DNA of 64,000 nucleotides from the NCBI GenBank assembly GCA_001464815.1, contig LNDW01000022.1:1-64000 (forward strand), written 5' to 3'. A program made the position numbers and the translations under genes. The notes beneath the pieces are model-generated. The model worked only from the letters and a program-made list of their open reading frames with translations. It ran no database searches and was not told the DNA's origin. Source of the DNA: Betaproteobacteria bacterium Ga0077527 (GTDB lineage Bacteria; Pseudomonadota; Gammaproteobacteria; Burkholderiales; SG8-41). Each line of letters begins with the position of its first letter. Within the stretch, counting starts at the first letter, position 1. Shown in pieces: positions 1 to 64,000 of the stretch.

Positions 1-1255
1 GGCTGCCGAAGCCGAACTTCTCCATGAACTTCGCGATCGGATCGATGCCCAGCTCGTTGGCCAGCGTGTAGTAGTAGACGTCGGAAGAAACCACGATGGA
101 ACGGTGCATGTCGACCGCACCCAGCGGCACCGGCCGTCCGTCGCGGAAACGGTGACCGCCGAACATGAAGAAGCCGGGGTCGCTGATGACCTGCTGCGCG
201 GAACGTTTGCCGTAGAACAGCGCAGCCAGCGCCATGAAGGGTTTGAATGTCGATCCCGGCGGGTAGGTGCCTGATGCGGCGCGGTTCAACAGCGGTTTGT
301 CGGGGGAGCCGTTGAGCTCGCCCCAGCTTTGCGGGTCGATGCCGTCGACGAACAGGTTGGGGTCGAAGCCCGGCTTGCTGACCAGCGCCAGCACGCCGCC
401 GTTGCGCGGATCGATCGCGACCAGCGCGCCGCGGCGGTCGCCGAAGGCGTTGTAGGCGATTTCCTGCAACCGGGCATCGAGGTTGAGCACCAGGTTGTTG
501 CCGGACACCGGGGGTGTGCGCGACAGCACGCGCACCGCGCGGCCGCCGGAATCGACCTCGACCTCCTCGACGCCGGTGGTTCCGTGCAGGGCTGTCTCGT
601 AACTCTGCTCGAGGCCGGTTTTGCCGATGTAGTCGCTGCCGCGGTAATTCGCGAGCCGGCCGTCTTTTTCGAGCTTCTCGATTTCGCGCTGGTTGATGCG
701 GCCGATGTGGCCGACGACATGGGAAAAAATCTCGCCCTGCGGGTACTGGCGGAACAGGCGCGCCTTGGCCTCGACGCCGGGAAAGCGGTAGCGATTCACC
801 GCGAATCGGGCAATCTCCTCGTCCGAGAGCCGGGTACGGATGGGCAGGCTTTCGAAACGTTTGCTTTCCTCGAGCAGTTTGCGGAATCGCCGGCGGTCCC
901 GCGGCGTGATTTCGACGATGCCGGCAAGTTCGTCGATGGTGGCTTCAAGATTGCCGGCCTTGCTGGGCGTGATTTCCAGCGTATAGGCCGAGTAATTGTG
1001 CGCAAGCAGCACGCCGTTGCGGTCGACGATGACGCCGCGGTGGGGTGCGATCGGCAGCACCGAAATGCGGTTGGCTTCGGCAAGTGTGCTGTAGTGGCTG
1101 TGCCGGACGACCTGCAGGTAGGCGAAACGCGTGAACAGCAGGCCGAAGAGCACGAGAACGAACACACCGAGCAGCGCCAGTCGTCCGCGGAATCGCTGCA
1201 GCTCCCGTTCCGAATCCCGGATTTCGATGCCGGGATTGATCGACAGGTCAGACAC
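1..1255 (-). CDS. mrdA: Peptidoglycan D,D-transpeptidase MrdA (PBP2), C-terminus beyond window edge
   Basis: PBP2 cross-links peptidoglycan during lateral-wall elongation together with RodA and MreBCD. The frame starts at a GTG at 1255, overlapping the mreD stop by 8 nt, and runs off the left edge after about 418 codons. An N-terminal transmembrane anchor (about residues 22-42) precedes the PBP dimerisation region. The transpeptidase SxxK motif reads STFK with the catalytic Ser near residue 335, close to Ser330 of E. coli PBP2. An SSD (SxN-type) motif follows before the edge. The KTG motif would lie outside the window. It is the last visible gene of mreB-mreC-mreD-mrdA; rodA is expected next. 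Class B PBP identity is firm, and PBP2 rather than FtsI follows from the mre context. Confidence 0.93.
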   Translation of the reverse strand, partial: MSDLSINPGIEIRDSERELQRFRGRLALLGVFVLVLFGLLFTRFAYLQVVRHSHYSTLAEANRISVLPIAPHRGVIVDRNGVLLAHNYSAYTLEITPSKAGNLEATIDELAGIVEITPRDRRRFRKLLEESKRFESLPIRTRLSDEEIARFAVNRYRFPGVEAKARLFRQYPQGEIFSHVVGHIGRINQREIEKLEKDGRLANYRGSDYIGKTGLEQSYETALHGTTGVEEVEVDSGGRAVRVLSRTPPVSGNNLVLNLDARLQEIAYNAFGDRRGALVAIDPRNGGVLALVSKPGFDPNLFVDGIDPQSWGELNGSPDKPLLNRAASGTYPPGSTFKPFMALAALFYGKRSAQQVISDPGFFMFGGHRFRDGRPVPLGAVDMHRSIVVSSDVYYYTLANELGIDPIAKFMEKFGFGS

Positions 1256-1769
1256 GGTCGGGATCGGGGCGCGGACGTTGCGGCAGCTTCAGCAGGTAAT
1301 ACAGGGCCGGCCACAGCGCTGCACCGGTGAAGCTGCCGAGGAAGTAGGCGTAGCCCGGGAAGTCCGAGCCGGACAGCGCGCGCACCAGCAGCACGACGAG
1401 GTCGGTGAACAGCAGCAGCGGGATGACGTGCAGGATCTGCGGCGCCAGCGAGAAACGCCGCACGCGGCGGTGCAGTGCAATCCCGGCAAAGGCGAGGATG
1501 CTGTAGGCCAGGGCGTGCTGACCGAACAGGCTGCCCTCGGCGATGTCCATCAGCAGTCCCAGGCCCCAGGCCGCGAGGAAGCCGATCTTGCGCGGTTCCT
1601 CGATGCACCAGTAGAGGACCACCAGCGCGACGAAGTCCGGCACCAGCCAGGCACCCCATCCCGACCACGGCAGCAGGTTTGCGAGCAGCGCGGCCACCAG
1701 GGTCAGGATGATGAAGCCGGGTTTGACTGGCAGCAGCAGTTCCTGGGGTGTCATCGGACGCGCAGCCAT
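1248..1769 (-). CDS. mreD: Rod shape-determining protein MreD
   Basis: A 173-aa very hydrophobic protein with five to six predicted membrane segments, the usual MreD size and profile. It sits between mreC and mrdA with a 1-nt junction to mreC and an 8-nt overlap with mrdA, which implies translational coupling. MreD is an inner-membrane part of the elongasome that links MreB filaments to the periplasmic MreC and PBP2. Identity rests mainly on synteny and topology, because MreD sequences are poorly conserved. Confidence 0.92.
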   Translation of the reverse strand: MAARPMTPQELLLPVKPGFIILTLVAALLANLLPWSGWGAWLVPDFVALVVLYWCIEEPRKIGFLAAWGLGLLMDIAEGSLFGQHALAYSILAFAGIALHRRVRRFSLAPQILHVIPLLLFTDLVVLLVRALSGSDFPGYAYFLGSFTGAALWPALYYLLKLPQRPRPDPDRV

Positions 1770-2668
1770 CAGGTTTTCCCTTTTTTCTTTTTGGGTGCCG
1801 GCTCGTCGGGTTTGTCCTGCGGCCGCTCCGGCAGACCGGGTTGCGGCCCGAGCACCAGGACCTGGGTGCCGGTGTTGGGGCCGGCAAGGGGTTTGCAGGT
1901 GATGCCGGCGAACAGGTAGGCGGTGTTGCGCTCGACCTGGGTGACTTCGGCCACCGGCAGTCCCGGTGGATAGGCGCCGTCGATGCCCGAAGTCACCAGA
2001 CGGTCGCCGATCTGGAAATCCGCAGTCAGGGGTATGAAACGCAGCTCCAGCCGTCCGTCGTCGCCGGTGCCGGCCAGCACCGCGCGCAATCCCGTGCGCA
2101 CATTGAGCACCGGCACCAGCTGTCCCTTGTCGGTGATCAGCGTGACTTCCGACAGCCAGGGATAGACCCGGGTCACCTGGCCGATGATGCCGATGTGGTC
2201 GGCTACCGGGCGTCCGGCCTCGATGCCGCCCTGCAGTCCCCGGTCGATCATCACCTTGCGCGAAAAGGGATCCCGAGCGGCGTAGAGTATTTCCGCGGCG
2301 ACCGAAGGCACGGCGACACTTTCGCGGACACCGAGCAGGCCGCGCAGGCGGGCGTTTTCTTCCTGCATCGCGGTGGTGCGCTGGGCGGCCATCGCGAGTT
2401 CAAGGTTTTTCGACGACAGCTCCTGGTTGTCCCGGCGCAGCGCGGCGTGGGTGACGAAAAAGTCGGCGATGCGCGCGCCCATTGCCGCAGGCGCCGCGGC
2501 AATGCGCTGCAGGGGATAGATGATCACGCCGACGGCCTGGCGCAGCGGCGTCAGGTAGTTGAAACGTGCGTCGGCGATCAGCAGCACCGTGGACAGCAGC
2601 GCGGAAATCATCAGGCGTGCGAGCGGTGTGAGTCCGGTGCGGAACAGCGGTGGTGTCGTGTGTTCCAT
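1769..2668 (-). CDS. mreC: Rod shape-determining protein MreC
   Basis: A 299-aa protein with a short cytoplasmic N-terminus, one transmembrane helix (about residues 17-35), a coiled-coil stretch (about 60-105, with DNQELSSKNLELAMAAQ), and the periplasmic beta-rich MreC domain (about 115-275). The C-terminus is lysine-rich (PKKKKGKT). MreC forms the periplasmic scaffold that activates PBP2. It follows mreB after a 90-nt spacer with a strong hairpin and is tightly coupled to mreD. Confidence 0.95.
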   Translation of the reverse strand: MEHTTPPLFRTGLTPLARLMISALLSTVLLIADARFNYLTPLRQAVGVIIYPLQRIAAAPAAMGARIADFFVTHAALRRDNQELSSKNLELAMAAQRTTAMQEENARLRGLLGVRESVAVPSVAAEILYAARDPFSRKVMIDRGLQGGIEAGRPVADHIGIIGQVTRVYPWLSEVTLITDKGQLVPVLNVRTGLRAVLAGTGDDGRLELRFIPLTADFQIGDRLVTSGIDGAYPPGLPVAEVTQVERNTAYLFAGITCKPLAGPNTGTQVLVLGPQPGLPERPQDKPDEPAPKKKKGKT

Positions 2669-2694
2669 GAGGCGTTACGCGGTGAGCGGAAACG

Positions 2695-2749
2695 CCGCCG
2701 GCCCGTCTTCGCCGCCGTTGAAGGCCGGGGAGCGAAGGCGGGCCGGCGG
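2695..2749 (-). promoter_or_regulatory. Large GC-rich hairpin between mreB and mreC
   Basis: Two 11-nt perfectly complementary arms at 2695-2705 and 2739-2749 (CCGCCGGCCCG and its complement), extended inward by a CCTTCGC/GCGAAG pairing, fill almost the whole spacer. No U-tract follows on the minus strand, so a classic intrinsic terminator is unlikely. An mRNA processing or stabilising structure that raises mreB over mreCD is an inference. Confidence 0.5.
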
Positions 2750-2757
2750 GAAATGCA

Positions 2758-3846
<1,089 letters not shown>

Positions 3847-3983
3847 TCAGGGCCGGATTCGGGGTCGGAATCAGGTACTTGGCACATGTTTTCAATGCGC
3901 CTTCCGAGGCCCCGGTATGATACCCTACGCAGCCCCTGTTTCAGCGTCTGATTTTTAACGATTTTCACTCACCCTCTGCTGCC

Positions 3984-4271
3984 ATGGCCCTCAATCTTGA
4001 CGACGTGCGACGTGCCGCCCATCTGGCGCGGATCGCCATTGATGACGCCGAAGCGGAGGCGACGCTGGCGCAACTGACCCGTGTCTTCGGCATGATCGAA
4101 GAGATGCAGGCCGTTGATGTGTCGGGCATCAAGCCGATGTCGCATGCGCAGGACCTGGCGCTGCGGTTGCGCGAGGACAAGGTCACCGAGCCGAACCAGC
4201 GCGAGCTGTTTCAGTCGGTGGCGCCGGAAACCGATGCCGGGTTGTACCTGGTGCCCAAGGTCATCGAATAA
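3984..4271 (+). CDS. gatC: Asp/Glu-tRNA(Asn/Gln) amidotransferase subunit C
   Basis: A 95-aa protein of standard GatC length. It has the conserved N-terminus with [12 protein letters not shown], and [17 protein letters not shown] in the middle. GatC wraps and stabilises the GatAB complex, which transamidates misacylated Glu-tRNA(Gln) and/or Asp-tRNA(Asn). First gene of gatC-gatA-gatB. No clear Shine-Dalgarno sequence precedes the ATG (CTCTGCTGCC). Confidence 0.95.
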
Positions 4272-4324
4272 CGCCGTCCTTCCGGGCTTGCGGCGAAGCT
4301 GCAACGCCGCGTCCCCTTGCCGTC

Positions 4325-5785
4325 ATGTCCAATGCCACCGTCAAAGAACTGTCCGAACTGCTGGCCCGCAAGGCCTGTTCCAGTGTGGAGTTGTCTCATG
4401 ATTTTATCAATAAAATCAATGAGTTAAATAATTCACTGGGTTGTTACATCACGGTTGATGCCGAACGCACGCTGGCGCAGGCGAAAGCAGCCGATGCGCG
4501 GCGAGCGGCGGGTGATGCCGGGGCGCTGACCGGTGTGCCGCTGGCACACAAGGACATCTTCTGCACCAAGGGCTGGCTCACCACCTGCGGCTCGAAAATG
4601 CTCGGCAATTTTGTCGCGCCATACGACGCTCATGTCGTTGAGCGCTGCGCGGCCGAAGGCATGGTCACGCTGGGCAAGACCAACATGGATGAGTTCGCGA
4701 TGGGCTCGTCGAACGAGACTTCGCATTTTGGTCCGGTGCGTAATCCCTGGGATCCGCAGCGTGTGCCCGGCGGCAGCTCCGGCGGTTCGGCCGCGGCGGT
4801 GGCGGCACGCCTCGCACCCGCCGCCACCGGCACCGATACCGGCGGTTCGATCCGCCAGCCGGCGGCGCTCACCGGCATCTGCGGCCTGAAGCCGACCTAC
4901 GGGCTGGTTTCGCGCTACGGCATGATTGCCTTTGCCTCGAGTCTCGACCAGGCGGGCCCGATGGCGCGTACCGCCGAAGACCTCGGCCTGCTGCTCAATG
5001 TGATGGCCGGCCACGATGCCCGCGACTCGACCAGCCTGCAGCGCCCGGCCGAAGACTACAACCGTGACCTCGCAAAACCGCTGAAAGGCCTGCGCATCGG
5101 CCTGCCGAAGGAATTTTTCGGTGCCGGCATGTCCGCCGACGTGCAGAAGGCGACCGATGCCGCGATTGCCGAATGTAAAAAACTCGGTGCGGTGCCGGTG
5201 GAGGTCAGCCTGCCCAATATGGGTCTGTCGGTGCCGGTGTATTACGTGCTGGCGCCAGCGGAAGCCTCGAGCAACCTGTCGCGTTTCGACGGTGTGCGTT
5301 ATGGCCATCGCGCCGCCGAATACGGCGACCTGCTCGACATGTACAAGCGCAGCCGCGCTGAAGGTTTCGGCGCCGAGGTGAAGCGCCGCATCCTGATCGG
5401 CACCTATGTGCTGTCGCATGGCTACTACGATGCCTATTACATCCGCGCGCAGAAACTGCGCCGGCTGATTGCCCGGGATTTTGTCGAGGCATTCAAAACC
5501 TGCGATGTCATCCTCGGGCCGACCAGCCCGACCACCGCCTTCAAGTTCGGTGAAAAAAGCGCCGACCCGGTGCAGATGTATCTGTCGGACATCTACACCA
5601 TTGCGGTCAACCTCGCCGGCCTGCCCGGGATGTCGATCCCCTGCGGTTTCGGCGATGGTGGCCTGCCGGTGGGACTGCAGATCATCGGCAACTATTTCGA
5701 CGAGGCGCGCATGCTCAATGTCGCGCACCAGTATCAGCTGGCCACCGACTGGCACCGGAAGGCGCCGGGAGGCGTGCAGTCATGA
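4325..5785 (+). CDS. gatA: Asp/Glu-tRNA(Asn/Gln) amidotransferase subunit A
   Basis: A 486-aa amidase-signature enzyme that releases ammonia from glutamine for tRNA-dependent amidation. The catalytic triad is visible: Lys76 (HKDIF), Ser151 in GGSSGGSA and the nucleophile Ser175 in [11 protein letters not shown]. Length and order are standard. The codons for about residues 24-37 form an AT-rich patch (4394-4440) unlike the rest of the gene and matching the IHF consensus, yet the frame and family alignment ([18 protein letters not shown]) stay intact. Confidence 0.97.
4398..4437 (+). promoter_or_regulatory. IHF-consensus AT-rich motif inside gatA coding sequence
   Basis: Positions 4414-4426 read AATCAATGAGTTA, a perfect match to the IHF consensus WATCAANNNNTTR, with an A/T run upstream as in strong IHF sites. 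The wider patch resembles two other sites in this window, at 20381-20419 and 56487-56526. It lies in coding sequence about 75 nt into gatA, so IHF function here is uncertain. Confidence 0.4.
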
Positions 5786-5802
5786 ATGATGAGTGATGAG
5801 CG

Positions 5803-7263
5803 ATGAGTGCTAAATGGGAGGTGGTGATCGGGCTGGAGACCCATGCGCAGTTGTCGACCGCCTCGAAGATTTTTTCCGGTGCCCCGACGGCCTTCGGCGC
5901 CGAGCCGAACACCCAGGCCTGTGGCGTCGATATCGCGCTGCCCGGCGTGCTGCCGGTGCTCAACACCGGCGCGGTGGAACGCGCGATCCGTTTCGGCCTC
6001 GCGGTTGGCGCGAAGATCAACTCGCCGTCGATTTTTGCGCGCAAGAATTATTTCTACCCCGACCTGCCCAAGGGCTACCAGATCAGCCAGTACGAAAAGC
6101 CGATCGTCGAGGGCGGCACGCTGACCATCCAGGTCGGCGAGTCCGAAAAGACCGTGCGGCTGACCCGCGCCCATCTTGAGGAAGACGCCGGCAAGTCACT
6201 GCACGAGGATTTCAGCGGCCGCAGCGGCATTGACCTGAACCGTGCCGGCACGCCGCTGCTGGAGATCGTGTCCGAGCCCGACATGCGTTCAGCCGAGGAG
6301 GCTGTGGCTTATGCCAGGACGCTGCATACGCTGGTGCGCTGGATCGACGTCTGCGACGGCAACATGCAGGAGGGTTCATTCCGCTGTGACGCCAATGTGT
6401 CGGTGCGGCTGTTGGGCTCGAAGGAGTTCGGTACGCGCCGTGAAATCAAGAATCTGAACAGCTTCCGCTTTTTGCAGCAGGCGATCGATTACGAAGTGCA
6501 GTGGCAGATCAGTGAAATCGAGGATGGCCGCAAAATCCAGCAGGCCACCGTGCTGTTTGATCCCGATTCCGGCGAGACGCGGATGATGCGCACCAAGGAA
6601 GACGCGCATGATTACCGTTACTTTCCCGATCCGGACCTGTTGCCGCTGGAAGTCAGCGCAGAGCGGCTGGCTGCGGTGCGCGCGGCGATGCCGGAATTAC
6701 CAGAGGCACGCCGATCACGTTACATGAAAGAGTATTTGCTATCGTCGTATGACGCTAGCCTCATAACGCAGTCTCGTGAATGGTCGGAATATTTTGAGCT
6801 AGCTTTTCAGGTGTTGAATGCGGACGACAAAATGGTTGCCGCAAAACATGTTGTTAATTGGATGAGTGGCGAGCTTGCTGCTTATTTGAACCGCCAGGAA
6901 ATAGACATTACACGGTCGGTTGTTTCTGCGCCTGCGCTTGGCATGTTGCTCAAGCGAAACGCCGACGGCACGCTGAACAATAAAATGACTAAAGAAGTTT
7001 TCGCCGCAATGTGTGCTGGCGAGCAAGGTGGTGATCCAGACGCCATCATCGCCGCCAGAGGCCTGAAACAGATTTCAGACAGCGGCGAGATCGAGAAAAT
7101 CGTCGATCAGGTGCTCGCCGCCAACGCCCAGCAGGTGGCCGACTTCAGGGCGGGCAGGGAAAAGGCCTTCAATTCACTGGTTGGCCAGGCAATGAAGGCG
7201 ACCAAGGGCAAGGCCAATCCGCAGCAGGTCAACGAGATCCTGCGGCGCAAGCTCTCGGGCTGA
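5803..7263 (+). CDS. gatB: Asp/Glu-tRNA(Asn/Gln) amidotransferase subunit B
   Basis: A 486-aa GatB of normal length that binds the misacylated tRNA, phosphorylates the acyl group and receives ammonia from GatA. N-terminal [13 protein letters not shown], the metal/catalytic region with [17 protein letters not shown], and the C-terminal YqeY-like tail are all present. It follows gatA by 17 nt, a spacer made of GATGAGT-like repeats. From about 6698 to 7060 codon use and GC drop sharply (hand count 141 G/C in 300 nt over 6721-7020, against 65-73% in flanking 60-nt samples), while the protein stays in frame. That points to replacement of this tract by a lower-GC homologue. Confidence 0.97.
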
Positions 7264-7301
7264 TTTACCGGCAGGAATTCCAGGCTGATCCGGCGGCGGC
7301 G

Positions 7302-7982
7302 TTATTTCTTTGCGGCCGCTGCGGCGGGCGGCTGTGGCGCCGCGCTGCCTTTGAGCTCGATGAAGCGCGCCTTCTGTTCGGCGTAACGCTTGCTGATGTC
7401 TTCCTTGTCTTTCAGCTTTTCGGCGATCCGAGCATCGATGCGCTTTTTCTCCTCGCCGGCGCGCGTCAGCTCGTCGAGCAGGTTGGGCGAAGGCTTGCCG
7501 CCTTTTGCCGCGAACTCATAACGTTTCTGTGCGGTTGCCAGTGCCTCGCTGGCACCTTTCTGCGACACGCTGAGCTGCTGGATCTGCAGGTCCACCACCT
7601 GAAGTTCGCGGTCACGGCGCAAATCAATTTCTTTTTCCGAGGTATAGGTGTTCATCAGCGCAGAGTCGAGGCGGCGCTGCTCCGCGATCCTGCGGTCTTC
7701 CTCGGCTTTCTGCGCCGCCTTGCGCTCGGCTTCCTCCTTCTGCCGCGCCGCCTCCTCGGCAGAGACGTTGGTCTTGCGCGGGATGCCCTGGCTGTCGAGC
7801 TGGCGCGACTGGTTTTGCTGGAATTCAGGCGGCACACGGTCACCACAGCCGACAACCTTGCCGTTCTTGTCATTCCAGCAAACGATTTTCTGTGCGTTTG
7901 CCGCGGGCAGCGCAAAAACCAGGCCGCCGGCCATCACCAGCGCGGCACAACCCATCCCGCCATTTTTCAACCAATCAGCCAT
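7302..7982 (-). CDS. Exported DUF4124-like coiled-coil protein
   Basis: A 226-aa protein starting at ATG 7982, which overlaps the pyrE stop by 8 nt. Upstream in-frame starts would run deep into pyrE. A signal peptide (about residues 1-30, ending ALPAANA) is followed by a short [22 protein letters not shown] segment typical of DUF4124. A long charged coiled coil with [20 protein letters not shown] comes next, and the tail is Ala/Pro/Lys-rich. Periplasmic location is predicted; function is unknown. It is probably cotranscribed with pyrE. Confidence 0.75.
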
Positions 7983-8625
7983 TCTTGACTCCGTACTGTT
8001 TGCGATAGGCGGCGACCGCTTCAAGCTGCTGCGCCATGCCCTGTTCCTGTTCGAGAAATGACAGCAGATCGTCCAGTGTGGCGATGCTCACCACCGGGAT
8101 GCCGTAAAGCTGTGTGACCTCCTGCGTCGCCGACAGTTCACCGCTGCCGCGTTCCATGCGGTCGAGCGCGATCAGCACGCCGGCCGGGGTCGCGCTGGCG
8201 GCGCGGATCAGGTTCACCGACTCGCGCACCGAGGTGCCGGCGGAGATGACGTCATCGACGATCAATACACGGCCGGCGAGGGCCGCGCCGACAGTGTTGC
8301 CGCCTTCGCCATGGTCCTTGGCTTCCTTGCGGTTGTAGCTGAATGGTACGTTGACATTGTTCTCGGCGAGGGCAATGGCCACCGCCGAGACCAGCGGGAT
8401 GCCCTTGTATGCCGGACCGAACAGCAGGTCGAAGGGCAGGCCGGTCGCGGCGATGGCTTTGGCGTAGAATCGTGACAGCTCGCGCAGCGAACGGCCATCG
8501 CAGAACAGCCCGGCGTTGAAAAAATACGGTGAAAGGCGCCCGGCCTTGGTCTTGAATTCGCCGAACAGCAATACCCGGGTCTCGATGGCGAAGCGGATGA
8601 ACTCGTGACGGAAGCTGGCGGCCAT
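7975..8625 (-). CDS. pyrE: Orotate phosphoribosyltransferase
   Basis: A 216-aa enzyme that makes orotidine 5'-phosphate from orotate and PRPP in pyrimidine synthesis. The PRPP-binding motif [13 protein letters not shown] is at about residues 119-131, and the flexible catalytic loop [13 protein letters not shown] is intact. Length matches the gamma/betaproteobacterial family. It is divergent from the exonuclease III gene and overlaps the downstream DUF4124-like gene. Confidence 0.97.
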
Positions 8626-8672
8626 GATCGGCGGAAGTGGCGACGGCAGGTGCCGGGCGCGGATTAGAAACG

Positions 8673-9443
8673 ATGAAAATTATAACCCTGAATCTCAACG
8701 GCATACGCTCGGCTTCACGCAAAGGTTTCCTGGAATGGCTGCCGAAGCAGCGTGCCGACGTGATCTGCGTGCAGGAACTCAAGGCCCAGGCCGCGGACAT
8801 GACCGACGAGCTGCTGGCACCTGCGGGTTACCACGGACACTTCCATTACGCCGAGAAAAAGGGCTATAGCGGTGTCGGCATTTACAGCCGTGAAAAGCCG
8901 GTGAAGGTTGCGGCGGGCTTCGGTGTCGCCGAATTTGATGCCGAGGGCCGCTTTATGCGCACCGATTTCGGCAAGCTGAGCGTGATTTCACTGTATCTGC
9001 CCTCGGGTTCCAGCGGCGAACACCGCCAGGCCTCGAAATTCCGTTTTCTCGACGCTTTCTATCCGCTGATGGAGCGCCTGCGCAAATCCGGTCGCGAAAT
9101 CGTGCTTTGCGGCGACTGGAATATCGCTCACCGCGAAATCGACCTGAAAAACTGGAAGGGCAATCTGAAGAACTCGGGTTTCCTGCCCGAGGAGCGGGCA
9201 TGGATGACCCGGGTGTTTGATGAGCTGGGCTGGGTTGATGTCTACCGCCAGTTGCATCCCGAGGCCACCGGAGAGGCCTATACCTGGTGGTCTAACCGCG
9301 GTGAGGCCTGGGCAAAGAACGTCGGCTGGCGTATCGACTACCAGATTGCCACGCCCGGTCTCGCGGCGCAGGCGAAGCGCGCTGCGGTCTACAAGACCGA
9401 GCGCTTTTCCGACCACGCGCCGTTGATCATCGAATACCGCTGA
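8673..9443 (+). CDS. xth: Exodeoxyribonuclease III
   Basis: A 256-aa Mg-dependent AP endonuclease/3' exonuclease used in base excision repair. I start it at ATG 8673, so the protein opens with the family-typical [14 protein letters not shown]; the longer frame from 8637 adds a leader unlike the family. Catalytic motifs include VQELKAQ (metal Glu), [12 protein letters not shown] and the C-terminal SDHAPL (catalytic His). The stop lies 5 nt before the next gene, so the two are likely cotranscribed. Confidence 0.93.
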
Positions 9444-9448
9444 AGCCC

Positions 9449-10714
9449 TTGGAACAAGCCAAGCCAGGCTGGTCGGAAACCCTGCGCGCCGTTGTCAGCG
9501 GGCGCATGCTGGTGGCGCTGCTGATGGGTTTTTCCTCGGGAATGCCGCTTCTGCTCACCGGCTCGGTGCTGCAGGCCTGGCTCAAGGATGGTGGTGTTGA
9601 CCTGAAGCAGATCGGTTTTTTTGCGCTGATCGGGTTGCCGTACACCCTCAAATTCCTGTGGGCACCGCTGTTCGACCGTTATGTGCTGCCGCTGGGCCGC
9701 CGCCGCGGCTGGCTGTTGCTGATGCAGCTGGCGGTTGCTGCGGCGCTGCTGCTGCTCGCCACAGCCGAACCTTCGCCGGAGCGGCTGGCGCTGCTTGCCG
9801 CCGCCGGTTTCCTGGTGGCGCTGTTTTCGGCTTCGCAGGACATTGTTGTTGATGCCTACCGCCGTGAAAGCCTTGCCGAGGCCGAGCTCGGCCTGGGTTC
9901 GGCCCTGTATGTGAACGGCTACCGGGTCGGCATGCTGCTTGCCGGTGGTGGAGGGTTGATCCTCGCCGACTGGCTGTCCTTTGCCGCGATGTACCGGATC
10001 ATGGCGCTGGCGATGGCGGCCTGTGTGGTGGTCACGCTGTGTGCGCCGGAGCCCGAGGCGCCGGAGAACCGGCCGCGCACGCTGCGAGACGCGGTGGTGC
10101 TGCCCTTTCTCGACTATTTCACGCGTGACGGCGCCTGGCTGATCCTTGCCTTCATCCTGCTGTACAAGGTGGGCGATACGATGGCTTCGGCGATGACCGT
10201 GCCGTTCTATCTCGACCTCGGTTACAGCAAGACCGAAATCGGCGCGGTGGTGAAACTCTTTGGTTTCTGGGCGACGATCGCCGGCGGCACGCTCGGCGGC
10301 ATCTGGATACTGCGCATCGGCATGCACCGCGCGCTGTGGTGGTTCGGCATCGGGCAGATGATATCGACGCTGGGTTTTGTCGTGCTGTCCCGATTGCCGC
10401 CTTCGGAGCTGGCGCTGGGGGCGGTGGTGGCGGTGGAGAATTTCACTGCCGGCCTCGGCACTGCCGCGTTTGTCGGTTTCATGGCTGCACTGACCGACCG
10501 CCGTTTCACCGCCACCCAGTACGCCCTGCTTTCCAGCCTGATGGGTGTGCCGCGGGTACTGCTGGCCGCGCCCACCGGCTGGCTGGCGCAGTCATTGGGC
10601 TGGTCGGGTTTTTTCCTGCTGTGCGCGGTGATCGCGCTGCCGGGTCTGTTGCTGCTGCGCTGGGTGACCCGGCTTTCCGCGACAGCGCAGGCCCAGACTC
10701 AGGTCGTGAACTGA
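9449..10714 (+). CDS. AmpG-like MFS transporter
   Basis: A 421-aa, 12-segment major facilitator protein starting at TTG. The N-terminus with GFSSGMPLLLTGSVLQAWL, and LPYTLKFLWAPLFDRY after it, is characteristic of the AmpG family, which imports anhydromuropeptides for cell-wall recycling. It lies 5 nt after exonuclease III, and its 3' end overlaps convergent metW by 16 nt. The presence of mpl and mtgA elsewhere in the window fits a cell-wall recycling role, but substrate is inferred from family only. Confidence 0.85.
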   Translation: MEQAKPGWSETLRAVVSGRMLVALLMGFSSGMPLLLTGSVLQAWLKDGGVDLKQIGFFALIGLPYTLKFLWAPLFDRYVLPLGRRRGWLLLMQLAVAAALLLLATAEPSPERLALLAAAGFLVALFSASQDIVVDAYRRESLAEAELGLGSALYVNGYRVGMLLAGGGGLILADWLSFAAMYRIMALAMAACVVVTLCAPEPEAPENRPRTLRDAVVLPFLDYFTRDGAWLILAFILLYKVGDTMASAMTVPFYLDLGYSKTEIGAVVKLFGFWATIAGGTLGGIWILRIGMHRALWWFGIGQMISTLGFVVLSRLPPSELALGAVVAVENFTAGLGTAAFVGFMAALTDRRFTATQYALLSSLMGVPRVLLAAPTGWLAQSLGWSGFFLLCAVIALPGLLLLRWVTRLSATAQAQTQVVN

Positions 10715-11310
10715 TAGATCGCCAGTTCGCCGAAGAGGTTCGCGCGGTGTGTGACCGGTTCGCTGCCGGTGAGTACGGTGCGGCCGGTGATGCGGATGCC
10801 GCGCCCGGCGCAGAAATCCTCAAAATCACGGATCGTGCACAAATGTATGTTTGGCGTGTCGAACCAGGCGTACGGCAGATTTTTCGATAACGGCATCCGC
10901 CCGCCAAGTACGCGCAGGCGGTTTTTCCAGTAGCCGAAGTTGGGAAAGGTGACGATGCCGGCACGGCCGACGCGCAGCATCTCGCGCACGATGTGTTCGG
11001 TGTTGCGCATGGCCTGCAGCGTCTGTGACAGCAGCACGAAATCGAAGGAGTGATCGTCGAAATCGGACAGTCCGCGTTCGAGGTCGCTCTGGATCACCTG
11101 CACGCCGTTGCGCACACAGGCGAGCACATTGCCATCGTTGATGTCTACACCGTAGCCGGTGACCGCGCGCTGCTCCTGCAGGAAGCGCAGCAGCGTGCCG
11201 TCGCCGCAGCCGAGGTCGAGCACATGCGCGCCCCGCGGAATCCAGGCTGCGATGGCGTCGAAGTCAGGGCGGCCGGTGCCGTCTGCTTTTATCGCACTGA
11301 TTGCGTTCAT
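10699..11310 (-). CDS. metW: Methionine biosynthesis protein MetW
   Basis: A 203-aa class I methyltransferase fold with the SAM-binding motif [11 protein letters not shown] (about residues 31-41) and [13 protein letters not shown]. MetW is encoded with MetX in many proteobacteria and is thought to act with it in homoserine acylation. The start overlaps the metX stop (ATGA), so translation is coupled, and it shares the SAM-II-controlled leader. Confidence 0.94.
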
Positions 11311-12473
11311 GGCGCAACCTCCGCATGGATGCGCTCGAAATAGGCGCCGATCAAGCCGTGGTAACGCGGGTCATCGAGCAGGAAGGCGTCGTGGCCGTGA
11401 GGTGCGTCGATTTCGGCATAACTGACCCGCGCGCGGTTTTTCAGGAGCGCATGCACGATCTCGTGGGACCGTTCCGGCGAGAAGCGCCAGTCGGTGCTGA
11501 ACGACACCACCAGCACGCCGGCCTGCACCGGCTTCAGCGCCGCAGCGAGGTTGCCGCCATGTTCGAGCGCCGGATCGAAGTAATCCAGCGCCCGGGTGAT
11601 GCGCAGGTAGGTGTTGGCATCGAAATAATCGGCGAACTTGTTGCCCTGGTGGCGCAGGTAGGACTCGATCTGGAATTCGGTGTCGAAGGTATAGCCGACG
11701 CGCCCGTTTTTCAGCTGCCGGCCGAACTTGTGCGCCATCTCGTCGTCGGACAGATAGGTGATGTGGCCGACCATACGCGCCACGCGCAGGCCGCGCTTGG
11801 GCGCGGTGCCCTTTTCGCGGTAATTGCCATCGTTGAAATCGGGATCGGTGATGATCGCCTGGCGTGCGACTTCGTTGAAGGCGATGTTCTGCGCCGACAG
11901 GCTGGGGGTGCAGGCGATGATGACGCTGTGGCGCAGGCGTTCCGGGTAACGGGTGGCCCAGGCCAGGGCCTGCATCGCGCCGAGGCTGCCGCCCATCACC
12001 GCGGCAAAACGGGTGATTCCCAGATGGTTGGCAAGGTGCTGCTGTGCATCGACCCAGTCCTCGACCGTGACCAGCGGAAAGTCACCGCCCCAGGCACGAC
12101 CGGACTGCGGGTTGATGCTGAGCGGCCCGGTCGAGCCGTGGCAGCCGCCGATGTTGTTGACGCCGATCACAAAAAATCGACGGGTATCGACCGGTTTTCC
12201 GGGGCCGATCATGTTCTCCCACCAGCCGGTATTGCCCGGCTCATCGGCGTAATGGCCGGCGACGTGGTGTGAGGCATTCAGCGCATGGCAGATCAGCACC
12301 GCATTGGAGCGTTCGGCGTTGAGCGTGCCGTAGGTTTCGTAAACCAGCTCAAAGCCGTCAAGCTCGCGGCCGCAGCGCAGGGGCAACGGCACGTCGAAGC
12401 GGGCGGTCTGCGGCGTTACGGCGCCGACCGATGCGGCGGCGCTGATGGCGGATGAAGTGGATGGCGTGGACAT
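11307..12473 (-). CDS. metX: Homoserine O-acyltransferase MetX
   Basis: A 388-aa alpha/beta hydrolase-fold acyltransferase for the first committed step of methionine synthesis. The nucleophile elbow [12 protein letters not shown], the catalytic Asp region and the terminal [12 protein letters not shown] are present. Acetyl-CoA versus succinyl-CoA use cannot be decided by eye; many proteobacterial MetX proteins are succinyltransferases. The ATG follows directly after the U-tract of an intrinsic terminator. The only Shine-Dalgarno-like sequence, GGGG, is the terminator's 3' arm. A SAM-II riboswitch and a consensus promoter lie upstream. Confidence 0.95.
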
Positions 12474-12505
12474 AAAAAAACCCCGCAGCCTGCGCTCCGG
12501 GGTTT
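12474..12505 (-). terminator. Intrinsic terminator in the metX leader
   Basis: On the minus strand AAACCCCG pairs with CGGGGTTT around a 12-nt loop, followed by seven U, after which the metX ATG begins at once. Its place between the SAM-II element and the start codon suggests an attenuator or expression platform. It may also limit read-through from ptsI, which lies upstream on the same strand. Confidence 0.8.
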
Positions 12506-12520
12506 CGAGAATTTCGTCGT

Positions 12521-12572
12521 CTCTTTAGCCGGATTTATTACGCGCCCGCAAGCTGATCTCAAATCGGCGCGA
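12521..12572 (-). promoter_or_regulatory. SAM-II riboswitch upstream of metX
   Basis: The minus-strand leader begins TCGCGCCGATTT, then AGCTTGCGGGCGCG, then AATAAATCCGGCTAAAGAG. This follows the SAM-II (metA-type) layout: a P1 stem TCGCGC/GCGCG(T), a GATTT segment pairing with AAATC in the pseudoknot, the conserved AATAAAT, and GCTAAA at the 3' end. It starts within a few nt of the predicted transcription start and lies directly upstream of the terminator and metX. SAM-II elements repress metA/metX-type genes when S-adenosylmethionine is plentiful. They are known mainly from alphaproteobacteria. Confidence 0.9.
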
Positions 12573-12584
12573 CAACAGTGCTGC

Positions 12585-12613
12585 ACATTACCTGTGCTCC
12601 GGGTGCTTGTCAA
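12585..12613 (-). promoter_or_regulatory. Sigma-70 promoter of metXW
   Basis: On the minus strand TTGACA (12613-12608) is separated by 17 nt from TAATGT (12590-12585): a perfect -35, optimal spacing and a good -10. The predicted start near 12578 lies just 5' of the SAM-II riboswitch, so the whole leader is aptamer plus terminator. Confidence 0.85.
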
Positions 12614-12630
12614 ACCACGGGGACCGGCAA

Positions 12631-14358
12631 TCAGTGGTTGATTTTTTCGAGCAGGCTTTTCAGTTTGGCCGGTTCGGTGGCGCGCAGCATGCGCCGGCCG
12701 ATCGGGCGGATGTCCTCGAGACTGGTTTTCAGTACGCGTTGCTTGACGTCGAGCAGATGCGCCGAATGCATCGAGAAGCGGCGCAGCCCGAGCGCGAGCA
12801 GCAGCCGGGTCAGTGCAAGATCGCCGGCCATCTCGCCGCAGACGGCGACCGGTATTTTTGCCCTGGAGGCGGCATCAAAGACATGGGCCAGCACTGTCAG
12901 TATCGCAGGATGCAGCGGATCGTAGAGGTGGGCGACCGTGTCGTCGGTGCGGTCAATGGCGAGCATGTACTGGATCAGATCATTGGTGCCCACCGACAGA
13001 AAGTCCAGGCGTTTGGTGAGCAGGCCCAGCGCCAGCGCGGCAGCAGGAATTTCCACCATGCCGCCGACCGGTATCGCACGGTCGTAGGCAATACCTTCGT
13101 CATCCAGGCTGCGTTTGGCCTGTTCGATCAGCAGCAGTGCCTGTTCGACCTCTGTGGCGTTCATCAGCATCGGAATCAGTATTTGCATGCGGCCGTAGGT
13201 CGAGGCACGCAGCATCGCCCGCAGCTGGGTGATAAAACGTTTGGGTTCGGTCAGGCAGAGCCGGATCGCGCGCAGCCCCAGAGCCGGATTCGGCGAGGCC
13301 CTTGCGGAGTCGTCGATCTGCTTGTCGGCGCCGAGATCGTAGGTGCGGATGGTCACCGGTCGCCCTTCCATGTCCTGCACCACCTGGCGGTAAGCTTCGA
13401 ACTGCTCGTCTTCATCCGGCAGTTCAGGCCTGTTCAGGAACAGGAATTCGGTGCGGAACAGGCCAATGCCGGCGGCACCGTTTTCGCGGGCGAGTGCTAC
13501 GTCTCCCGGCAGTTCGATGTTGGCATGCAGCTCGACATCGATGCCGTCAAGGGTGCGCGCCGGGGTGTCGCGCAGGCGCTTGAGTTTCTGCCGTTCCAGC
13601 CCGAATTCGCGCTGGCGCAACTGGTATTCGGCGAGGACCTGCGGATCGGGATCGACAATCAGCACGCCTTCGGAACCATCGACGATGACGATCTCGTTCT
13701 CGCGCACCATCTGCCGCGCGTGGTGCAGTGCGACGATGCAGGGGATGTTCAGGCTGCGCGCGACAATCGCGGTGTGCGACGTCGCGCCGCCCAAGTCGGT
13801 GACGAAGCTGGCGAACCGGTGCTGCTTGAACAGCACCACGTCGGCCGGTGAGAGGTCGTGGGCGACCAGCACCAGGTTCTCTTCGGAGTCGCCTACGGGC
13901 GGGGGTACATAACCAGGTTGTCCGGACAGCGCCTTCATCACCCGTTCGGCGACCTGCAGCACGTCGGCGCGGCGCTCGCGCAGGTAGGCGTCCTCAATTG
14001 CCTCGAATTGCTGCAGCAATGCGTCGGTCTGGGTCTGCAGTGCCCATTCGGCATTGCAGCGCTCGTTCTCGATGATGCCGCGCGGCTCGCCTGACAGGGT
14101 CGAGTCGTCGAGAATCATCAGGTGCAGGTCGATGAACGCGGTGAATTCGGCGGGGGCCCCTGCCGGTACTGCGCCGCGCAACTGGCCGAGTTCATCACGA
14201 ACGGTATTGATCGCGAGGTCGAAACGCGCAATTTCCTCGGTGATCTGTTCGGGCGGAATCTCGTAATGCGCCACTTCCAGCCTGGTGTGGGAAACCAGAT
14301 GGGCGCGGCCTATGGCGATGCCGCCGGAAACGCCGATGCCGTGGATGGTGAAACTCAT
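12631..14358 (-). CDS. ptsI: PTS enzyme I (phosphoenolpyruvate-protein phosphotransferase)
   Basis: A 575-aa EI, the same length as E. coli EI. The active-site His is in GGATSHTAIVARSL (about residues 189-202), the PEP-binding part has FRTEFLF and the C-terminal GEMAGD, and the metal site is intact. EI takes phosphate from PEP to HPr. With ptsH and an EIIA-Man domain but no membrane EIIBC, this looks like the regulatory or incomplete PTS common in betaproteobacteria. Confidence 0.96.
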   Translation of the reverse strand: MSFTIHGIGVSGGIAIGRAHLVSHTRLEVAHYEIPPEQITEEIARFDLAINTVRDELGQLRGAVPAGAPAEFTAFIDLHLMILDDSTLSGEPRGIIENERCNAEWALQTQTDALLQQFEAIEDAYLRERRADVLQVAERVMKALSGQPGYVPPPVGDSEENLVLVAHDLSPADVVLFKQHRFASFVTDLGGATSHTAIVARSLNIPCIVALHHARQMVRENEIVIVDGSEGVLIVDPDPQVLAEYQLRQREFGLERQKLKRLRDTPARTLDGIDVELHANIELPGDVALARENGAAGIGLFRTEFLFLNRPELPDEDEQFEAYRQVVQDMEGRPVTIRTYDLGADKQIDDSARASPNPALGLRAIRLCLTEPKRFITQLRAMLRASTYGRMQILIPMLMNATEVEQALLLIEQAKRSLDDEGIAYDRAIPVGGMVEIPAAALALGLLTKRLDFLSVGTNDLIQYMLAIDRTDDTVAHLYDPLHPAILTVLAHVFDAASRAKIPVAVCGEMAGDLALTRLLLALGLRRFSMHSAHLLDVKQRVLKTSLEDIRPIGRRMLRATEPAKLKSLLEKINH

Positions 14359-14499
14359 GACGGCAGTGATGAACTATGAGTGATGAGTGATGAGCCTAGA
14401 GTGGGGAATTAATACCACGTACTGTATATCGTCGCCAGCGCTCCGCGCTGCTTCGCTTCAGGTGTGCCCTTGTCATCACTCAGCGTTCATCCCCGCTTT

Positions 14500-14769
14500 T
14501 TACTCTCCTTCGCCGAAGCGCTCGGCGATCAGCGTCGTCAGTGCAGTCATCGCCTCAACCTCGTCGGGGCCGTCGGTCTCGATGGTGACCGTCGAGCCCT
14601 TGGCCGCGGCAAGCATCATCACACCCATGATGCTCTTGGCATTGACCCTGCGGCCGTTGCGGGTGAGCCATACCGCGCTCGCATAATTGCCGGCGGTCTG
14701 AGTCAATTTCGCCGAGGCCCGGGCGTGCAGCCCGAGCTTGTTGATGATCTCAGCGTCCTGTTGCAGCAT
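14500..14769 (-). CDS. ptsH: Phosphocarrier protein HPr
   Basis: An 89-aa HPr starting at ATG 14769 (MLQQDAEIINKLGLHARASA). The phosphorylatable His sits in GLHARAS, and the Ser region KSIMGVMMLAA matches the regulatory Ser46 site used by HPr kinases. It overlaps the 3' end of the EIIA gene by 20 nt. The 141 nt between it and ptsI hold GATGAGT-type repeats and no clear promoter. Confidence 0.95.
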   Translation of the reverse strand: MLQQDAEIINKLGLHARASAKLTQTAGNYASAVWLTRNGRRVNAKSIMGVMMLAAAKGSTVTIETDGPDEVEAMTALTTLIAERFGEGE

Positions 14770-15172
14770 TTTGAATGGTGGTGAAAACCGGTGGTACTCG
14801 CAGCACGCCTTCACAACCGCCGCTGATGGCCTTGGTCACCATCATGGTCATTGATTTGTCACGGTAGGTCAGTGCCCGGATCAGCATCGGCAGGTTGACC
14901 CCGGCGATGGCTTCGATGCGGCCGGGAATCACCAGTTTGGCTGCGATGTTCGACGGCGAGCCGCCGTACATGTCGGTGAGCACCAGCACGCCATCGCCAT
15001 CATCAAGCTCTTTGATCATCTTGCCCGCCTGAGGTACCAGCAGCACCGGGTCATCCTGTGCGGTGACGCCGATCTGGCGCAGCCGGGGCGGGCGTTTGTT
15101 GAGCATGTGGCTGGCACAGTGAATCAGGCTTTCGCCGAGGGTGCCGTGGCTGATGATGAGGATGCCGATCAT
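14750..15172 (-). CDS. PTS EIIA domain protein, mannose family
   Basis: A 140-aa stand-alone EIIA-Man protein starting at MIGILIISHG, where the His of ISHGTLGESL is the phospho-site. DMYGGSPSN and the conserved C-terminal GVNLPMLIRAL region are present. It accepts phosphate from HPr. Without EIIB/EIIC partners here its role is likely regulatory. The gene lies between gshB and ptsH, an order seen in many betaproteobacteria. Confidence 0.9.
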   Translation of the reverse strand: MIGILIISHGTLGESLIHCASHMLNKRPPRLRQIGVTAQDDPVLLVPQAGKMIKELDDGDGVLVLTDMYGGSPSNIAAKLVIPGRIEAIAGVNLPMLIRALTYRDKSMTMMVTKAISGGCEGVLRVPPVFTTIQNAATGR

Positions 15173-15255
15173 GTGTGGCTTGAGGCAGTCACAAAAGCGC
15201 CATACTCTACGCCCGCCCTTGCTGCCCCGCAACATTCAGTCTGCCGCCCGTCGGG

Positions 15256-16194
15256 TTAGACTGATTTTTCCAATGTATTCAATAACATAGCGGCAACATC
15301 AAAGCCGGATTGCCGGCTGATTTCCTGGAAGCATGTGGGGCTGGTGACATTGACCTCGGTGAGGTTGTCGCCGATCACGTCGAGTCCGACCAGCAGCAGG
15401 CCGGCTTCCATCAGCTGTGGACCCAGGGTTGTGGCGATTTCGCGGTCACGGGCGGTCAGCGGACGTGCGACACCGGTACCGCCGGCTGCAAGGTTGCCGC
15501 GGGTTTCGCCGGGCTGCGGGATGCGGGCGAGGCAGAACGGCACCGGTTCGCCGCCGATCACCAGCACGCGTTTGTCGCCTTCGCTGATCCCCGGCAGGTA
15601 GCGCTGGGCCATGATGGTGCGGCTGCCCAGCGCGGTCAGGGTTTCGATGATCACGCTGGTGTTGGGGTCGTTCGTGCGCACGCGGAATACCGAGGAACCA
15701 CCCATGCCGTCGAGCGGCTTGAGGATGATGTCGCCGTGCTCGGCGATAAATCCGCGCAGCAGGTCCTCGCGGCGCGTCACCAGCGTCGGCGCGGTGAACT
15801 GCGCGAAGCGGGCGATCGCCATTTTTTCGTTGAAGTCGCGGATCGCGCGCGGCCGGTTGAACACCTTGGCACCACGGCCCTCGGCGATCTCCAGCAGGTA
15901 GGTGCTGTAGACATACTCCATGTCGAAGGGCGGATCCTTGCGCATCAGCACCGCATCGAACTGCTCCAGCGGAGTGTCGCGTGCAGGGTCGCAGCGGTAC
16001 CAGTTTCCGGTTTCGCCGGTCAGGTGCAGGCGCGCAGCATGGCCAATGACGGACTGTTTGTGCCAGGCCAGGTCCGAGGGTTCAAGGGCAAAGAGCTCAT
16101 GGCCGCGGCGCGCGGCCTCGCGCATCATCGCGTAGGTTGAATCCTTTTCGAGCTTGAAGCTGTCGAGCGGATCGGCAATGAAGGCGATCTTCAT
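15256..16194 (-). CDS. gshB: Glutathione synthetase
   Basis: A 312-aa ATP-grasp ligase joining gamma-Glu-Cys and glycine. MKIAFIADPLDSFK at the start, MRKDPPFDMEYVY, the ATP-loop LKPLDGMGGSSVFRV and the C-terminal NVTSPTCFQEI are all typical. The start overlaps the gshA stop by 4 nt. Confidence 0.97.
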   Translation of the reverse strand: MKIAFIADPLDSFKLEKDSTYAMMREAARRGHELFALEPSDLAWHKQSVIGHAARLHLTGETGNWYRCDPARDTPLEQFDAVLMRKDPPFDMEYVYSTYLLEIAEGRGAKVFNRPRAIRDFNEKMAIARFAQFTAPTLVTRREDLLRGFIAEHGDIILKPLDGMGGSSVFRVRTNDPNTSVIIETLTALGSRTIMAQRYLPGISEGDKRVLVIGGEPVPFCLARIPQPGETRGNLAAGGTGVARPLTARDREIATTLGPQLMEAGLLLVGLDVIGDNLTEVNVTSPTCFQEISRQSGFDVAAMLLNTLEKSV

Positions 16195-17474
16195 GCCGTG
16201 ACCGGCGATTCCGTGCGCTCGATTTCGAGGGCCGCCGCGAGCAGTGCCAGGCGCGCGATCACGCCGTAGGCATAAAAACGGTTCGGCGGGCAGCCGGGGT
16301 CCCCGGGGTTGGGCAAGGAGCAGGGCTCGGCGAAGGCGAGCGGCACGAACTGCATGCCGGGGGCATTCAGGTTCTGGTCCTTGCCGCGTTCGGTATGCAC
16401 TCGGTAGAAGCCGCCCACCACAAAATGATCAATCATGTAGACCACCGGCTCGGCGATGGCCTCGCCCACGGTCTCGAAGGTGTAGACACCTTCCTGCACG
16501 ATGACCTCGTTGACTTCGAGGCCTTCCTTGACCACCGCCATCTTGTTGCGCTGCTTGCGGTTGAGGCCTTTGACCTCCTCCGGGTTCTTAACGGTCATGA
16601 TGCCCATGCCATAGGTGCCGGCATCGGCCTTGACGATGACAAAAGGGTCTTCCTTGACGCCGTACTCGGCGTATTTTTTGCGGATGTCGCCAAGGATCTC
16701 GGAGACATAACCTTCCAGGCATTCCTCGCCCTGGCGCTCGCGGAAATTGATCTTGCCGCAACGCTCGAAATAGGGATTGATCAGCCAGGGATCGATGCCG
16801 ATCAGTTCGGCGAAGTCGCGCGTGACATCGTCATAGGCGGCGAAGTGCTGCGACTTGCGGCGGGTGGCCCAGCCGGCATGCAGCGGCGGCAGCACGGTCT
16901 GTTCGAGGTTCTGCAGAATCGCCGGCACACCGGCGGAGAGGTCGTTGTTGAGCAGCACCACGCAGGGATCCATGTCGCCGACCCTGACCCGGTTGCCTTC
17001 GCGTTTCAGCGGCTCCAGGCGCAGAGTCGCGCCGTTGGCCAGCGGCAGGTCCGTTGCTGCGGTGATTTCCGGCAACAGGCTGCCAATGCGCACTTCGACG
17101 CCCGCGTGGCGCAGGATGCGCGCCAGGGTTTCGACGTTCTGCAGATAGAACTGGTTGCGGGTGTGGTTTTCCGGCACCAGCGCGATGGCGCGCGCTTCGG
17201 GGCAGGCTTTTTCGATGGCCGACATCGCCGCCTGCACACACAGCGGGTGGAAGTCCGGATTCAGGTTGTTGAAGCCGCCCGGGAACAGGTTGGTGTCCAC
17301 CGGTGCCAGCTTGAAGCCGGCGTTGCGCAGATCCACCGAGCCGTAGAACGGCGCGCTGTGATCCTGCCACTGGCCGCGCAGCCAGCATTCGATTTTGGTG
17401 GTGGACGCGAGGATGTGGCTCTCGAGTTCCTGCAGCGGCCCGGTAAGTGCAGTGGTCAGTCGCGGTACGGTCAT
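16191..17474 (-). CDS. gshA: Glutamate-cysteine ligase (proteobacterial ATP-grasp-like type)
   Basis: A 427-aa protein starting at MTVPRLTTAL (ATG 17474); the longer frame to 17717 runs over the amtB terminator and is not coding. It belongs to the glutamate-cysteine ligase family found beside gshB in beta- and some gammaproteobacteria, not the E. coli GshA type. Landmarks are the N-terminal DLRNAGFKLAPVDTNLFPGGFNN, split here as DLRNAGFKL and PVDTNLFPGGFNN, and later VKADAGTYGMGIMTV. It makes gamma-Glu-Cys for the coupled gshB product. Confidence 0.92.
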   Translation of the reverse strand: MTVPRLTTALTGPLQELESHILASTTKIECWLRGQWQDHSAPFYGSVDLRNAGFKLAPVDTNLFPGGFNNLNPDFHPLCVQAAMSAIEKACPEARAIALVPENHTRNQFYLQNVETLARILRHAGVEVRIGSLLPEITAATDLPLANGATLRLEPLKREGNRVRVGDMDPCVVLLNNDLSAGVPAILQNLEQTVLPPLHAGWATRRKSQHFAAYDDVTRDFAELIGIDPWLINPYFERCGKINFRERQGEECLEGYVSEILGDIRKKYAEYGVKEDPFVIVKADAGTYGMGIMTVKNPEEVKGLNRKQRNKMAVVKEGLEVNEVIVQEGVYTFETVGEAIAEPVVYMIDHFVVGGFYRVHTERGKDQNLNAPGMQFVPLAFAEPCSLPNPGDPGCPPNRFYAYGVIARLALLAAALEIERTESPVTA

Positions 17475-17537
17475 GGCGCGGATTGTAGCCGATTGCCCTG
17501 CCGGCTCCGTGCCGCGGCCCTTGCTCCGCGAAAGGCC

Positions 17538-17566
17538 AAAAAAAAGCGGGCGCCGTAGCGCCCGCT
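17538..17566 (-). terminator. Intrinsic terminator after amtB
   Basis: A perfect 8-bp stem, GCGGGCGC with GCGCCCGC around a 4-nt loop (17546-17565), is followed on the minus strand by eight U (17545-17538). It ends the outer-membrane protein-glnK-amtB unit and separates it from gshA. Confidence 0.9.
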
Positions 17567-17587
17567 GGCCTCGGGGAGGACGAGGTA

Positions 17588-19063
17588 TTACATGTGGTAG
17601 GCCTTCTCGCCGTGCTCGTTGATGTCGAGGCCTTCGCGCTCGACTTCCTCGGTGACACGCAGGCCGACGATCAGATCGACCACCTTGAAGGCGATCAACG
17701 CGACCACGGCAGACCACAGGATGCCGACACCGACACCCCAGAACTGTGCGACGAGCTGGGTGCCCATGTCGAAGTCACCGACCTTGTTCGCAACGTAGTC
17801 GTAGACACCGGTGCCGCCCAGCGCCGGCGAGACAAACACGCCGGTGAGGATGGAACCGAGAATGCCGCCGACCGCGTGTACGCCGAACACGTCGAGCGCG
17901 TCATCGGCGCCGAGCATGCGCTTCAGGCCATTGACGCCCCACAGGCAGATCACGCCGGCGAGCAGGCCGATGATCAGCGCGCCCATCGGACCGACAAAAC
18001 CGCAGGCCGGGGTGATTGCAACCAGGCCGGCAACCGAGCCCGAAGCGGCACCAAGCATCGAAGGTTTGCCCTTGAGCATCCACTCGAAGATCATCCACGA
18101 CATCGTCGCTGCGGCGGTGGCGAGCAGCGTGTTCACCACAGCCAGCGTGGCCACGCCGGTCGCTTCAAGGTTGGAGCCGGCATTGAAGCCGAACCAGCCC
18201 ACCCACAGCAGCGCGGCACCGACCATGGTCAGCGTCAGGTTGTGCGGGGACATCGCTTCCTTGCCCCAGCCGACGCGTTTGCCAACCAGGTAGGCACCCA
18301 CCAGGCCGGCGATACCGGCATTGATGTGCACCACGGTGCCGCCGGCGAAGTCGAGCGCACCCTTGGCCCACAGGAAACCGGCGTTGCTGACCACCTTTTC
18401 AAGTGATGCGGCATCGGTAATGGCATCCGGACCGTCCCAGTACCAGACCATGTGCGCCATCGGCAGGTAGGCAAAGGTGAACCAGATCAGCACGAACAGC
18501 AGCACCGCCGAGAACTTCATGCGTTCGGCAAAGGCACCGACGATCAGTGCCGGAGTGATGCCGGCAAAGGTGGCCTGGAAGGCGATGAACGCGTATTCCG
18601 GGATGACCACGCCCTTGCTGAAGGTGGCGCCCACGGACTCGGCGTTAACACCCGACAGGAACAGCTTGTCGAATCCGCCAAAGAACGGGTTACCGCCGGT
18701 GAAGGCTACGCTGTAGCCGAAAATCGCCCACAAAACGGTGCACATCGCGAACACGATGTAGACCTGCATCAGCACCGAGAGCGTGTTCTTGGCCCTCACC
18801 ATGCCGCCGTAAAACAGCGCGAGGCCGGGGATGGTCATCATGATGACCAGTATCGTGGCCACCATCATCCACGCGGTGTCACCCTTGTTGGGGGTGGGCG
18901 CCGGAGTGGCGGCGGGAGCGGCTGGTGCTGCGGCGGCGGCCGCGGCGGGCGCAGCCGCAGCGGTCGCGGCGGGTGCTTCAGCCGGTTTGTCCTGGGCCAC
19001 CGCCGGTGTTCCGGCGAAGCCGAGAACACCAAACAGCGCCAGAGCTGCAATCAGTTTTTTCAT
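17588..19063 (-). CDS. amtB: Ammonium transporter AmtB
   Basis: A 491-aa Amt channel. I choose the ATG at 19063 (MKKLIAALALFG), which sits 6 nt after a GGAG; the ATG at 19075 is too close to it. A signal peptide (about residues 1-23) and a low-complexity Ala/Pro linker (about 25-58) precede the 11-helix core. The pore His residues are in GGTVVHINAGIAGLVGAYL and VFGVHAVGGILGSI, with ALFYGGMVRAKN at the first core helix. It imports ammonium and is gated by GlnK, encoded 12 nt upstream. Confidence 0.97.
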   Translation of the reverse strand: MKKLIAALALFGVLGFAGTPAVAQDKPAEAPAATAAAAPAAAAAAAPAAPAATPAPTPNKGDTAWMMVATILVIMMTIPGLALFYGGMVRAKNTLSVLMQVYIVFAMCTVLWAIFGYSVAFTGGNPFFGGFDKLFLSGVNAESVGATFSKGVVIPEYAFIAFQATFAGITPALIVGAFAERMKFSAVLLFVLIWFTFAYLPMAHMVWYWDGPDAITDAASLEKVVSNAGFLWAKGALDFAGGTVVHINAGIAGLVGAYLVGKRVGWGKEAMSPHNLTLTMVGAALLWVGWFGFNAGSNLEATGVATLAVVNTLLATAAATMSWMIFEWMLKGKPSMLGAASGSVAGLVAITPACGFVGPMGALIIGLLAGVICLWGVNGLKRMLGADDALDVFGVHAVGGILGSILTGVFVSPALGGTGVYDYVANKVGDFDMGTQLVAQFWGVGVGILWSAVVALIAFKVVDLIVGLRVTEEVEREGLDINEHGEKAYHM

Positions 19064-19075
19064 TTCATTCTCCAA

Positions 19076-19456
<381 letters not shown>

Positions 19457-19488
19457 TCATGCTTTGTATGGCGTTGACTTGCCTGCGA

Positions 19489-20304
19489 TCAGAACGACTT
19501 CGACACGAACATGGTGAAGGTGTCCTTGCCGAGGAAGCGCGATCCGGCATTGGCGGCGTTGGTGTAGTTGGTTTTCTGCGCCTGGCTCATGTCGGTGCCG
19601 GTGAAAAAGCCGCCCACGGTGAAGCCCTGGGGCAGGGCGTAGGAAGCGCCAACCTTCCAGTCGTCATAGGACGCGCAGCGGTCGTTCGGGGTGTTGGCGC
19701 CGCAGAGGTTGCTGGTGCCCTTGAATTTGGTGATGCCGTAGTGGGCGATCAGCGTCAGCTTGTCAGTGGCCGGGAAGTTCGCGGTCAGGTCAAAGTAGTA
19801 GCTGCCTTCACTGTTGTTGACACCAAAGGTTTTCTTTTCGATGCTGTGCGAATACTTGGCGGACAGCCATTTCCAGGTCAGCGCGCCGTAGAGCTCCAGC
19901 GTGTCGGCCTTGAACGTGCCGGCATTGACCGCGGTGTTGTGGGTGCCGGGGTAGTAGTACTTGAGCAGGCCCACGTCAAAGCCGAAATCACCGGTGATCG
20001 TGCCTTTGAAACCGCCGTAAAAGTCTAGCTCGAGGCTGCTGCTGGTGTAGCCGGTCGCGGCCGGCGAATCGGTCAGCCAGCTCACGTTGGAACCCCAGAG
20101 GCCGGCATAGAAGCCGCTGGAATGGCTGTAGTCCATGCCGCCTTGCAAGGCGGGATCCTTGTTGGTTTGGGTCAGGCCGCGGAAGATGTACTGGCTGTAG
20201 AGGCCGACGTTACCGGTCAGCGTGTGCGGAGAATCCGCGGCGATGGAAACAGCGGGGGCCAGGGCAGCAGCAACCAGGCCGGCGATCATGGTTTTCTTAA
20301 ACAT
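19489..20304 (-). CDS. Outer-membrane beta-barrel-like protein, Gcw_chp/TorF family
   Basis: A 271-aa exported protein starting at MFKKTMIAGL with GGGAAATCC just upstream as ribosome binding site. A cleavable signal peptide ends near residue 23 (SIAAD). The mature chain is rich in alternating aromatic/polar beta strands (NVGLYSQYIFRGLTQTNKDP, GGMDYSHSSGFYAGLWGSN) and ends in Phe, an outer-membrane barrel signature. The family is a proteobacterial conserved group of unknown function, often near amtB/glnK. A role as a porin for nitrogen sources is inferred from context. Confidence 0.85.
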   Translation of the reverse strand: MFKKTMIAGLVAAALAPAVSIAADSPHTLTGNVGLYSQYIFRGLTQTNKDPALQGGMDYSHSSGFYAGLWGSNVSWLTDSPAATGYTSSSLELDFYGGFKGTITGDFGFDVGLLKYYYPGTHNTAVNAGTFKADTLELYGALTWKWLSAKYSHSIEKKTFGVNNSEGSYYFDLTANFPATDKLTLIAHYGITKFKGTSNLCGANTPNDRCASYDDWKVGASYALPQGFTVGGFFTGTDMSQAQKTNYTNAANAGSRFLGKDTFTMFVSKSF

Positions 20305-20360
20305 GGATTTCCCTTTTCTGTAGTGGCACATGTGCATATAAAGACTGCATATAAAGCAGA

Positions 20361-20375
20361 GCAGGTACCATGCCA
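20361..20375 (-). promoter_or_regulatory. Sigma-54-like promoter
   Basis: On the minus strand TGGCATGGTACCTGC matches the sigma-54 layout TGGCACG-N4-TTGC with the invariant GG and GC 12 nt apart and two mismatches elsewhere. The predicted start near 20349 leaves a 45-nt leader before the outer-membrane protein gene. IHF-type and NtrC-type sites lie upstream at typical distances. Confidence 0.65.
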
Positions 20376-20380
20376 GAATA

Positions 20381-20419
20381 TTTAGTAAATAAAATCAATT
20401 ACTTAAATGCGAATTCACG
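20381..20419 (-). promoter_or_regulatory. IHF binding site between sigma-54 promoter and NtrC sites
   Basis: Positions 20393-20405 read AATCAATTACTTA, a perfect fit to WATCAANNNNTTR, with the A/T stretch TTTAGTAAATAAA on its left. It lies between the sigma-54 promoter and the NtrC-like sites, where IHF bends DNA in NtrC-activated promoters. Confidence 0.65.
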
Positions 20420-20437
20420 GCTGATGGCGTATGGTGA

Positions 20438-20484
20438 TGCACCAAAAGTGCGCGGCGCCCCAAAACGATGCACCAAAGCATGGC
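20438..20484 (-). promoter_or_regulatory. Two NtrC-like enhancer half sites
   Basis: TGCACCAAAA (20438-20447) and TGCACCAAAG (20469-20478), i.e. TTTGGTGCA twice on the minus strand, match one half of the NtrC dyad GCAC(C)-N-GGTGC; the other halves are degenerate. They are 31 nt apart, three helical turns, at about -95 and -126 from the predicted sigma-54 start. Spacing and position are like the E. coli glnA enhancer. Confidence 0.6.
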
Positions 20485-20611
20485 GATGCCGCCTCGGCAT
20501 GATGCGGCAAGGCGGGGCAGGTGATTGGTTACACTGCGGACTTAGAGTGCCCAACAGCATGAAACATGTGTGCGTTACACCAGAATCGGCCCTGACACGA
20601 AGCGCGGCGCG

Positions 20612-20631
20612 GCTCATATCGCGATATGAGC
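20612..20631. repeat. Perfect 20-bp palindrome
   Basis: GCTCATATCG is followed directly by its exact reverse complement. It lies 250 nt upstream of ubiK and about 260 nt upstream of the sigma-54 promoter of the opposite unit. It could be a dimeric-regulator operator, but no regulator is indicated. Confidence 0.6.
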
Positions 20632-20708
20632 AAGCTGCGCGACAAAGCCAGGGCCCGAATCTTTCTATGATGAGTGGCCGTAACCCGATGATTTCGTTGA
20701 GTATTGAT

Positions 20709-20812
20709 GGTCCGTTCAGGGCTGGCGCGATTTTGGCCGGAGGCGTCGTCGCGGTTCTTGTGAATATTCCCGATATTCGCTACGGACCACTCCTTGCCTC
20801 CAGCCAAAATCG
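20709..20812. repeat. Interleaved inverted repeats
   Basis: GGTCCGT (20709-20715) pairs with ACGGACC (20782-20788). A 17-nt arm at 20728-20744 pairs with 20796-20812 at 16 of 17 positions. The order is a-b-a'-b', so the two helices cross in pseudoknot fashion instead of nesting. A small GAATAT/ATATTC dyad (20762-20778) lies between. Possible structured RNA or element remnant. Confidence 0.5.
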
Positions 20813-20862
20813 TGTCAGGGCATCACGCGTTTCATGCGGTTAGGCGCTTTTAAGGAGGCGTA

Positions 20863-21108
20863 ATGAACCCCAAGTTGATGGAAGAACTCGGAGACAGGCT
20901 GAGGAACCTGATGGCGCAAGGGCCGGCGGCTGATATCGACCGCAATCTGCGGGCATTGCTCGGCGCCTGGTTTGCCCGGCTCGACTTGGTGAGCCGCGAA
21001 GAATTCGACATCCAGCGCGAAGTACTGGCTCGCACCCGCGCCCGGGTCGTTGAGCTGGAGCGCCAGGTCGCCGAGCTTGAGGCAGCGGCTGGCGGCCGCC
21101 CGCGCTGA
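20863..21108 (+). CDS. ubiK: Ubiquinone biosynthesis accessory factor UbiK (BMFP/YqiC)
   Basis: An 81-aa protein with the family N-terminus MNPKLMEELGDRLRNL, a central LGAWFARLDLVSREEFDIQ and a C-terminal coiled coil (RARVVELERQVAELEAA) that trimerises. UbiK assists the soluble Ubi complex in ubiquinone synthesis and was earlier described as a membrane-fusogenic protein. A strong AAGGAGG precedes the ATG. It is 79 nt upstream of comM, a common pairing. Confidence 0.9.
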   Translation: MNPKLMEELGDRLRNLMAQGPAADIDRNLRALLGAWFARLDLVSREEFDIQREVLARTRARVVELERQVAELEAAAGGRPR

Positions 21109-21187
21109 GCCGCGCCAAGGTCAGCCGCGCGGCCGTGGCCGGCGTTAAGCAATGATTGCCTGATCTCAGACTCCCGCCGGATCCGCC

Positions 21188-22690
21188 TTGTCACTTGCCG
21201 TACTTTACAGCCGCGCTTTGTCCGGACTGCATGCGCCGTTGGTCACCGTAGAAGCCCATCTTGGCAACGGTTTGCCCGGCTTCACCATCGTTGGCCTGCC
21301 CGAAGCCGAGGTCAAGGAAGCCAAGGATCGGGTGCGCGCCGCGCTGCAGAATGCACGTTTCGAATTTCCGGCGCGGCGCATCACCGTCAATCTGGCGCCC
21401 GCCGACCTGCCCAAGGAGTCGGGACGTTTCGACCTGCCGATCGCTCTGGGCATCCTCGCGGCTTCCGGACAGATTCCGTCGCAGATGCTGGCGCGGCATG
21501 AGTTCGCCGGTGAACTCGCGCTGACCGGGGAACTGCGTCCGGTACGCGGTGCACTGGCGATGGCTTTGTCGGTGGTTCGTGACGGCCGGGCCTTTGTGTT
21601 GCCGGCCACCAATGCCGCCGAAGCCGCATTGGTCGACGGCCTTCAGGTTTTGGCTGCGCCATCGCTGGCTGCGGTTTGCGCACACCTCGCCGGACGCGAG
21701 CTGCTGGCCGGCGCGCTGCCGGCGCCGGCGGCATTGCAGCCGGTCTATGCCGATCTTCTCGATGTCAAGGGCCAGGCCCAGGCGAGGCGTGCACTGGAAA
21801 TTGCCGCAGCCGGTGGTCACAGCCTGCTGATGGTCGGGCCGCCGGGCACCGGCAAGACCATGTTGGCAAAGCGCCTGCCCGGAATCCTGCCGCCGATGAG
21901 TGATGACGAGGCGATGGCTTCGGCCGCGGTGCAATCCATCGGCAGCCGCGGTTTCGAGGTTGCGCGCTGGCGGCAGCGGCCGTACCGTGCGCCGCACCAC
22001 ACCGCTTCAGCAGTGGCGCTGGTTGGTGGCGGCGGCAATCCGCGGCCAGGCGAAGTTTCGCTGGCGATGCACGGTGTGCTGTTTCTCGATGAATTGCCCG
22101 AGTTCGAGCGCCGTGTACTCGAAGTGCTGCGCGAACCGCTGGAGTCCGGCCGCATCACCATTTCGCGCGCCGCCAACCAGGCGGATTTTCCGGCGCGTTT
22201 CCAACTGGTGGCGGCGATGAATCCCTGTCCCTGCGGATTTCTCGGCCACCACAACGGCAAATGCCGCTGCACCCCGGACCAGGTCACGCGTTACCGCGGT
22301 CGCATTTCAGGGCCGCTGCTCGACCGCATCGATTTGCAGATCGAAGTGCCGGCGCTGCCCGAGTCCGATCTGTTGCGCCAGGCCGCCGGTGAATCTTCCG
22401 ATACGGTGCGCGGCCGGGTGACCGAAGCACGGGCCCGCGCGCAGGCGCGCCAGGGCAAGGCCAATGCCATGCTCGAAACCCGCGAGATCGACCGGCATTG
22501 CGCGCCGGATGCAGCGGGTGAGGTCCTGCTCAAGCAGGCGGTTGCCCGGCTTGGCCTGTCCGCCCGGGCTTTTCACCGGGTGCTGCGCGTGGCGCGTACC
22601 ATCGCCGATCTGGCCGGCAGCACAAGTGTTGCCGCGCCGCATGTGGCTGAAGCCATACAATACCGCCACTTCGACCGCCAGCCGGCCTGA
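21188..22690 (+). CDS. comM: Mg chelatase-like AAA+ protein ComM/YifB
   Basis: A 500-aa hexameric helicase of natural transformation that promotes branch migration during integration of incoming DNA. It starts at TTG with LSLAVLYSRALSGL, the family N-terminus. Lon-protease-like and AAA+ parts follow: Walker A GPPGTGKTMLAKRL at about residue 215, Walker B GVLFLDELPEF, and a Zn-type cluster NPCPCGFLGHHNGKCRC. Full length. Confidence 0.95.
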   Translation: MSLAVLYSRALSGLHAPLVTVEAHLGNGLPGFTIVGLPEAEVKEAKDRVRAALQNARFEFPARRITVNLAPADLPKESGRFDLPIALGILAASGQIPSQMLARHEFAGELALTGELRPVRGALAMALSVVRDGRAFVLPATNAAEAALVDGLQVLAAPSLAAVCAHLAGRELLAGALPAPAALQPVYADLLDVKGQAQARRALEIAAAGGHSLLMVGPPGTGKTMLAKRLPGILPPMSDDEAMASAAVQSIGSRGFEVARWRQRPYRAPHHTASAVALVGGGGNPRPGEVSLAMHGVLFLDELPEFERRVLEVLREPLESGRITISRAANQADFPARFQLVAAMNPCPCGFLGHHNGKCRCTPDQVTRYRGRISGPLLDRIDLQIEVPALPESDLLRQAAGESSDTVRGRVTEARARAQARQGKANAMLETREIDRHCAPDAAGEVLLKQAVARLGLSARAFHRVLRVARTIADLAGSTSVAAPHVAEAIQYRHFDRQPA

Positions 22691-22743
22691 GGGCATGGCG
22701 CGCAAGGGCATCCGCCCGATCCGCTGCCGCCACAATTATTTCG

Positions 22744-23985
22744 ATGACCGAAAGCCGCACCACCAAAAGCAGGCGGGACAGCCTGCCGATCACCCTGCCC
22801 GCGCTGGCAATCATGCTTGCAGCGCTGGCCATGATCGGCCCGTTCACTATCGATACCTATCTGCCGTCGTTTCCGCATATCGCCGCGGAATTTTCGGCGT
22901 CTCCGGCACAGTTGCAGCAGACGCTGAGCCTGTACCTGTTCACCACCGCGCTGATGACTCTGTTTCACGGCACGCTGTCCGACTCCTTCGGGCGGCGTCC
23001 GGTGATTTTGTGGAGTCTTGCCGCCTACATCGTTGCCTCCGCCGGCTGCGCGCTGGCTGCCGGTCTGCCGCAGTTGCTGTTCTGGCGCGCGGTGCAGGGC
23101 CTTGCCGCCGGGGCCGGCATCATCGTCGGCCGTGCGGTGATCCGCGACAGCCTCGAAGGCCACGAAGCGCAGCGCCTGATGTCCTGGGTGACGATGATCT
23201 TTGGCATAGCGCCGGCGATCGCTCCGGTGGTCGGCGGCTGGTTGCAGGGCCTTGCCGGCTGGCGCGTGATCTTCTGGTTCCTCGCCGTGTTCGGTACCTG
23301 CCTGCTCGCCGCCACCGCCTTGCGCCTGCCCGAAACACACCCGCAATCGGCACGCCAGCCGTTCCGCACCGCGGTGCTGATGCGCAACTATCTGCGGCTG
23401 GGCGGTGACCCGAAGCTGGTATTGCTGTGCGTGACCATCGCCTTCAATTTTTCCGGTTTTTTCCTTTATGTCGTGTCCGCGCCGGCGGTGATCTACAACC
23501 TGCTGGGTCTGGGTGAAACCGATTTTGCCTGGTTGTTCGTGCCCGGCATTGGCGGCGTGATGATCGGTGCCTACCTGTCAGGGCGTATGGCGCGGGTGAT
23601 GCCGCCGATGCGCGCAGTGCACATCGGTTATAGGGTGATGTGCGCCGCGGTGCTGTGTAATCTCGCCTACTGCGCGTTGTGGCCGCCGGCACTGCCGTGG
23701 ACGGTGTTGCCGGTGATGCTCTATACCATCGGCATGTCCTTTGCGATGCCGGGGGCGACGCTGCTCGCACTGGAACTGTTTCCCCAGTTGCGCGGCATGA
23801 CATCTTCGCTGCAGGGTTTTGCCCACAGCCTGTTTGCCGGCCTCACCGCCGGGCTGGTTTCGCCTCTGGTTTCAGGCAGTGCGCTGACCCTCGCGCTGAC
23901 GATGGCGGCGCTCCTGGCCTGTGGCTGGGCGACCTGGCTGGCATATCGCAGGGCAGCCGCGAAAAACAGTCCGGAAAAGCCTTGA
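22744..23985 (+). CDS. Bcr/CflA family drug:H+ antiporter
   Basis: A 413-aa, 12-helix MFS exporter. The N-terminus with MIGPFTIDTYLPSFP and the motif A-like LSDSFGRRPVILWSL are typical of the Bcr/CflA group (bicyclomycin/chloramphenicol resistance family). Substrate cannot be read from sequence. It is 53 nt after comM on the same strand. Confidence 0.9.
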   Translation: MTESRTTKSRRDSLPITLPALAIMLAALAMIGPFTIDTYLPSFPHIAAEFSASPAQLQQTLSLYLFTTALMTLFHGTLSDSFGRRPVILWSLAAYIVASAGCALAAGLPQLLFWRAVQGLAAGAGIIVGRAVIRDSLEGHEAQRLMSWVTMIFGIAPAIAPVVGGWLQGLAGWRVIFWFLAVFGTCLLAATALRLPETHPQSARQPFRTAVLMRNYLRLGGDPKLVLLCVTIAFNFSGFFLYVVSAPAVIYNLLGLGETDFAWLFVPGIGGVMIGAYLSGRMARVMPPMRAVHIGYRVMCAAVLCNLAYCALWPPALPWTVLPVMLYTIGMSFAMPGATLLALELFPQLRGMTSSLQGFAHSLFAGLTAGLVSPLVSGSALTLALTMAALLACGWATWLAYRRAAAKNSPEKP

Positions 23986-24091
23986 AACACCATGGCTTCT
24001 TGTTGGATGGGCCGGCTGTCAAGGTCACTATTCTGGGTAATTTCCCGGATAACGCCCGCTCAGACGGGTGTTCGTGCCGGGGGGAGGGACG

Positions 24092-27000
24092 ATGAACTTC
24101 TACAGCCGCTGGCGTGAACTGTGGGCCAACCGCGCCTTCGAGATTTGCGCGGTAACCGGCTGTGTCGCGCTGATTGCGCTGATTTCAGCTGCCGCCTGGC
24201 TGTCGTATCGCGAACACAGCGCGGCTGAACGGGCTTTCCGGCTGCGGCAGGCCAGCAATCTCGCGCTGACCCTCGAGGTGCATGCACGCGACACCATGAT
24301 CAGCGTCGATGATGCGGCGCGCCGCATCAAGCGGGGCTTCGAGAGCGAGGGCGCGGCGCTCAACCTGCAGCGCCTGATGGGCGAGTTTCGCGACATCACC
24401 GACTACATCGCGGTCGCCTCGATTGCGGATGCCCAGGGACGGCTGGTCATGAGCACCCTGCCATTGCCGTCCGCTGTCTCGGTGGCCGACTTGCCGCATT
24501 TCCGCGCCCACGTCGAACGCGACAGCGGCGAGCCGTTTTTTGGCAAACCCGTCCAGGGCCGGGTATCGGGCAAGTGGTCTTTCCATGTTTCGCGCCGCAT
24601 CAACAGGCCTGACGGCGGCTTCGGCGGCATCGCGATCGTCGCCGTCGATTTTTCGTACTGGCAGACGCTGCTGAAGGAGGGTCAGTTTGACGACGGCGCG
24701 GTGATCGCTCTGCTCGGGCGTGACGGCATCACCCGCGCGCTGCACGGAGACAGGGGCGCCATCGAGCGCGCACCCGAAACCGACTGGTCTTTCCTGTTGC
24801 GCGAGGTTGAGCGCGGCCAAATCCGCGGCAATATCGCTTCCGGCAACGGCAAACACAGCATCTGGTCCTACCGCGCGCTGTCGGGTTATCCGATGGTGGT
24901 GGCCGTCGGCCTGCCTGATCTCGACCTTGAGGACCGCCTGGCATCCATCCGTTCGGGCTTGATCGCGGGTGTTTTCGCGTTTGCTTTGCTGGCGGTATTT
25001 CTGACCCTTGCCCTGCTGCGCGCGCAGGCACGGCAGCGGGCCTATGCCACCGAGCGCTCCCGGATCTCCGGCGTGCTGCGCCAGAGTGAAGAACGGTTTC
25101 GTCTGGCTTTTGACCAGGCTGCGGTCGGGATGGCGTTGCGGCCGATCGGCCAACGCGGTCGTGCATGGCAAAAAGTCAACCGGAAGTTCTGTGATTTCCT
25201 GGGCTACAGCGAAGACGAGTTGCTGCAGCTCTCTCCCGCGAAAATCCATGATCCCGAGGAGGAGGTCATCGCGATGCAGGCGGATGCCAGGCTGGCAGCC
25301 GGGGAGATCACGATATATGGCCGTGAAAAGCAGTACATCCGCAAGGATGGCCGAAGGGTCTGGGGCCAGGTCACCATCACCGTGCTGCATTACCCGGACG
25401 GGCAGCCGGCACAGACGCTGAGCCTGGTCGAGGACATCGATGTGCGCAAACGCGCCGAGGAGGCATTGCAGCAGAGCGAGGAGCGGCTGCGCACGGTGAC
25501 CGCGCACATCGAGGAAGGGCTGGCGCTGTTCGGGCCCGACGACCGGCTGATCTTTTTCAACGAATCGTACCGGCGCATGCAGCAACTTGGTGTCGACGGA
25601 CTGGCTCCGGGCATACGCTTCGAGGATATCGCCCGCATCAGGGCGGTCGAGTTGTGCAGCATTGGTGAAATCGATGATGTCGAAGCCTTTGTATCCGCCC
25701 GTGTTGCCGCCCACCGCAACCCCAGGGGGGTTGCCATCGAGCGCCGCCGGCGCGATGGCGGTTGCCACCTGATCCGCGAGGTGCGCACCGCCGGCGGTTA
25801 CACCGCGGTTTCGTTTGTCGATGTCTCGGAGCTGAAACGGCGCGAATCGGCATTGCGCGAAAGCGAGAGCCGGTTCCGTGCCATCTTCGAACATGCCGGC
25901 CTCGGCATCACGCTGCGCGACATACGCGACCGGAATTTGCCGTGGCTCGCGGTCAACGACAAGTTCTGCGAAATGACCGGCTACAGTCGTGCCGAGCTGA
26001 TGGCCATGAGCACCTCGCAACTCAGCGAGCCCACGGACAATCCCGGCTCCGATCAAAGCAATGAACAGATGCGCAGTGGGCAACTTCGCAACTATTCACG
26101 AGAAAAACGCATCCGCCGCAAGGATGGTGACTTCATCTGGGCAAGCCTGACCGCGGCCGCGCTGCCCGACGAGGACGGCATCCCGAGCCGCGTTATCGCG
26201 ATTTACCAGGACATCAGCGCGCGCAAGGACGCGGAGCAGCGGGCGCGGCGGGGTGAGGTGCAGTTCAGGGCGGTGTTCGATCACGCCGGTGTCGGCATTT
26301 CGGTGCGGCACGCCCATGACCGCCGATTGCCTTATCTGGCTGTCAACGACCGCTTCTGCGAACTCACCGGCTACTCGCGCGAGGAACTGTTGCAACTGAG
26401 CACCTTCGACTTGACCCGCGAGGAGGACCATGCGGTCGCGGTCAGGGACAACAGCAGCCTGCTTGGTGGCGAGGTGACCACCTACGGTCGTGAGAAAGCT
26501 CTGGTGTGCAAGGGCGGTGCCTTGCGCTGGGTGGCGCTGTCGGTCGCGATACTGCCCGACGAAACCGGGCGGCCGCAGCGCATCATGAGCACCTACCAGG
26601 ACATCCACGCGCGCAAGGTGGCCGAGGCGCGGCTGCGCGAGAGCGAGGGCCGGCTGCGAGCGGTGATTGCCGCCGAGCCGGAGTGTGTGGCCACCGTGTC
26701 ACCTGAGGGTGATCTGCTGGAGATGAATCCCGCCGGCCTGCGCATGCTGGAGGCGGACAGTCTCGAAGAACTGCAGCGTCTGCCCTTTCTGCAACTGGTG
26801 CTGCCGGAATACAGGCGCGCCTTTGTGCGGCTGCAACTGCGCATCCGGGCCGGCAACACCGGCATGCTTGAATTCGAGACCCGCGGCATGCGTGGCAAAC
26901 GCCGCTGGCTGCAGATCCATGCGGCGCCGCTGCATGATGATTCCGGCTGTATCACCGCGCTTCTGGGCATTGCCCGTGACATCACCGAGCAGCGCCAGGC

Positions 27001-28588
27001 GCAGCAGGAAGTGGCTGCCGAGCGCAATCTGCTGCGCACCGTGATCGACAACCTGCCCGACCGCATCCGTGTCAAGGACCGCGATTTGCGTTATGTCCTT
27101 GCCAACGCCGCCTGGCTGGAAGTGCGGGCCGGGGGGCGCAAGGACATCCATGGCCTGAGAAACAGGGACTTCCTGCCGCCGGAAATGGTGCCCACCTACG
27201 ATGCCGAGGACCGCGCGGTGGTTGTCACCGGAACACCAAGCGCGCCGCGCGAGGTCATCGACGGCACACCCGACAACCCGCGTTTTTTCATCACCACCAA
27301 GACTCCGCTGCGTGACAGTCAGGGACGGATAGACGGCCTGGTGGCGATCAGCCGCGATGTCACCGATTTCAAGCGGCGTTCGATCGAGGTCGAAAAACTC
27401 AATGCCGCGCTTGAGGCGCGCGTCGCCGAACGCACCGCGCAGCTCACCAACGCCAACGAGGAGCTGGAGGCTTTTGCCTCTTCGGTGTCGCACGACCTGC
27501 GCGCGCCGCTGCGCAGCATTGACGGCCTTGCCGCGGTCCTGATCGAGGACAGCGCAGAGCAGCTCAACGAGGAAGGCCGGGGCTACATCGCGCGCATCCG
27601 CGGCGCCGCGGCGCGGATGGCAGGGCTGATCGAAGACCTGCTGCGTCTGTCCCGCGTATCACGCGCCGAGCTGAAGGTCGGGAAAGTTGACCTCAGCGCG
27701 ATCGCGAACAGCATCGTCTCCGACCTGAGGCGTGAACATCCCCAGCGCGAGGTGCGGATCAGCATCGCCTCCGGACTGGACGTATCGGGGGATGCCGGCC
27801 TGCTGCACGCAGCGCTTTCAAATCTGCTGCACAACGCCTGGAAATTCACCGGCCGCGCAAGGCAGGCGCATATCGAATTCGGCTGTACCGTCAACGACAG
27901 CCAGCTCAACTATTTTGTGCGCGACAACGGTGCCGGTTTTGACATGAGCCAGGTTGACCGCCTGTTCGGCACCTTCCAGCGCCTGCACACCGACCAGGAT
28001 TTTCCCGGCACCGGTGTCGGGCTGGCCACGGTGCGCCGGATCATCCGCCGCCATGGCGGCGACATCTGGGCGGTTGCGGCGGTGGATTCAGGCGCGACGT
28101 TCTATTTCACCCTCGGCAGCCGTCCCGCCGCCTACGGCGTACGCAGCCAGCCGCTGGTGCCGCTGATGGCCGCCGAACCCCCGGTGGTGCAGGCGGTGAC
28201 AGCTTCCAGGACCCCCGCTGTATTACTGGTTGACGACGATCCGGACGTGCTTACCTTGACTGCCCGGGCGCTGCGGCGCGATGGGTATGAGGTGCTGACT
28301 GCGGACAATGCGGATGAGGCGCTGAAAATGCTGGGCGGGCGCCATGTAGATATCGTGGTTTCGGATTTCTCGATGCCGGGCATGAATGGTGCGCAGTTTT
28401 TGTCGCGCGTGAACAAACTGTTCCCGGAATCGCTGCGGCTGATCGTCAGCGGCCAGACCATGAACCGCGCCATGCAGTCCGGCCTGCGTAAAGGTGAAAT
28501 CCATTTCTACTTCGAGAAGCAGCGCAGTTTCGAACTGGTGCGCGATTGCATCCGCGAGTGGCTGGCCGCGCGACCTGCAAAGCGATAG
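24092..28588 (+). CDS. Multi-PAS hybrid sensor histidine kinase with C-terminal receiver
   Basis: A 1498-aa membrane sensor. I start it at ATG 24092, just after a GGGGGGAGGGACG ribosome binding site. Two transmembrane helices (about 12-34 and 289-309) flank a periplasmic Cache-type domain. Six PAS-like modules begin near residues 332, 462, 590, 720, 850 and 976; three share the rare FxHAGxG/VNDxFCExTGYSR pattern, suggesting internal duplication. HisKA follows with His1134 in SVSHDLRAPLRS, then HATPase (LSNLLHNAWKF, GTGVGLATV) and a receiver (VDDDPD, Asp1425 in SDFSMPGMNG). The receiver's final Lys is in FEKQ instead of the usual KP. Ligand and output unknown; no partner regulator is adjacent. 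Confidence 0.92.
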   Translation: MNFYSRWRELWANRAFEICAVTGCVALIALISAAAWLSYREHSAAERAFRLRQASNLALTLEVHARDTMISVDDAARRIKRGFESEGAALNLQRLMGEFRDITDYIAVASIADAQGRLVMSTLPLPSAVSVADLPHFRAHVERDSGEPFFGKPVQGRVSGKWSFHVSRRINRPDGGFGGIAIVAVDFSYWQTLLKEGQFDDGAVIALLGRDGITRALHGDRGAIERAPETDWSFLLREVERGQIRGNIASGNGKHSIWSYRALSGYPMVVAVGLPDLDLEDRLASIRSGLIAGVFAFALLAVFLTLALLRAQARQRAYATERSRISGVLRQSEERFRLAFDQAAVGMALRPIGQRGRAWQKVNRKFCDFLGYSEDELLQLSPAKIHDPEEEVIAMQADARLAAGEITIYGREKQYIRKDGRRVWGQVTITVLHYPDGQPAQTLSLVEDIDVRKRAEEALQQSEERLRTVTAHIEEGLALFGPDDRLIFFNESYRRMQQLGVDGLAPGIRFEDIARIRAVELCSIGEIDDVEAFVSARVAAHRNPRGVAIERRRRDGGCHLIREVRTAGGYTAVSFVDVSELKRRESALRESESRFRAIFEHAGLGITLRDIRDRNLPWLAVNDKFCEMTGYSRAELMAMSTSQLSEPTDNPGSDQSNEQMRSGQLRNYSREKRIRRKDGDFIWASLTAAALPDEDGIPSRVIAIYQDISARKDAEQRARRGEVQFRAVFDHAGVGISVRHAHDRRLPYLAVNDRFCELTGYSREELLQLSTFDLTREEDHAVAVRDNSSLLGGEVTTYGREKALVCKGGALRWVALSVAILPDETGRPQRIMSTYQDIHARKVAEARLRESEGRLRAVIAAEPECVATVSPEGDLLEMNPAGLRMLEADSLEELQRLPFLQLVLPEYRRAFVRLQLRIRAGNTGMLEFETRGMRGKRRWLQIHAAPLHDDSGCITALLGIARDITEQRQAQQEVAAERNLLRTVIDNLPDRIRVKDRDLRYVLANAAWLEVRAGGRKDIHGLRNRDFLPPEMVPTYDAEDRAVVVTGTPSAPREVIDGTPDNPRFFITTKTPLRDSQGRIDGLVAISRDVTDFKRRSIEVEKLNAALEARVAERTAQLTNANEELEAFASSVSHDLRAPLRSIDGLAAVLIEDSAEQLNEEGRGYIARIRGAAARMAGLIEDLLRLSRVSRAELKVGKVDLSAIANSIVSDLRREHPQREVRISIASGLDVSGDAGLLHAALSNLLHNAWKFTGRARQAHIEFGCTVNDSQLNYFVRDNGAGFDMSQVDRLFGTFQRLHTDQDFPGTGVGLATVRRIIRRHGGDIWAVAAVDSGATFYFTLGSRPAAYGVRSQPLVPLMAAEPPVVQAVTASRTPAVLLVDDDPDVLTLTARALRRDGYEVLTADNADEALKMLGGRHVDIVVSDFSMPGMNGAQFLSRVNKLFPESLRLIVSGQTMNRAMQSGLRKGEIHFYFEKQRSFELVRDCIREWLAARPAKR

Positions 28589-28609
28589 ACCGGCGGCTTC
28601 AACCGGCTT

Positions 28610-28996
28610 TCAGCATTGCTCCCAGGGAAGGCCGTCATGCCGCCAGCCGGTCACCGATCCGCGATGGTGGTCGTCGTCGAGTTCACCCTCGAAACCATGC
28701 AGCACGTTGTAGACCTGGGTGAAGCCGGCGTCTTCCAGCGCGCGCCCGGCATCCAGTGAGCGGTTACCGCTGCGGCAGATGATCACCACCGGCCGGTCGA
28801 CACTGGCCGCCTTTTTGACGTGGGCGACGAAATGCGGGTTGATGTCCCAGTTCGGGCCGTCGTTCCAGGCGACATGGATCGCCCCCACCGGGTGGCCGAC
28901 GAACAGATATTCCATTTCGCTGCGGCAGTCGATGAACAGCGCGTTCGCGTTTTGCTTCAGAAAATCATAGGCCTGCTTCGGTTCGAGGTGTTTCAT
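28610..28996 (-). CDS. Rhodanese-like sulfurtransferase
   Basis: A 128-aa single-domain rhodanese starting MKHLEPKQAYDFL at ATG 28996. The active-site loop CRSGNRS (about residue 96) has the catalytic Cys, and FIDCRSEMEYLFVGHPVGAIHV is a typical N-terminal half. It is divergent from metH (120-nt spacer) and convergent with the histidine kinase. Substrate unknown. Confidence 0.9.
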   Translation of the reverse strand: MKHLEPKQAYDFLKQNANALFIDCRSEMEYLFVGHPVGAIHVAWNDGPNWDINPHFVAHVKKAASVDRPVVIICRSGNRSLDAGRALEDAGFTQVYNVLHGFEGELDDDHHRGSVTGWRHDGLPWEQC

Positions 28997-29116
28997 GGTT
29001 TCTGCCTGAAACTGCGGAAGCGGAATTATAGGCGTCCGCCGGTCTTCACGTAAGTGCATGATAAAATTCGAAGTTTCCATGTCTCGCCGACGCCGTTGCG
29101 GCGCATCAATCCGGTC

Positions 29117-32827
<3,711 letters not shown>

Positions 32828-32836
32828 GTGGATGTC

Positions 32837-33709
32837 ATGAAAGCGGCGGCTGCGCGTTTTTTCGCGCTCGCCGACCGTGGCGGGCGCTGGGGCTGGCGCT
32901 ATGTGCTGGGCCTGCTGCTGATCGTCCTGCTTTGGCTGTATGGCGGCGGTGAAGCCTACGAAGCCGCGTTGCAACTGCCGCTGGGTGTGGTCACTGATTT
33001 TGTCGCGCTCAATGCCAGCATCCTTGCGCTGCTCGTCGCCGTAGTGCTGGTGGTGACCCTGCTGCATGGCCGTTCCTGGCGCACCTTGGTAACGCCGCAT
33101 CCCGCCTTCGACTGGCGCCGCGCCGGTTCTGCCGCTGTAGTGTGGGGTGGCCTGCTGCTGGCGTTTTCGCTGCTTGAGGCGCTGCTGCACCCCGGACGTT
33201 ACGAATGGACCTTCGATTTGCAGTTGTGGCTGCCTTTCTGCGTTGCCGTGCTGCTGCTGACCCCGCTGCAATGCCTGGCCGAGGAACTGGCCTTTCGCGG
33301 CTACCTGCTGCAGGCGCTGGGCCGGCTGTGGGCGGCACCGTGGTTCGTGATCATCACCAGCGCCGCGATTTTCATGCTGCCGCACCTGTTCAATCCCGAG
33401 GTCGCGGCCTACGGTTTCTGGCTGATGGCGGCCAATTACTTTTTGATGGGCTTGTTTCTCGCCTGGATTACGCTGCGCGACGGCCGGCTTGAGCTTGCGA
33501 TTGGCGCCCACACGGCGAACAATGTGCTGCTCGCGCTGACCGTGAACTACGAAGATTCGGTGTTCGACACGCCCTCGTTGTTCACTGCGGGTGCGCTGGA
33601 TCCGGCTTATTCGCTGCTGACGCTGGCGGTCAGCGCCGCGGTGTTCGGGTTCTGGGCGTTTGGCAAAAGATCGCGCGAAGTGGATGTGGCCGGGCAACAA
33701 CACGGATAA
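32837..33709 (+). CDS. CPBP-family intramembrane metalloprotease
   Basis: About 290 aa with roughly eight membrane segments. The catalytic motifs of the CPBP/Rce1-like family are visible: EELAFRGYLLQAL, then FMLPHLFNPE, then the late AIGAHTANN. It begins at ATG 32837 (a GTG at 32828 is also possible), 9 nt after metH, so it is probably cotranscribed. Substrate unknown. Confidence 0.87.
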   Translation: MKAAAARFFALADRGGRWGWRYVLGLLLIVLLWLYGGGEAYEAALQLPLGVVTDFVALNASILALLVAVVLVVTLLHGRSWRTLVTPHPAFDWRRAGSAAVVWGGLLLAFSLLEALLHPGRYEWTFDLQLWLPFCVAVLLLTPLQCLAEELAFRGYLLQALGRLWAAPWFVIITSAAIFMLPHLFNPEVAAYGFWLMAANYFLMGLFLAWITLRDGRLELAIGAHTANNVLLALTVNYEDSVFDTPSLFTAGALDPAYSLLTLAVSAAVFGFWAFGKRSREVDVAGQQHG

Positions 33710-33730
33710 ACAGCGCAGGCAGACAGCGCA

Positions 33731-34495
33731 TTGAGGGAAACCTTGTTTGATCGCGAAGAAATCGAGCAGTTTGCAAGTGCCGGCTTTGTCATCGCACGTG
33801 GCCTGCTGCCGGAAGCCGCGCGTGCGCGAATGCTTGCCGCCGCCGAGCGCGATCTTGCCGGTGCCGTGCAGCCGCTGGAATATGAGGCTGACCTGCGTTA
33901 CCCCGGTGCGCCGCCTTCGCGCGAAGCGCCCGGCGGGCGCACCGTGCGCCGCCTGCTGCAGGCCTGCGCGCGCGACGCGGCTTTCCGTGACGCGGCCACC
34001 GCGCCGGCGATTGCCGGCCGGCTGCGCCAGCTGCTGGGGCCGCAGGTGGCGCTGGCGCAGGCTCACCACAATTGCGTGATGACCAAGCAACCGCAGTACA
34101 GCAGCCAGACCCTGTGGCATCGCGACATCCGCTACTGGTCATATCATCGTCCGGAGCTGGTGTCGGCGTGGTTCGCGCTGGGTGAGGAGCACGCCGGCAA
34201 CGGTGGCCTGATGGTGCTGCCGGGCACGCAGCGCATCGAGTTCGCCGCCGAACGTCTCGATGCGGCGCAGTTTCTGCGCACCGATCTTGCGGAGAACCAG
34301 TCGCTGCTCGACAGCAGGGTGGAGGTCGGACTCGCGCCGGGTGATGTGCTGTTTTTCCACTGTCGGCTGTTTCATGCCGCGGGAGCCAACAGCAGCGACC
34401 ACATCAAGTTTTCGCCGGTGTTCACCTATCGCGCGCTCGACAATCTGCCGCTGCCGGGATCGCGTTCGGCAGGCTTGCCCGATATTTATTTATAA
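33731..34495 (+). CDS. Phytanoyl-CoA dioxygenase (PhyH)-type Fe(II)/2-oxoglutarate enzyme
   Basis: A 254-aa protein starting at TTG. The facial-triad motif HRD is in TLWHRDIRYW, and the distal His in CRLFHAAGANSSDH; an Arg for 2-oxoglutarate is expected near FTYRALDN. It probably hydroxylates a small molecule. It is followed by a methyltransferase and an ATP-grasp protein, which hints at a small biosynthetic set, but no product can be named. Confidence 0.85.
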   Translation: MRETLFDREEIEQFASAGFVIARGLLPEAARARMLAAAERDLAGAVQPLEYEADLRYPGAPPSREAPGGRTVRRLLQACARDAAFRDAATAPAIAGRLRQLLGPQVALAQAHHNCVMTKQPQYSSQTLWHRDIRYWSYHRPELVSAWFALGEEHAGNGGLMVLPGTQRIEFAAERLDAAQFLRTDLAENQSLLDSRVEVGLAPGDVLFFHCRLFHAAGANSSDHIKFSPVFTYRALDNLPLPGSRSAGLPDIYL

Positions 34496-34521
34496 ATATT
34501 TGTTTTTAAAGGATATTTCTT

Positions 34522-35136
34522 ATGTCCCCGTCGCTGTCGGGGTATGATGAAGAGAAGGCTTCGGGTTACGACGCCAGCGCAGCGCGTACGATGGCGCTTC
34601 GATTGCGCACCATCGAATTGTTGGCACTGAAGCCCGGTGATGCCGTGCTTGACGCCGGTTGCGGCACCGGTCTGAGCTTGCCGCTGCTGATGGCTGCGGT
34701 CGGCTTGAGCGGACGCATCATTGCGGTCGAGTCCAGTCCGGCAATGATGCGCCTGGCGCGTTCCCGTGCAGCAGCGGCCGGCTGGTCCAATGTGCAATTG
34801 CTCGGGACAGTGCTGGAGAACGCGAACTGGTTCCCGCCGGTTGATGCCGTGCTGTTCAACTACACCCATGATCTGCTGCGCTCGCGCGCTGCGCTGGACC
34901 GGGTGCGCAGCCAGGTGCGGGCTGGTGCCCGGGTAGCTGCCGCGGGTATCAAGCATCCGCCGCGATGGCTCGATCCCTTCCGTTGGTACCGCCGCTTCAA
35001 GTCGGCGGACTGTTACCGCAACCCCGAGGGCCTGGATGCGCCGTGGTCGCTGCTGGCCGAGGATGTGCCCGGACTGAAGGTTGAGTCCACCCTGCTCGGC
35101 AGTGGATTCATCGCCTGGGGTCGTTACCCGGAATAG
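34522..35136 (+). CDS. Class I SAM-dependent methyltransferase
   Basis: A 204-aa Rossmann-fold methyltransferase with SAM motif I VLDAGCGTGLSLPL (about residues 41-54) and motif II IIAVESSPAM. A PhyH-type dioxygenase lies 26 nt upstream and an ATP-grasp gene 63 nt downstream. Substrate unknown. The spacer before it is AT-rich (34485-34520) and includes a weak AAAGGA ribosome binding site. Confidence 0.85.
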   Translation: MSPSLSGYDEEKASGYDASAARTMALRLRTIELLALKPGDAVLDAGCGTGLSLPLLMAAVGLSGRIIAVESSPAMMRLARSRAAAAGWSNVQLLGTVLENANWFPPVDAVLFNYTHDLLRSRAALDRVRSQVRAGARVAAAGIKHPPRWLDPFRWYRRFKSADCYRNPEGLDAPWSLLAEDVPGLKVESTLLGSGFIAWGRYPE

Positions 35137-35199
35137 CAAGGCCTTCGCGGCTGTTGTAAGGAAACAGGCGCAGCCGCGACTGAGCGGAAAGGAGGGGGC

Positions 35200-36357
35200 A
35201 TGGGCGTACGGCGCATCCTGGTGTTGTTCCCCAAGGATTGGGACCGCATCGAATTTGACCGGCTGGCGGCCGAGGGTTACCGCTTTCACTACGAAGGCTT
35301 CGACCTGTTCCGGTTTCCGGACAACGCTCGGCTGCTCACCTTTGACGTACACCGTTTCATCGCGCGCCTGCTGCGGCGTTATCGCGGCCGCATCGACGCG
35401 GTGGTCAGCAACAATGAACATTTCGGCGCGCTGATCGCGGCGGTGCTGGCGCAGCGGCTGGGGCTGCCCGGAGCCGATCCGGCGGCGATTATTGCCGCCC
35501 AGCACAAGTATTACGCGCGTTGCCTGCTGCAGGGTGTCGCACCCGAGGCCACGCCGCGTTTCGAGGCGCTCCCCTATGACCGGCCGCTGCAGGCGCCGGC
35601 GCTGGGTTTTCCCTGTTTCGTCAAGCCGGTCAAGGCCACCTACTCGGTGCTGGCGCGCCGCGTCGAAAATCTTGCGCAGTTGCAGGCGCTGCTGCGTTTC
35701 TCGCCGCTGGAGCGCCTGATCCTCGGCCGCCTGGTGCGACCCTTCGATATGCTGATGCCGGAGTACACACCGTTCACGCTTGGCGCGCGGGCAATGATCG
35801 CCGAAGAGCTGCTCGACGGCATGCAGCTCAACATCGACGGTTTTGTCGACCGTGGCCAGGTGCGGCTGCTGGGCATTGTTGACGAGGTGATGTATCCCGG
35901 CACCCAGGCATTCATGCGCTTTGAATATCCCACGCGACTCGATGCCGAAACCCGCGGGCGTGTCGGGTCGCTGGTTGAGCGGCTGATCGGCGCGCTGCAC
36001 CTGGAGCATGGCTTTTTCAATGTCGAACTGATGCTGGATCCGGCGACGGGCGGGTTGAAGGTCATCGAGATCAATCCGCGCATGGCCTCGCAGATCGTCA
36101 ACCTCTATCGTCGCGTCGATGGCTGCGATCCCTACCGCATGCTGCTTGACCTGGCGCTGGGGGAAACGCCGCGCGTCGAGCACGGCGCAGGTGAATTCCG
36201 TGCCGCAGCCAGTTTTGTGATGCGCCGTTTCGACGGCCAGGGGCCCGCCAGCGTGCCCAGTGCCGAACAGATAGACGCCATGCACCGGCGTTATCCCGAT
36301 GCGCGATTGATGCTGTATCTGAAACGCGGTGCCAGCCTCGCGCGCGAAATGAAATGA
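35200..36357 (+). CDS. ATP-grasp protein, cut by an in-frame TGA
   Basis: A 385-aa ATP-grasp ligase-like protein with VKPVKATYSVLARRV (ATP-binding strand), FFNVELML and VIEINPRMASQ (metal-binding Asn/Glu). The frame ends at TGA 36355-36357 right after AREMK, but the same frame then runs 40 more codons, to TGA 36478-36480, giving LGSHRYAVLNLGGRDSADL. From memory, relatives carry an REMKWLGS-type sequence here, so the TGA most likely replaces a Trp TGG. The product either lost its C-terminal tail by nonsense mutation or the base is an error. Catalytic residues lie upstream of the stop. Substrate unknown. Confidence 0.85.
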   Translation: MGVRRILVLFPKDWDRIEFDRLAAEGYRFHYEGFDLFRFPDNARLLTFDVHRFIARLLRRYRGRIDAVVSNNEHFGALIAAVLAQRLGLPGADPAAIIAAQHKYYARCLLQGVAPEATPRFEALPYDRPLQAPALGFPCFVKPVKATYSVLARRVENLAQLQALLRFSPLERLILGRLVRPFDMLMPEYTPFTLGARAMIAEELLDGMQLNIDGFVDRGQVRLLGIVDEVMYPGTQAFMRFEYPTRLDAETRGRVGSLVERLIGALHLEHGFFNVELMLDPATGGLKVIEINPRMASQIVNLYRRVDGCDPYRMLLDLALGETPRVEHGAGEFRAAASFVMRRFDGQGPASVPSAEQIDAMHRRYPDARLMLYLKRGASLAREMK

Positions 36358-36422
36358 CTGGGCAGCCACCGTTACGCCGTGCTCAATCTCGGTGGTCGTG
36401 ACAGCGCCGACTTGATGGCGCG

Positions 36423-36974
36423 TTACGAGGTGATTCGCCGAGAGCTGGCTTTCGACAGGGATATCGCTGCGTCAAGCTGAGCTTCGATGGCTGCGGTATC
36501 GGCCGCGGCACCGCACTGGATTACCCCATCCGCCGCATCCTGCTGTGCCTGCCACAGCACACGGGCTTCGTCGCCCACGCCGGCGAACAGGGCGGCATCA
36601 AACACGCAGAGTTGCCGTGCGATCTCCCAGGCCTTCATTGCGCTGCCCTGGGCGAGCGCACGGCGCAGCGCCTGCGGTTCGGCCGCCGCCGCCGCCACCA
36701 GGAGCAGTTGCCGCGGGCGGTGCTGGCGCAGCAACTGCACCAGCGCGGCGTGTATCAGGACCTGTCCGGTGCAGCAGGCGCAGCCGCTGCTTTGTGCGGA
36801 AGGCAGGTTCAAGGCACCGGCTGCAGCGGCCGTGGCACCGCCATCGTTGTCGAGCACAGACCAGCCGGCACCGCCACTACGCAGCAGTGCCAGCGCCACA
36901 CGTGTTTTGGCCGCAGCATCAATGCCGGTGATCACGGTCAGCGGAACAGCGGCGGCGGGGTGGTGGTCAGACAT
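36423..36974 (-). CDS. Degenerate CobW/G3E-like P-loop protein
   Basis: A 183-aa protein resembling the N-terminal half of CobW-type metallochaperone GTPases: VTVITGIDAAAKTRVALALL stands at the P-loop place and SSGCACCTGQV at the CxCC metal motif. The P-loop lacks the second Gly (GIDAAAKT, where relatives have GxxxxGKT), and there is no C-terminal CobW domain. GTPase activity is therefore doubtful. Its 3' end overlaps the ATP-grasp read-through tail on the other strand by 58 nt. It may be a diverged or decaying gene. Confidence 0.6.
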   Translation of the reverse strand: MSDHHPAAAVPLTVITGIDAAAKTRVALALLRSGGAGWSVLDNDGGATAAAAGALNLPSAQSSGCACCTGQVLIHAALVQLLRQHRPRQLLLVAAAAAEPQALRRALAQGSAMKAWEIARQLCVFDAALFAGVGDEARVLWQAQQDAADGVIQCGAAADTAAIEAQLDAAISLSKASSRRITS

Positions 36975-36979
36975 GACCG

Positions 36980-37007
36980 ATTATATTCAGTGCTGATTTC
37001 GCTACAA
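36980..37007 (-). promoter_or_regulatory. Promoter of the CobW-like gene, possibly leaderless
   Basis: On the minus strand TTGTAG, 16 nt, then a perfect TATAAT (36985-36980). The ATG begins only 5 nt after the -10, so transcription would start at or next to the start codon. An inverted repeat (36987-37017, arms TCAGTGCTGATT and AATCGGCACTGA) overlaps the spacer and -35 and could be an operator. Confidence 0.5.
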
Positions 37008-37047
37008 TCGGCACTGAAAAATTCCATAGCTAAAACAAGGACTTGCT

Positions 37048-37407
37048 ATGTTCTCCATGACCGCATGGCCACCGCTGTTGACCACGGTGCTGCTGCTCAC
37101 CGCCTCCAATGTGTTCATGACTTTCGCCTGGTACGGTCACCTCAAACACCTCAACAGCTCGCCGTGGTGGATCGCCGCTTTCGTATCCTGGGGCATCGCG
37201 CTGTTCGAGTATCTGCTGCAGGTGCCGGCCAACCGCATCGGTTACACCACGCTGAGCCTCGGCCAGTTGAAGATTCTGCAGGAGGTGATCACGCTGACCG
37301 TGTTCGTGCCCTTCGCTGTGTTCTACATGGGGCAGGGGCTGAAGATCAATTATCTGTATGCCGGGTTGTGCCTGGTGGGTGCGGTGTATTTCATCTTCAA
37401 GACATGA
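37048..37407 (+). CDS. DUF486 family membrane protein
   Basis: A 119-aa protein with four predicted membrane helices and the conserved FMTFAWYGHLK and EYLLQVPANRIGY of the DUF486 (DMT-like) family. Function unknown; small DMT-type transport is possible. It is divergent from the CobW-like gene and is followed by an inverted repeat (arms at 37422-37430 and 37461-37469) before mpl. Confidence 0.88.
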   Translation: MFSMTAWPPLLTTVLLLTASNVFMTFAWYGHLKHLNSSPWWIAAFVSWGIALFEYLLQVPANRIGYTTLSLGQLKILQEVITLTVFVPFAVFYMGQGLKINYLYAGLCLVGAVYFIFKT

Positions 37408-37493
37408 GGAAAGCAGCATTGAGGATTGAGTGGGGTTTTGCGGTTTCTTGATCCTCACGCCTCAATCCTGCTCTGCTATCCTCGCACCCCATC

Positions 37494-38840
37494 ATGCACA
37501 TCCACATTCTCGGCATCTGCGGCACTTTCATGGGCGGGCTCGCGGTGCTGGCGCGCGAGGCCGGCCACAAGGTCACCGGCTGTGATGCCAACGTCTACCC
37601 GCCGATGAGCACCCAGCTTGAGGCCCAGGGCATCGCGCTGATCGAGGGCTTCAAGCCGGAGCAGGTCGAACTCAATCCCGATGTGTTTGTGATCGGCAAC
37701 GTGGTGTCGCGTGGCAATCCACTGATGGAGGCGATTCTCGAACGCAGCCTGCCCTATGTCTCGGGGCCGCAGTGGCTGCGCGAGCATGTGTTGCAGGGGC
37801 GCTGGGTACTGGCGGTGGCCGGCACCCACGGCAAGACCACCACCAGCTCGATGCTGGCGTGGATACTCGAACACGCCGGCATGAGTCCCGGATTCCTGAT
37901 CGGTGGTGTGCCGCAGAATTTCGGCGTTTCGGCGCGCCTCACCGAAACCCCGTTTTTTGTGATCGAGGCTGACGAATACGACACCGCCTTTTTCGACAAG
38001 CGTTCGAAGTTCGTGCATTACGCGCCGCGCACCGCGGTGCTCAACAACCTTGAGTACGACCACGCTGACATATTTCCCGACCTCGCCGCGATCGAAACCC
38101 AGTTTCACCACCTGGTGCGCACCATTCCCGGCAATGGCCTGATTGTGGCCAACGGTGCCGAGGCTGCGCTGACCCGTGTGCTGGAGCGCGGTGCATGGAC
38201 GCCGGTGCAGCATTTTGGCGGTGATGGCGAGTGGCAGGCCGGCGAACCCGCGGACAGCGGTGCCTTTGAGGTTTTTCACCAGGGCGCATCACGCGGCCAT
38301 GTGTTGTGGGATCTGCTCGGCGCGCACAACCGCATGAATGCGCTGGCGGCGATTGCCGCTGCGCGCCACGCCGGCGTGCCGGTGGCTGGTGCAGTCGATG
38401 CCTTGAGCCAGTTCAAAAATGTGCGCCGGCGCATGGAAGTCCGCGGCACGGCGCGCGGTGTCGCCGTCTATGACGACTTTGCCCACCATCCGACGGCGAT
38501 CGCCACCACCATCGCCGGGCTTCGGCGAAAGGTCGGCGCGGCGCGCATCCTCGCCGTGATCGAGCCGCGCTCGAATACGATGAAACTCGGAGTGATGAAA
38601 GCCGCGCTGCCGGGCAGCCTGGCGGATGCTGACCGGGTGTACTGCTACAGCGGCGGCCTTGGCTGGGATGCCGCTGCGGCGCTGTCGCCACTGGGCAGCA
38701 AGGCCGCCGTGCATGACGACCTCGACGAGCTGGTAGCGGCAATTGCTGCCGGGGCACGCGAAGGTGACCACGTGCTGGTGATGAGCAACGGCGGCTTCGG
38801 TGGCATCCACGGCAAGCTGCTCGAACAACTCAAGGGCTGA
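37494..38840 (+). CDS. mpl: UDP-MurNAc:L-Ala-gamma-D-Glu-meso-DAP ligase
   Basis: A 448-aa Mur-ligase-family recycling enzyme that reattaches murein tripeptide to UDP-MurNAc. MHIHILGICGTFMGGLAVLA at the start, the ATP-loop GTHGKTTTSSMLAWIL (about residue 109), the metal region EADEYDTAFFDKRSKF and YDDFAHHPTAIATTI identify Mpl and not MurC. Two nt separate it from the amidase gene. It fits with the AmpG-like importer in this window. Confidence 0.96.
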   Translation: MHIHILGICGTFMGGLAVLAREAGHKVTGCDANVYPPMSTQLEAQGIALIEGFKPEQVELNPDVFVIGNVVSRGNPLMEAILERSLPYVSGPQWLREHVLQGRWVLAVAGTHGKTTTSSMLAWILEHAGMSPGFLIGGVPQNFGVSARLTETPFFVIEADEYDTAFFDKRSKFVHYAPRTAVLNNLEYDHADIFPDLAAIETQFHHLVRTIPGNGLIVANGAEAALTRVLERGAWTPVQHFGGDGEWQAGEPADSGAFEVFHQGASRGHVLWDLLGAHNRMNALAAIAAARHAGVPVAGAVDALSQFKNVRRRMEVRGTARGVAVYDDFAHHPTAIATTIAGLRRKVGAARILAVIEPRSNTMKLGVMKAALPGSLADADRVYCYSGGLGWDAAAALSPLGSKAAVHDDLDELVAAIAAGAREGDHVLVMSNGGFGGIHGKLLEQLKG

Positions 38841-38842
38841 GC

Positions 38843-40021
38843 ATGGCCAACATTCCGGATGATCCCCTCGGCGCCTTCTGCCGGCACACCCACGTCGCAC
38901 TCAAGGGTTCTGGCAACGGCCCGCTCAAGGGACTGACCTTCGGCGTCAAGGACATCTACGACATCGCCGGTCACAAGACCGGCTTCGGCAGCCCAGACTG
39001 GCTGGCGACGCACGATCCGGCAAAGCGCACCGCGCCCACGGTTGCGGCCCTGCTCGCCGCTGGTGCCGACATGGCCGGCAAGACCCAGACCGATGAACTG
39101 ACCTACAGCCTCAACGGCGAGAACGCGCATTACGGCACGCCGGTCAACGTCAATGCGCCGGGACGTATCCCCGGCGGTTCTTCCAGCGGCTCGGCGGCGG
39201 CGGTGTCCGGCAGCCTGGTGGATTTTGCACTGGGCAGCGACACCGGCGGCTCGGTGCGCGCGCCGGCGAGTTTTTGCGGCATCTACGGTATCCGCCCGAC
39301 CCATGGCCGGGTGTCTCTGCAAGGCGCCTGTGCGCTGGCGCCGAGTTACGACACCGCGGGCTGGTTCGCGCGTGACGCGGCCCTGCTCGAGAAGATCGGC
39401 CATGCGCTGCTCGGTGATATTGAAGCAGCCGCTGCCGGTGAAGCCCTGCTGGCTGTTGATGCCTTCGCACTGCTGGATGACGCCGCGCGCGCAGCGCTGC
39501 GGCCGGCGCTGGACCGGGTGCGGCGTGTGCTTGGCTCCTTGCGTGAAGCGACCGTCAGCGAGTCCGGTCTGGGCGGCTGGTTCCAGGCCTTCCGTGTGCT
39601 GCAGGGCGCCGAAATCCGCGACACCCTCGGCGCCTGGGTGACGCTAACCCAGCCAAAACTTGGCCCCGGCGTGCGCGAACGCATGCAATGGGTGATGACC
39701 ATCACTGCCGAAGACATTGCCGCAGCACAAGGCGTGCGTGATGCCGTGCGTGCGCGCATGGATCAACTGCTGTCCGGCAATACAGTGCTGGTGCTGCCCA
39801 CCGTGCCCGACATCGCGCCGTTGCTGAACACCCCGGGCGCTGCACTCGACGATTTCCGTGCCCGTGCGATGAGCCTCCTCTGCATCGCCGGCCACGCCGG
39901 CCTGCCCCAGGTTTCGATGCCACTGGCGACCCTGCACGGCTGCCCGCTCGGGCTGTCGCTGGTGGCGGGGCGGGGCAATGATGAGCTGCTGCTCAGGCTG
40001 GTGCGCGAGGTCGCTGGCTGA
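38843..40021 (+). CDS. Amidase-signature hydrolase
   Basis: A 392-aa amidase of the Ser-cisSer-Lys class: VKDIYD (Lys), GGSSSGSAAAV (cis-Ser) and SDTGGSVRAPASF (nucleophile Ser). It is shorter than GatA and lacks tRNA-amidotransferase context; substrate is unknown. It lies 2 nt after mpl and is convergent with the Bug receptor gene. Confidence 0.9.
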   Translation: MANIPDDPLGAFCRHTHVALKGSGNGPLKGLTFGVKDIYDIAGHKTGFGSPDWLATHDPAKRTAPTVAALLAAGADMAGKTQTDELTYSLNGENAHYGTPVNVNAPGRIPGGSSSGSAAAVSGSLVDFALGSDTGGSVRAPASFCGIYGIRPTHGRVSLQGACALAPSYDTAGWFARDAALLEKIGHALLGDIEAAAAGEALLAVDAFALLDDAARAALRPALDRVRRVLGSLREATVSESGLGGWFQAFRVLQGAEIRDTLGAWVTLTQPKLGPGVRERMQWVMTITAEDIAAAQGVRDAVRARMDQLLSGNTVLVLPTVPDIAPLLNTPGAALDDFRARAMSLLCIAGHAGLPQVSMPLATLHGCPLGLSLVAGRGNDELLLRLVREVAG

Positions 40022-40054
40022 ACTTCATGCAGTGGCCTGACGATCAGAGGGCCA

Positions 40055-41050
40055 TCAATCCATTTTGATGCCGGCAGACTGGATCAGCTTGCCGAATTTC
40101 TGGTGTTCCTCGCGCGCAAACTTGCCCAGTGCCTCGGCCGAAGTGCCCAGCGTTTCCAGGCCCAGCGTGATCAGGGATTCACGCACGTCCTGCTGGCCCA
40201 GCGCACGCTGGATTTCCGAGTTGAGCTTGTTGATGACTGCGGCTGGCGTTCCGGCGGGCGCGAAATAGGCGAACCAGTTGGTGACGACAAAACCGGGGGC
40301 GCCGGATTCGGCCATGGTGGGCACTTCGGGCGCGGCGGCCGAGCGTTTGGTCGCGGCAAGTCCCAGCGCGCGGAGTTTGCCGGTGCGCACATGCGGCATC
40401 GATGGCGGCATGCTAGAAAATGACATCGGGTTATGTCCGCCGATCAGATCCGGGATTACCGCGCCGACACCCTTGTAGGGCACGTGCACTATATCCAGCT
40501 TGTAGGTGGTTTTGAGCAGTTCACCGGCCAGATGGTGCACGCCGCCGGTGCCCGCCGAACCGTAGCTCATCTGTCCAGGTCTGGCCTTGGCCAAGGCCAC
40601 CAGCTCCTTCACGTTCCTCACGGGCAGGGAAGGATGCACGACCAGGATCAGGGGCGATGCGGTGGCCAGAGATACTGGCGCCAGGTCGCGCAGAGGGTCG
40701 TAGGGCATTTTTTGCATGTGGGGCAGGATCGCGATTTCCGCCGGCGTGCCGATCAGGATGGTGTAGCCATCGGCTGGAGACTTGGCCACATGGTCGGCGC
40801 CGATCACACCGCCGGCGCCGGTGCGGTTCTCAACAAGAACATTCTGTTTCAGCGATTCCGCCATTTTGCGGCTGACGGTGCGTGCGGTGATGTCGGTGGC
40901 GCCGCCAGGCGCGAAGGGCACCACCACACGGATCGGCTTCACCGGATAGTCCTGCGCGATAGCCAGTCCGGGGCCCCACGGCAGCCCCGGGTAAAGGGAT
41001 GCAATCATCAATGCAGCGGAATAGGCGGTGCTGCGCTTCAGGCTGTTCAT
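40055..41050 (-). CDS. Bug/TctC-type periplasmic solute receptor (selenoprotein locus)
   Basis: A 331-aa tripartite tricarboxylate receptor starting MNSLKRSTAYSAAL at ATG 41050. A signal peptide (about residues 1-32) precedes DYPVKPIRVVVPFAPGGATD, and the Bug signature PGG, the VENRTGAGG loop and YGSAGTGGVHHLAGE follow. Such receptors bind carboxylates or amides; the membrane TctAB parts are absent, as usual for orphan Bug genes. It is 37 nt downstream of the UGSC selenoprotein, so the two are probably cotranscribed and may share a substrate. Confidence 0.9.
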   Translation of the reverse strand: MNSLKRSTAYSAALMIASLYPGLPWGPGLAIAQDYPVKPIRVVVPFAPGGATDITARTVSRKMAESLKQNVLVENRTGAGGVIGADHVAKSPADGYTILIGTPAEIAILPHMQKMPYDPLRDLAPVSLATASPLILVVHPSLPVRNVKELVALAKARPGQMSYGSAGTGGVHHLAGELLKTTYKLDIVHVPYKGVGAVIPDLIGGHNPMSFSSMPPSMPHVRTGKLRALGLAATKRSAAAPEVPTMAESGAPGFVVTNWFAYFAPAGTPAAVINKLNSEIQRALGQQDVRESLITLGLETLGTSAEALGKFAREEHQKFGKLIQSAGIKMD

Positions 41051-41087
41051 GGCGGTGAGGCTCCCGGGGAGTGGTGGGGGACAAGGT

Positions 41088-42821
41088 TCAGACCAGGCAG
41101 GCGTCTTCTCCGCAACCAAGGTCGCGGTCAGCCTGACTGAGCAGGGCGTCAAAGCACTCAGGCAGTGCAATGGGCCTGCCAGTTACGGCTGGCGAATAAG
41201 CCTCCAGCCAGTAACTGTTGGTGGGATGGCCTCCTCCGGCTACCACCACCACCAGGTTTTCAGGCCGTGATGAGACCGGCCAGGGGTCGAGCGCGATGCT
41301 GGCCCTGACCGCCGGATCAGGTTCGGCCCTGATCCAGGTGTCGATGCCGTCACGCTTCAGCTGTTCTGCAGGGATGCGGGTCTGTTCCCATAAAAAGCTG
41401 CGGATGCTGTTCTTGCTCCAGCCCAGGGCAGCCATCGCCTTGGCGACCACCGGCGAGATCATCAACACGCCCGGGGTGCCGTTGGACCAGCCGATGAGGC
41501 AGCCCAGATTGGGTGAGCGCAGATATTGCGCCGTGCGCTGCATGCCCTGCAGGGCGTCGGTTTCGCGGGATTCGTCGCCGACCCCGCGGCGCCGGATGTT
41601 GGTGGCGCCGGTGGCAAAAATCAGCGATACGGAATTGCTGCCGGGTTCATAACCATGTCGTTCGCTGCCGTGGGGGCGCCAGCCTTCGGGCAGGCTGTCC
41701 TCAGCCTCGGCAAACACGGCATTGGTGTAGCGCATCGCACCCCACATGCCCATCGAGCCGACCCCGGGCAGTGCGCCGCCGAGGTTCTGCTGCATCAGCC
41801 GCAACGCGCGCCCGATGCTGGCCCCTGCAGGCCGCTGCGGGTCCGGACCGAGGCAGCCGAAGGAGGCATTGAGACGGATCTGCTTCGCGATCGGACCATT
41901 GACGATGATTACCGGGTAGGCGCTGGCGGAATCCGCCTGCATCTGCTGGCCGCCGGATTTGGCATCGACAAAGGCTTCCACTGCGGCGATCAGCACCGGC
42001 AGGTATTCGGGGCGTCCGCCGGCCATCGCGAGGGCGATGGCGCAGGTTTCGATGGTGGCCAGGGCGCCGCGCGGCGGAAATTTGCCCAGCACATGCTCGC
42101 GAGGCAGATGGGTGCCGCGCAGGATCCAGTCCACACGTTCCGGGGTTGCCGGGCGTACCGGCAGCCCGTCTCCCCACAAATTGGAGAGAATCAGGTTGTG
42201 TGCCTGATCGAGGGCGTCATCGTAGGTGGCGCCGCTGACTGTGATCAGCGGCGGCGAGGTGCCCGGCGAGCCGTAGTCGCCGCCGAGTTTCCAGGAGGTC
42301 AGTCCTGCGTAGAACTCATGGCGGCGCTGTTCGACGATGCCGAGGTCGCTTTCAGGAAGGAAAAGGTCGACCGGAAACGAGACCAGCGGTGTCTCCGGCG
42401 CGAAGCCGAGCCCGGATACCGCGTTTTTCACCACGCCGAGGAAATCCGACCTTGCCAGCAATACCGTCGGTATTCCGGCCATCTCTATCGCGGCTGCCGC
42501 TCTGCCCAGAGCGGTGGCGCAGGAACCTCAAGCCGCGTTGCCGATGATCACCCCGTCCAGATCAGCCTGTTTCAGGATCTGGATCGTGCCCGGCTCGCTG
42601 AGTACTGCATTACCTTCCGGGAAGTTTTCCGGCGGCAGTACTTTGATGTCCGGAAAGTCGGCTTCAAGCAGGCCTTGCATCAGTCGCAGGGCGCGCAGCG
42701 ATTGCCATTCGCCGTTGGCAAGCAGCCCGATTTTTTTGCCGGCCAGGGTGGGCAGGCGGGCCGCGTGATGCTGCGAAATGTCGAGCTTGCCCGAGGGGTT
42801 GAAAAACTGGATTTCGGCCAT
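41088..42821 (-). CDS. UGSC-family selenoprotein, fused N- and C-terminal domains (in-frame UGA = Sec98)
   Basis: Two open frames, 42821-42531 and 42482-41088, lie in one reading frame joined by TGA at 42530-42528 with sense codons between. Read as selenocysteine the junction is IGNAAUGSCATALGRA, the UGSC motif of the UGSC (seleno)protein family, with Sec98 and resolving Cys101. The product is 577 aa: an N-terminal UGSC domain (LAGKKIGLLANGEW, AGIPTVLLARSDF) and, from about residue 180, a C-terminal domain with LWGDGLPVRPATPERVDWIL that is homologous to the separate protein at 62685-63800. Start at ATG 42821 (alternatives 42830, 42851). A SECIS-like hairpin follows the UGA. Substrate unknown; a redox or reductive cleavage role is inferred from the Sec/Cys pair. 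Confidence 0.88.
42497..42514 (-). promoter_or_regulatory. SECIS-like hairpin after the in-frame UGA
   Basis: Beginning 13 nt after the UGA (42530-42528), CCGCTCT pairs perfectly with AGAGCGG around a GGGC loop. Bacterial SECIS elements sit just 3' of the UGA and carry a short apical loop with a G near its start, as here. It would recruit SelB for selenocysteine insertion. Confidence 0.7.
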
Positions 42822-42869
42822 GGCGGTCATCCGTTGGGAAGATGAAGTCATGTTGCGGAGGCCCGATGG

Positions 42870-42880
42870 ATTGGTCCAAT
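42870..42880. promoter_or_regulatory. Candidate LysR operator between LysR and selenoprotein genes
   Basis: ATTGGTCCAAT is a perfect dyad around a central T and carries the T-N(n)-A pattern liked by LysR proteins. It lies in the divergent spacer between the LysR gene (start 42923) and the selenoprotein gene. Confidence 0.45.
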
Positions 42881-42922
42881 ACTGATTTTGTAGTACCGTG
42901 ATATGCGAAAGGAATCACCAGG

Positions 42923-43834
42923 ATGGAGCTGCGCCAGCTGCGCCAATTCGTTGCCGTCGCGGAGGAACTGCATTTCCGCCGAGCGGCAGCGCGTCTGCAC
43001 ATGACCCAGCCACCCCTGACCGCGGCCATCCGGCAACTGGAAGGCATCGTCGGCACCAAACTGCTGGAGCGGAATCAGCACCAGGTCAAGTTGACCGCCG
43101 CCGGCCAGCGTTTTCTGGATGAGGCCAGGATCACGCTGGCGCAGGCGGAACGTTCCATAGCCGCGGCCCGGCGCGCGCCCCAGGGCATCTCGGGCATCCT
43201 GCGTTTTTCCAGCGTGTCCAGCGCCAACCTGGGTTTGCTGCCGCATCTGCTGTCACGCTTCCGGATGGAGTATCCCGCCATCGAACTGCATATCACCTCG
43301 GTCACTTCCCTGCGTCAGGTCGAATTACTGAAACACGGGGATGTTGATCTCGGGTTGATCATGGTGCCGCTGCAGGACTCCCGCATGCTTGATATCACCG
43401 TCCTCGGCAGCGAAGAGATTGCCCTGGCGGTGCCGGCTGCCCATCCCATTGCCAACAAGGAGCGCATCAGCGTCAATTTGCTGGCGGCGGAGCGTTTCAT
43501 CATTTATCCCGCACCAGAAAACGTGGAGTTCGAGGGGGTGCTGATTGCCGCCTGCCAGCGTGCCGGGTTTTACCCGCGGGTGGCCCTGCATGCCGCGCAA
43601 ATGCTGACCAAGCTGGCGCTGGTCGAAAGCGGTTACGGGTTGACCATTGTTCCGGGATGCATGCGCAAGGTGCATATGCCGGGCATTCGTTACCTGCAGT
43701 TGTGCGAGGGACGAACCCCCCTGCGCTACACGATCGCCCTGGCCTCGCGTTCAAATCTCAACAGCCAGCTGGTGCATGCATTTGTATCAATGGCGCGCAG
43801 GGTCTGCAAAACCTATTTCGCGACTGCGAAATAG
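42923..43834 (+). CDS. LysR-family transcriptional regulator (selenoprotein locus)
   Basis: A 303-aa LysR protein with N-terminal winged HTH MELRQLRQFVAVAEELHFRR and LHMTQPPLTAAIRQLE (about residues 1-60), then a substrate-binding domain. It is divergent from the UGSC selenoprotein and Bug receptor genes, so it most likely controls them and itself. The inducer is unknown. Confidence 0.93.
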   Translation: MELRQLRQFVAVAEELHFRRAAARLHMTQPPLTAAIRQLEGIVGTKLLERNQHQVKLTAAGQRFLDEARITLAQAERSIAAARRAPQGISGILRFSSVSSANLGLLPHLLSRFRMEYPAIELHITSVTSLRQVELLKHGDVDLGLIMVPLQDSRMLDITVLGSEEIALAVPAAHPIANKERISVNLLAAERFIIYPAPENVEFEGVLIAACQRAGFYPRVALHAAQMLTKLALVESGYGLTIVPGCMRKVHMPGIRYLQLCEGRTPLRYTIALASRSNLNSQLVHAFVSMARRVCKTYFATAK

Positions 43835-43869
43835 GCCAGGTTCCCGCTTTTGCAAAGAGTTGCCAGAAA

Positions 43870-44442
43870 ATGCTGATCTATGTTCACGGGTTCAACAGCT
43901 CCGCTCTGTCATACAAGGCCGGACTGCTGCGTGAACACATGGCGAAACTGGGGCTGGCGGATCAATACGCCTGTCCCGAATTGCCGCATCGTCCGGCGCA
44001 GGCGATTGCGTTATTGCAAACGCTGCTTGATGGCCATGATCCGGCAACGGTGACGCTGGTCGGTTCTTCGCTGGGCGGGTTTTATGCGACCTGGCTGGTG
44101 GAGCGGCTTGGTGCGCGCGCGGTACTGGTGAATCCCGCACTGCGGCCGTATGAGCTGCTTGCCGGGCATGTCGGGCCGCAGAAGAATCTCTACACCGGTG
44201 AGGCTTATGAACTGACGCCGCAGCACATCGATGAACTGCGCGCTCTGGAAGTCGATGTCATCACGTCGTCACGTTATCTGCTGATCACCGCCACCGGCGA
44301 CGAGGTGCTGGATTATCGTACCGGGGTCGAGCGTTACGCTGGCTGCGAGCAAATCGTGGTGCCGGGCAGTGATCACGGTTTCCGCGATTTTGCCGCGTAT
44401 CTGGAAACCACCATCACGTTCTGGCGGCGCGGGCGCGTATAA
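43870..44442 (+). CDS. yqiA: YqiA-like alpha/beta-hydrolase esterase
   Basis: A 190-aa protein starting MLIYVHGFNSSALSYKAG at ATG 43870; the longer frame from 43657 overlaps LysR coding and is rejected. The nucleophile elbow is GSSLGGFYATWL and the catalytic His is in PGSDHGFRDF. YqiA-type proteins hydrolyse short acyl esters or thioesters. It lies before the RNase II gene. Confidence 0.9.
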   Translation: MLIYVHGFNSSALSYKAGLLREHMAKLGLADQYACPELPHRPAQAIALLQTLLDGHDPATVTLVGSSLGGFYATWLVERLGARAVLVNPALRPYELLAGHVGPQKNLYTGEAYELTPQHIDELRALEVDVITSSRYLLITATGDEVLDYRTGVERYAGCEQIVVPGSDHGFRDFAAYLETTITFWRRGRV

Positions 44443-44496
44443 TTCGCGGCCCTCTACACCCCCGCGGCATGCCTTCTGCGTGCTGCTCTGCATCCC

Positions 44497-46359
44497 GTGT
44501 CGACAAACGTTTTTTACGAAGAAGGCGGCGAATTCAAGGTCGGTGCCGTGCTGGCCGACCATGACACTTCGCTGCAGGTCGAGGCACCGCATGGCAAACG
44601 CTCGAAGGTGAAAGCCTCGGCGGTGCTGCTGCGCTTCACTTCGCCCGCACATACTGCGTTCATGCCCGAGGCGCAGCGTGAGGCTGGGGCCATCGACATT
44701 GATTTCCTTTGGCAGTGCTGCGGTGCCGACGAGTTCGGTTACGAGGGGCTGGCGGCCGAGTATTACGGCCATGCACCTTCAGGCGTGGAATCCGCGGCGG
44801 TGCTGATGCGACTGCACGGCGCGCCGATGTATTTCTACAAGAAGGGTCGCGGCCGCTACAAGGCGGCGCCGGAGGAGGCACTGAAGGCGGCGCTGGCCAG
44901 CGTCGAGCGCAAGCGGCTGCAGGCACTGGCCAGGGATGCACATGTCGCCGAACTGGCGGCGGGCCGGATGCCCGCTGATTTCCTGCCGGTGCTGGACCAG
45001 CTGCTCTACAAACCGGACAAGAACGGCATCGAGTGGAAGGCGCTGGAAGAGGCGGCTGATGCGGCAAAGGTGAGTCCGGTGCGCCTGCTTGAGCGCTGCG
45101 GCGCGCTGCCCGACCTTGAGCAATATCATCTGCGCCGTTTCCTGTTCGAGCATTTTCCGAAGGGTGAGGGATTTCCCGAGCTGCCGTTGCCGGCGGCGCC
45201 GGGTGAACTGCCGTTGGCCGAGGCGCCGGCGTACAGCATTGATGACGCCGAAACCACCGAGATCGACGACGCCTTTTCGCTGCAGACTTTGCCCGGCGGC
45301 AACCGCCGGCTGGGCATCCACATCGCAGCGCCCGCCCTGGGCATTGCATTGGATTCCCCGCTGGAAGCCGTGGCACGCGACCGGTTGTCCACGGTGTATT
45401 TCCCCGGCGGCAAGATCACCATGCTGCCCGATGCCGCGGTCGCGGCGTACACGCTGGCCGCCGGCCGTGACTGTCCGGCGCTGTCGATCTATTTTGATGT
45501 GGCCCCCGATTTCACGCTGCTGGGGCATGAGACTCGTCTTGAGCGTGTGCGTATCGCCGACAACCTGCGCCACGATGCGCTGGAACCGGTGTTCAACGCC
45601 GAAACGCTGGCGCGCGGCGCGATTGACCATCCGCAGGGCGAGGCACTGGCCTGGCTGTGGCAGTTCTCCGGGCAGCGCCTGGTTGCGCGCAAGGGTGATG
45701 CGCCGCGCGGGGAAGACCGGCCGGAGTTTGTGTTCCGCGTGACCGACGGCCGGGTGAGCATCACGCGCCGCCAGCGCGGCACACCGATTGACCAGGCCGT
45801 TGCGGAGCTGATGATTCTCGCCAACAGCACCTGGGCCGGCGATCTGCAGGCCGCCGGGCTGAGCGCGCTGTTCCGTGTGCAGAGCGGCGGCAAGGTGCGC
45901 AGCAGCACCGCGGCAGGGCCGCATGACGGCCTCGGCGTGGCGCAGTACCTGTGGGCCACTTCGCCGCTGCGCCGTTACACCGACCTCGTCAACCAGCGCC
46001 AACTGATTGCCCATGTCCGTGGCGAACGGCCACCGTACCAGGCAAAAGACACTGCCCTGCTGGCGGCGATGCGTGATTTCGAGGCGGCGTACGAGACCTA
46101 TGCCGAATACCAGCGTACGATGGAGCGTTACTGGAGCCTGCGCTGGCTGTTGCAGGAACAGACCGCCACGGTCACCGCCACCGTGCTGCGCGACAACCTG
46201 CTGCGTCTCGATGCGCTGCCGGTGGTGCAACGGGTGTCATCACTGCCGGCCACCGTGTCCGCCGGCGCGCGGGTTGAGCTGAGCGTGGGTGCGATCGATC
46301 TGCTCGACCTGACGCTGGAATTGACCCATGCGGCGACAGCAGCTGAGGCCGGAAGTTAG
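44497..46359 (+). CDS. rnb: Ribonuclease II-family exoribonuclease (RNB domain)
   Basis: A 620-aa 3'-5' exoribonuclease starting at GTG. The RNB catalytic core begins with YSIDDAETTEIDDAFSL (metal-binding Asp residues), followed by HIAAPALGI and later YLWATSPLRRYTDLVNQRQL. The N-terminal part is unlike E. coli Rnb cold-shock domains and resembles the shorter beta/cyanobacterial form. It degrades single-stranded RNA. Confidence 0.88.
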   Translation: MSTNVFYEEGGEFKVGAVLADHDTSLQVEAPHGKRSKVKASAVLLRFTSPAHTAFMPEAQREAGAIDIDFLWQCCGADEFGYEGLAAEYYGHAPSGVESAAVLMRLHGAPMYFYKKGRGRYKAAPEEALKAALASVERKRLQALARDAHVAELAAGRMPADFLPVLDQLLYKPDKNGIEWKALEEAADAAKVSPVRLLERCGALPDLEQYHLRRFLFEHFPKGEGFPELPLPAAPGELPLAEAPAYSIDDAETTEIDDAFSLQTLPGGNRRLGIHIAAPALGIALDSPLEAVARDRLSTVYFPGGKITMLPDAAVAAYTLAAGRDCPALSIYFDVAPDFTLLGHETRLERVRIADNLRHDALEPVFNAETLARGAIDHPQGEALAWLWQFSGQRLVARKGDAPRGEDRPEFVFRVTDGRVSITRRQRGTPIDQAVAELMILANSTWAGDLQAAGLSALFRVQSGGKVRSSTAAGPHDGLGVAQYLWATSPLRRYTDLVNQRQLIAHVRGERPPYQAKDTALLAAMRDFEAAYETYAEYQRTMERYWSLRWLLQEQTATVTATVLRDNLLRLDALPVVQRVSSLPATVSAGARVELSVGAIDLLDLTLELTHAATAAEAGS

Positions 46360-46446
46360 TGGCCACAAACAAACGGTATGTGCCGGATTTTTATCAAGAC
46401 TAAACTTTAAGCAATTGCCATAATTCACTGAAAATAAAAGTTTTTC

Positions 46447-46474
46447 TTGATATTTACAAAGGCCTGTCTAGAAT
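46447..46474 (+). promoter_or_regulatory. Promoter of the tonB-like operon, possibly leaderless
   Basis: TTGATA (46447-46452), 16 nt, TAGAAT (46469-46474), in an AT-rich island (46380-46460). Only six nt separate the -10 from the ATG at 46481, so the transcript would begin at the start codon. No Shine-Dalgarno sequence precedes it, except TGGG directly before the ATG. Confidence 0.55.
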
Positions 46475-46480
46475 AATGGG

Positions 46481-47506
46481 ATGAGCGCAAAACCCGCCCC
46501 CAAGGCCGAGTCCAAGGTTATCCAGCTGCCGCGTCGTGCTCAGCACCCGCGTCGCGGTTCATGGGGCGGTGCGGTGGACCGGCTGGATGCCCGGGTAGCC
46601 GAGCTGGAGCGACGTATTGAAGACTTTGACCGTCGCTACGCGCAGTGGACTGTGCGTACCCGCTTTGGTGCCGCCGGCGTGGTGTCGCTGCTGGTGCACG
46701 TCTTTGTGCTGTTCGGCCTCGGATTCGTGATGCCCGAGCCGCGTGAACTGAAGAACACCGCACCGGCGCTGTCGGTGGTGCTGGTCAACGCCAAATCGCA
46801 GGCGAAACCGCTCACCGCCGACGCGCTGGCGCAGCACAACCTCGATGGCGGCGGCAACACCGATGCCAGGCAGCGTGCGCAAAGCCCGCTGCCGGCGATC
46901 ACAAAAGATACCGAAACCACCGAGCTGCGGGTCGCGCAGAAGCGTGTTGCCGAGCTGGAGCAGGAAGCGAAAAAACTGCTGACCCGCCCCGGAGCCAGCG
47001 AAGTCGCAAACGCCAGCAACCGGACGCCCAGCCAGCCCAATGCCGAGCGCGCACCCAATATCAACAGCACCGATCTGGTCCAGAACAGCCTCGCCATCGC
47101 CCGGCTCGAGGCGCAGATCAGCAAGGACTGGAACGCCTATCAGGAGCGGCCGCGGCGCAAGTTTGTCGGTGCACGCACCCAGGAATTCCGTTACGCCCGT
47201 TATATCGAGGACTGGCGGCAAAAGATCGAGCGCGTCGGCGAGCTGAATTACCCGCAGGCGGCGCGCGACCAGCGCATCTACGGCAGCCTGATCGCCACGG
47301 TGTCTATCCGCGCCGACGGCACGCTGGAAAAAGTGCAGATCGACCGCTCTTCAGGCAACAAGGTGCTCGACGAGGCGACGGTGCGCATCGTCACGCTGGC
47401 GGCGCCATTCTCCGTGCTGCCGCCCGACATCTCGCGCGAGGTGGACATCCTGCACATCACGCGGACCTGGACCTTCACCCGCGCCGACCAGTTCGTCAGC
47501 CAGTAG
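46481..47506 (+). CDS. TonB-like energy transducer
   Basis: A 341-aa protein with a basic cytoplasmic N-terminus containing a short coiled coil (RLDARVAELERRIEDF), one transmembrane helix (about residues 68-85), a linker with a second coiled coil (KRVAELEQEAKKLL), and a C-terminal TonB domain (about 255-335, with YPQAARDQRIYGSLIATVSI). It would carry proton-motive energy to outer-membrane receptors. Adjacent exbBD are not seen. It lies 9 nt before aroE. Confidence 0.85.
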   Translation: MSAKPAPKAESKVIQLPRRAQHPRRGSWGGAVDRLDARVAELERRIEDFDRRYAQWTVRTRFGAAGVVSLLVHVFVLFGLGFVMPEPRELKNTAPALSVVLVNAKSQAKPLTADALAQHNLDGGGNTDARQRAQSPLPAITKDTETTELRVAQKRVAELEQEAKKLLTRPGASEVANASNRTPSQPNAERAPNINSTDLVQNSLAIARLEAQISKDWNAYQERPRRKFVGARTQEFRYARYIEDWRQKIERVGELNYPQAARDQRIYGSLIATVSIRADGTLEKVQIDRSSGNKVLDEATVRIVTLAAPFSVLPPDISREVDILHITRTWTFTRADQFVSQ

Positions 47507-47515
47507 GCATTCATT

Positions 47516-48331
47516 GTGACGGATCGCTACGCAGTGATCGGCAACCCGGTCGGACACAGCAAGTCGCCGCTGATTCACGAGGCCTTTGCACGACAGACCG
47601 GCCAGGACATCGCCTATTCCCGGTTGCTCGCGCCACTGGATGATTTCACCGCCACGGCACGGCGGTTTTTTGCCGAAGGCGGTGCGGGCATCAACATCAC
47701 GGTGCCATTCAAGCAGGAGGCCTGGCGTCTGGTCGATGTGCGCGAGGGTGGTGCCGTGACCGCCGAGGCAGTCAACACCATACGGCGTGACGGCAACCGG
47801 CTGATCGGTCACAACACCGATGGCCTTGGGTTGGTGGCTGATCTCGAGCGCAACCTCGGCATCCGGATTGCCGGCAGCAGCGTGCTGCTGATGGGGGCCG
47901 GCGGGGCGTCGAATGGCGTGGTGCAGCCGCTGCTTGAACGTGCGCCGCGCCAACTGGTGATCGTCAACCGTACGCCGGACAAGGCCGAAGCCCTGGTCAA
48001 ACGTTTTGCATCACTGTCACCGACTCTCAGGGCGACCGGTTATGCGGCATTAAACGACGAGCGCTTTGATCTGGTGATCAATGCCACCTCGACCGGACTC
48101 GACGGTGCATTGCCGCCGCTGCCCGGTACGCTGTTTGCGCCTGGGGCACTGGCCTACGACATGATGTACGGCCGGATCACCGCTTTTCTTGCTTTTGCCC
48201 AGGCCCGCAGTGTGCGTGCCGTCGATGGCCTCGGCATGCTGGTCGAGCAGGCGGCCGAGGCCTTCCTGATCTGGCGCGGCGTGAGGCCGCAGACCGCGCC
48301 GGTAATCGCGCAACTGCGCGCCGAACCCTGA
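47516..48331 (+). CDS. aroE: Shikimate dehydrogenase
   Basis: A 271-aa NADPH-dependent enzyme starting at GTG. The substrate site GNPVGHSKSPLIHEAF, the catalytic Lys in INITVPFKQEAW and the nucleotide loop LLMGAGGASNGV are clear. It reduces 3-dehydroshikimate in aromatic amino-acid synthesis. Close spacing on both sides points to cotranscription with tonB-like and mtgA. Confidence 0.97.
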   Translation: MTDRYAVIGNPVGHSKSPLIHEAFARQTGQDIAYSRLLAPLDDFTATARRFFAEGGAGINITVPFKQEAWRLVDVREGGAVTAEAVNTIRRDGNRLIGHNTDGLGLVADLERNLGIRIAGSSVLLMGAGGASNGVVQPLLERAPRQLVIVNRTPDKAEALVKRFASLSPTLRATGYAALNDERFDLVINATSTGLDGALPPLPGTLFAPGALAYDMMYGRITAFLAFAQARSVRAVDGLGMLVEQAAEAFLIWRGVRPQTAPVIAQLRAEP

Positions 48332-48342
48332 CCGGGCGGGCG

Positions 48343-49038
48343 ATGCGGCTGATCCTGCGTAGCATGGCCTACCTGCTGCTGTTGGCGCTGGGCCTGCTGG
48401 TAATGATCCAGTTCTGGTTTCTGGTGCACATAGGCTACTGGATCAACCACAACCCGGAATCCACCGCCTTCATGCGTGTGCGGCTTGAAATCCTGCAGGA
48501 AGAGAACCCGAAGGCGCAGCTGCGCAAGCAGTGGGTGCCCTACAACCGTATTTCACCGCACCTCAAGCGCGCGGTGGTCGCCGCCGAGGATGCCAAGTTC
48601 ATGAGCCATGGCGGTTTCGACTGGGACGGCATCCAGAAGGCCTTTGAGAAAAACATGCGCGAGGGCGAGATCGTCGCCGGCGGCTCCACCATCACCCAGC
48701 AGCTGGCGAAGAACCTGTTCTTCTCCGGCGAGCGCACCTGGTGGCGCAAGGGGCAGGAGGCGGTGATCGCCGTGATGCTGGAAACGCTGATGAGCAAGCG
48801 CCGTATCCTCGAGATCTACCTCAACGTCATCGAATGGGGCGAGGGCGTGTTCGGTGCCGAGGCCGCAGCGCGCTTTCATTACGGCAGCAGCGCCGCCACG
48901 CTCAGCCCCGAGCAGGCGGCGCGCCTTGCCGCGGTGGTGCCCAGCCCGCGTCGCTACGGGCCTGCCAGCGACACCGCCTACCTGCAGCGCCGCACCCAGA
49001 CCATTCTCGCCCGGATGAACGGCGCCGCCATACCCTGA
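48343..49038 (+). CDS. mtgA: Monofunctional peptidoglycan transglycosylase
   Basis: A 231-aa membrane-anchored glycosyltransferase family 51 enzyme. One N-terminal transmembrane helix (about residues 5-27) is followed by AVVAAEDAKFMSHGGFDW (catalytic Glu), GGSTITQQLAKNLF and KRRILEIYLNVIEWG. It polymerises lipid II glycan strands. Located 11 nt after aroE and convergent with icd. Confidence 0.97.
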   Translation: MRLILRSMAYLLLLALGLLVMIQFWFLVHIGYWINHNPESTAFMRVRLEILQEENPKAQLRKQWVPYNRISPHLKRAVVAAEDAKFMSHGGFDWDGIQKAFEKNMREGEIVAGGSTITQQLAKNLFFSGERTWWRKGQEAVIAVMLETLMSKRRILEIYLNVIEWGEGVFGAEAAARFHYGSSAATLSPEQAARLAAVVPSPRRYGPASDTAYLQRRTQTILARMNGAAIP

Positions 49039-49044
49039 GGCCGC

Positions 49045-50508
49045 TTACTGGCCCTGGCCCAGCGAGTAACCGGGCACGCCGTCGAAACTGCACAGGTGCT
49101 CGGTCTTGATGAAGTCAAAGCCCGTGGCTGCCAGCGTGCCGAGCAGGTTCACCACATCGGCGTGACTGATCTCGGCCGCGGTATCGAAGGGCATGAAGCG
49201 GCAGCGCCAGTGATCGGTGCACAGGGTTTCCGGCAGGCCGCCAGGCCACACCTTGACGCCGCGGTTGGTGATCATCTTCAGCCCGAGCTTGCCGGTGGCA
49301 GCGGTGTTCAGTGCCGCGCCAAGGGCGTCCGGGGTGCCGTCACGCCAGTGCAGGAAAACATCCACGCCGACCAGGGCCTTGCGCGCCGGTGCCCGCGCCG
49401 GCGCCGGCGCCGGTTTGCGCTGGGCCGCAGCGAACTGCACCGGCTTGAGTTTCTCGGGCGCCTGGCCGAGGCGGGCGATCACCGCCAGCGCGAAGGCGCG
49501 GGTGCCGACTTTTTCACTGGTGTGCAGGCCGGTGACATCAGCGGTGTGTACGCCGTCCTCGATGGTACGCAGCCAGGCGTTCTGCACGAGCGTGGCGACA
49601 TCGGCCTGGCCGATGTGCGCGAGCAGCATCGCCGCGGCCTGGATCAGGCCTGAGGGATTGGCGAGGTCCTTGCCGGCGATGTCCGGCGCGCTGCCGTGCA
49701 CCGCCTCGAACATCGCGACATGGTCACCGATGTTGGAGGAGCCGGCGAGTCCGATAGAACCGGCGATCTGCGCCGCGACGTCGGACAGGATGTCGCCATA
49801 GAGGTTGGGCATCACCACCACGTCAAAGCGGCCCGGATCGTCGGCGAGCAGCGCCGCGCCGATGTCGACGATGCGGTGCTCCTTCTCCAGTTCCGGGTAC
49901 TGCGCGCCGATCTCGTCGAACACCTTGTGGAAGAGACCGTCGGTCATCTTCATGATGTTGTCCTTGGTGAAGCAGGTCACCTTGCGCCGGCCGTTGGCGC
50001 GCGCATACTCGAAGGCGTAACGCACGATGCGTTCGCAGCCGGGGCGCGAGATCAGTTTCAGGCATTGGTAGACCTCGTCGGTCTGGCGGTGCTCGATGCC
50101 GGCGTAGAGGTCTTCCTCGTTCTCGCGCACGATCACCACGTCCATGCCGGGGTGACGGGTGTCGACGAACGGGTGGTAGGTCACGCAGGGACGCACGTTG
50201 GCGTAGAGACCGAGCGACTTGCGGATGGTGACATTGAGACTCTTGTAGCCGCCGCCCTGGGGGGTGGTGATCGGCGCCTTGAGCAGCAGCCCGGTTCTGC
50301 GCAGCACGTCCCAGGCTTCCGGCGCGATACCGGCGCTGATGCCGCTCTTGTACACCTTCTCGCCGACTTCGATCGGCTGCCAGTCGATGCGCGCACCTGC
50401 GGCATCAAGGACGGCCATCGTCGCGGCGAGAATTTCGGGGCCGATGCCGTCGCCTTCGGCTACGGCGACGGCGGTGCGGGTGATCTGGCGGGAATCGGCG
50501 AGGTCCAT
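49045..50508 (-). CDS. icd: NADP-dependent isocitrate dehydrogenase
   Basis: A 487-aa isocitrate/isopropylmalate dehydrogenase-family protein. EGDGIGPEI at the N-terminus, the substrate Ser/Arg region IRKSLGLYANVRPC, VRENEEDLYAG and NLYGDILSDVAAQIAG are present. The C-terminal extension after a Pro/Ala linker (about residue 370) matches the long isocitrate dehydrogenase type of some alpha- and betaproteobacteria. It is divergent from a LysR gene. Confidence 0.88.
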   Translation of the reverse strand: MDLADSRQITRTAVAVAEGDGIGPEILAATMAVLDAAGARIDWQPIEVGEKVYKSGISAGIAPEAWDVLRRTGLLLKAPITTPQGGGYKSLNVTIRKSLGLYANVRPCVTYHPFVDTRHPGMDVVIVRENEEDLYAGIEHRQTDEVYQCLKLISRPGCERIVRYAFEYARANGRRKVTCFTKDNIMKMTDGLFHKVFDEIGAQYPELEKEHRIVDIGAALLADDPGRFDVVVMPNLYGDILSDVAAQIAGSIGLAGSSNIGDHVAMFEAVHGSAPDIAGKDLANPSGLIQAAAMLLAHIGQADVATLVQNAWLRTIEDGVHTADVTGLHTSEKVGTRAFALAVIARLGQAPEKLKPVQFAAAQRKPAPAPARAPARKALVGVDVFLHWRDGTPDALGAALNTAATGKLGLKMITNRGVKVWPGGLPETLCTDHWRCRFMPFDTAAEISHADVVNLLGTLAATGFDFIKTEHLCSFDGVPGYSLGQGQ

Positions 50509-50561
50509 GGTCGGGCTCCTGTCGTGTGATTTGGGTGAACGCAGCGCATCCTAAAGACCCT

Positions 50562-50582
50562 GATCCATTATTAAAAATGATC
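50562..50582. promoter_or_regulatory. AT-rich imperfect dyad upstream of LysR/icd
   Basis: GATCCATTATTAAAAATGAT plus a final C is an imperfect dyad (outer GATC arms exact, 13 of 21 positions symmetric) in the 104-nt divergent spacer. It lies 30 nt before the LysR start, near a TATAGACTATAGGCTATGG run. A LysR autoregulatory site is plausible. Confidence 0.4.
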
Positions 50583-50612
50583 TTTTCTGATAAAACTTAT
50601 AGACTATAGGCT

Positions 50613-51614
50613 ATGGAAAAAAGGAAACGACTGCCGGTCACCCTGCACCAGTTGCGTGTGTTCGAGGCGGTGGCGCGCAACCTGTCCTTTACCCGTGCAG
50701 CCGACGAGCTGCATTTGTCGCAGCCGACGGTATCTGTCCAGGTCAGGCAACTCGCCGCGGCGGTGGGTATGCCGCTGTTCGAGCAGTTCGGCCGCCGCAT
50801 CCGCCTTACCGCGGCCGGAGCCGAACTGCTTGCCACGGCGCGAACGGTGTTCGACACCTGGGACCGCTTCGAAATGACAGTGGCCGACCTGCAGGGGTTG
50901 CGCAGAGGTGCGCTGCGGGTGTCCGCGGTGACCACCGCCACCTATTTCGTGCCGCGGCTGCTGGGGCCGTTCTCCGAGGCCTATCCCGGCATCGAACTGT
51001 CGCTGGAAGTGGCGCGGCGGGACGACATCGTGCAGCGCCTGATCGAGGGCCGTGACGACCTCTACATCATGGGCGTGCCGCCGACCGACCTCGAAATCCA
51101 CGCCCATCCGGTGCTGGACAACCCGCTGGTGATCGTGGCCCCGCGCGGGCACCGCCTCGCCGCGCGCCGCGCGCTGCCGCTGGAGGCGCTGGCGGAAGAG
51201 TCCTTCCTGGTGCGCGAACCCGGCTCCGGTACGCGCATGGCTTCGGAGCGCTATTTCCAGCGCCATGGTTTCAAGCCCAGGGTGCGCATGGCGCTGGGCA
51301 GCAACGAGGCGATCAAGCAGGCGGTCGCCGGCGGCTTTGGCGTCGCGGTGCTGTCGCTACATGCCCTTGCCATGGACGAGACACGTGGCAGTTTGGCGCT
51401 GCTCGACGTGCAGGGCTTTCCGATCGAGCGCAAGTGGTATGCGGTGCATCCCAAGGGCAGGCCGCTGTCCATCGTCGGCCGTACTTTCCTCGATTACCTC
51501 AAGGGCGAGTTTGGCCGTCTCACCGACGTCGCCACCCTGCTCTCCGAGTGGCGCGGCGTTGCAGCAAAGCCGGGCGGCCGCGGCAGGCGGCCGCGCCACC
51601 ACGGCGCGGGTTGA
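50613..51614 (+). CDS. LysR-family transcriptional regulator (CbbR-like)
   Basis: A 333-aa LysR protein: HTH with LHQLRVFEAVARNLSFTRAA and LSQPTVSVQVRQL, then a substrate-binding domain resembling CbbR/CysB-type regulators (VREPGSGTR). The basic C-terminal tail (PGGRGRRPRHHGAG) is unusual. It is divergent from icd and 133 nt upstream of the molybdenum hydroxylase-sox cluster on the same strand, so either could be its target. Confidence 0.9.
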   Translation: MEKRKRLPVTLHQLRVFEAVARNLSFTRAADELHLSQPTVSVQVRQLAAAVGMPLFEQFGRRIRLTAAGAELLATARTVFDTWDRFEMTVADLQGLRRGALRVSAVTTATYFVPRLLGPFSEAYPGIELSLEVARRDDIVQRLIEGRDDLYIMGVPPTDLEIHAHPVLDNPLVIVAPRGHRLAARRALPLEALAEESFLVREPGSGTRMASERYFQRHGFKPRVRMALGSNEAIKQAVAGGFGVAVLSLHALAMDETRGSLALLDVQGFPIERKWYAVHPKGRPLSIVGRTFLDYLKGEFGRLTDVATLLSEWRGVAAKPGGRGRRPRHHGAG

Positions 51615-51747
51615 CCCGGCACCGGCTGCGACTTACAGTCATGCCCGGCCCTTGCCCCGGCCAGGTGACTCCAGATCGCGTAACCCGGGTGCACTTCGTG
51701 CCTTCAAAATCCTGTTTATCCGTCCACCCACTGGTTGAGGAGAGCCC

Positions 51748-52245
51748 ATGTTCCAGTTGAATATCAACGGCCGCGTGCACAAGGTCGATGCCGAGCCGGA
51801 TACCCCGCTGCTGTGGGTGATCCGCGAGCAGGTGGGTCTGACCGGCACCAAGTACGGCTGTGGCGTCGCGCAGTGCGGCGCCTGCTCGATTCATCTGAAT
51901 GGCGAAGTGGTGCGTTCCTGCCTGCTGCCGGTGTCGGCGGTGAAACCGGGCGACCGCATCGTCACCATCGAGGGCCTGTCGCGCGACAGCTCGCACCCGG
52001 TGCAGAAAGCCTGGGCGGAGCTTGATGTGGCGCAATGCGGTTTCTGCCAGTCCGGCCAGGTGATGGCAGCGGCCGCGCTGCTGCGCAAAAAACCCAAGCC
52101 CACCGACAAGGATATTGACGAGGCGATGTCCAACATCTGCCGCTGCGGCACTTACCACCGCATCCGCGCCGCGATCCATCGCGCTGCCGGCACCAAAACC
52201 GCTGCTGCTGACGTCGCGACCGACGCCGGCAACACCACTGTCTGA
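51748..52245 (+). CDS. [2Fe-2S] subunit of a xanthine dehydrogenase-family hydroxylase
   Basis: A 165-aa iron-sulfur subunit. The plant-type ferredoxin cluster motif [15 protein letters not shown] and the second cluster CGFCQSGQ ... CRCGTYHRI are complete. It passes electrons from the molybdenum subunit. The size and two-subunit layout (no FAD subunit) match isoquinoline 1-oxidoreductase/aldehyde oxidase types. GGAGAGCCC precedes the ATG. It overlaps the next frame's first in-frame ATG. Confidence 0.9.
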
Positions 52246-52262
52246 TGCCGGAGGAGATGAAT

Positions 52263-54506
52263 ATGAAAAAAAGCATGGAAAACATCGGTAGCGGACAGGC
52301 ACAAAACCAGCCGGAGAACACCGCACGCCGCCAGTTCATGGTTGGTTCCGCCGCTGCCGGCGGCGGACTGGTGCTCGGCATGCATCTGCCTTTTGAGATC
52401 GCACCGGGCATCGCGCCGGCTGCTGCACAGGGCGCGGCAGCAAGTGAAATCAATCTCTGGGTGGTGGTGCGGCCTGACGAGACCTGCGTGATTCGCATCG
52501 CGCGCGCCGAGATGGGCCAGGGCACGCTGACCGGTCTCGCGCAACTGGTTGCCGAAGAACTGGAATGCGACTGGAGCAAGGTCGCCACCGAGCAGATCAC
52601 ACCCGGCCAGAACCTTGCGCGCAAGCGCGCCTGGGGCGACATGTCGACCTCCGGCAGCCGCGGCATCCGCCAGTCGCATGACTATGTGCGCCGTGGCGGC
52701 GCTGCCGCGCGGACCATGCTGCTGCAGGCGGCGGCCGAGGAGTGGAAGGTTCCGGTCGGTGAGCTGAGCGTTGCAAATGGTGTGATCACCCACGCCGGTT
52801 CCAACCGCAAAACCAGCTACGGCAAGGTCGCCACCGCGGCGTCGAAGCTGACCGCGCCCGATCCGAAGTCGATCACGCTGAAGCCGATCAAGGACTGGAA
52901 AATCGCCGGCAAGCCGCTGCGCCGCATCGACGGCACAATGAGCAAGCTGAACGGCAGCAAGGTCTATGCGATGGACGTCAAGCTGTCGGGCATGTTGCAT
53001 GCCACGGTCAGGGAATGCCCGGTGTTTGGCGGGCGTCTGGTCAGTTTTGATGACAGCAAGGTCAAGGGCATGCCTGGCGTCAAAAAGGTGTTTCGCCTCA
53101 ACGACATCACGGTCGCGGTGGTGGCCGACACTTGGTGGCGGGCGAAAAAAGCGATGGATGCGCTGCCGGTGGTCTGGGACGAAGGCCCCAATGCCAAGGT
53201 CACCAGCGCGTCGATCGACGCGCATCTGCGCACCGGACTGACTTCGGACGATGCCTTCGCCGACATCAATACCGGCGATGCGATCAAGGCCATCGCGGCA
53301 GCGCCGCGGAAAGTCGAGGCGGTCTATCGCGCGCCTTTCACTTCGCATACCACGATGGAGCCGATGAACTGCACGGTGCGGCTGACCGCGGACAAGGCCG
53401 AGCTGTGGATCCCGACACAGAGTGCCGAGGCTTCTATGGCGGTGTTGTCGAGCAGTTCCGGCATGCCGCTGGACAAGTGCGAGGTCTACGCCATGGATCT
53501 CGGTGGCGGTTTCGGCCGGCGCATCGGCAGCCAGGATGTCGTGCGCCAGGGCGTGGCGATCGCCAGGGAGTTTCCGGGCGTGCCGGTGAAAATGCTTTGG
53601 ACGCGCGAGGAAGACCAGGCACACGGCCTGTACCGGCCGATTGCGATGGCGCGTCTGTCAGCCGGCGTCGATGCGCAGGGCAAACTTGCCGGACTGCATG
53701 TCCGTGTCTCGGGTCAGTCGATCAACGCCTTCGCAAATCCGGCGGCGATCAAGGAGGGACGTGACCGCCGCCAGTTGCAGGGCCTGTGGGATACCCTCGA
53801 AGGTGATGCGCAGATCGGCTACACCCATTCCAATCTGCGTACCGAGTATGCGATGCGTAACACCCATTTGCCGGTGGGTCCGTGGCGCGGCGTCAACACC
53901 AACCAGAATGGCATTTTTCTGGAGTGCTTCATGGACGAGGTGGCGAAACTCGCCAACCGCGATCCGCTGGAATTCCGCCGCGAGCTGATGAGTGAGCGAC
54001 CGAAACACCTGGGCGTGCTCAATGCCGTGGCTGAAAAATCCGGCTGGGGCAAACCGCTGCCTAAGGGTGTGTTCCGTGGCATTGCCCAGTTCATGGGTTA
54101 TGGCAGCTACTCCGCGGCGGTGGCCGAGGTTTCTGTCAGCGGCAAGGGCGAGGTCAAGGTGCATCGCATGGTGTTTGCGCTGGACTGCGGCAACTATGTC
54201 AATCCGGACCAGGTGGCGGCGCAGATCGAGGGCTCGGTGGCCTATGGCATGACCACGCTGCACAGCGAGATTTCGGTCGATGCCGGGCGTGTGGTCGAAA
54301 CCAACTTCCACAATTTCCGTGTGATGAAAATCGCAGAAATGCCCAAGGTCGAAGTCGTCCTGCCGGTGACGGGTGACTTCTGGGGCGGTGTCGGCGAGCC
54401 GACGATCTGCGTGGTGGTGCCGGCGATCCTCAACGCAATCTTTGCCGCCACCGGCAAGCCGGTGCATAACCTGCCGCTTTCCAAGCAGGGGCTGACGCTG
54501 GTCTGA
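52263..54506 (+). CDS. Molybdopterin subunit of a xanthine dehydrogenase-family hydroxylase (IorB-like)
   Basis: About 747 aa. ATG 52263 fits best to the GGAGGAG ribosome binding site, although 52245 is open. A twin-arginine-type signal (RRQFMVGSAAAGGGLVLGM) implies export of the folded heterodimer. Mo-site motifs are MDLGGGFGRRIG and the catalytic Glu in GGVGEPTICVVV. It resembles isoquinoline 1-oxidoreductase beta subunit; the true substrate is unknown. It is followed after 7 nt by soxX, so it looks cotranscribed with sox genes, which is unusual. Confidence 0.88.
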   Translation: MKKSMENIGSGQAQNQPENTARRQFMVGSAAAGGGLVLGMHLPFEIAPGIAPAAAQGAAASEINLWVVVRPDETCVIRIARAEMGQGTLTGLAQLVAEELECDWSKVATEQITPGQNLARKRAWGDMSTSGSRGIRQSHDYVRRGGAAARTMLLQAAAEEWKVPVGELSVANGVITHAGSNRKTSYGKVATAASKLTAPDPKSITLKPIKDWKIAGKPLRRIDGTMSKLNGSKVYAMDVKLSGMLHATVRECPVFGGRLVSFDDSKVKGMPGVKKVFRLNDITVAVVADTWWRAKKAMDALPVVWDEGPNAKVTSASIDAHLRTGLTSDDAFADINTGDAIKAIAAAPRKVEAVYRAPFTSHTTMEPMNCTVRLTADKAELWIPTQSAEASMAVLSSSSGMPLDKCEVYAMDLGGGFGRRIGSQDVVRQGVAIAREFPGVPVKMLWTREEDQAHGLYRPIAMARLSAGVDAQGKLAGLHVRVSGQSINAFANPAAIKEGRDRRQLQGLWDTLEGDAQIGYTHSNLRTEYAMRNTHLPVGPWRGVNTNQNGIFLECFMDEVAKLANRDPLEFRRELMSERPKHLGVLNAVAEKSGWGKPLPKGVFRGIAQFMGYGSYSAAVAEVSVSGKGEVKVHRMVFALDCGNYVNPDQVAAQIEGSVAYGMTTLHSEISVDAGRVVETNFHNFRVMKIAEMPKVEVVLPVTGDFWGGVGEPTICVVVPAILNAIFAATGKPVHNLPLSKQGLTLV

Positions 54507-54513
54507 GATCCGC

Positions 54514-54963
54514 GTGCGGCTTGGCCTGGTTGTGTTGATGTGCGGAGTCGCGGCAGTGCAAGCTGTCGCGGCCGAGCCGGCTTTTCCACCGCTGGCGGCA
54601 TTCCGTATCGACGGCGATGCCATCCATGCGCCGCTGGCGGCGATTGCCGCTGATGTGCAGCGCGGCCGCGACATCGTTGCCAGCCGTGACGGCAATTGCC
54701 TGCTGTGTCATGCCATACCCGAAACCGGCGCCCGTTTCATGGGTGACATTGCGCTGCCGCTGAGTGGTGTCGGTGCGCGGCTCAGTGCCGCACAGCTGCG
54801 TTTGCGTGTGGTTGACCAGGCCAGGCTCAATCCCGATACGGTGATGCCGTCGTACTACAAGGTGGATGGATTACATCGTGTGGCGCCGGCTTTTCGCGGT
54901 CGGCCGATTCTGAGTGCGGCCCAGATTGAAGACGTCGTGGCCTTTCTGCAGACATTAAAATGA
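54514..54963 (+). CDS. soxX: Cytochrome c SoxX
   Basis: A 149-aa monohaem cytochrome starting at GTG, with a signal peptide (about residues 1-20), the haem motif CLLCH near residue 69 and the Met ligand in VMPSYYKVDG, a hallmark of SoxX. SoxXA couples thiosulfate oxidatively to the SoxY carrier Cys in the periplasm. Its stop overlaps the soxY ATG. Confidence 0.85.
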   Translation: MRLGLVVLMCGVAAVQAVAAEPAFPPLAAFRIDGDAIHAPLAAIAADVQRGRDIVASRDGNCLLCHAIPETGARFMGDIALPLSGVGARLSAAQLRLRVVDQARLNPDTVMPSYYKVDGLHRVAPAFRGRPILSAAQIEDVVAFLQTLK

Positions 54964-55412
54964 TGCTGATGATCCCGCGCCGACGTTTCCTGCTGGCCTG
55001 CACCGCGCTGGCTGCGGCGCCGCTGATTTCCCGGGCGCAGGGCGACCCGCGGCGGCAGGCGTTGTTGCGCGAGATCACCGGCGGGCCGCTGCCGTCAGCG
55101 GGCCGTGTGCTGGTCGATACACCACCGCTGGCAGACAACGGTCACTCGGTGCCGCTGCGCGTGGTGATCGACAGCCCGATGACCGCGGCTGAACGGGTGC
55201 GGCGCATCACCATCCTCGCCGAGCGCAATCCGCGCCCGATTGTGGCCAGCTATGTGCTGGGGCCGCTGTGCGCGCGCGCCGAAATCTCCACCCGAATCCG
55301 GCTCGCTGACATCCAGGAGGTGATCGCAGTGGCAGAGTTTTCCGACGGCAGCTGGTGGATGGGCGGCACACGCGTCATCGTCACTGAACTCGCCTGCCTG
55401 GAGGATGGCTGA
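54960..55412 (+). CDS. soxY: SoxY-like carrier protein with atypical C-terminus
   Basis: A 150-aa exported protein with twin-arginine signal RRRFLLACTALAAAPLI. The body (VPLRVVIDSPMTAAERVRRITILAERNPRPIVASY) is SoxY-like. Typical SoxY ends in the flexible GGCGG arm whose Cys carries the sulfur substrate. Here the end is VTELACLEDG, with a Cys five residues from the end but no Gly-rich arm. Either the substrate is attached differently or the carrier has another role. It overlaps soxX and soxZ. Confidence 0.75.
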   Translation: MMLMIPRRRFLLACTALAAAPLISRAQGDPRRQALLREITGGPLPSAGRVLVDTPPLADNGHSVPLRVVIDSPMTAAERVRRITILAERNPRPIVASYVLGPLCARAEISTRIRLADIQEVIAVAEFSDGSWWMGGTRVIVTELACLEDG

Positions 55413-55731
55413 AATGCTGGCGCGCATCCAGGTGCCTGCGCAGGCGAAACGCGGCGAGATCATCACCATCCGCATCGCAATCCAGCATCCGATGGAAACC
55501 GGTTACCGCCCCGACCATTTCGGGCGACGTATCCCGCGCAACGTGATCCACACCCTGGTGGTGCGTTTTGCCGGGGCCGAGGTGTTTCGTGCCGACATGG
55601 GCTCCGGTGTTTCGGCCAACCCCTTCCTGCAGTTCCATGTGCGCGCCGAGGCGGGTGGTGAATTCACCTTCGACTGGGTTGACGATACCGGCGCCAAAGG
55701 CAGCGAACGCGCAACGCTGAACGTGGTTTGA
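55405..55731 (+). CDS. soxZ: SoxZ
   Basis: A 108-aa cytoplasmic-looking protein with the SoxZ immunoglobulin-like fold pattern: ARIQVPAQAKRGEIITIRI, HPMETGYR, then FTFDWVDDTGAKG. SoxZ pairs with SoxY and is exported with it by the Tat signal of SoxY. Its start overlaps soxY by 8 nt and its stop overlaps soxA (TGATG). Confidence 0.87.
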   Translation: MAEMLARIQVPAQAKRGEIITIRIAIQHPMETGYRPDHFGRRIPRNVIHTLVVRFAGAEVFRADMGSGVSANPFLQFHVRAEAGGEFTFDWVDDTGAKGSERATLNVV

Positions 55732-56486
55732 TGCGCGCGTTGTGCATGCTGTTGCTGTGGCCGCTGCTGCTTGCCGCACAGACGCCGGCACCGCGTTCAG
55801 GCCTGGAGTTTGCGAGTGCTGATGTGCGTGCACTGCAGGCCGATGATTTCGCCAATCCCGGCATGTTGTGGGTGGCGCGCGGCGAAAAATTGTGGAACAC
55901 CCCGGCGGGGCGCAGCGCGACGAGCTGCGCTGGTTGTCATCGCGAAGCGCCGGTGTCGATGAAGGGTGTCGCCGCGCGTTATCCGCGCTTCGACCGCGAA
56001 GCAGGTGCGGTGCTCAATCTCGAGGCGCGCATCAAGCGCTGCCGCGAATCACGGCAGCAGGCCGAAGCGCTGCCCCACGAATCCGAGGATTTGCTGGCGT
56101 TGACGGCCTACGTCGCGCACCAGTCACGCGGCCAGAGCCTGGTCCCGGCGAAAGATGTGGCCAGCGTGGCGGCACGCGAGCGCGGCCGTGAGCAGTACTT
56201 CCGGCGTCAGGGCCAGATGAATCTGGCCTGCATGCATTGTCACGATCGTCTCGCAGGTCGCAAGCTGCTCAGCGATACCATCAGCGAAGGTCATGGCAAC
56301 GGTTATCCGGCGTACCGGCTGGAGTGGCAGGCGCTGGGTTCACTGCAGCGGCGGCTGCGCGCCTGCTTTACCGGCGTGCGCGCGGAAGCGCCGGCCTTCG
56401 GTGCACCCGAGTTGATTGAACTCGAGCTTTATCTGGTGCAGCGGGCGGGCCCGCTCAGGGTCGAGACGCCCGCAGTACGCCGATAG
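55731..56486 (+). CDS. soxA: Dihaem cytochrome SoxA
   Basis: A 251-aa cytochrome with signal peptide (about residues 1-18), two haem motifs CAGCH and CMHCH, and the active-site Cys haem ligand in RRLRACFTGVRAE, as in SoxA. With SoxX it forms the enzyme that loads thiosulfate on SoxYZ. No soxB or soxCD is in the window. An intrinsic terminator lies just downstream. Confidence 0.88.
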   Translation: MRALCMLLLWPLLLAAQTPAPRSGLEFASADVRALQADDFANPGMLWVARGEKLWNTPAGRSATSCAGCHREAPVSMKGVAARYPRFDREAGAVLNLEARIKRCRESRQQAEALPHESEDLLALTAYVAHQSRGQSLVPAKDVASVAARERGREQYFRRQGQMNLACMHCHDRLAGRKLLSDTISEGHGNGYPAYRLEWQALGSLQRRLRACFTGVRAEAPAFGAPELIELELYLVQRAGPLRVETPAVRR

Positions 56487-56526
56487 AATTATTCAATAAA
56501 AACAATAAGTTACATCAATTCAGGGG
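56487..56526. promoter_or_regulatory. IHF-like AT-rich motif between soxA and korB
   Basis: Positions 56500-56512 (AAACAATAAGTTA) match the IHF consensus with one mismatch, with the A/T run ATTATTCAATAAA to the left. It fills the convergent spacer and resembles the motifs at 4398 and 20381. Confidence 0.4.
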
Positions 56527-56529
56527 GCG

Positions 56530-56556
56530 ATCAACGCAGGCTGGCGTTGATTTTTT
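56530..56556 (+). terminator. Intrinsic terminator of the sox operon, inside the korB 3' end
   Basis: ATCAACGC pairs exactly with GCGTTGAT around a 6-nt loop, followed by a run of T (56551-56556). The sequence doubles as the last codons of korB on the minus strand. Confidence 0.75.
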
Positions 56557-57586
56557 CCAGCGCGGCATTGCCGGGGCAGAGCTCCTTCGCGCCAAGCTGG
56601 TTCAGCGGCGTATCAACAGTGTTGATGTGCTGGTGCATGTCCTCGGCCTGGGAGTCGAAATAGAGCAGGCCGGTGATGACCTCGCCGCGCGCGGCGTGTT
56701 CCTGCAGGTAGTTCATCACCTTGATGCGATCGGTGGCATCGTAATCCTCGGCGAGTTTTTTCAGGCGCAGCGCCGAGCCGTCATGCTGGTAGACGGTGAC
56801 GGATTCGCCCGGCGCGTAATCGGCGGTGATTTCCTCGCGGCCTTCAATGAAGTCGAGGCGGTTCACCGCTTCGTTGTGCTGGCGCACGTATTCGTAGGAC
56901 TTGGTCGAGCCGGCGTGGTTGTTGAAAGCCACGCAGGGCGAGACCACGTCAATGAAGGCCGAACCCTTGTGCTCGATCGCGCCCTTGATCAGCGGCACCA
57001 GCTGTTTCTTGTCGCCGGAGAAGCTGCGTGCGACATAGGTCGCACCGAGCAGCAGCGCCATGCCGATCAGGTCCAGCGGTTCGTCGGAATTGACCACGCC
57101 GCGTTTCGATTTCGAACCCTTGTCGGCGGTCGCCGAGAACTGGCCCTTGGTCAGGCCGTAGACCCCGTTGTTCTCGACGATGTAGACCATGTTTACACCG
57201 CGGCGCATGCAGTGGGCGAACTGGCCGATGCCGATCGAGGCCGAGTCGCCGTCACCGGAAACGCCGAGGTAGAGCAGGTCGCGGTTGGCGAGGTTGGCGC
57301 CGGTGAGCACCGACGGCATGCGGCCGTGCACGCTGTTGAAGCCGTGTGAATTGCCGAGGAAGTAGTCGGGGGTCTTCGATGAACAGCCGATGCCGGACAT
57401 CTTGGCGACACGGTGCGGCTGGATGTCGAGCTCCCAGCAGGCCTGGATGATCGAGGCCGAGATCGAATCGTGGCCGCAGCCCGCGCACAGCGTCGAGATC
57501 TTGCCCTCGTAGTCGCGCCGCGTGTAGCCGGCCTGGTTTTTCGACAGCGAGGGGTGGTGGAGTTTCGGTTTGGCGAGATAGGTCAT
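56531..57586 (-). CDS. korB: 2-oxoacid:ferredoxin oxidoreductase beta subunit (KorB)
   Basis: A 351-aa thiamine-diphosphate subunit. LCAGCGHDSISASIIQ, CSSKTPDYFLG and the ThDP/Mg motif GDGDSASIG ... IVENNGVYGLTKGQ are typical of 2-oxoglutarate-type enzymes. It works with KorA, encoded 10 nt upstream, to convert 2-oxoglutarate (inferred) and CoA to succinyl-CoA, CO2 and reduced ferredoxin. It is oxygen-sensitive in many organisms, so anaerobic or microaerobic life is suggested. Confidence 0.93.
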   Translation of the reverse strand: MTYLAKPKLHHPSLSKNQAGYTRRDYEGKISTLCAGCGHDSISASIIQACWELDIQPHRVAKMSGIGCSSKTPDYFLGNSHGFNSVHGRMPSVLTGANLANRDLLYLGVSGDGDSASIGIGQFAHCMRRGVNMVYIVENNGVYGLTKGQFSATADKGSKSKRGVVNSDEPLDLIGMALLLGATYVARSFSGDKKQLVPLIKGAIEHKGSAFIDVVSPCVAFNNHAGSTKSYEYVRQHNEAVNRLDFIEGREEITADYAPGESVTVYQHDGSALRLKKLAEDYDATDRIKVMNYLQEHAARGEVITGLLYFDSQAEDMHQHINTVDTPLNQLGAKELCPGNAALEKINASLR

Positions 57587-57596
57587 GGGGCCTCGA

Positions 57597-59432
57597 TCAG
57601 GATGCTTTTTTCAGCGGCACAACGCTGTGCGCGCCGAGGTGACTGGTGATCTGGTCGACAATGAAACGTGCGGTGATCGGTGTGCCGTCGTAGTGCAGGA
57701 TCGAAATCAGCTGCGCCGGATTGATCTTCGAGTCATTCACAAGCAGCGTGCGCAACTGCGCGTCGCGGTTCTGCTCGATGACAAAGGTGCCGGGGTGGGC
57801 GGCGACGAATTCATTGACCTGTTCCGGGAAGGGGAAGCCGCGCACTCGCAGCGCGTTGACATGGACGCCCTGTTCGGCAAGCACGTCCAGCGCCTCCAGC
57901 ATTGCCGGACTGGTCGACCCGTAGAAGATCGCGCCGTAACTGGCAGTTTTTGCCGAGGGGTAGAGCACCGGCTGCGGCAGCAGCGTCTTCGCGGTGTCGA
58001 ACTTGCGCATCAGCCGGGTCATGTTCTCGACATAGTCGGGGCCGGCTTCGGAATACATCGCGTAGCGGTTCTTGGTGGTGCCGCGGGTGAAGTAGCCGCC
58101 GCGGGTCGGGTGGGTGCCGGGCAGCGTGCGGTACGGGATGCCGTCGCCGTCAACTTCCATGTAGCGGCCGAAGTCGGTGCCGGCTTCCAGCTTCTCGTAG
58201 GTCATCAGCTTGCCGCGGTCGTATTGCTGGCCGTCTTTCCAGGTGAAGGGGCGGCACAGCCGGGTGTTCATGCCGATGTCGAGGTCGGTCATCACGAACA
58301 CCGGCGTCTGCAGGCGCTCGGCGAGGTCGAAAGCCTGTGCCGTCATTTCGTAGCACTCGGCCGGGTCTTCCGGGAACAGCAGCGGGTGCTTGGTGTCGCC
58401 GTGCGAGGCATAGGCGCAGGCCAGCACGTCGGACTGCTGGGTGCGCGTCGGCATGCCGGTCGAGGGGCCGCCGCGCTGTACATCGACCAGCACCACCGGT
58501 ATTTCGGCGAAGTAGGCCAGGCCGATGAACTCGGTCATCAGCGAGATGCCGGGGCCGGAAGTCGCGGTGAAAGCCCGTGCGCCGTTCCAGCCGGCACCGA
58601 TGGCGATGCCGATGGAGGCGAGTTCGTCCTCGCCCTGGATGATCGCGTATTTGTTCTTCCCGGTATCGGCGTCGGTGCGCAGCTTCTTGCAGTACGACAT
58701 GAAGGCTTCAGCCACCGACGACGACGGCGTGATCGGGTACCAGGCACAGACCGAGGCGCCGCCATAGACGGCACCCAGCGCCACCGCGCTGTTGCCGTCG
58801 GCAAAGATGCGGTCGCCGACATTGTCGGACTTGCTCACACGCAGGCCCAGCGGGCAGGACAGGTTCTTCAGAGCGTAGTCGCGGCCCAGGTGCAGCGCCT
58901 TGACGTTGGACTGCAGCAGCGCCTCCTTGCCCTTGTACTGCTCGGAGAACAGCTGTTCGATGACGGCGGGGTCGATTTCAAGCAGCGCGGAGAGGGCGCC
59001 GACATAAATGATGTTCTTGAACAGCTGGCGCTGCCGCGGGTCGGTATAGGTGGCATTGCAGATCTCGGTCAGCGGCATGCCGATGCGGGTGATATCCGGA
59101 CGGAACTTGCTGTCGGGCAGCGGTTTGGAATTGTCGTAGAACAGGTAACCCCCGGCCTCGATTTCCTTGAGGTCGTTGTCCCAGGTCTGCGGGTTCATCG
59201 CGACCATCAGGTCGACGCCGCCACGGCGGCCGAGGTAGCCATTCTCGGTGACCCGCACCTCGTACCAGGTCGGCAGGCCCTGGATGTTCGACGGAAAGAT
59301 GTTACGCGGGCTGACCGGCACGCCCATGCGCAGGATCGATCGTGCGAACAGTTCGTTGGCCGAGGCCGAGCCCGAGCCGTTGACGTTGGCGAACTTGATG
59401 ACGAAATCGTTGGTGGCAGTGATGGGTGTCAT
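57597..59432 (-). CDS. korA: 2-oxoacid:ferredoxin oxidoreductase, fused gamma-alpha subunit (KorA)
   Basis: A 611-aa fused subunit: the gamma domain first (NDFVIKFANVNGSGSASANELF, about residues 1-190), then the pyrimidine-binding alpha domain (AVALGAVYGGASVCAWYPITPSS, near residue 215; TSGPGISLMTEF). The GSG and YPITPSS motifs are family hallmarks. It follows the flavoprotein gene after a 150-nt spacer that contains an imperfect 30-nt inverted repeat. Confidence 0.93.
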   Translation of the reverse strand: MTPITATNDFVIKFANVNGSGSASANELFARSILRMGVPVSPRNIFPSNIQGLPTWYEVRVTENGYLGRRGGVDLMVAMNPQTWDNDLKEIEAGGYLFYDNSKPLPDSKFRPDITRIGMPLTEICNATYTDPRQRQLFKNIIYVGALSALLEIDPAVIEQLFSEQYKGKEALLQSNVKALHLGRDYALKNLSCPLGLRVSKSDNVGDRIFADGNSAVALGAVYGGASVCAWYPITPSSSVAEAFMSYCKKLRTDADTGKNKYAIIQGEDELASIGIAIGAGWNGARAFTATSGPGISLMTEFIGLAYFAEIPVVLVDVQRGGPSTGMPTRTQQSDVLACAYASHGDTKHPLLFPEDPAECYEMTAQAFDLAERLQTPVFVMTDLDIGMNTRLCRPFTWKDGQQYDRGKLMTYEKLEAGTDFGRYMEVDGDGIPYRTLPGTHPTRGGYFTRGTTKNRYAMYSEAGPDYVENMTRLMRKFDTAKTLLPQPVLYPSAKTASYGAIFYGSTSPAMLEALDVLAEQGVHVNALRVRGFPFPEQVNEFVAAHPGTFVIEQNRDAQLRTLLVNDSKINPAQLISILHYDGTPITARFIVDQITSHLGAHSVVPLKKAS

Positions 59433-59463
59433 GGAAATGGGTGATTGAAGTTCAAAACCTTTT

Positions 59464-59565
59464 AGCCACAGAGGGCACAGAGTTCACAGAGAAAACCCTA
59501 AAAAGTAGTGGCCCTATATTTTTTGCAGTTTGCAGTTCTCTGTGCTCTCTGTGAACTCTGTGGCT
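59464..59565. repeat. Palindromic repeat built of CTCTGTG units
   Basis: Arms at 59464-59493 and 59536-59565 (30 nt each) are complementary at 26 positions and flank a 42-nt loop. Each arm is made of about three 9-nt units of the form NNCTCTGTG. It lies in the korC-type/korA spacer on the transcribed strand. It looks like a dispersed palindromic element and may also shape operon mRNA. Confidence 0.75.
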
Positions 59566-59582
59566 GCTTTTGATCTTGTTTT

Positions 59583-61442
59583 TCAGGCCGCCTTGCGCTG
59601 CGGTTTGCGGCAGCCGGGGCCGGCGTGGGTCATCTGCACCAGGTATTTCTGCATGTCCCAGGCGCCTGTCGGGCAGCGCTCGGCGCAAAGGCCGCAGTGC
59701 AGGCAGACGTCCTCGTCCTTGGCCATGATGCGGCCGGTCATGCGCAGCGGATCGGAGACATAGAGTCCCTGGTCGGGATGCAGCGCAGGGGCGGTCAGGC
59801 GTTCGCGGACTTCAGCCTCCTCGCCATCCGGCGTGAAGGTGATGCAGTCCATCGGGCAGATGTCGACGCAGGCGTCGCATTCGATGCACAGCTTGGGCGC
59901 GAATACCGTCTGCACGTCGCAGTTGAGGCAGCGTTGTGCTTCGGCAAAGCCGGATTTGGCGTCGAAACCGAGTTCCACCTCGACCTTGATGCTTTTCAGC
60001 GTCAGCTTCTGGTCCTGCCAGGGCACCTTGTGGCGCAGCGCCGCCGAAATGTCGTTGTCATAGCTCCATTCATGGATGCCCATCTTCTGCGACATCACCG
60101 CCACTGCGGGCAGCGGGCGATCCTTCAGGTCTTCCCCGGTGAGCATTTTGTCGATCGATACCGCGGCTTCATGGCCATGAGCCACCGCCCAGATGATGTT
60201 CTTTGGGCCAAAGGCGGAGTCGCCCCCGAAAAAAACCTTGGGGTTGCTTGACTGGAAGCTGACCTTGTCCACGACGGGCATGTTCCATTGATCGAAATCA
60301 ACGCCGGCATCACGCTCGATCCAAGGGAAGGCGTTTTCCTGGCCAATGGCCACCAGCACGTCATCACACTCGAAAAACTGATCCGGCTCGCCTGTGGATA
60401 CCAGCTTGCGGCGGCCCTTGGCATCGTATTCGGCTTTGACCTTCTCGAAGCTCATGCCAAGCAGTTTGCCGTTCTCGACCTTGCAGGCTTTCGGCACCAG
60501 GAAGTTCAGGATGGGGATGCCTTCTTCAATGGCGTCTTCCTTTTCCCATGGACTCGCCTTCATTTCCTCGTAGCCGGAGCGGACGATGACTTTGACGTCC
60601 TCGCCGCCCAGGCGTTTGGCCGATCGGCAGCAGTCCATCGCGGTGTTGCCGCCGCCGAGCACGATCACGCGTTTTCCGATTTTCTCGATATGCCCGAACG
60701 ACACGCTGGCCAGCCAGTCGATGCCGAGGTGAACATTGGCCGCGGCTTCCTTGCGGCCCGGTGCATCGAGGTCACGGCCGCGAGGTGCGCCGGTGCCGAC
60801 GAATACCGCGTCGTAACCTTCGGCGAGGATTTTTTTCAGGCTGTCGACGCGGGTGCCGGTCTTGACGGTGATGTTGCCGATGCCGGTGATGTAACCGACT
60901 TCCTCGTCAATCACTGATTCGGGCAGGCGGAAGCGTGGCACCTGTGAACGCATGAAGCCGCCGGCCTTGGGGTCGGCTTCGTAAATGGTGATGTCATAGC
61001 CCAGCGGTGCCAGATCGCGGGCGACGGTCAGCGAGGCCGGACCACCACCGATACAGGCGATGCGTTTGCCGTTTTTTTGCGCAGGCGCTTTCGGCATCCG
61101 TGCCGAGACGTCGTCCTTGTTGTCGGCGGCAACGCGCTTCAGTCGGCAGATCGCGACAGGTTCAGCCTTGGGGCCGTCTTCGTGCGCGCTTGGCTTGCGC
61201 ATCTCGACATTGCCTTCCTCGACGCGGCCGCGACGACAGGCCGGTTCGCAGGGGCGGTCGCAGGTGCGGCCGAGAATGCCGGGGAAGACATTCGATTTCC
61301 AGTTGACCATGTAGGCATCGCTGTAGCGGCCTGCGGCGATCAAGCGGATGTATTCAGGGACGGGGGTGTGGGCCGGGCAGGCCCACTGACAATCGACAAC
61401 TTTATGGAAGTAATCGGGGTGCGCGATATCAGTCGGCTTCAA
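59583..61442 (-). CDS. GltD-like FAD/[4Fe-4S] NAD(P)H:ferredoxin oxidoreductase partner of KorAB
   Basis: A 619-aa protein starting at TTG with a CAGGAG ribosome binding site. N-terminal cysteine clusters CQWACPAHTPV and GRTCDRPCEPACRRG (GltD type), the FAD loop IACIGGGPASLTVARDL, the NAD(P) loop VIVLGGGNTAMDCCRSA, and two C-terminal [4Fe-4S] motifs CIECDACVDICP and CLHCGLCAERCP. In denitrifying Azoarcus/Thauera a similar third subunit makes a 2-oxoglutarate:NADP+ oxidoreductase; that role is inferred here from synteny. The 185-nt region upstream holds a T-rich stretch and probably the operon promoter. Confidence 0.88.
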   Translation of the reverse strand: MKPTDIAHPDYFHKVVDCQWACPAHTPVPEYIRLIAAGRYSDAYMVNWKSNVFPGILGRTCDRPCEPACRRGRVEEGNVEMRKPSAHEDGPKAEPVAICRLKRVAADNKDDVSARMPKAPAQKNGKRIACIGGGPASLTVARDLAPLGYDITIYEADPKAGGFMRSQVPRFRLPESVIDEEVGYITGIGNITVKTGTRVDSLKKILAEGYDAVFVGTGAPRGRDLDAPGRKEAAANVHLGIDWLASVSFGHIEKIGKRVIVLGGGNTAMDCCRSAKRLGGEDVKVIVRSGYEEMKASPWEKEDAIEEGIPILNFLVPKACKVENGKLLGMSFEKVKAEYDAKGRRKLVSTGEPDQFFECDDVLVAIGQENAFPWIERDAGVDFDQWNMPVVDKVSFQSSNPKVFFGGDSAFGPKNIIWAVAHGHEAAVSIDKMLTGEDLKDRPLPAVAVMSQKMGIHEWSYDNDISAALRHKVPWQDQKLTLKSIKVEVELGFDAKSGFAEAQRCLNCDVQTVFAPKLCIECDACVDICPMDCITFTPDGEEAEVRERLTAPALHPDQGLYVSDPLRMTGRIMAKDEDVCLHCGLCAERCPTGAWDMQKYLVQMTHAGPGCRKPQRKAA

Positions 61443-61627
61443 AAAAGACTCCTGCCTGCGGTTGGCTACATGTTGTTTTTTTTATTGGGCTATTTTTGCT
61501 TCGGGAATTCCGCCGCAAAAGTGCCGGAAAGTCTACGCCTTTGCCCTAGGGAAGAAAAGCGCGATGCAAGCGGTTGCGGCCAGATAAAAAACCGCCCCAA
61601 TTCATGGCGAGGGCAGGGGTGGATCGC

Positions 61628-62587
61628 TCAGGGCGAGATGGGGCCGATCAGCTTGACCAGCTTGCCGTGTTTTTCGTAGTCGGATCGCAGGCGCGCCATC
61701 GCCTGTTCAGGGGTCATGTGCCAGGGCTCCAGCTCGGCCAGCTTGTTGTCCGGACGGTCGAGTACTTTCTTGATTTCAGCGTTGAGGCGGTCGATCACCG
61801 GTCTGGGGGTGGCTGCCGGAGCGAATACCGCGACCCAGCCACGGTATTCATAGCCGGGTACGCCGGATTCGGCGACCGTGGGGGCATCCGGAAACTGCCT
61901 GAGGCGGGAGTCCGAGGTTACTGCGAGCAGGCGCAGCCGCTGCGACTGCAGCTGTGTTGCCAGGGCTGCCGGCGTACCGGCGATCAACTGCGATTCACCG
62001 GACACCATGGCGGTGGTCGCCGGGCCGCCGCCCTTGTACGGCACATGCAGCATTCGGGTGCCGCTCATCGAGTTGAGCAGTGCTATGGCCATGTGTGAAA
62101 AACTGCCGTTGCCCGATGAGGCGTAAAGAATCTGGTCCGGGTGCCTGCGCGCGAGGGAGACCAGTTCCTTCACCGATTTCACCGGCAGCGAGGGGTGGGT
62201 TGCTAGCAGGCCGGTCTGTGCCACCAGGAAGCCGGCCAGCGTGAAGTCACGCAGGGTGTCATAGCCCAGCTTGGGATAGGTGTAGGCATTGCTGATGTGG
62301 CTGGTCGAATGGACCATCAGCGTGTAGCCGTCGGGTGCCGACTTCGCCAGCATTTCGCTGCCGATGCTGCCGGTGGCGCCCGGACGATTGTCGATGATGA
62401 ACTGCTGACCGGTCTGCTCGGAAATTTTTGCGAACACCAGACGGCCGGCGATGTCGGTGAGGCCTCCAGGTGGCCAGGGAATGATCACCCTGACTGTTTT
62501 GGCAGGGTAGTTCTGTGCGTTGGCCGGTGCGGTGGACAGTAGCGTGGCGGTAGCCAGCAGGGCTGCGGCAAACATGGCGTGCTTCAT
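61628..62587 (-). CDS. Bug/TctC-type periplasmic solute receptor (split UGSC locus)
   Basis: A 319-aa receptor starting MKHAMFAAALLATATLL at ATG 62587, with a signal peptide ending near ANAQ, then NYPAKTVRVIIPWPPGGLTD, the IDNRPGATGSIG loop and YASSGNGSFSHMA. Same family as the receptor at 40055 and, like it, next to UGSC-type genes (97 nt upstream). Ligand unknown. Confidence 0.9.
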   Translation of the reverse strand: MKHAMFAAALLATATLLSTAPANAQNYPAKTVRVIIPWPPGGLTDIAGRLVFAKISEQTGQQFIIDNRPGATGSIGSEMLAKSAPDGYTLMVHSTSHISNAYTYPKLGYDTLRDFTLAGFLVAQTGLLATHPSLPVKSVKELVSLARRHPDQILYASSGNGSFSHMAIALLNSMSGTRMLHVPYKGGGPATTAMVSGESQLIAGTPAALATQLQSQRLRLLAVTSDSRLRQFPDAPTVAESGVPGYEYRGWVAVFAPAATPRPVIDRLNAEIKKVLDRPDNKLAELEPWHMTPEQAMARLRSDYEKHGKLVKLIGPISP

Positions 62588-62684
62588 CGTTGTTGTTCTC
62601 CCTGAGGGTCGATGCGTGTGACTGCGCGAATGCGGCACGCAGCTTAACGCATCACCAGTATGCGGCGCACCTGCGGGGCCCGCA

Positions 62685-63800
62685 TCAACCCCGCTTCAAT
62701 TCCTGGACCGATTTCACCAGCACTCCGTCTGCCCGCTTCAGCGCTCTGGTCGCGGCACGGGTGATGCCGAAGGTCGGCACGTACTGCGAGTGTTTGCCCG
62801 CGCCGCCAGTGACGATGACGATCAGGTCATCAGGTTTCTGCCACATGTGCACCGGCGTATCGAGCGGCGCATTGGCGTACTGGTCGGCGTTCCTGCGGCG
62901 AAAACGCCGCGCGATGGTCTCTTCGGAGAAGCGCGACAGCGGGATCACCGCATCGTCATAAAGCCACTGCTTGACCTGAGCCTTGGTCATGCCTTTGCTG
63001 GCCACCGTGGCCGCGTGTTCCGGGCCGAAGGCCAGCACCGGCTGGCCGGCGTAATAGGCATTGTTCGATCCGGTGGTAGCCATGGTGCCCGACACCATGC
63101 GCAGGATGCCCTCGGGCGTCAGGCTTTCATGATCGTTGATGTTGTGCGGACTCTCGGCGGCGACGACCGTCACGGTGGTCGCGTCCAGCGGGTAGCCCAG
63201 CTCCACGTGCAGCGGCTCCCAGGGCGATGCCGCCTCGTTTTCGGCCACGCAGAAGGTGAATTTGGCCGGCGTGCCGGCGGTGGCCATGTCGCCGGTGCCC
63301 GGAATCGCGCCGCCGATGTTGACCAGCGCCAGCCGCACCGCGCGGCCGATCACGGCGTTGGCGCGATGATAGTTGCCCATCACGTTGTGGCCCGAGTGGA
63401 TGCCCACTTCGCGCGCCACCGGGCCATTGAAAATCAGCATCGGCGTGCAGGGATGGGTGGTCGCCTGCGTACCGTAGAGGTTGTACTGGTCCTCGGCCAG
63501 CGCTTCCAGCGCCAGCAGCACCAGCGGGAAATGTTCCGGCTTGCAGCCGGCCATCACCGCGTTGGCGGCCACGCGCACCGGCGTTGCCGCGCCGAAACGC
63601 GGCGGGATCTTGATCACCGGGGCGTCGAGGTCGCGGTCGCAGTAGGCAAGCATGCGTTCGACACGTTCCGGCGTCGGCGGGATCACCGGCAGGCCGTCGC
63701 TCCAGCCCTTTGCGCAGAGGAACTCGAACACCGCCTCCGGATCGTCGTCGCACTCAACCAGTGCGCCGGGTTTCTGCAGCAGGGTGGTGAGGGCGGTCAT
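62685..63800 (-). CDS. Stand-alone UGSC-family C-terminal domain protein
   Basis: A 371-aa protein homologous to the C-terminal part of the fused selenoprotein at 41088: WSDGLPVIPPTPERVERML against WGDGLPVRPATPERVDWIL, FNGPVAREVGI against VNGPIAKQIRL, and VNIGGAIPGTGDM against QNLGGALPGVGSM. It contains no Sec codon. Its start overlaps the stop of the upstream UGSC-like gene by 4 nt, so the two domains are made as separate but coupled chains here. Function unknown. Confidence 0.8.
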   Translation of the reverse strand: MTALTTLLQKPGALVECDDDPEAVFEFLCAKGWSDGLPVIPPTPERVERMLAYCDRDLDAPVIKIPPRFGAATPVRVAANAVMAGCKPEHFPLVLLALEALAEDQYNLYGTQATTHPCTPMLIFNGPVAREVGIHSGHNVMGNYHRANAVIGRAVRLALVNIGGAIPGTGDMATAGTPAKFTFCVAENEAASPWEPLHVELGYPLDATTVTVVAAESPHNINDHESLTPEGILRMVSGTMATTGSNNAYYAGQPVLAFGPEHAATVASKGMTKAQVKQWLYDDAVIPLSRFSEETIARRFRRRNADQYANAPLDTPVHMWQKPDDLIVIVTGGAGKHSQYVPTFGITRAATRALKRADGVLVKSVQELKRG

Positions 63801-64000
63801 GACGGCTGCTTCCGGGAGGATTGGATGAAGCGGAGGAGCTGGGGCATCGCCACCGCGGCGCGCTCACGCACCTGGTCCAGGTTGAGCCCGCCCAGCGGGT
63901 GCTTGATTTCGAGCAAAGGCAGGTCTGGCACGCCGAAGACCTTGGCCTGGGCCTTGCCCAGCTTCATGAATGAATCCGAGCACACCACGGCGGCGAGCAG
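63797..64000 (-). CDS. UGSC-family N-terminal domain protein, 5' part beyond window
   Basis: The last 67 codons of a gene entering from the right edge (reads LLAAVVCSDSFMKLGKAQAK, then GVPDLPLLEIKHPLGGLNLDQV). KxGxAQAxxxGVPDLxLxxxxHPLGG is the part that follows the UGSC motif in this family, so the motif itself, with Sec or Cys, should lie just outside the window. It overlaps the next gene by 4 nt. Confidence 0.65.
   Translation of the reverse strand: MLAAVVCSDSFMKLGKAQAKVFGVPDLPLLEIKHPLGGLNLDQVRERAAVAMPQLLRFIQSSRKQPS

Follow-up and report, generated by a model that had tools for sequence, protein, structure and literature searches.

The locus and its genes

The window, by which we mean the whole stretch of 64,000 nucleotides that was analyzed, carries on its minus strand a gene of the UGSC selenoprotein family whose reading frame contains one internal TGA. 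The features around this codon are listed below, with the basis of each in parentheses.

41088–42821, minus strand: gene for a 577-aa fusion of a UGSC domain with a partner domain, a predicted selenoprotein (one frame, PF24696 match, start column in the alignment)
42528–42530, minus strand: in-frame TGA, read as selenocysteine (Sec), residue 98, in the UGSC motif (homologous loci and sel machinery)
42288–42821, minus strand: UGSC domain, residues 1–178 (PF24696 match at residues 17–141; AlphaFold2; Foldseek)
41091–42254, minus strand: partner domain, residues 190–577, outside any Pfam or NCBIfam family (residues conserved in the A2 sequence set)
42497–42514, minus strand: hairpin CCGCTCT-GGGC-AGAGCGG, a candidate bacterial SECIS (7 bp, 13 nt after the UGA, covariation with homologue L070)
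40055–41050, minus strand: TctC/Bug solute-binding receptor gene (PF03401, 253.8 bits; 37 nt downstream of the fusion gene)
42923–43834, plus strand: divergent LysR-type regulator gene (PF00126/PF03466; 101 nt from the UGSC start)

Translated on the minus strand, the frame of the fusion gene comprises 578 codons, from the ATG at 42821–42819 to the terminal TGA at 41090–41088, and the TGA at 42530–42528 is its only internal stop. When this codon is read as Sec, the motif NAAUGSCAT results, in the context ...IIGNAAUGSCATALGR. The start methionine falls in the same alignment column in 8 of 11 close homologues (alignment A1; L023–L032 and L053), and the remaining three rows start later. A preliminary description of the locus, made from its letters, had proposed two frames that are continuous and in phase across the TGA; its coordinates proved exact, with 577 residues and one internal TGA. 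It had also anticipated that standard gene calling would split the protein, and both the ORF list and a codon-usage gene finder cut the gene into 42528–42851 (or 42528–42830) and 41088–42482.

The same description called the protein unannotated-looking, which holds for simple gene callers but not for the literature. UGSC is a named selenoprotein family, the "UGSC-containing protein" of Zhang and Gladyshev 2008, and a UGSC/"Unknown_1" fusion from ocean data was described in 2008 (PMC2398784); the window gene thus belongs to a kind already known. In both fusions UGSC is joined to a conserved domain without an assigned function, and our partner domain is probably Unknown_1.

Elsewhere in the window, a SAM-alpha riboswitch lies at 12504–12580 on the minus strand (RF00521, 40.8 bits), and the gene downstream of it, which ends at 12473, looks like a homoserine acetyltransferase.

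Selenocysteine decoding of the internal TGA

An initial contig scan with the single fusion protein as query found no relative. A search of genome contigs yielded at least 547 relatives, the best 80 of which form the set of homologous loci used throughout. The Sec site is covered by 78 of these best 80, the two others (L100 and L148) being without the N-terminal part. TGA stands at the site in 76 loci and a Cys codon in two, which excludes a lack of homologues with Sec or Cys at this position. Among the 76 TGA loci, 74 read U-G-x-C, one (L139) U-G-S-F, and one (L117) has TGA-TGA. The Cys versions, L088 from a Rhizobiales isolate (CGAC) and L126 from Chelativorans alearense (CGGC), each form one open frame.

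The source genome (3.42 Mb in 26 contigs, 91% complete) holds the machinery for Sec insertion, which excludes the suspicion that sel genes might be missing: we found tRNA-Sec (75.9 bits), SelA (534.6 bits), SelB (429.8 bits), and SelD (426.8 bits). The SelD gene (C7:99371–100300, L159) itself contains one in-frame TGA, so SelD is probably a selenoprotein too. We also surveyed SelB in the genomes of 16 chosen loci, both Cys versions and 14 Sec versions. It scored over the cut-off in 13; the three without such a score were both Cys-version genomes and that of L070. The latter genome, which probably corresponds to assembly G144 (84% complete, ~530 contigs), holds SelB-like pieces covering profile positions 1–74, near a contig start, and 468–581.

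Compared with L070, which is 75% identical, the window gene shows identities at codon positions 1/2/3 of 77/87/42% before the TGA, 87/100/60% over the 15 codons that separate the TGA from the downstream ORF's first ATG, and 84/90/52% for the partner domain. These values indicate protein-coding constraint on either side of the TGA and across the gap. Gene callers divide the frame at this codon, as they would if it were a true stop between two separate genes, in a pseudogene or through a sequencing error; that reading is very improbable, as the TGA is common to 76 of the 78 covering loci, from several phyla by their record titles, the constraint runs across it, and the two natural Cys versions stay in one frame. 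The recurrence of the TGA in 76 other loci among the best 80 also speaks against a base error. That the UGA encodes some other residue under an altered code can be dismissed almost entirely: frames open under another code turn up easily, but TGA ends 40 of the 56 gene calls in the window (one of the 40 being the split 5' piece of the fusion gene) and is otherwise a stop codon there by these gene-call ends, the genome has tRNA-Sec, SelA, SelB, and SelD, and the residue at the two covering loci without TGA is Cys. On this comparative evidence we regard it as nearly certain, with a probability of about 97%, that the UGA at 42530–42528 is decoded as Sec and that the fusion protein is a real selenoprotein.

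As candidates for a second Sec residue, four matches with two TGAs were inspected and set aside, since in each of them the second TGA closes the protein and resembles a normal stop. The Anaerolineales homologue L117 has adjacent TGAs at the motif (UU-G-C; codons 98–99, counted from 0) and two further TGAs near its end (codons 533 and 535, counted from 0), which may reflect multiple Sec residues, an error, or a decayed gene.

The hairpin downstream of the UGA

Bacterial SECIS elements follow the rule of a hairpin whose apical loop lies 16–37 nt after the UGA and has an early loop G. The perfect 7-bp hairpin with a GGGC loop, said to begin 13 nt after the UGA, is present exactly as claimed, and L070 retains it with one compensatory pair change, U-A to C-G. 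Against 200 synonymous recodings of this GC-rich region, 11 did equally well (P = 0.055). A rule-based test over the 76 TGA sequences from the best 80 loci gave P < 0.05 in 11, with a median of 0.425. The best hairpins (L116, L124, L132, and L141; P 0 to 0.03) have a G-U-A or G-U-G loop. The hairpins of the two Cys versions are poor (P = 0.95 and 0.76), as fits sites without Sec, but those of many Sec versions are no better. The fold energy after the UGA showed no overall excess over synonymous recodings (mean z +0.35, n = 75; window +0.79), and a distant subclade of homologues lies clearly on the stable side. An Rfam search returned nothing relevant at the site. Given the marginal P value, the GC-rich region, and the lack of a fold-energy excess, the hairpin is a plausible candidate SECIS, and the role first ascribed to it goes no further than a suggestion.

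The UGSC domain: family membership and predicted fold

Membership of the UGSC family, also put forward in the preliminary description, was borne out by the joined translation, which scored 57.4 bits against PF24696 (cut-off 25, E 2.7e-15) with the Sec in the U-G-x-C motif. All 52 members of set A2, the window included, matched PF24696 at E ≤ 1. Although the fusion protein shares the Sec motif and the PF24696 match with its family, it differs in carrying the partner in the same chain and in reaching 44.6 bits on NCBIfam NF041046, below the equivalog cut-off of 125. Two stand-alone UGSC paralogues of the source genome, those tested, pass that cut-off.

An AlphaFold2 model built with 52 sequences (pLDDT 92.1, pTM 0.92) gave the UGSC domain a (beta-alpha)4-beta topology and placed Sec98 where helix 99–114 begins. 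The fold is therefore predicted to be Rossmann-like, with U98-x-x-C101 at a helix N-terminus. When the UGSC domain alone was submitted to Foldseek, two matches reached E ≤ 0.001, both to EF-Tu; the others included B12-binding, dehydroquinate-synthase, and further Rossmann-like proteins at query TM-scores of ~0.3–0.5. By title, no thioredoxin-fold protein appeared in the top 50 of 1591 matches. The model thus favors a Rossmann-like over a thioredoxin-like fold, contrary to the guess made in 2008 in the relevant passage of PMC2398784. Asparaginase_C (PF17763) matched 13 of the 52 members (best E 0.0004); we took these matches as general Rossmann-like resemblance.

The partner domain accompanies UGSC in the source genome

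Across the 52 sequences of A2, the residues D218, G219, P224, P250, A279, G309, R338, E372, W381, and G467 of the partner domain are invariant. No Pfam or NCBIfam family matched it at E ≤ 0.001. A PDB sequence search with A2 gave nothing significant (best E 0.76), and Foldseek with the full fusion model gave no PDB match at E ≤ 0.001; by these searches the partner domain is without a known solved relative.

A PF24696 search of the source genome returned seven UGSC genes, each with one TGA. Two are fusions, the window gene and C15:444247–445968, which are 59% identical, and all five stand-alone UGSC genes have a separately encoded partner beside them (blastp E 7e-30 to 4e-40). The partner family thus goes with UGSC in this genome, fused in two cases and neighboring in five of five. 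One of the stand-alone systems (L058) lies at the end of the window.

62685–63800, minus strand: stand-alone partner gene of the second UGSC system (29% identity and E 8e-33 to the partner domain)
63797–64000, minus strand: 3' part of the second UGSC selenoprotein gene (NF041046, 130.7 bits, over the cut-off)

This second UGSC gene continues to C22:64342, and its TGA lies beyond the window. A TctC-like receptor gene (61628–62587) follows the partner gene, giving the order UGSC, partner, TctC that is also seen in the fusion system. In the region L053 4254–11426 (on C15), the second fusion gene has MmgE/PrpD, multi-rhodanese, HMGL-like, and CoA-transferase III genes around it by Pfam, and parts of this cluster recur by eye in related loci (also L075, L083, and L103).

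Fusions in the reverse order, partner then UGSC, had been suggested by ORF extensions in L044, L047, L049, and L051 and were dropped. In the first three, the two domains lie in different frames, so these are neighboring genes; in L051, tblastn gave the partner alone.

The active-site segment aligns with GrdB/PrdB-type selenoproteins

The source genome also carries a PF07355-type, PrdB-like selenoprotein of 405 aa (PF07355, 38.7 bits) with the site sequence VDAVLLSPVUPNCTCAVGALGHYLEREGIPT. PF07355 matches occurred in 3 of 200 genomes of the phylum, and relatives of the PrdB-like protein occurred in 15 of 150 genomes of the order, the source genome counted. A PDB sequence search with this protein gave nothing significant (best E 0.15). 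At locus L166 (C21:32267–34117), a selenoprotein with the motif HGCHYUMAHT, presumably AhpD-like, precedes the PrdB-like selenoprotein with its UPNC motif. These two selenoproteins share the genome and the Sec machinery with the window protein but belong to different families.

We compared the UGSC profile with a PF07355-type profile, built from the PrdB-like protein plus 23 rows (one of which repeats that gene), of which three distinct sequences were tested against PF07355 itself. The hhalign probability was 95.5 (E 1.6e-8); the alignment spans 48 columns and superposes those that hold the Sec/Cys. In a column-shuffle control, the best of 100 shuffles scored 24.4 against 56.2 for the real profile. 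Fourteen neighboring gene families served for further comparison: 13 stayed at or below 8.3%, and the remaining one reached 96.2%. The latter consists of partner-type ORFs, in which we read the matched residues 4–42 as UGSC tails from split gene calls; the partner domain itself did not match the PrdB-like profile (probability 0.1).

Profile comparison thus shows the UGSC active-site segment to be homologous to the U-x-x-C stretch of the PF07355 type, the type of GrdB and PrdB in glycine and D-proline reductase, and the UGSC active site looks related to that of selenium enzymes that split amino acids. The likeness consists of Sec/Cys-x-x-Cys within the 48-column alignable stretch and extends to the electron supply, which is of the thioredoxin type in those reductases and likely to be so for UGSC. 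On the side of the differences, the partner is unrelated to the PrdB-like profile, and the fusion protein gave no match to Pfam PF07355, with a single nonsignificant one (E 0.24) among the 52 members. PF09338, the GrdE-type subunit, had four matches among the 52, none significant (best E 0.11). A genome search for it found 0 of 299 genomes in the phylum, a count that is uninformative because no control genome matched either. The comparison with GrdB-type proteins offered at the outset therefore gains support from the Sec active-site segment, while the reductive cleavage proposed along with it stays conjectural.

Neighboring genes and a candidate electron donor

The TctC/Bug receptor gene downstream of the fusion gene is likely to be co-transcribed with it, and a TctC-like gene, named by eye, also follows the homologue in L070. 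Receptors of this kind, again named by eye, lie within 7 kb in 28 of the best 80 loci; this closeness is weak evidence, given how abundant TctC genes are in genomes of this kind. Catabolic-looking neighbors recur in the same 80 loci, by names given by eye: CoA transferase in 14, acyl-CoA dehydrogenase in 11, and MmgE/PrpD in 10.

In the sel locus of the source genome, selA, selB, a thioredoxin-reductase-like (TrxR-like) gene, a further gene that we take to be YaeQ-like, and tRNA-Sec follow one another on one strand. The TrxR-like flavoprotein scored 231.2 bits on TIGR01292, under the cut-off of 343.45. Glycine reductase has a thioredoxin system, of which this arrangement is reminiscent. Ten of the best 80 loci encode a relative of the flavoprotein (33–61% identity) no more than 7 kb from the UGSC gene, 9 of them on the same strand. 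In L129 and L121 the TrxR-like gene directly follows the fusion gene, and in L127 selA- and selB-like genes, named by eye, lie alongside. All 10 loci are distant homologues (~30% identical) from another subclade, none of them a fusion of the window type.

Proposed mechanism and alternatives

The literature covered, including what PMC13188914, PMC2398784, PMC9312934, and PMC5029168 say on the family in their relevant parts, gives no function for UGSC, and the first of these, in the part concerned, counts UGSC proteins among the selenoproteins with largely uncharacterized functions. We propose that UGSC and its partner form a two-part selenol reductase fed by a thioredoxin reductase, a reading to which we give even odds. 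The fusion protein would then be one chain of a two-part enzyme. Its N-terminal UGSC domain is modeled as a Rossmann-like redox domain with U-x-x-C at the start of a helix, and the substrate would be bound by its C-terminal partner, in which Asp, Arg, Glu, and Trp residues are conserved. The Sec98 selenolate may attack a small organic molecule or take up its leaving group; TctC-like receptors hint, weakly, that this molecule is probably a carboxylate brought in via the neighboring Bug-type receptor. The outcome would be reductive cleavage or reduction of the substrate. C101 could then resolve the selenium as an Se-S bond, and this bond would be reduced by the TrxR-like flavoprotein encoded between selB and selC.

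The protein might instead be a Sec-using peroxidase or a thiol-disulfide-type oxidoreductase that handles oxidants rather than a reductase that cleaves metabolites. U-x-x-C is a common dithiol-like redox motif, TrxR-like neighbors fit such an enzyme equally, and the 2008 guess of a thioredoxin-like fold, as worded in that part of PMC2398784, points the same way. Set against these are the predicted (beta-alpha)4-beta fold, with its lack of thioredoxin-fold titles in the Foldseek top 50 of 1591, and a large partner that stays constant together with large numbers of paralogues in some genomes, which suggest a variety of substrates more than a single oxidant. We consider this alternative unlikely, at about half the weight of the reductase.

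A role in binding or detoxifying an electrophile or heavy metal by means of selenium, in which the partner would act as carrier, is more doubtful again: Sec is a good binder of soft metals and the paralogues lie near varied genes, but no metal-resistance gene was seen by eye among the recurrent neighbor clusters of the best 80 of at least 547 loci, where the genes that recur look catabolic (CoA transferase, acyl-CoA dehydrogenase, MmgE/PrpD).

Extent of the family and implications

Matches to the fusion at E ≤ 1e-10 were found in 35 of 300 genomes of the order (13 of 134 genera). Within the source bacterial family, 56 of 74 genomes, from nine of nine genera, had matches at E ≤ 1e-100, and all 74 had PF24696 matches in a search that scored at most 40 candidates per genome. 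Four genomes chosen for their large numbers had 58 (G293), 40 (G305), 36 (G362), and 35 (G354) UGSC matches, some of them pieces at contig ends and in MAGs that may be mixed (8% contamination in G305). Nearly all matches listed for these four have one TGA each; the exceptions among them are one terminal fragment without TGA and a few with an additional TAA or TAG. The four are candidates for very large selenoproteomes. The largest bacterial selenoproteomes have 57 and 63 selenoprotein genes according to the relevant part of a 2026 review (PMC13188914).

As far as the literature covered goes, four points are new: the UGSC active site matches the PF07355 type by profile, in a domain predicted to be Rossmann-like; the partner is constant in the source genome, fused in two cases and adjoining in five of five; a TrxR-like gene lies in the sel locus as well as near UGSC genes of another subclade; and every one of the 74 genomes searched in the family has UGSC genes, with up to 58 matches in one.

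Selenium-dependent reductive catabolism is known from anaerobic amino-acid fermenters. Our broader and more tentative suggestion is that UGSC and its partner represent a large class of GrdB-like, TrxR-fed selenium reductases that radiated in free-living Betaproteobacteria and their relatives. If this is true, selenium-dependent reductive catabolism would be a main attack on many organic acids in soil and groundwater bacteria, and the selenoproteomes of the genomes with high UGSC counts would be among the largest known. A testable frame is provided by the resemblance of the active site to that of GrdB/PrdB, by the constant partner, and by the candidate electron donor that the sel operon encodes. 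Expression of the two natural Cys versions, one of which comes from Chelativorans alearense UJN715, a named isolate, calls for no selenium tools. What is of interest is the unexplained UGSC class, on which the window gene offers a handle.
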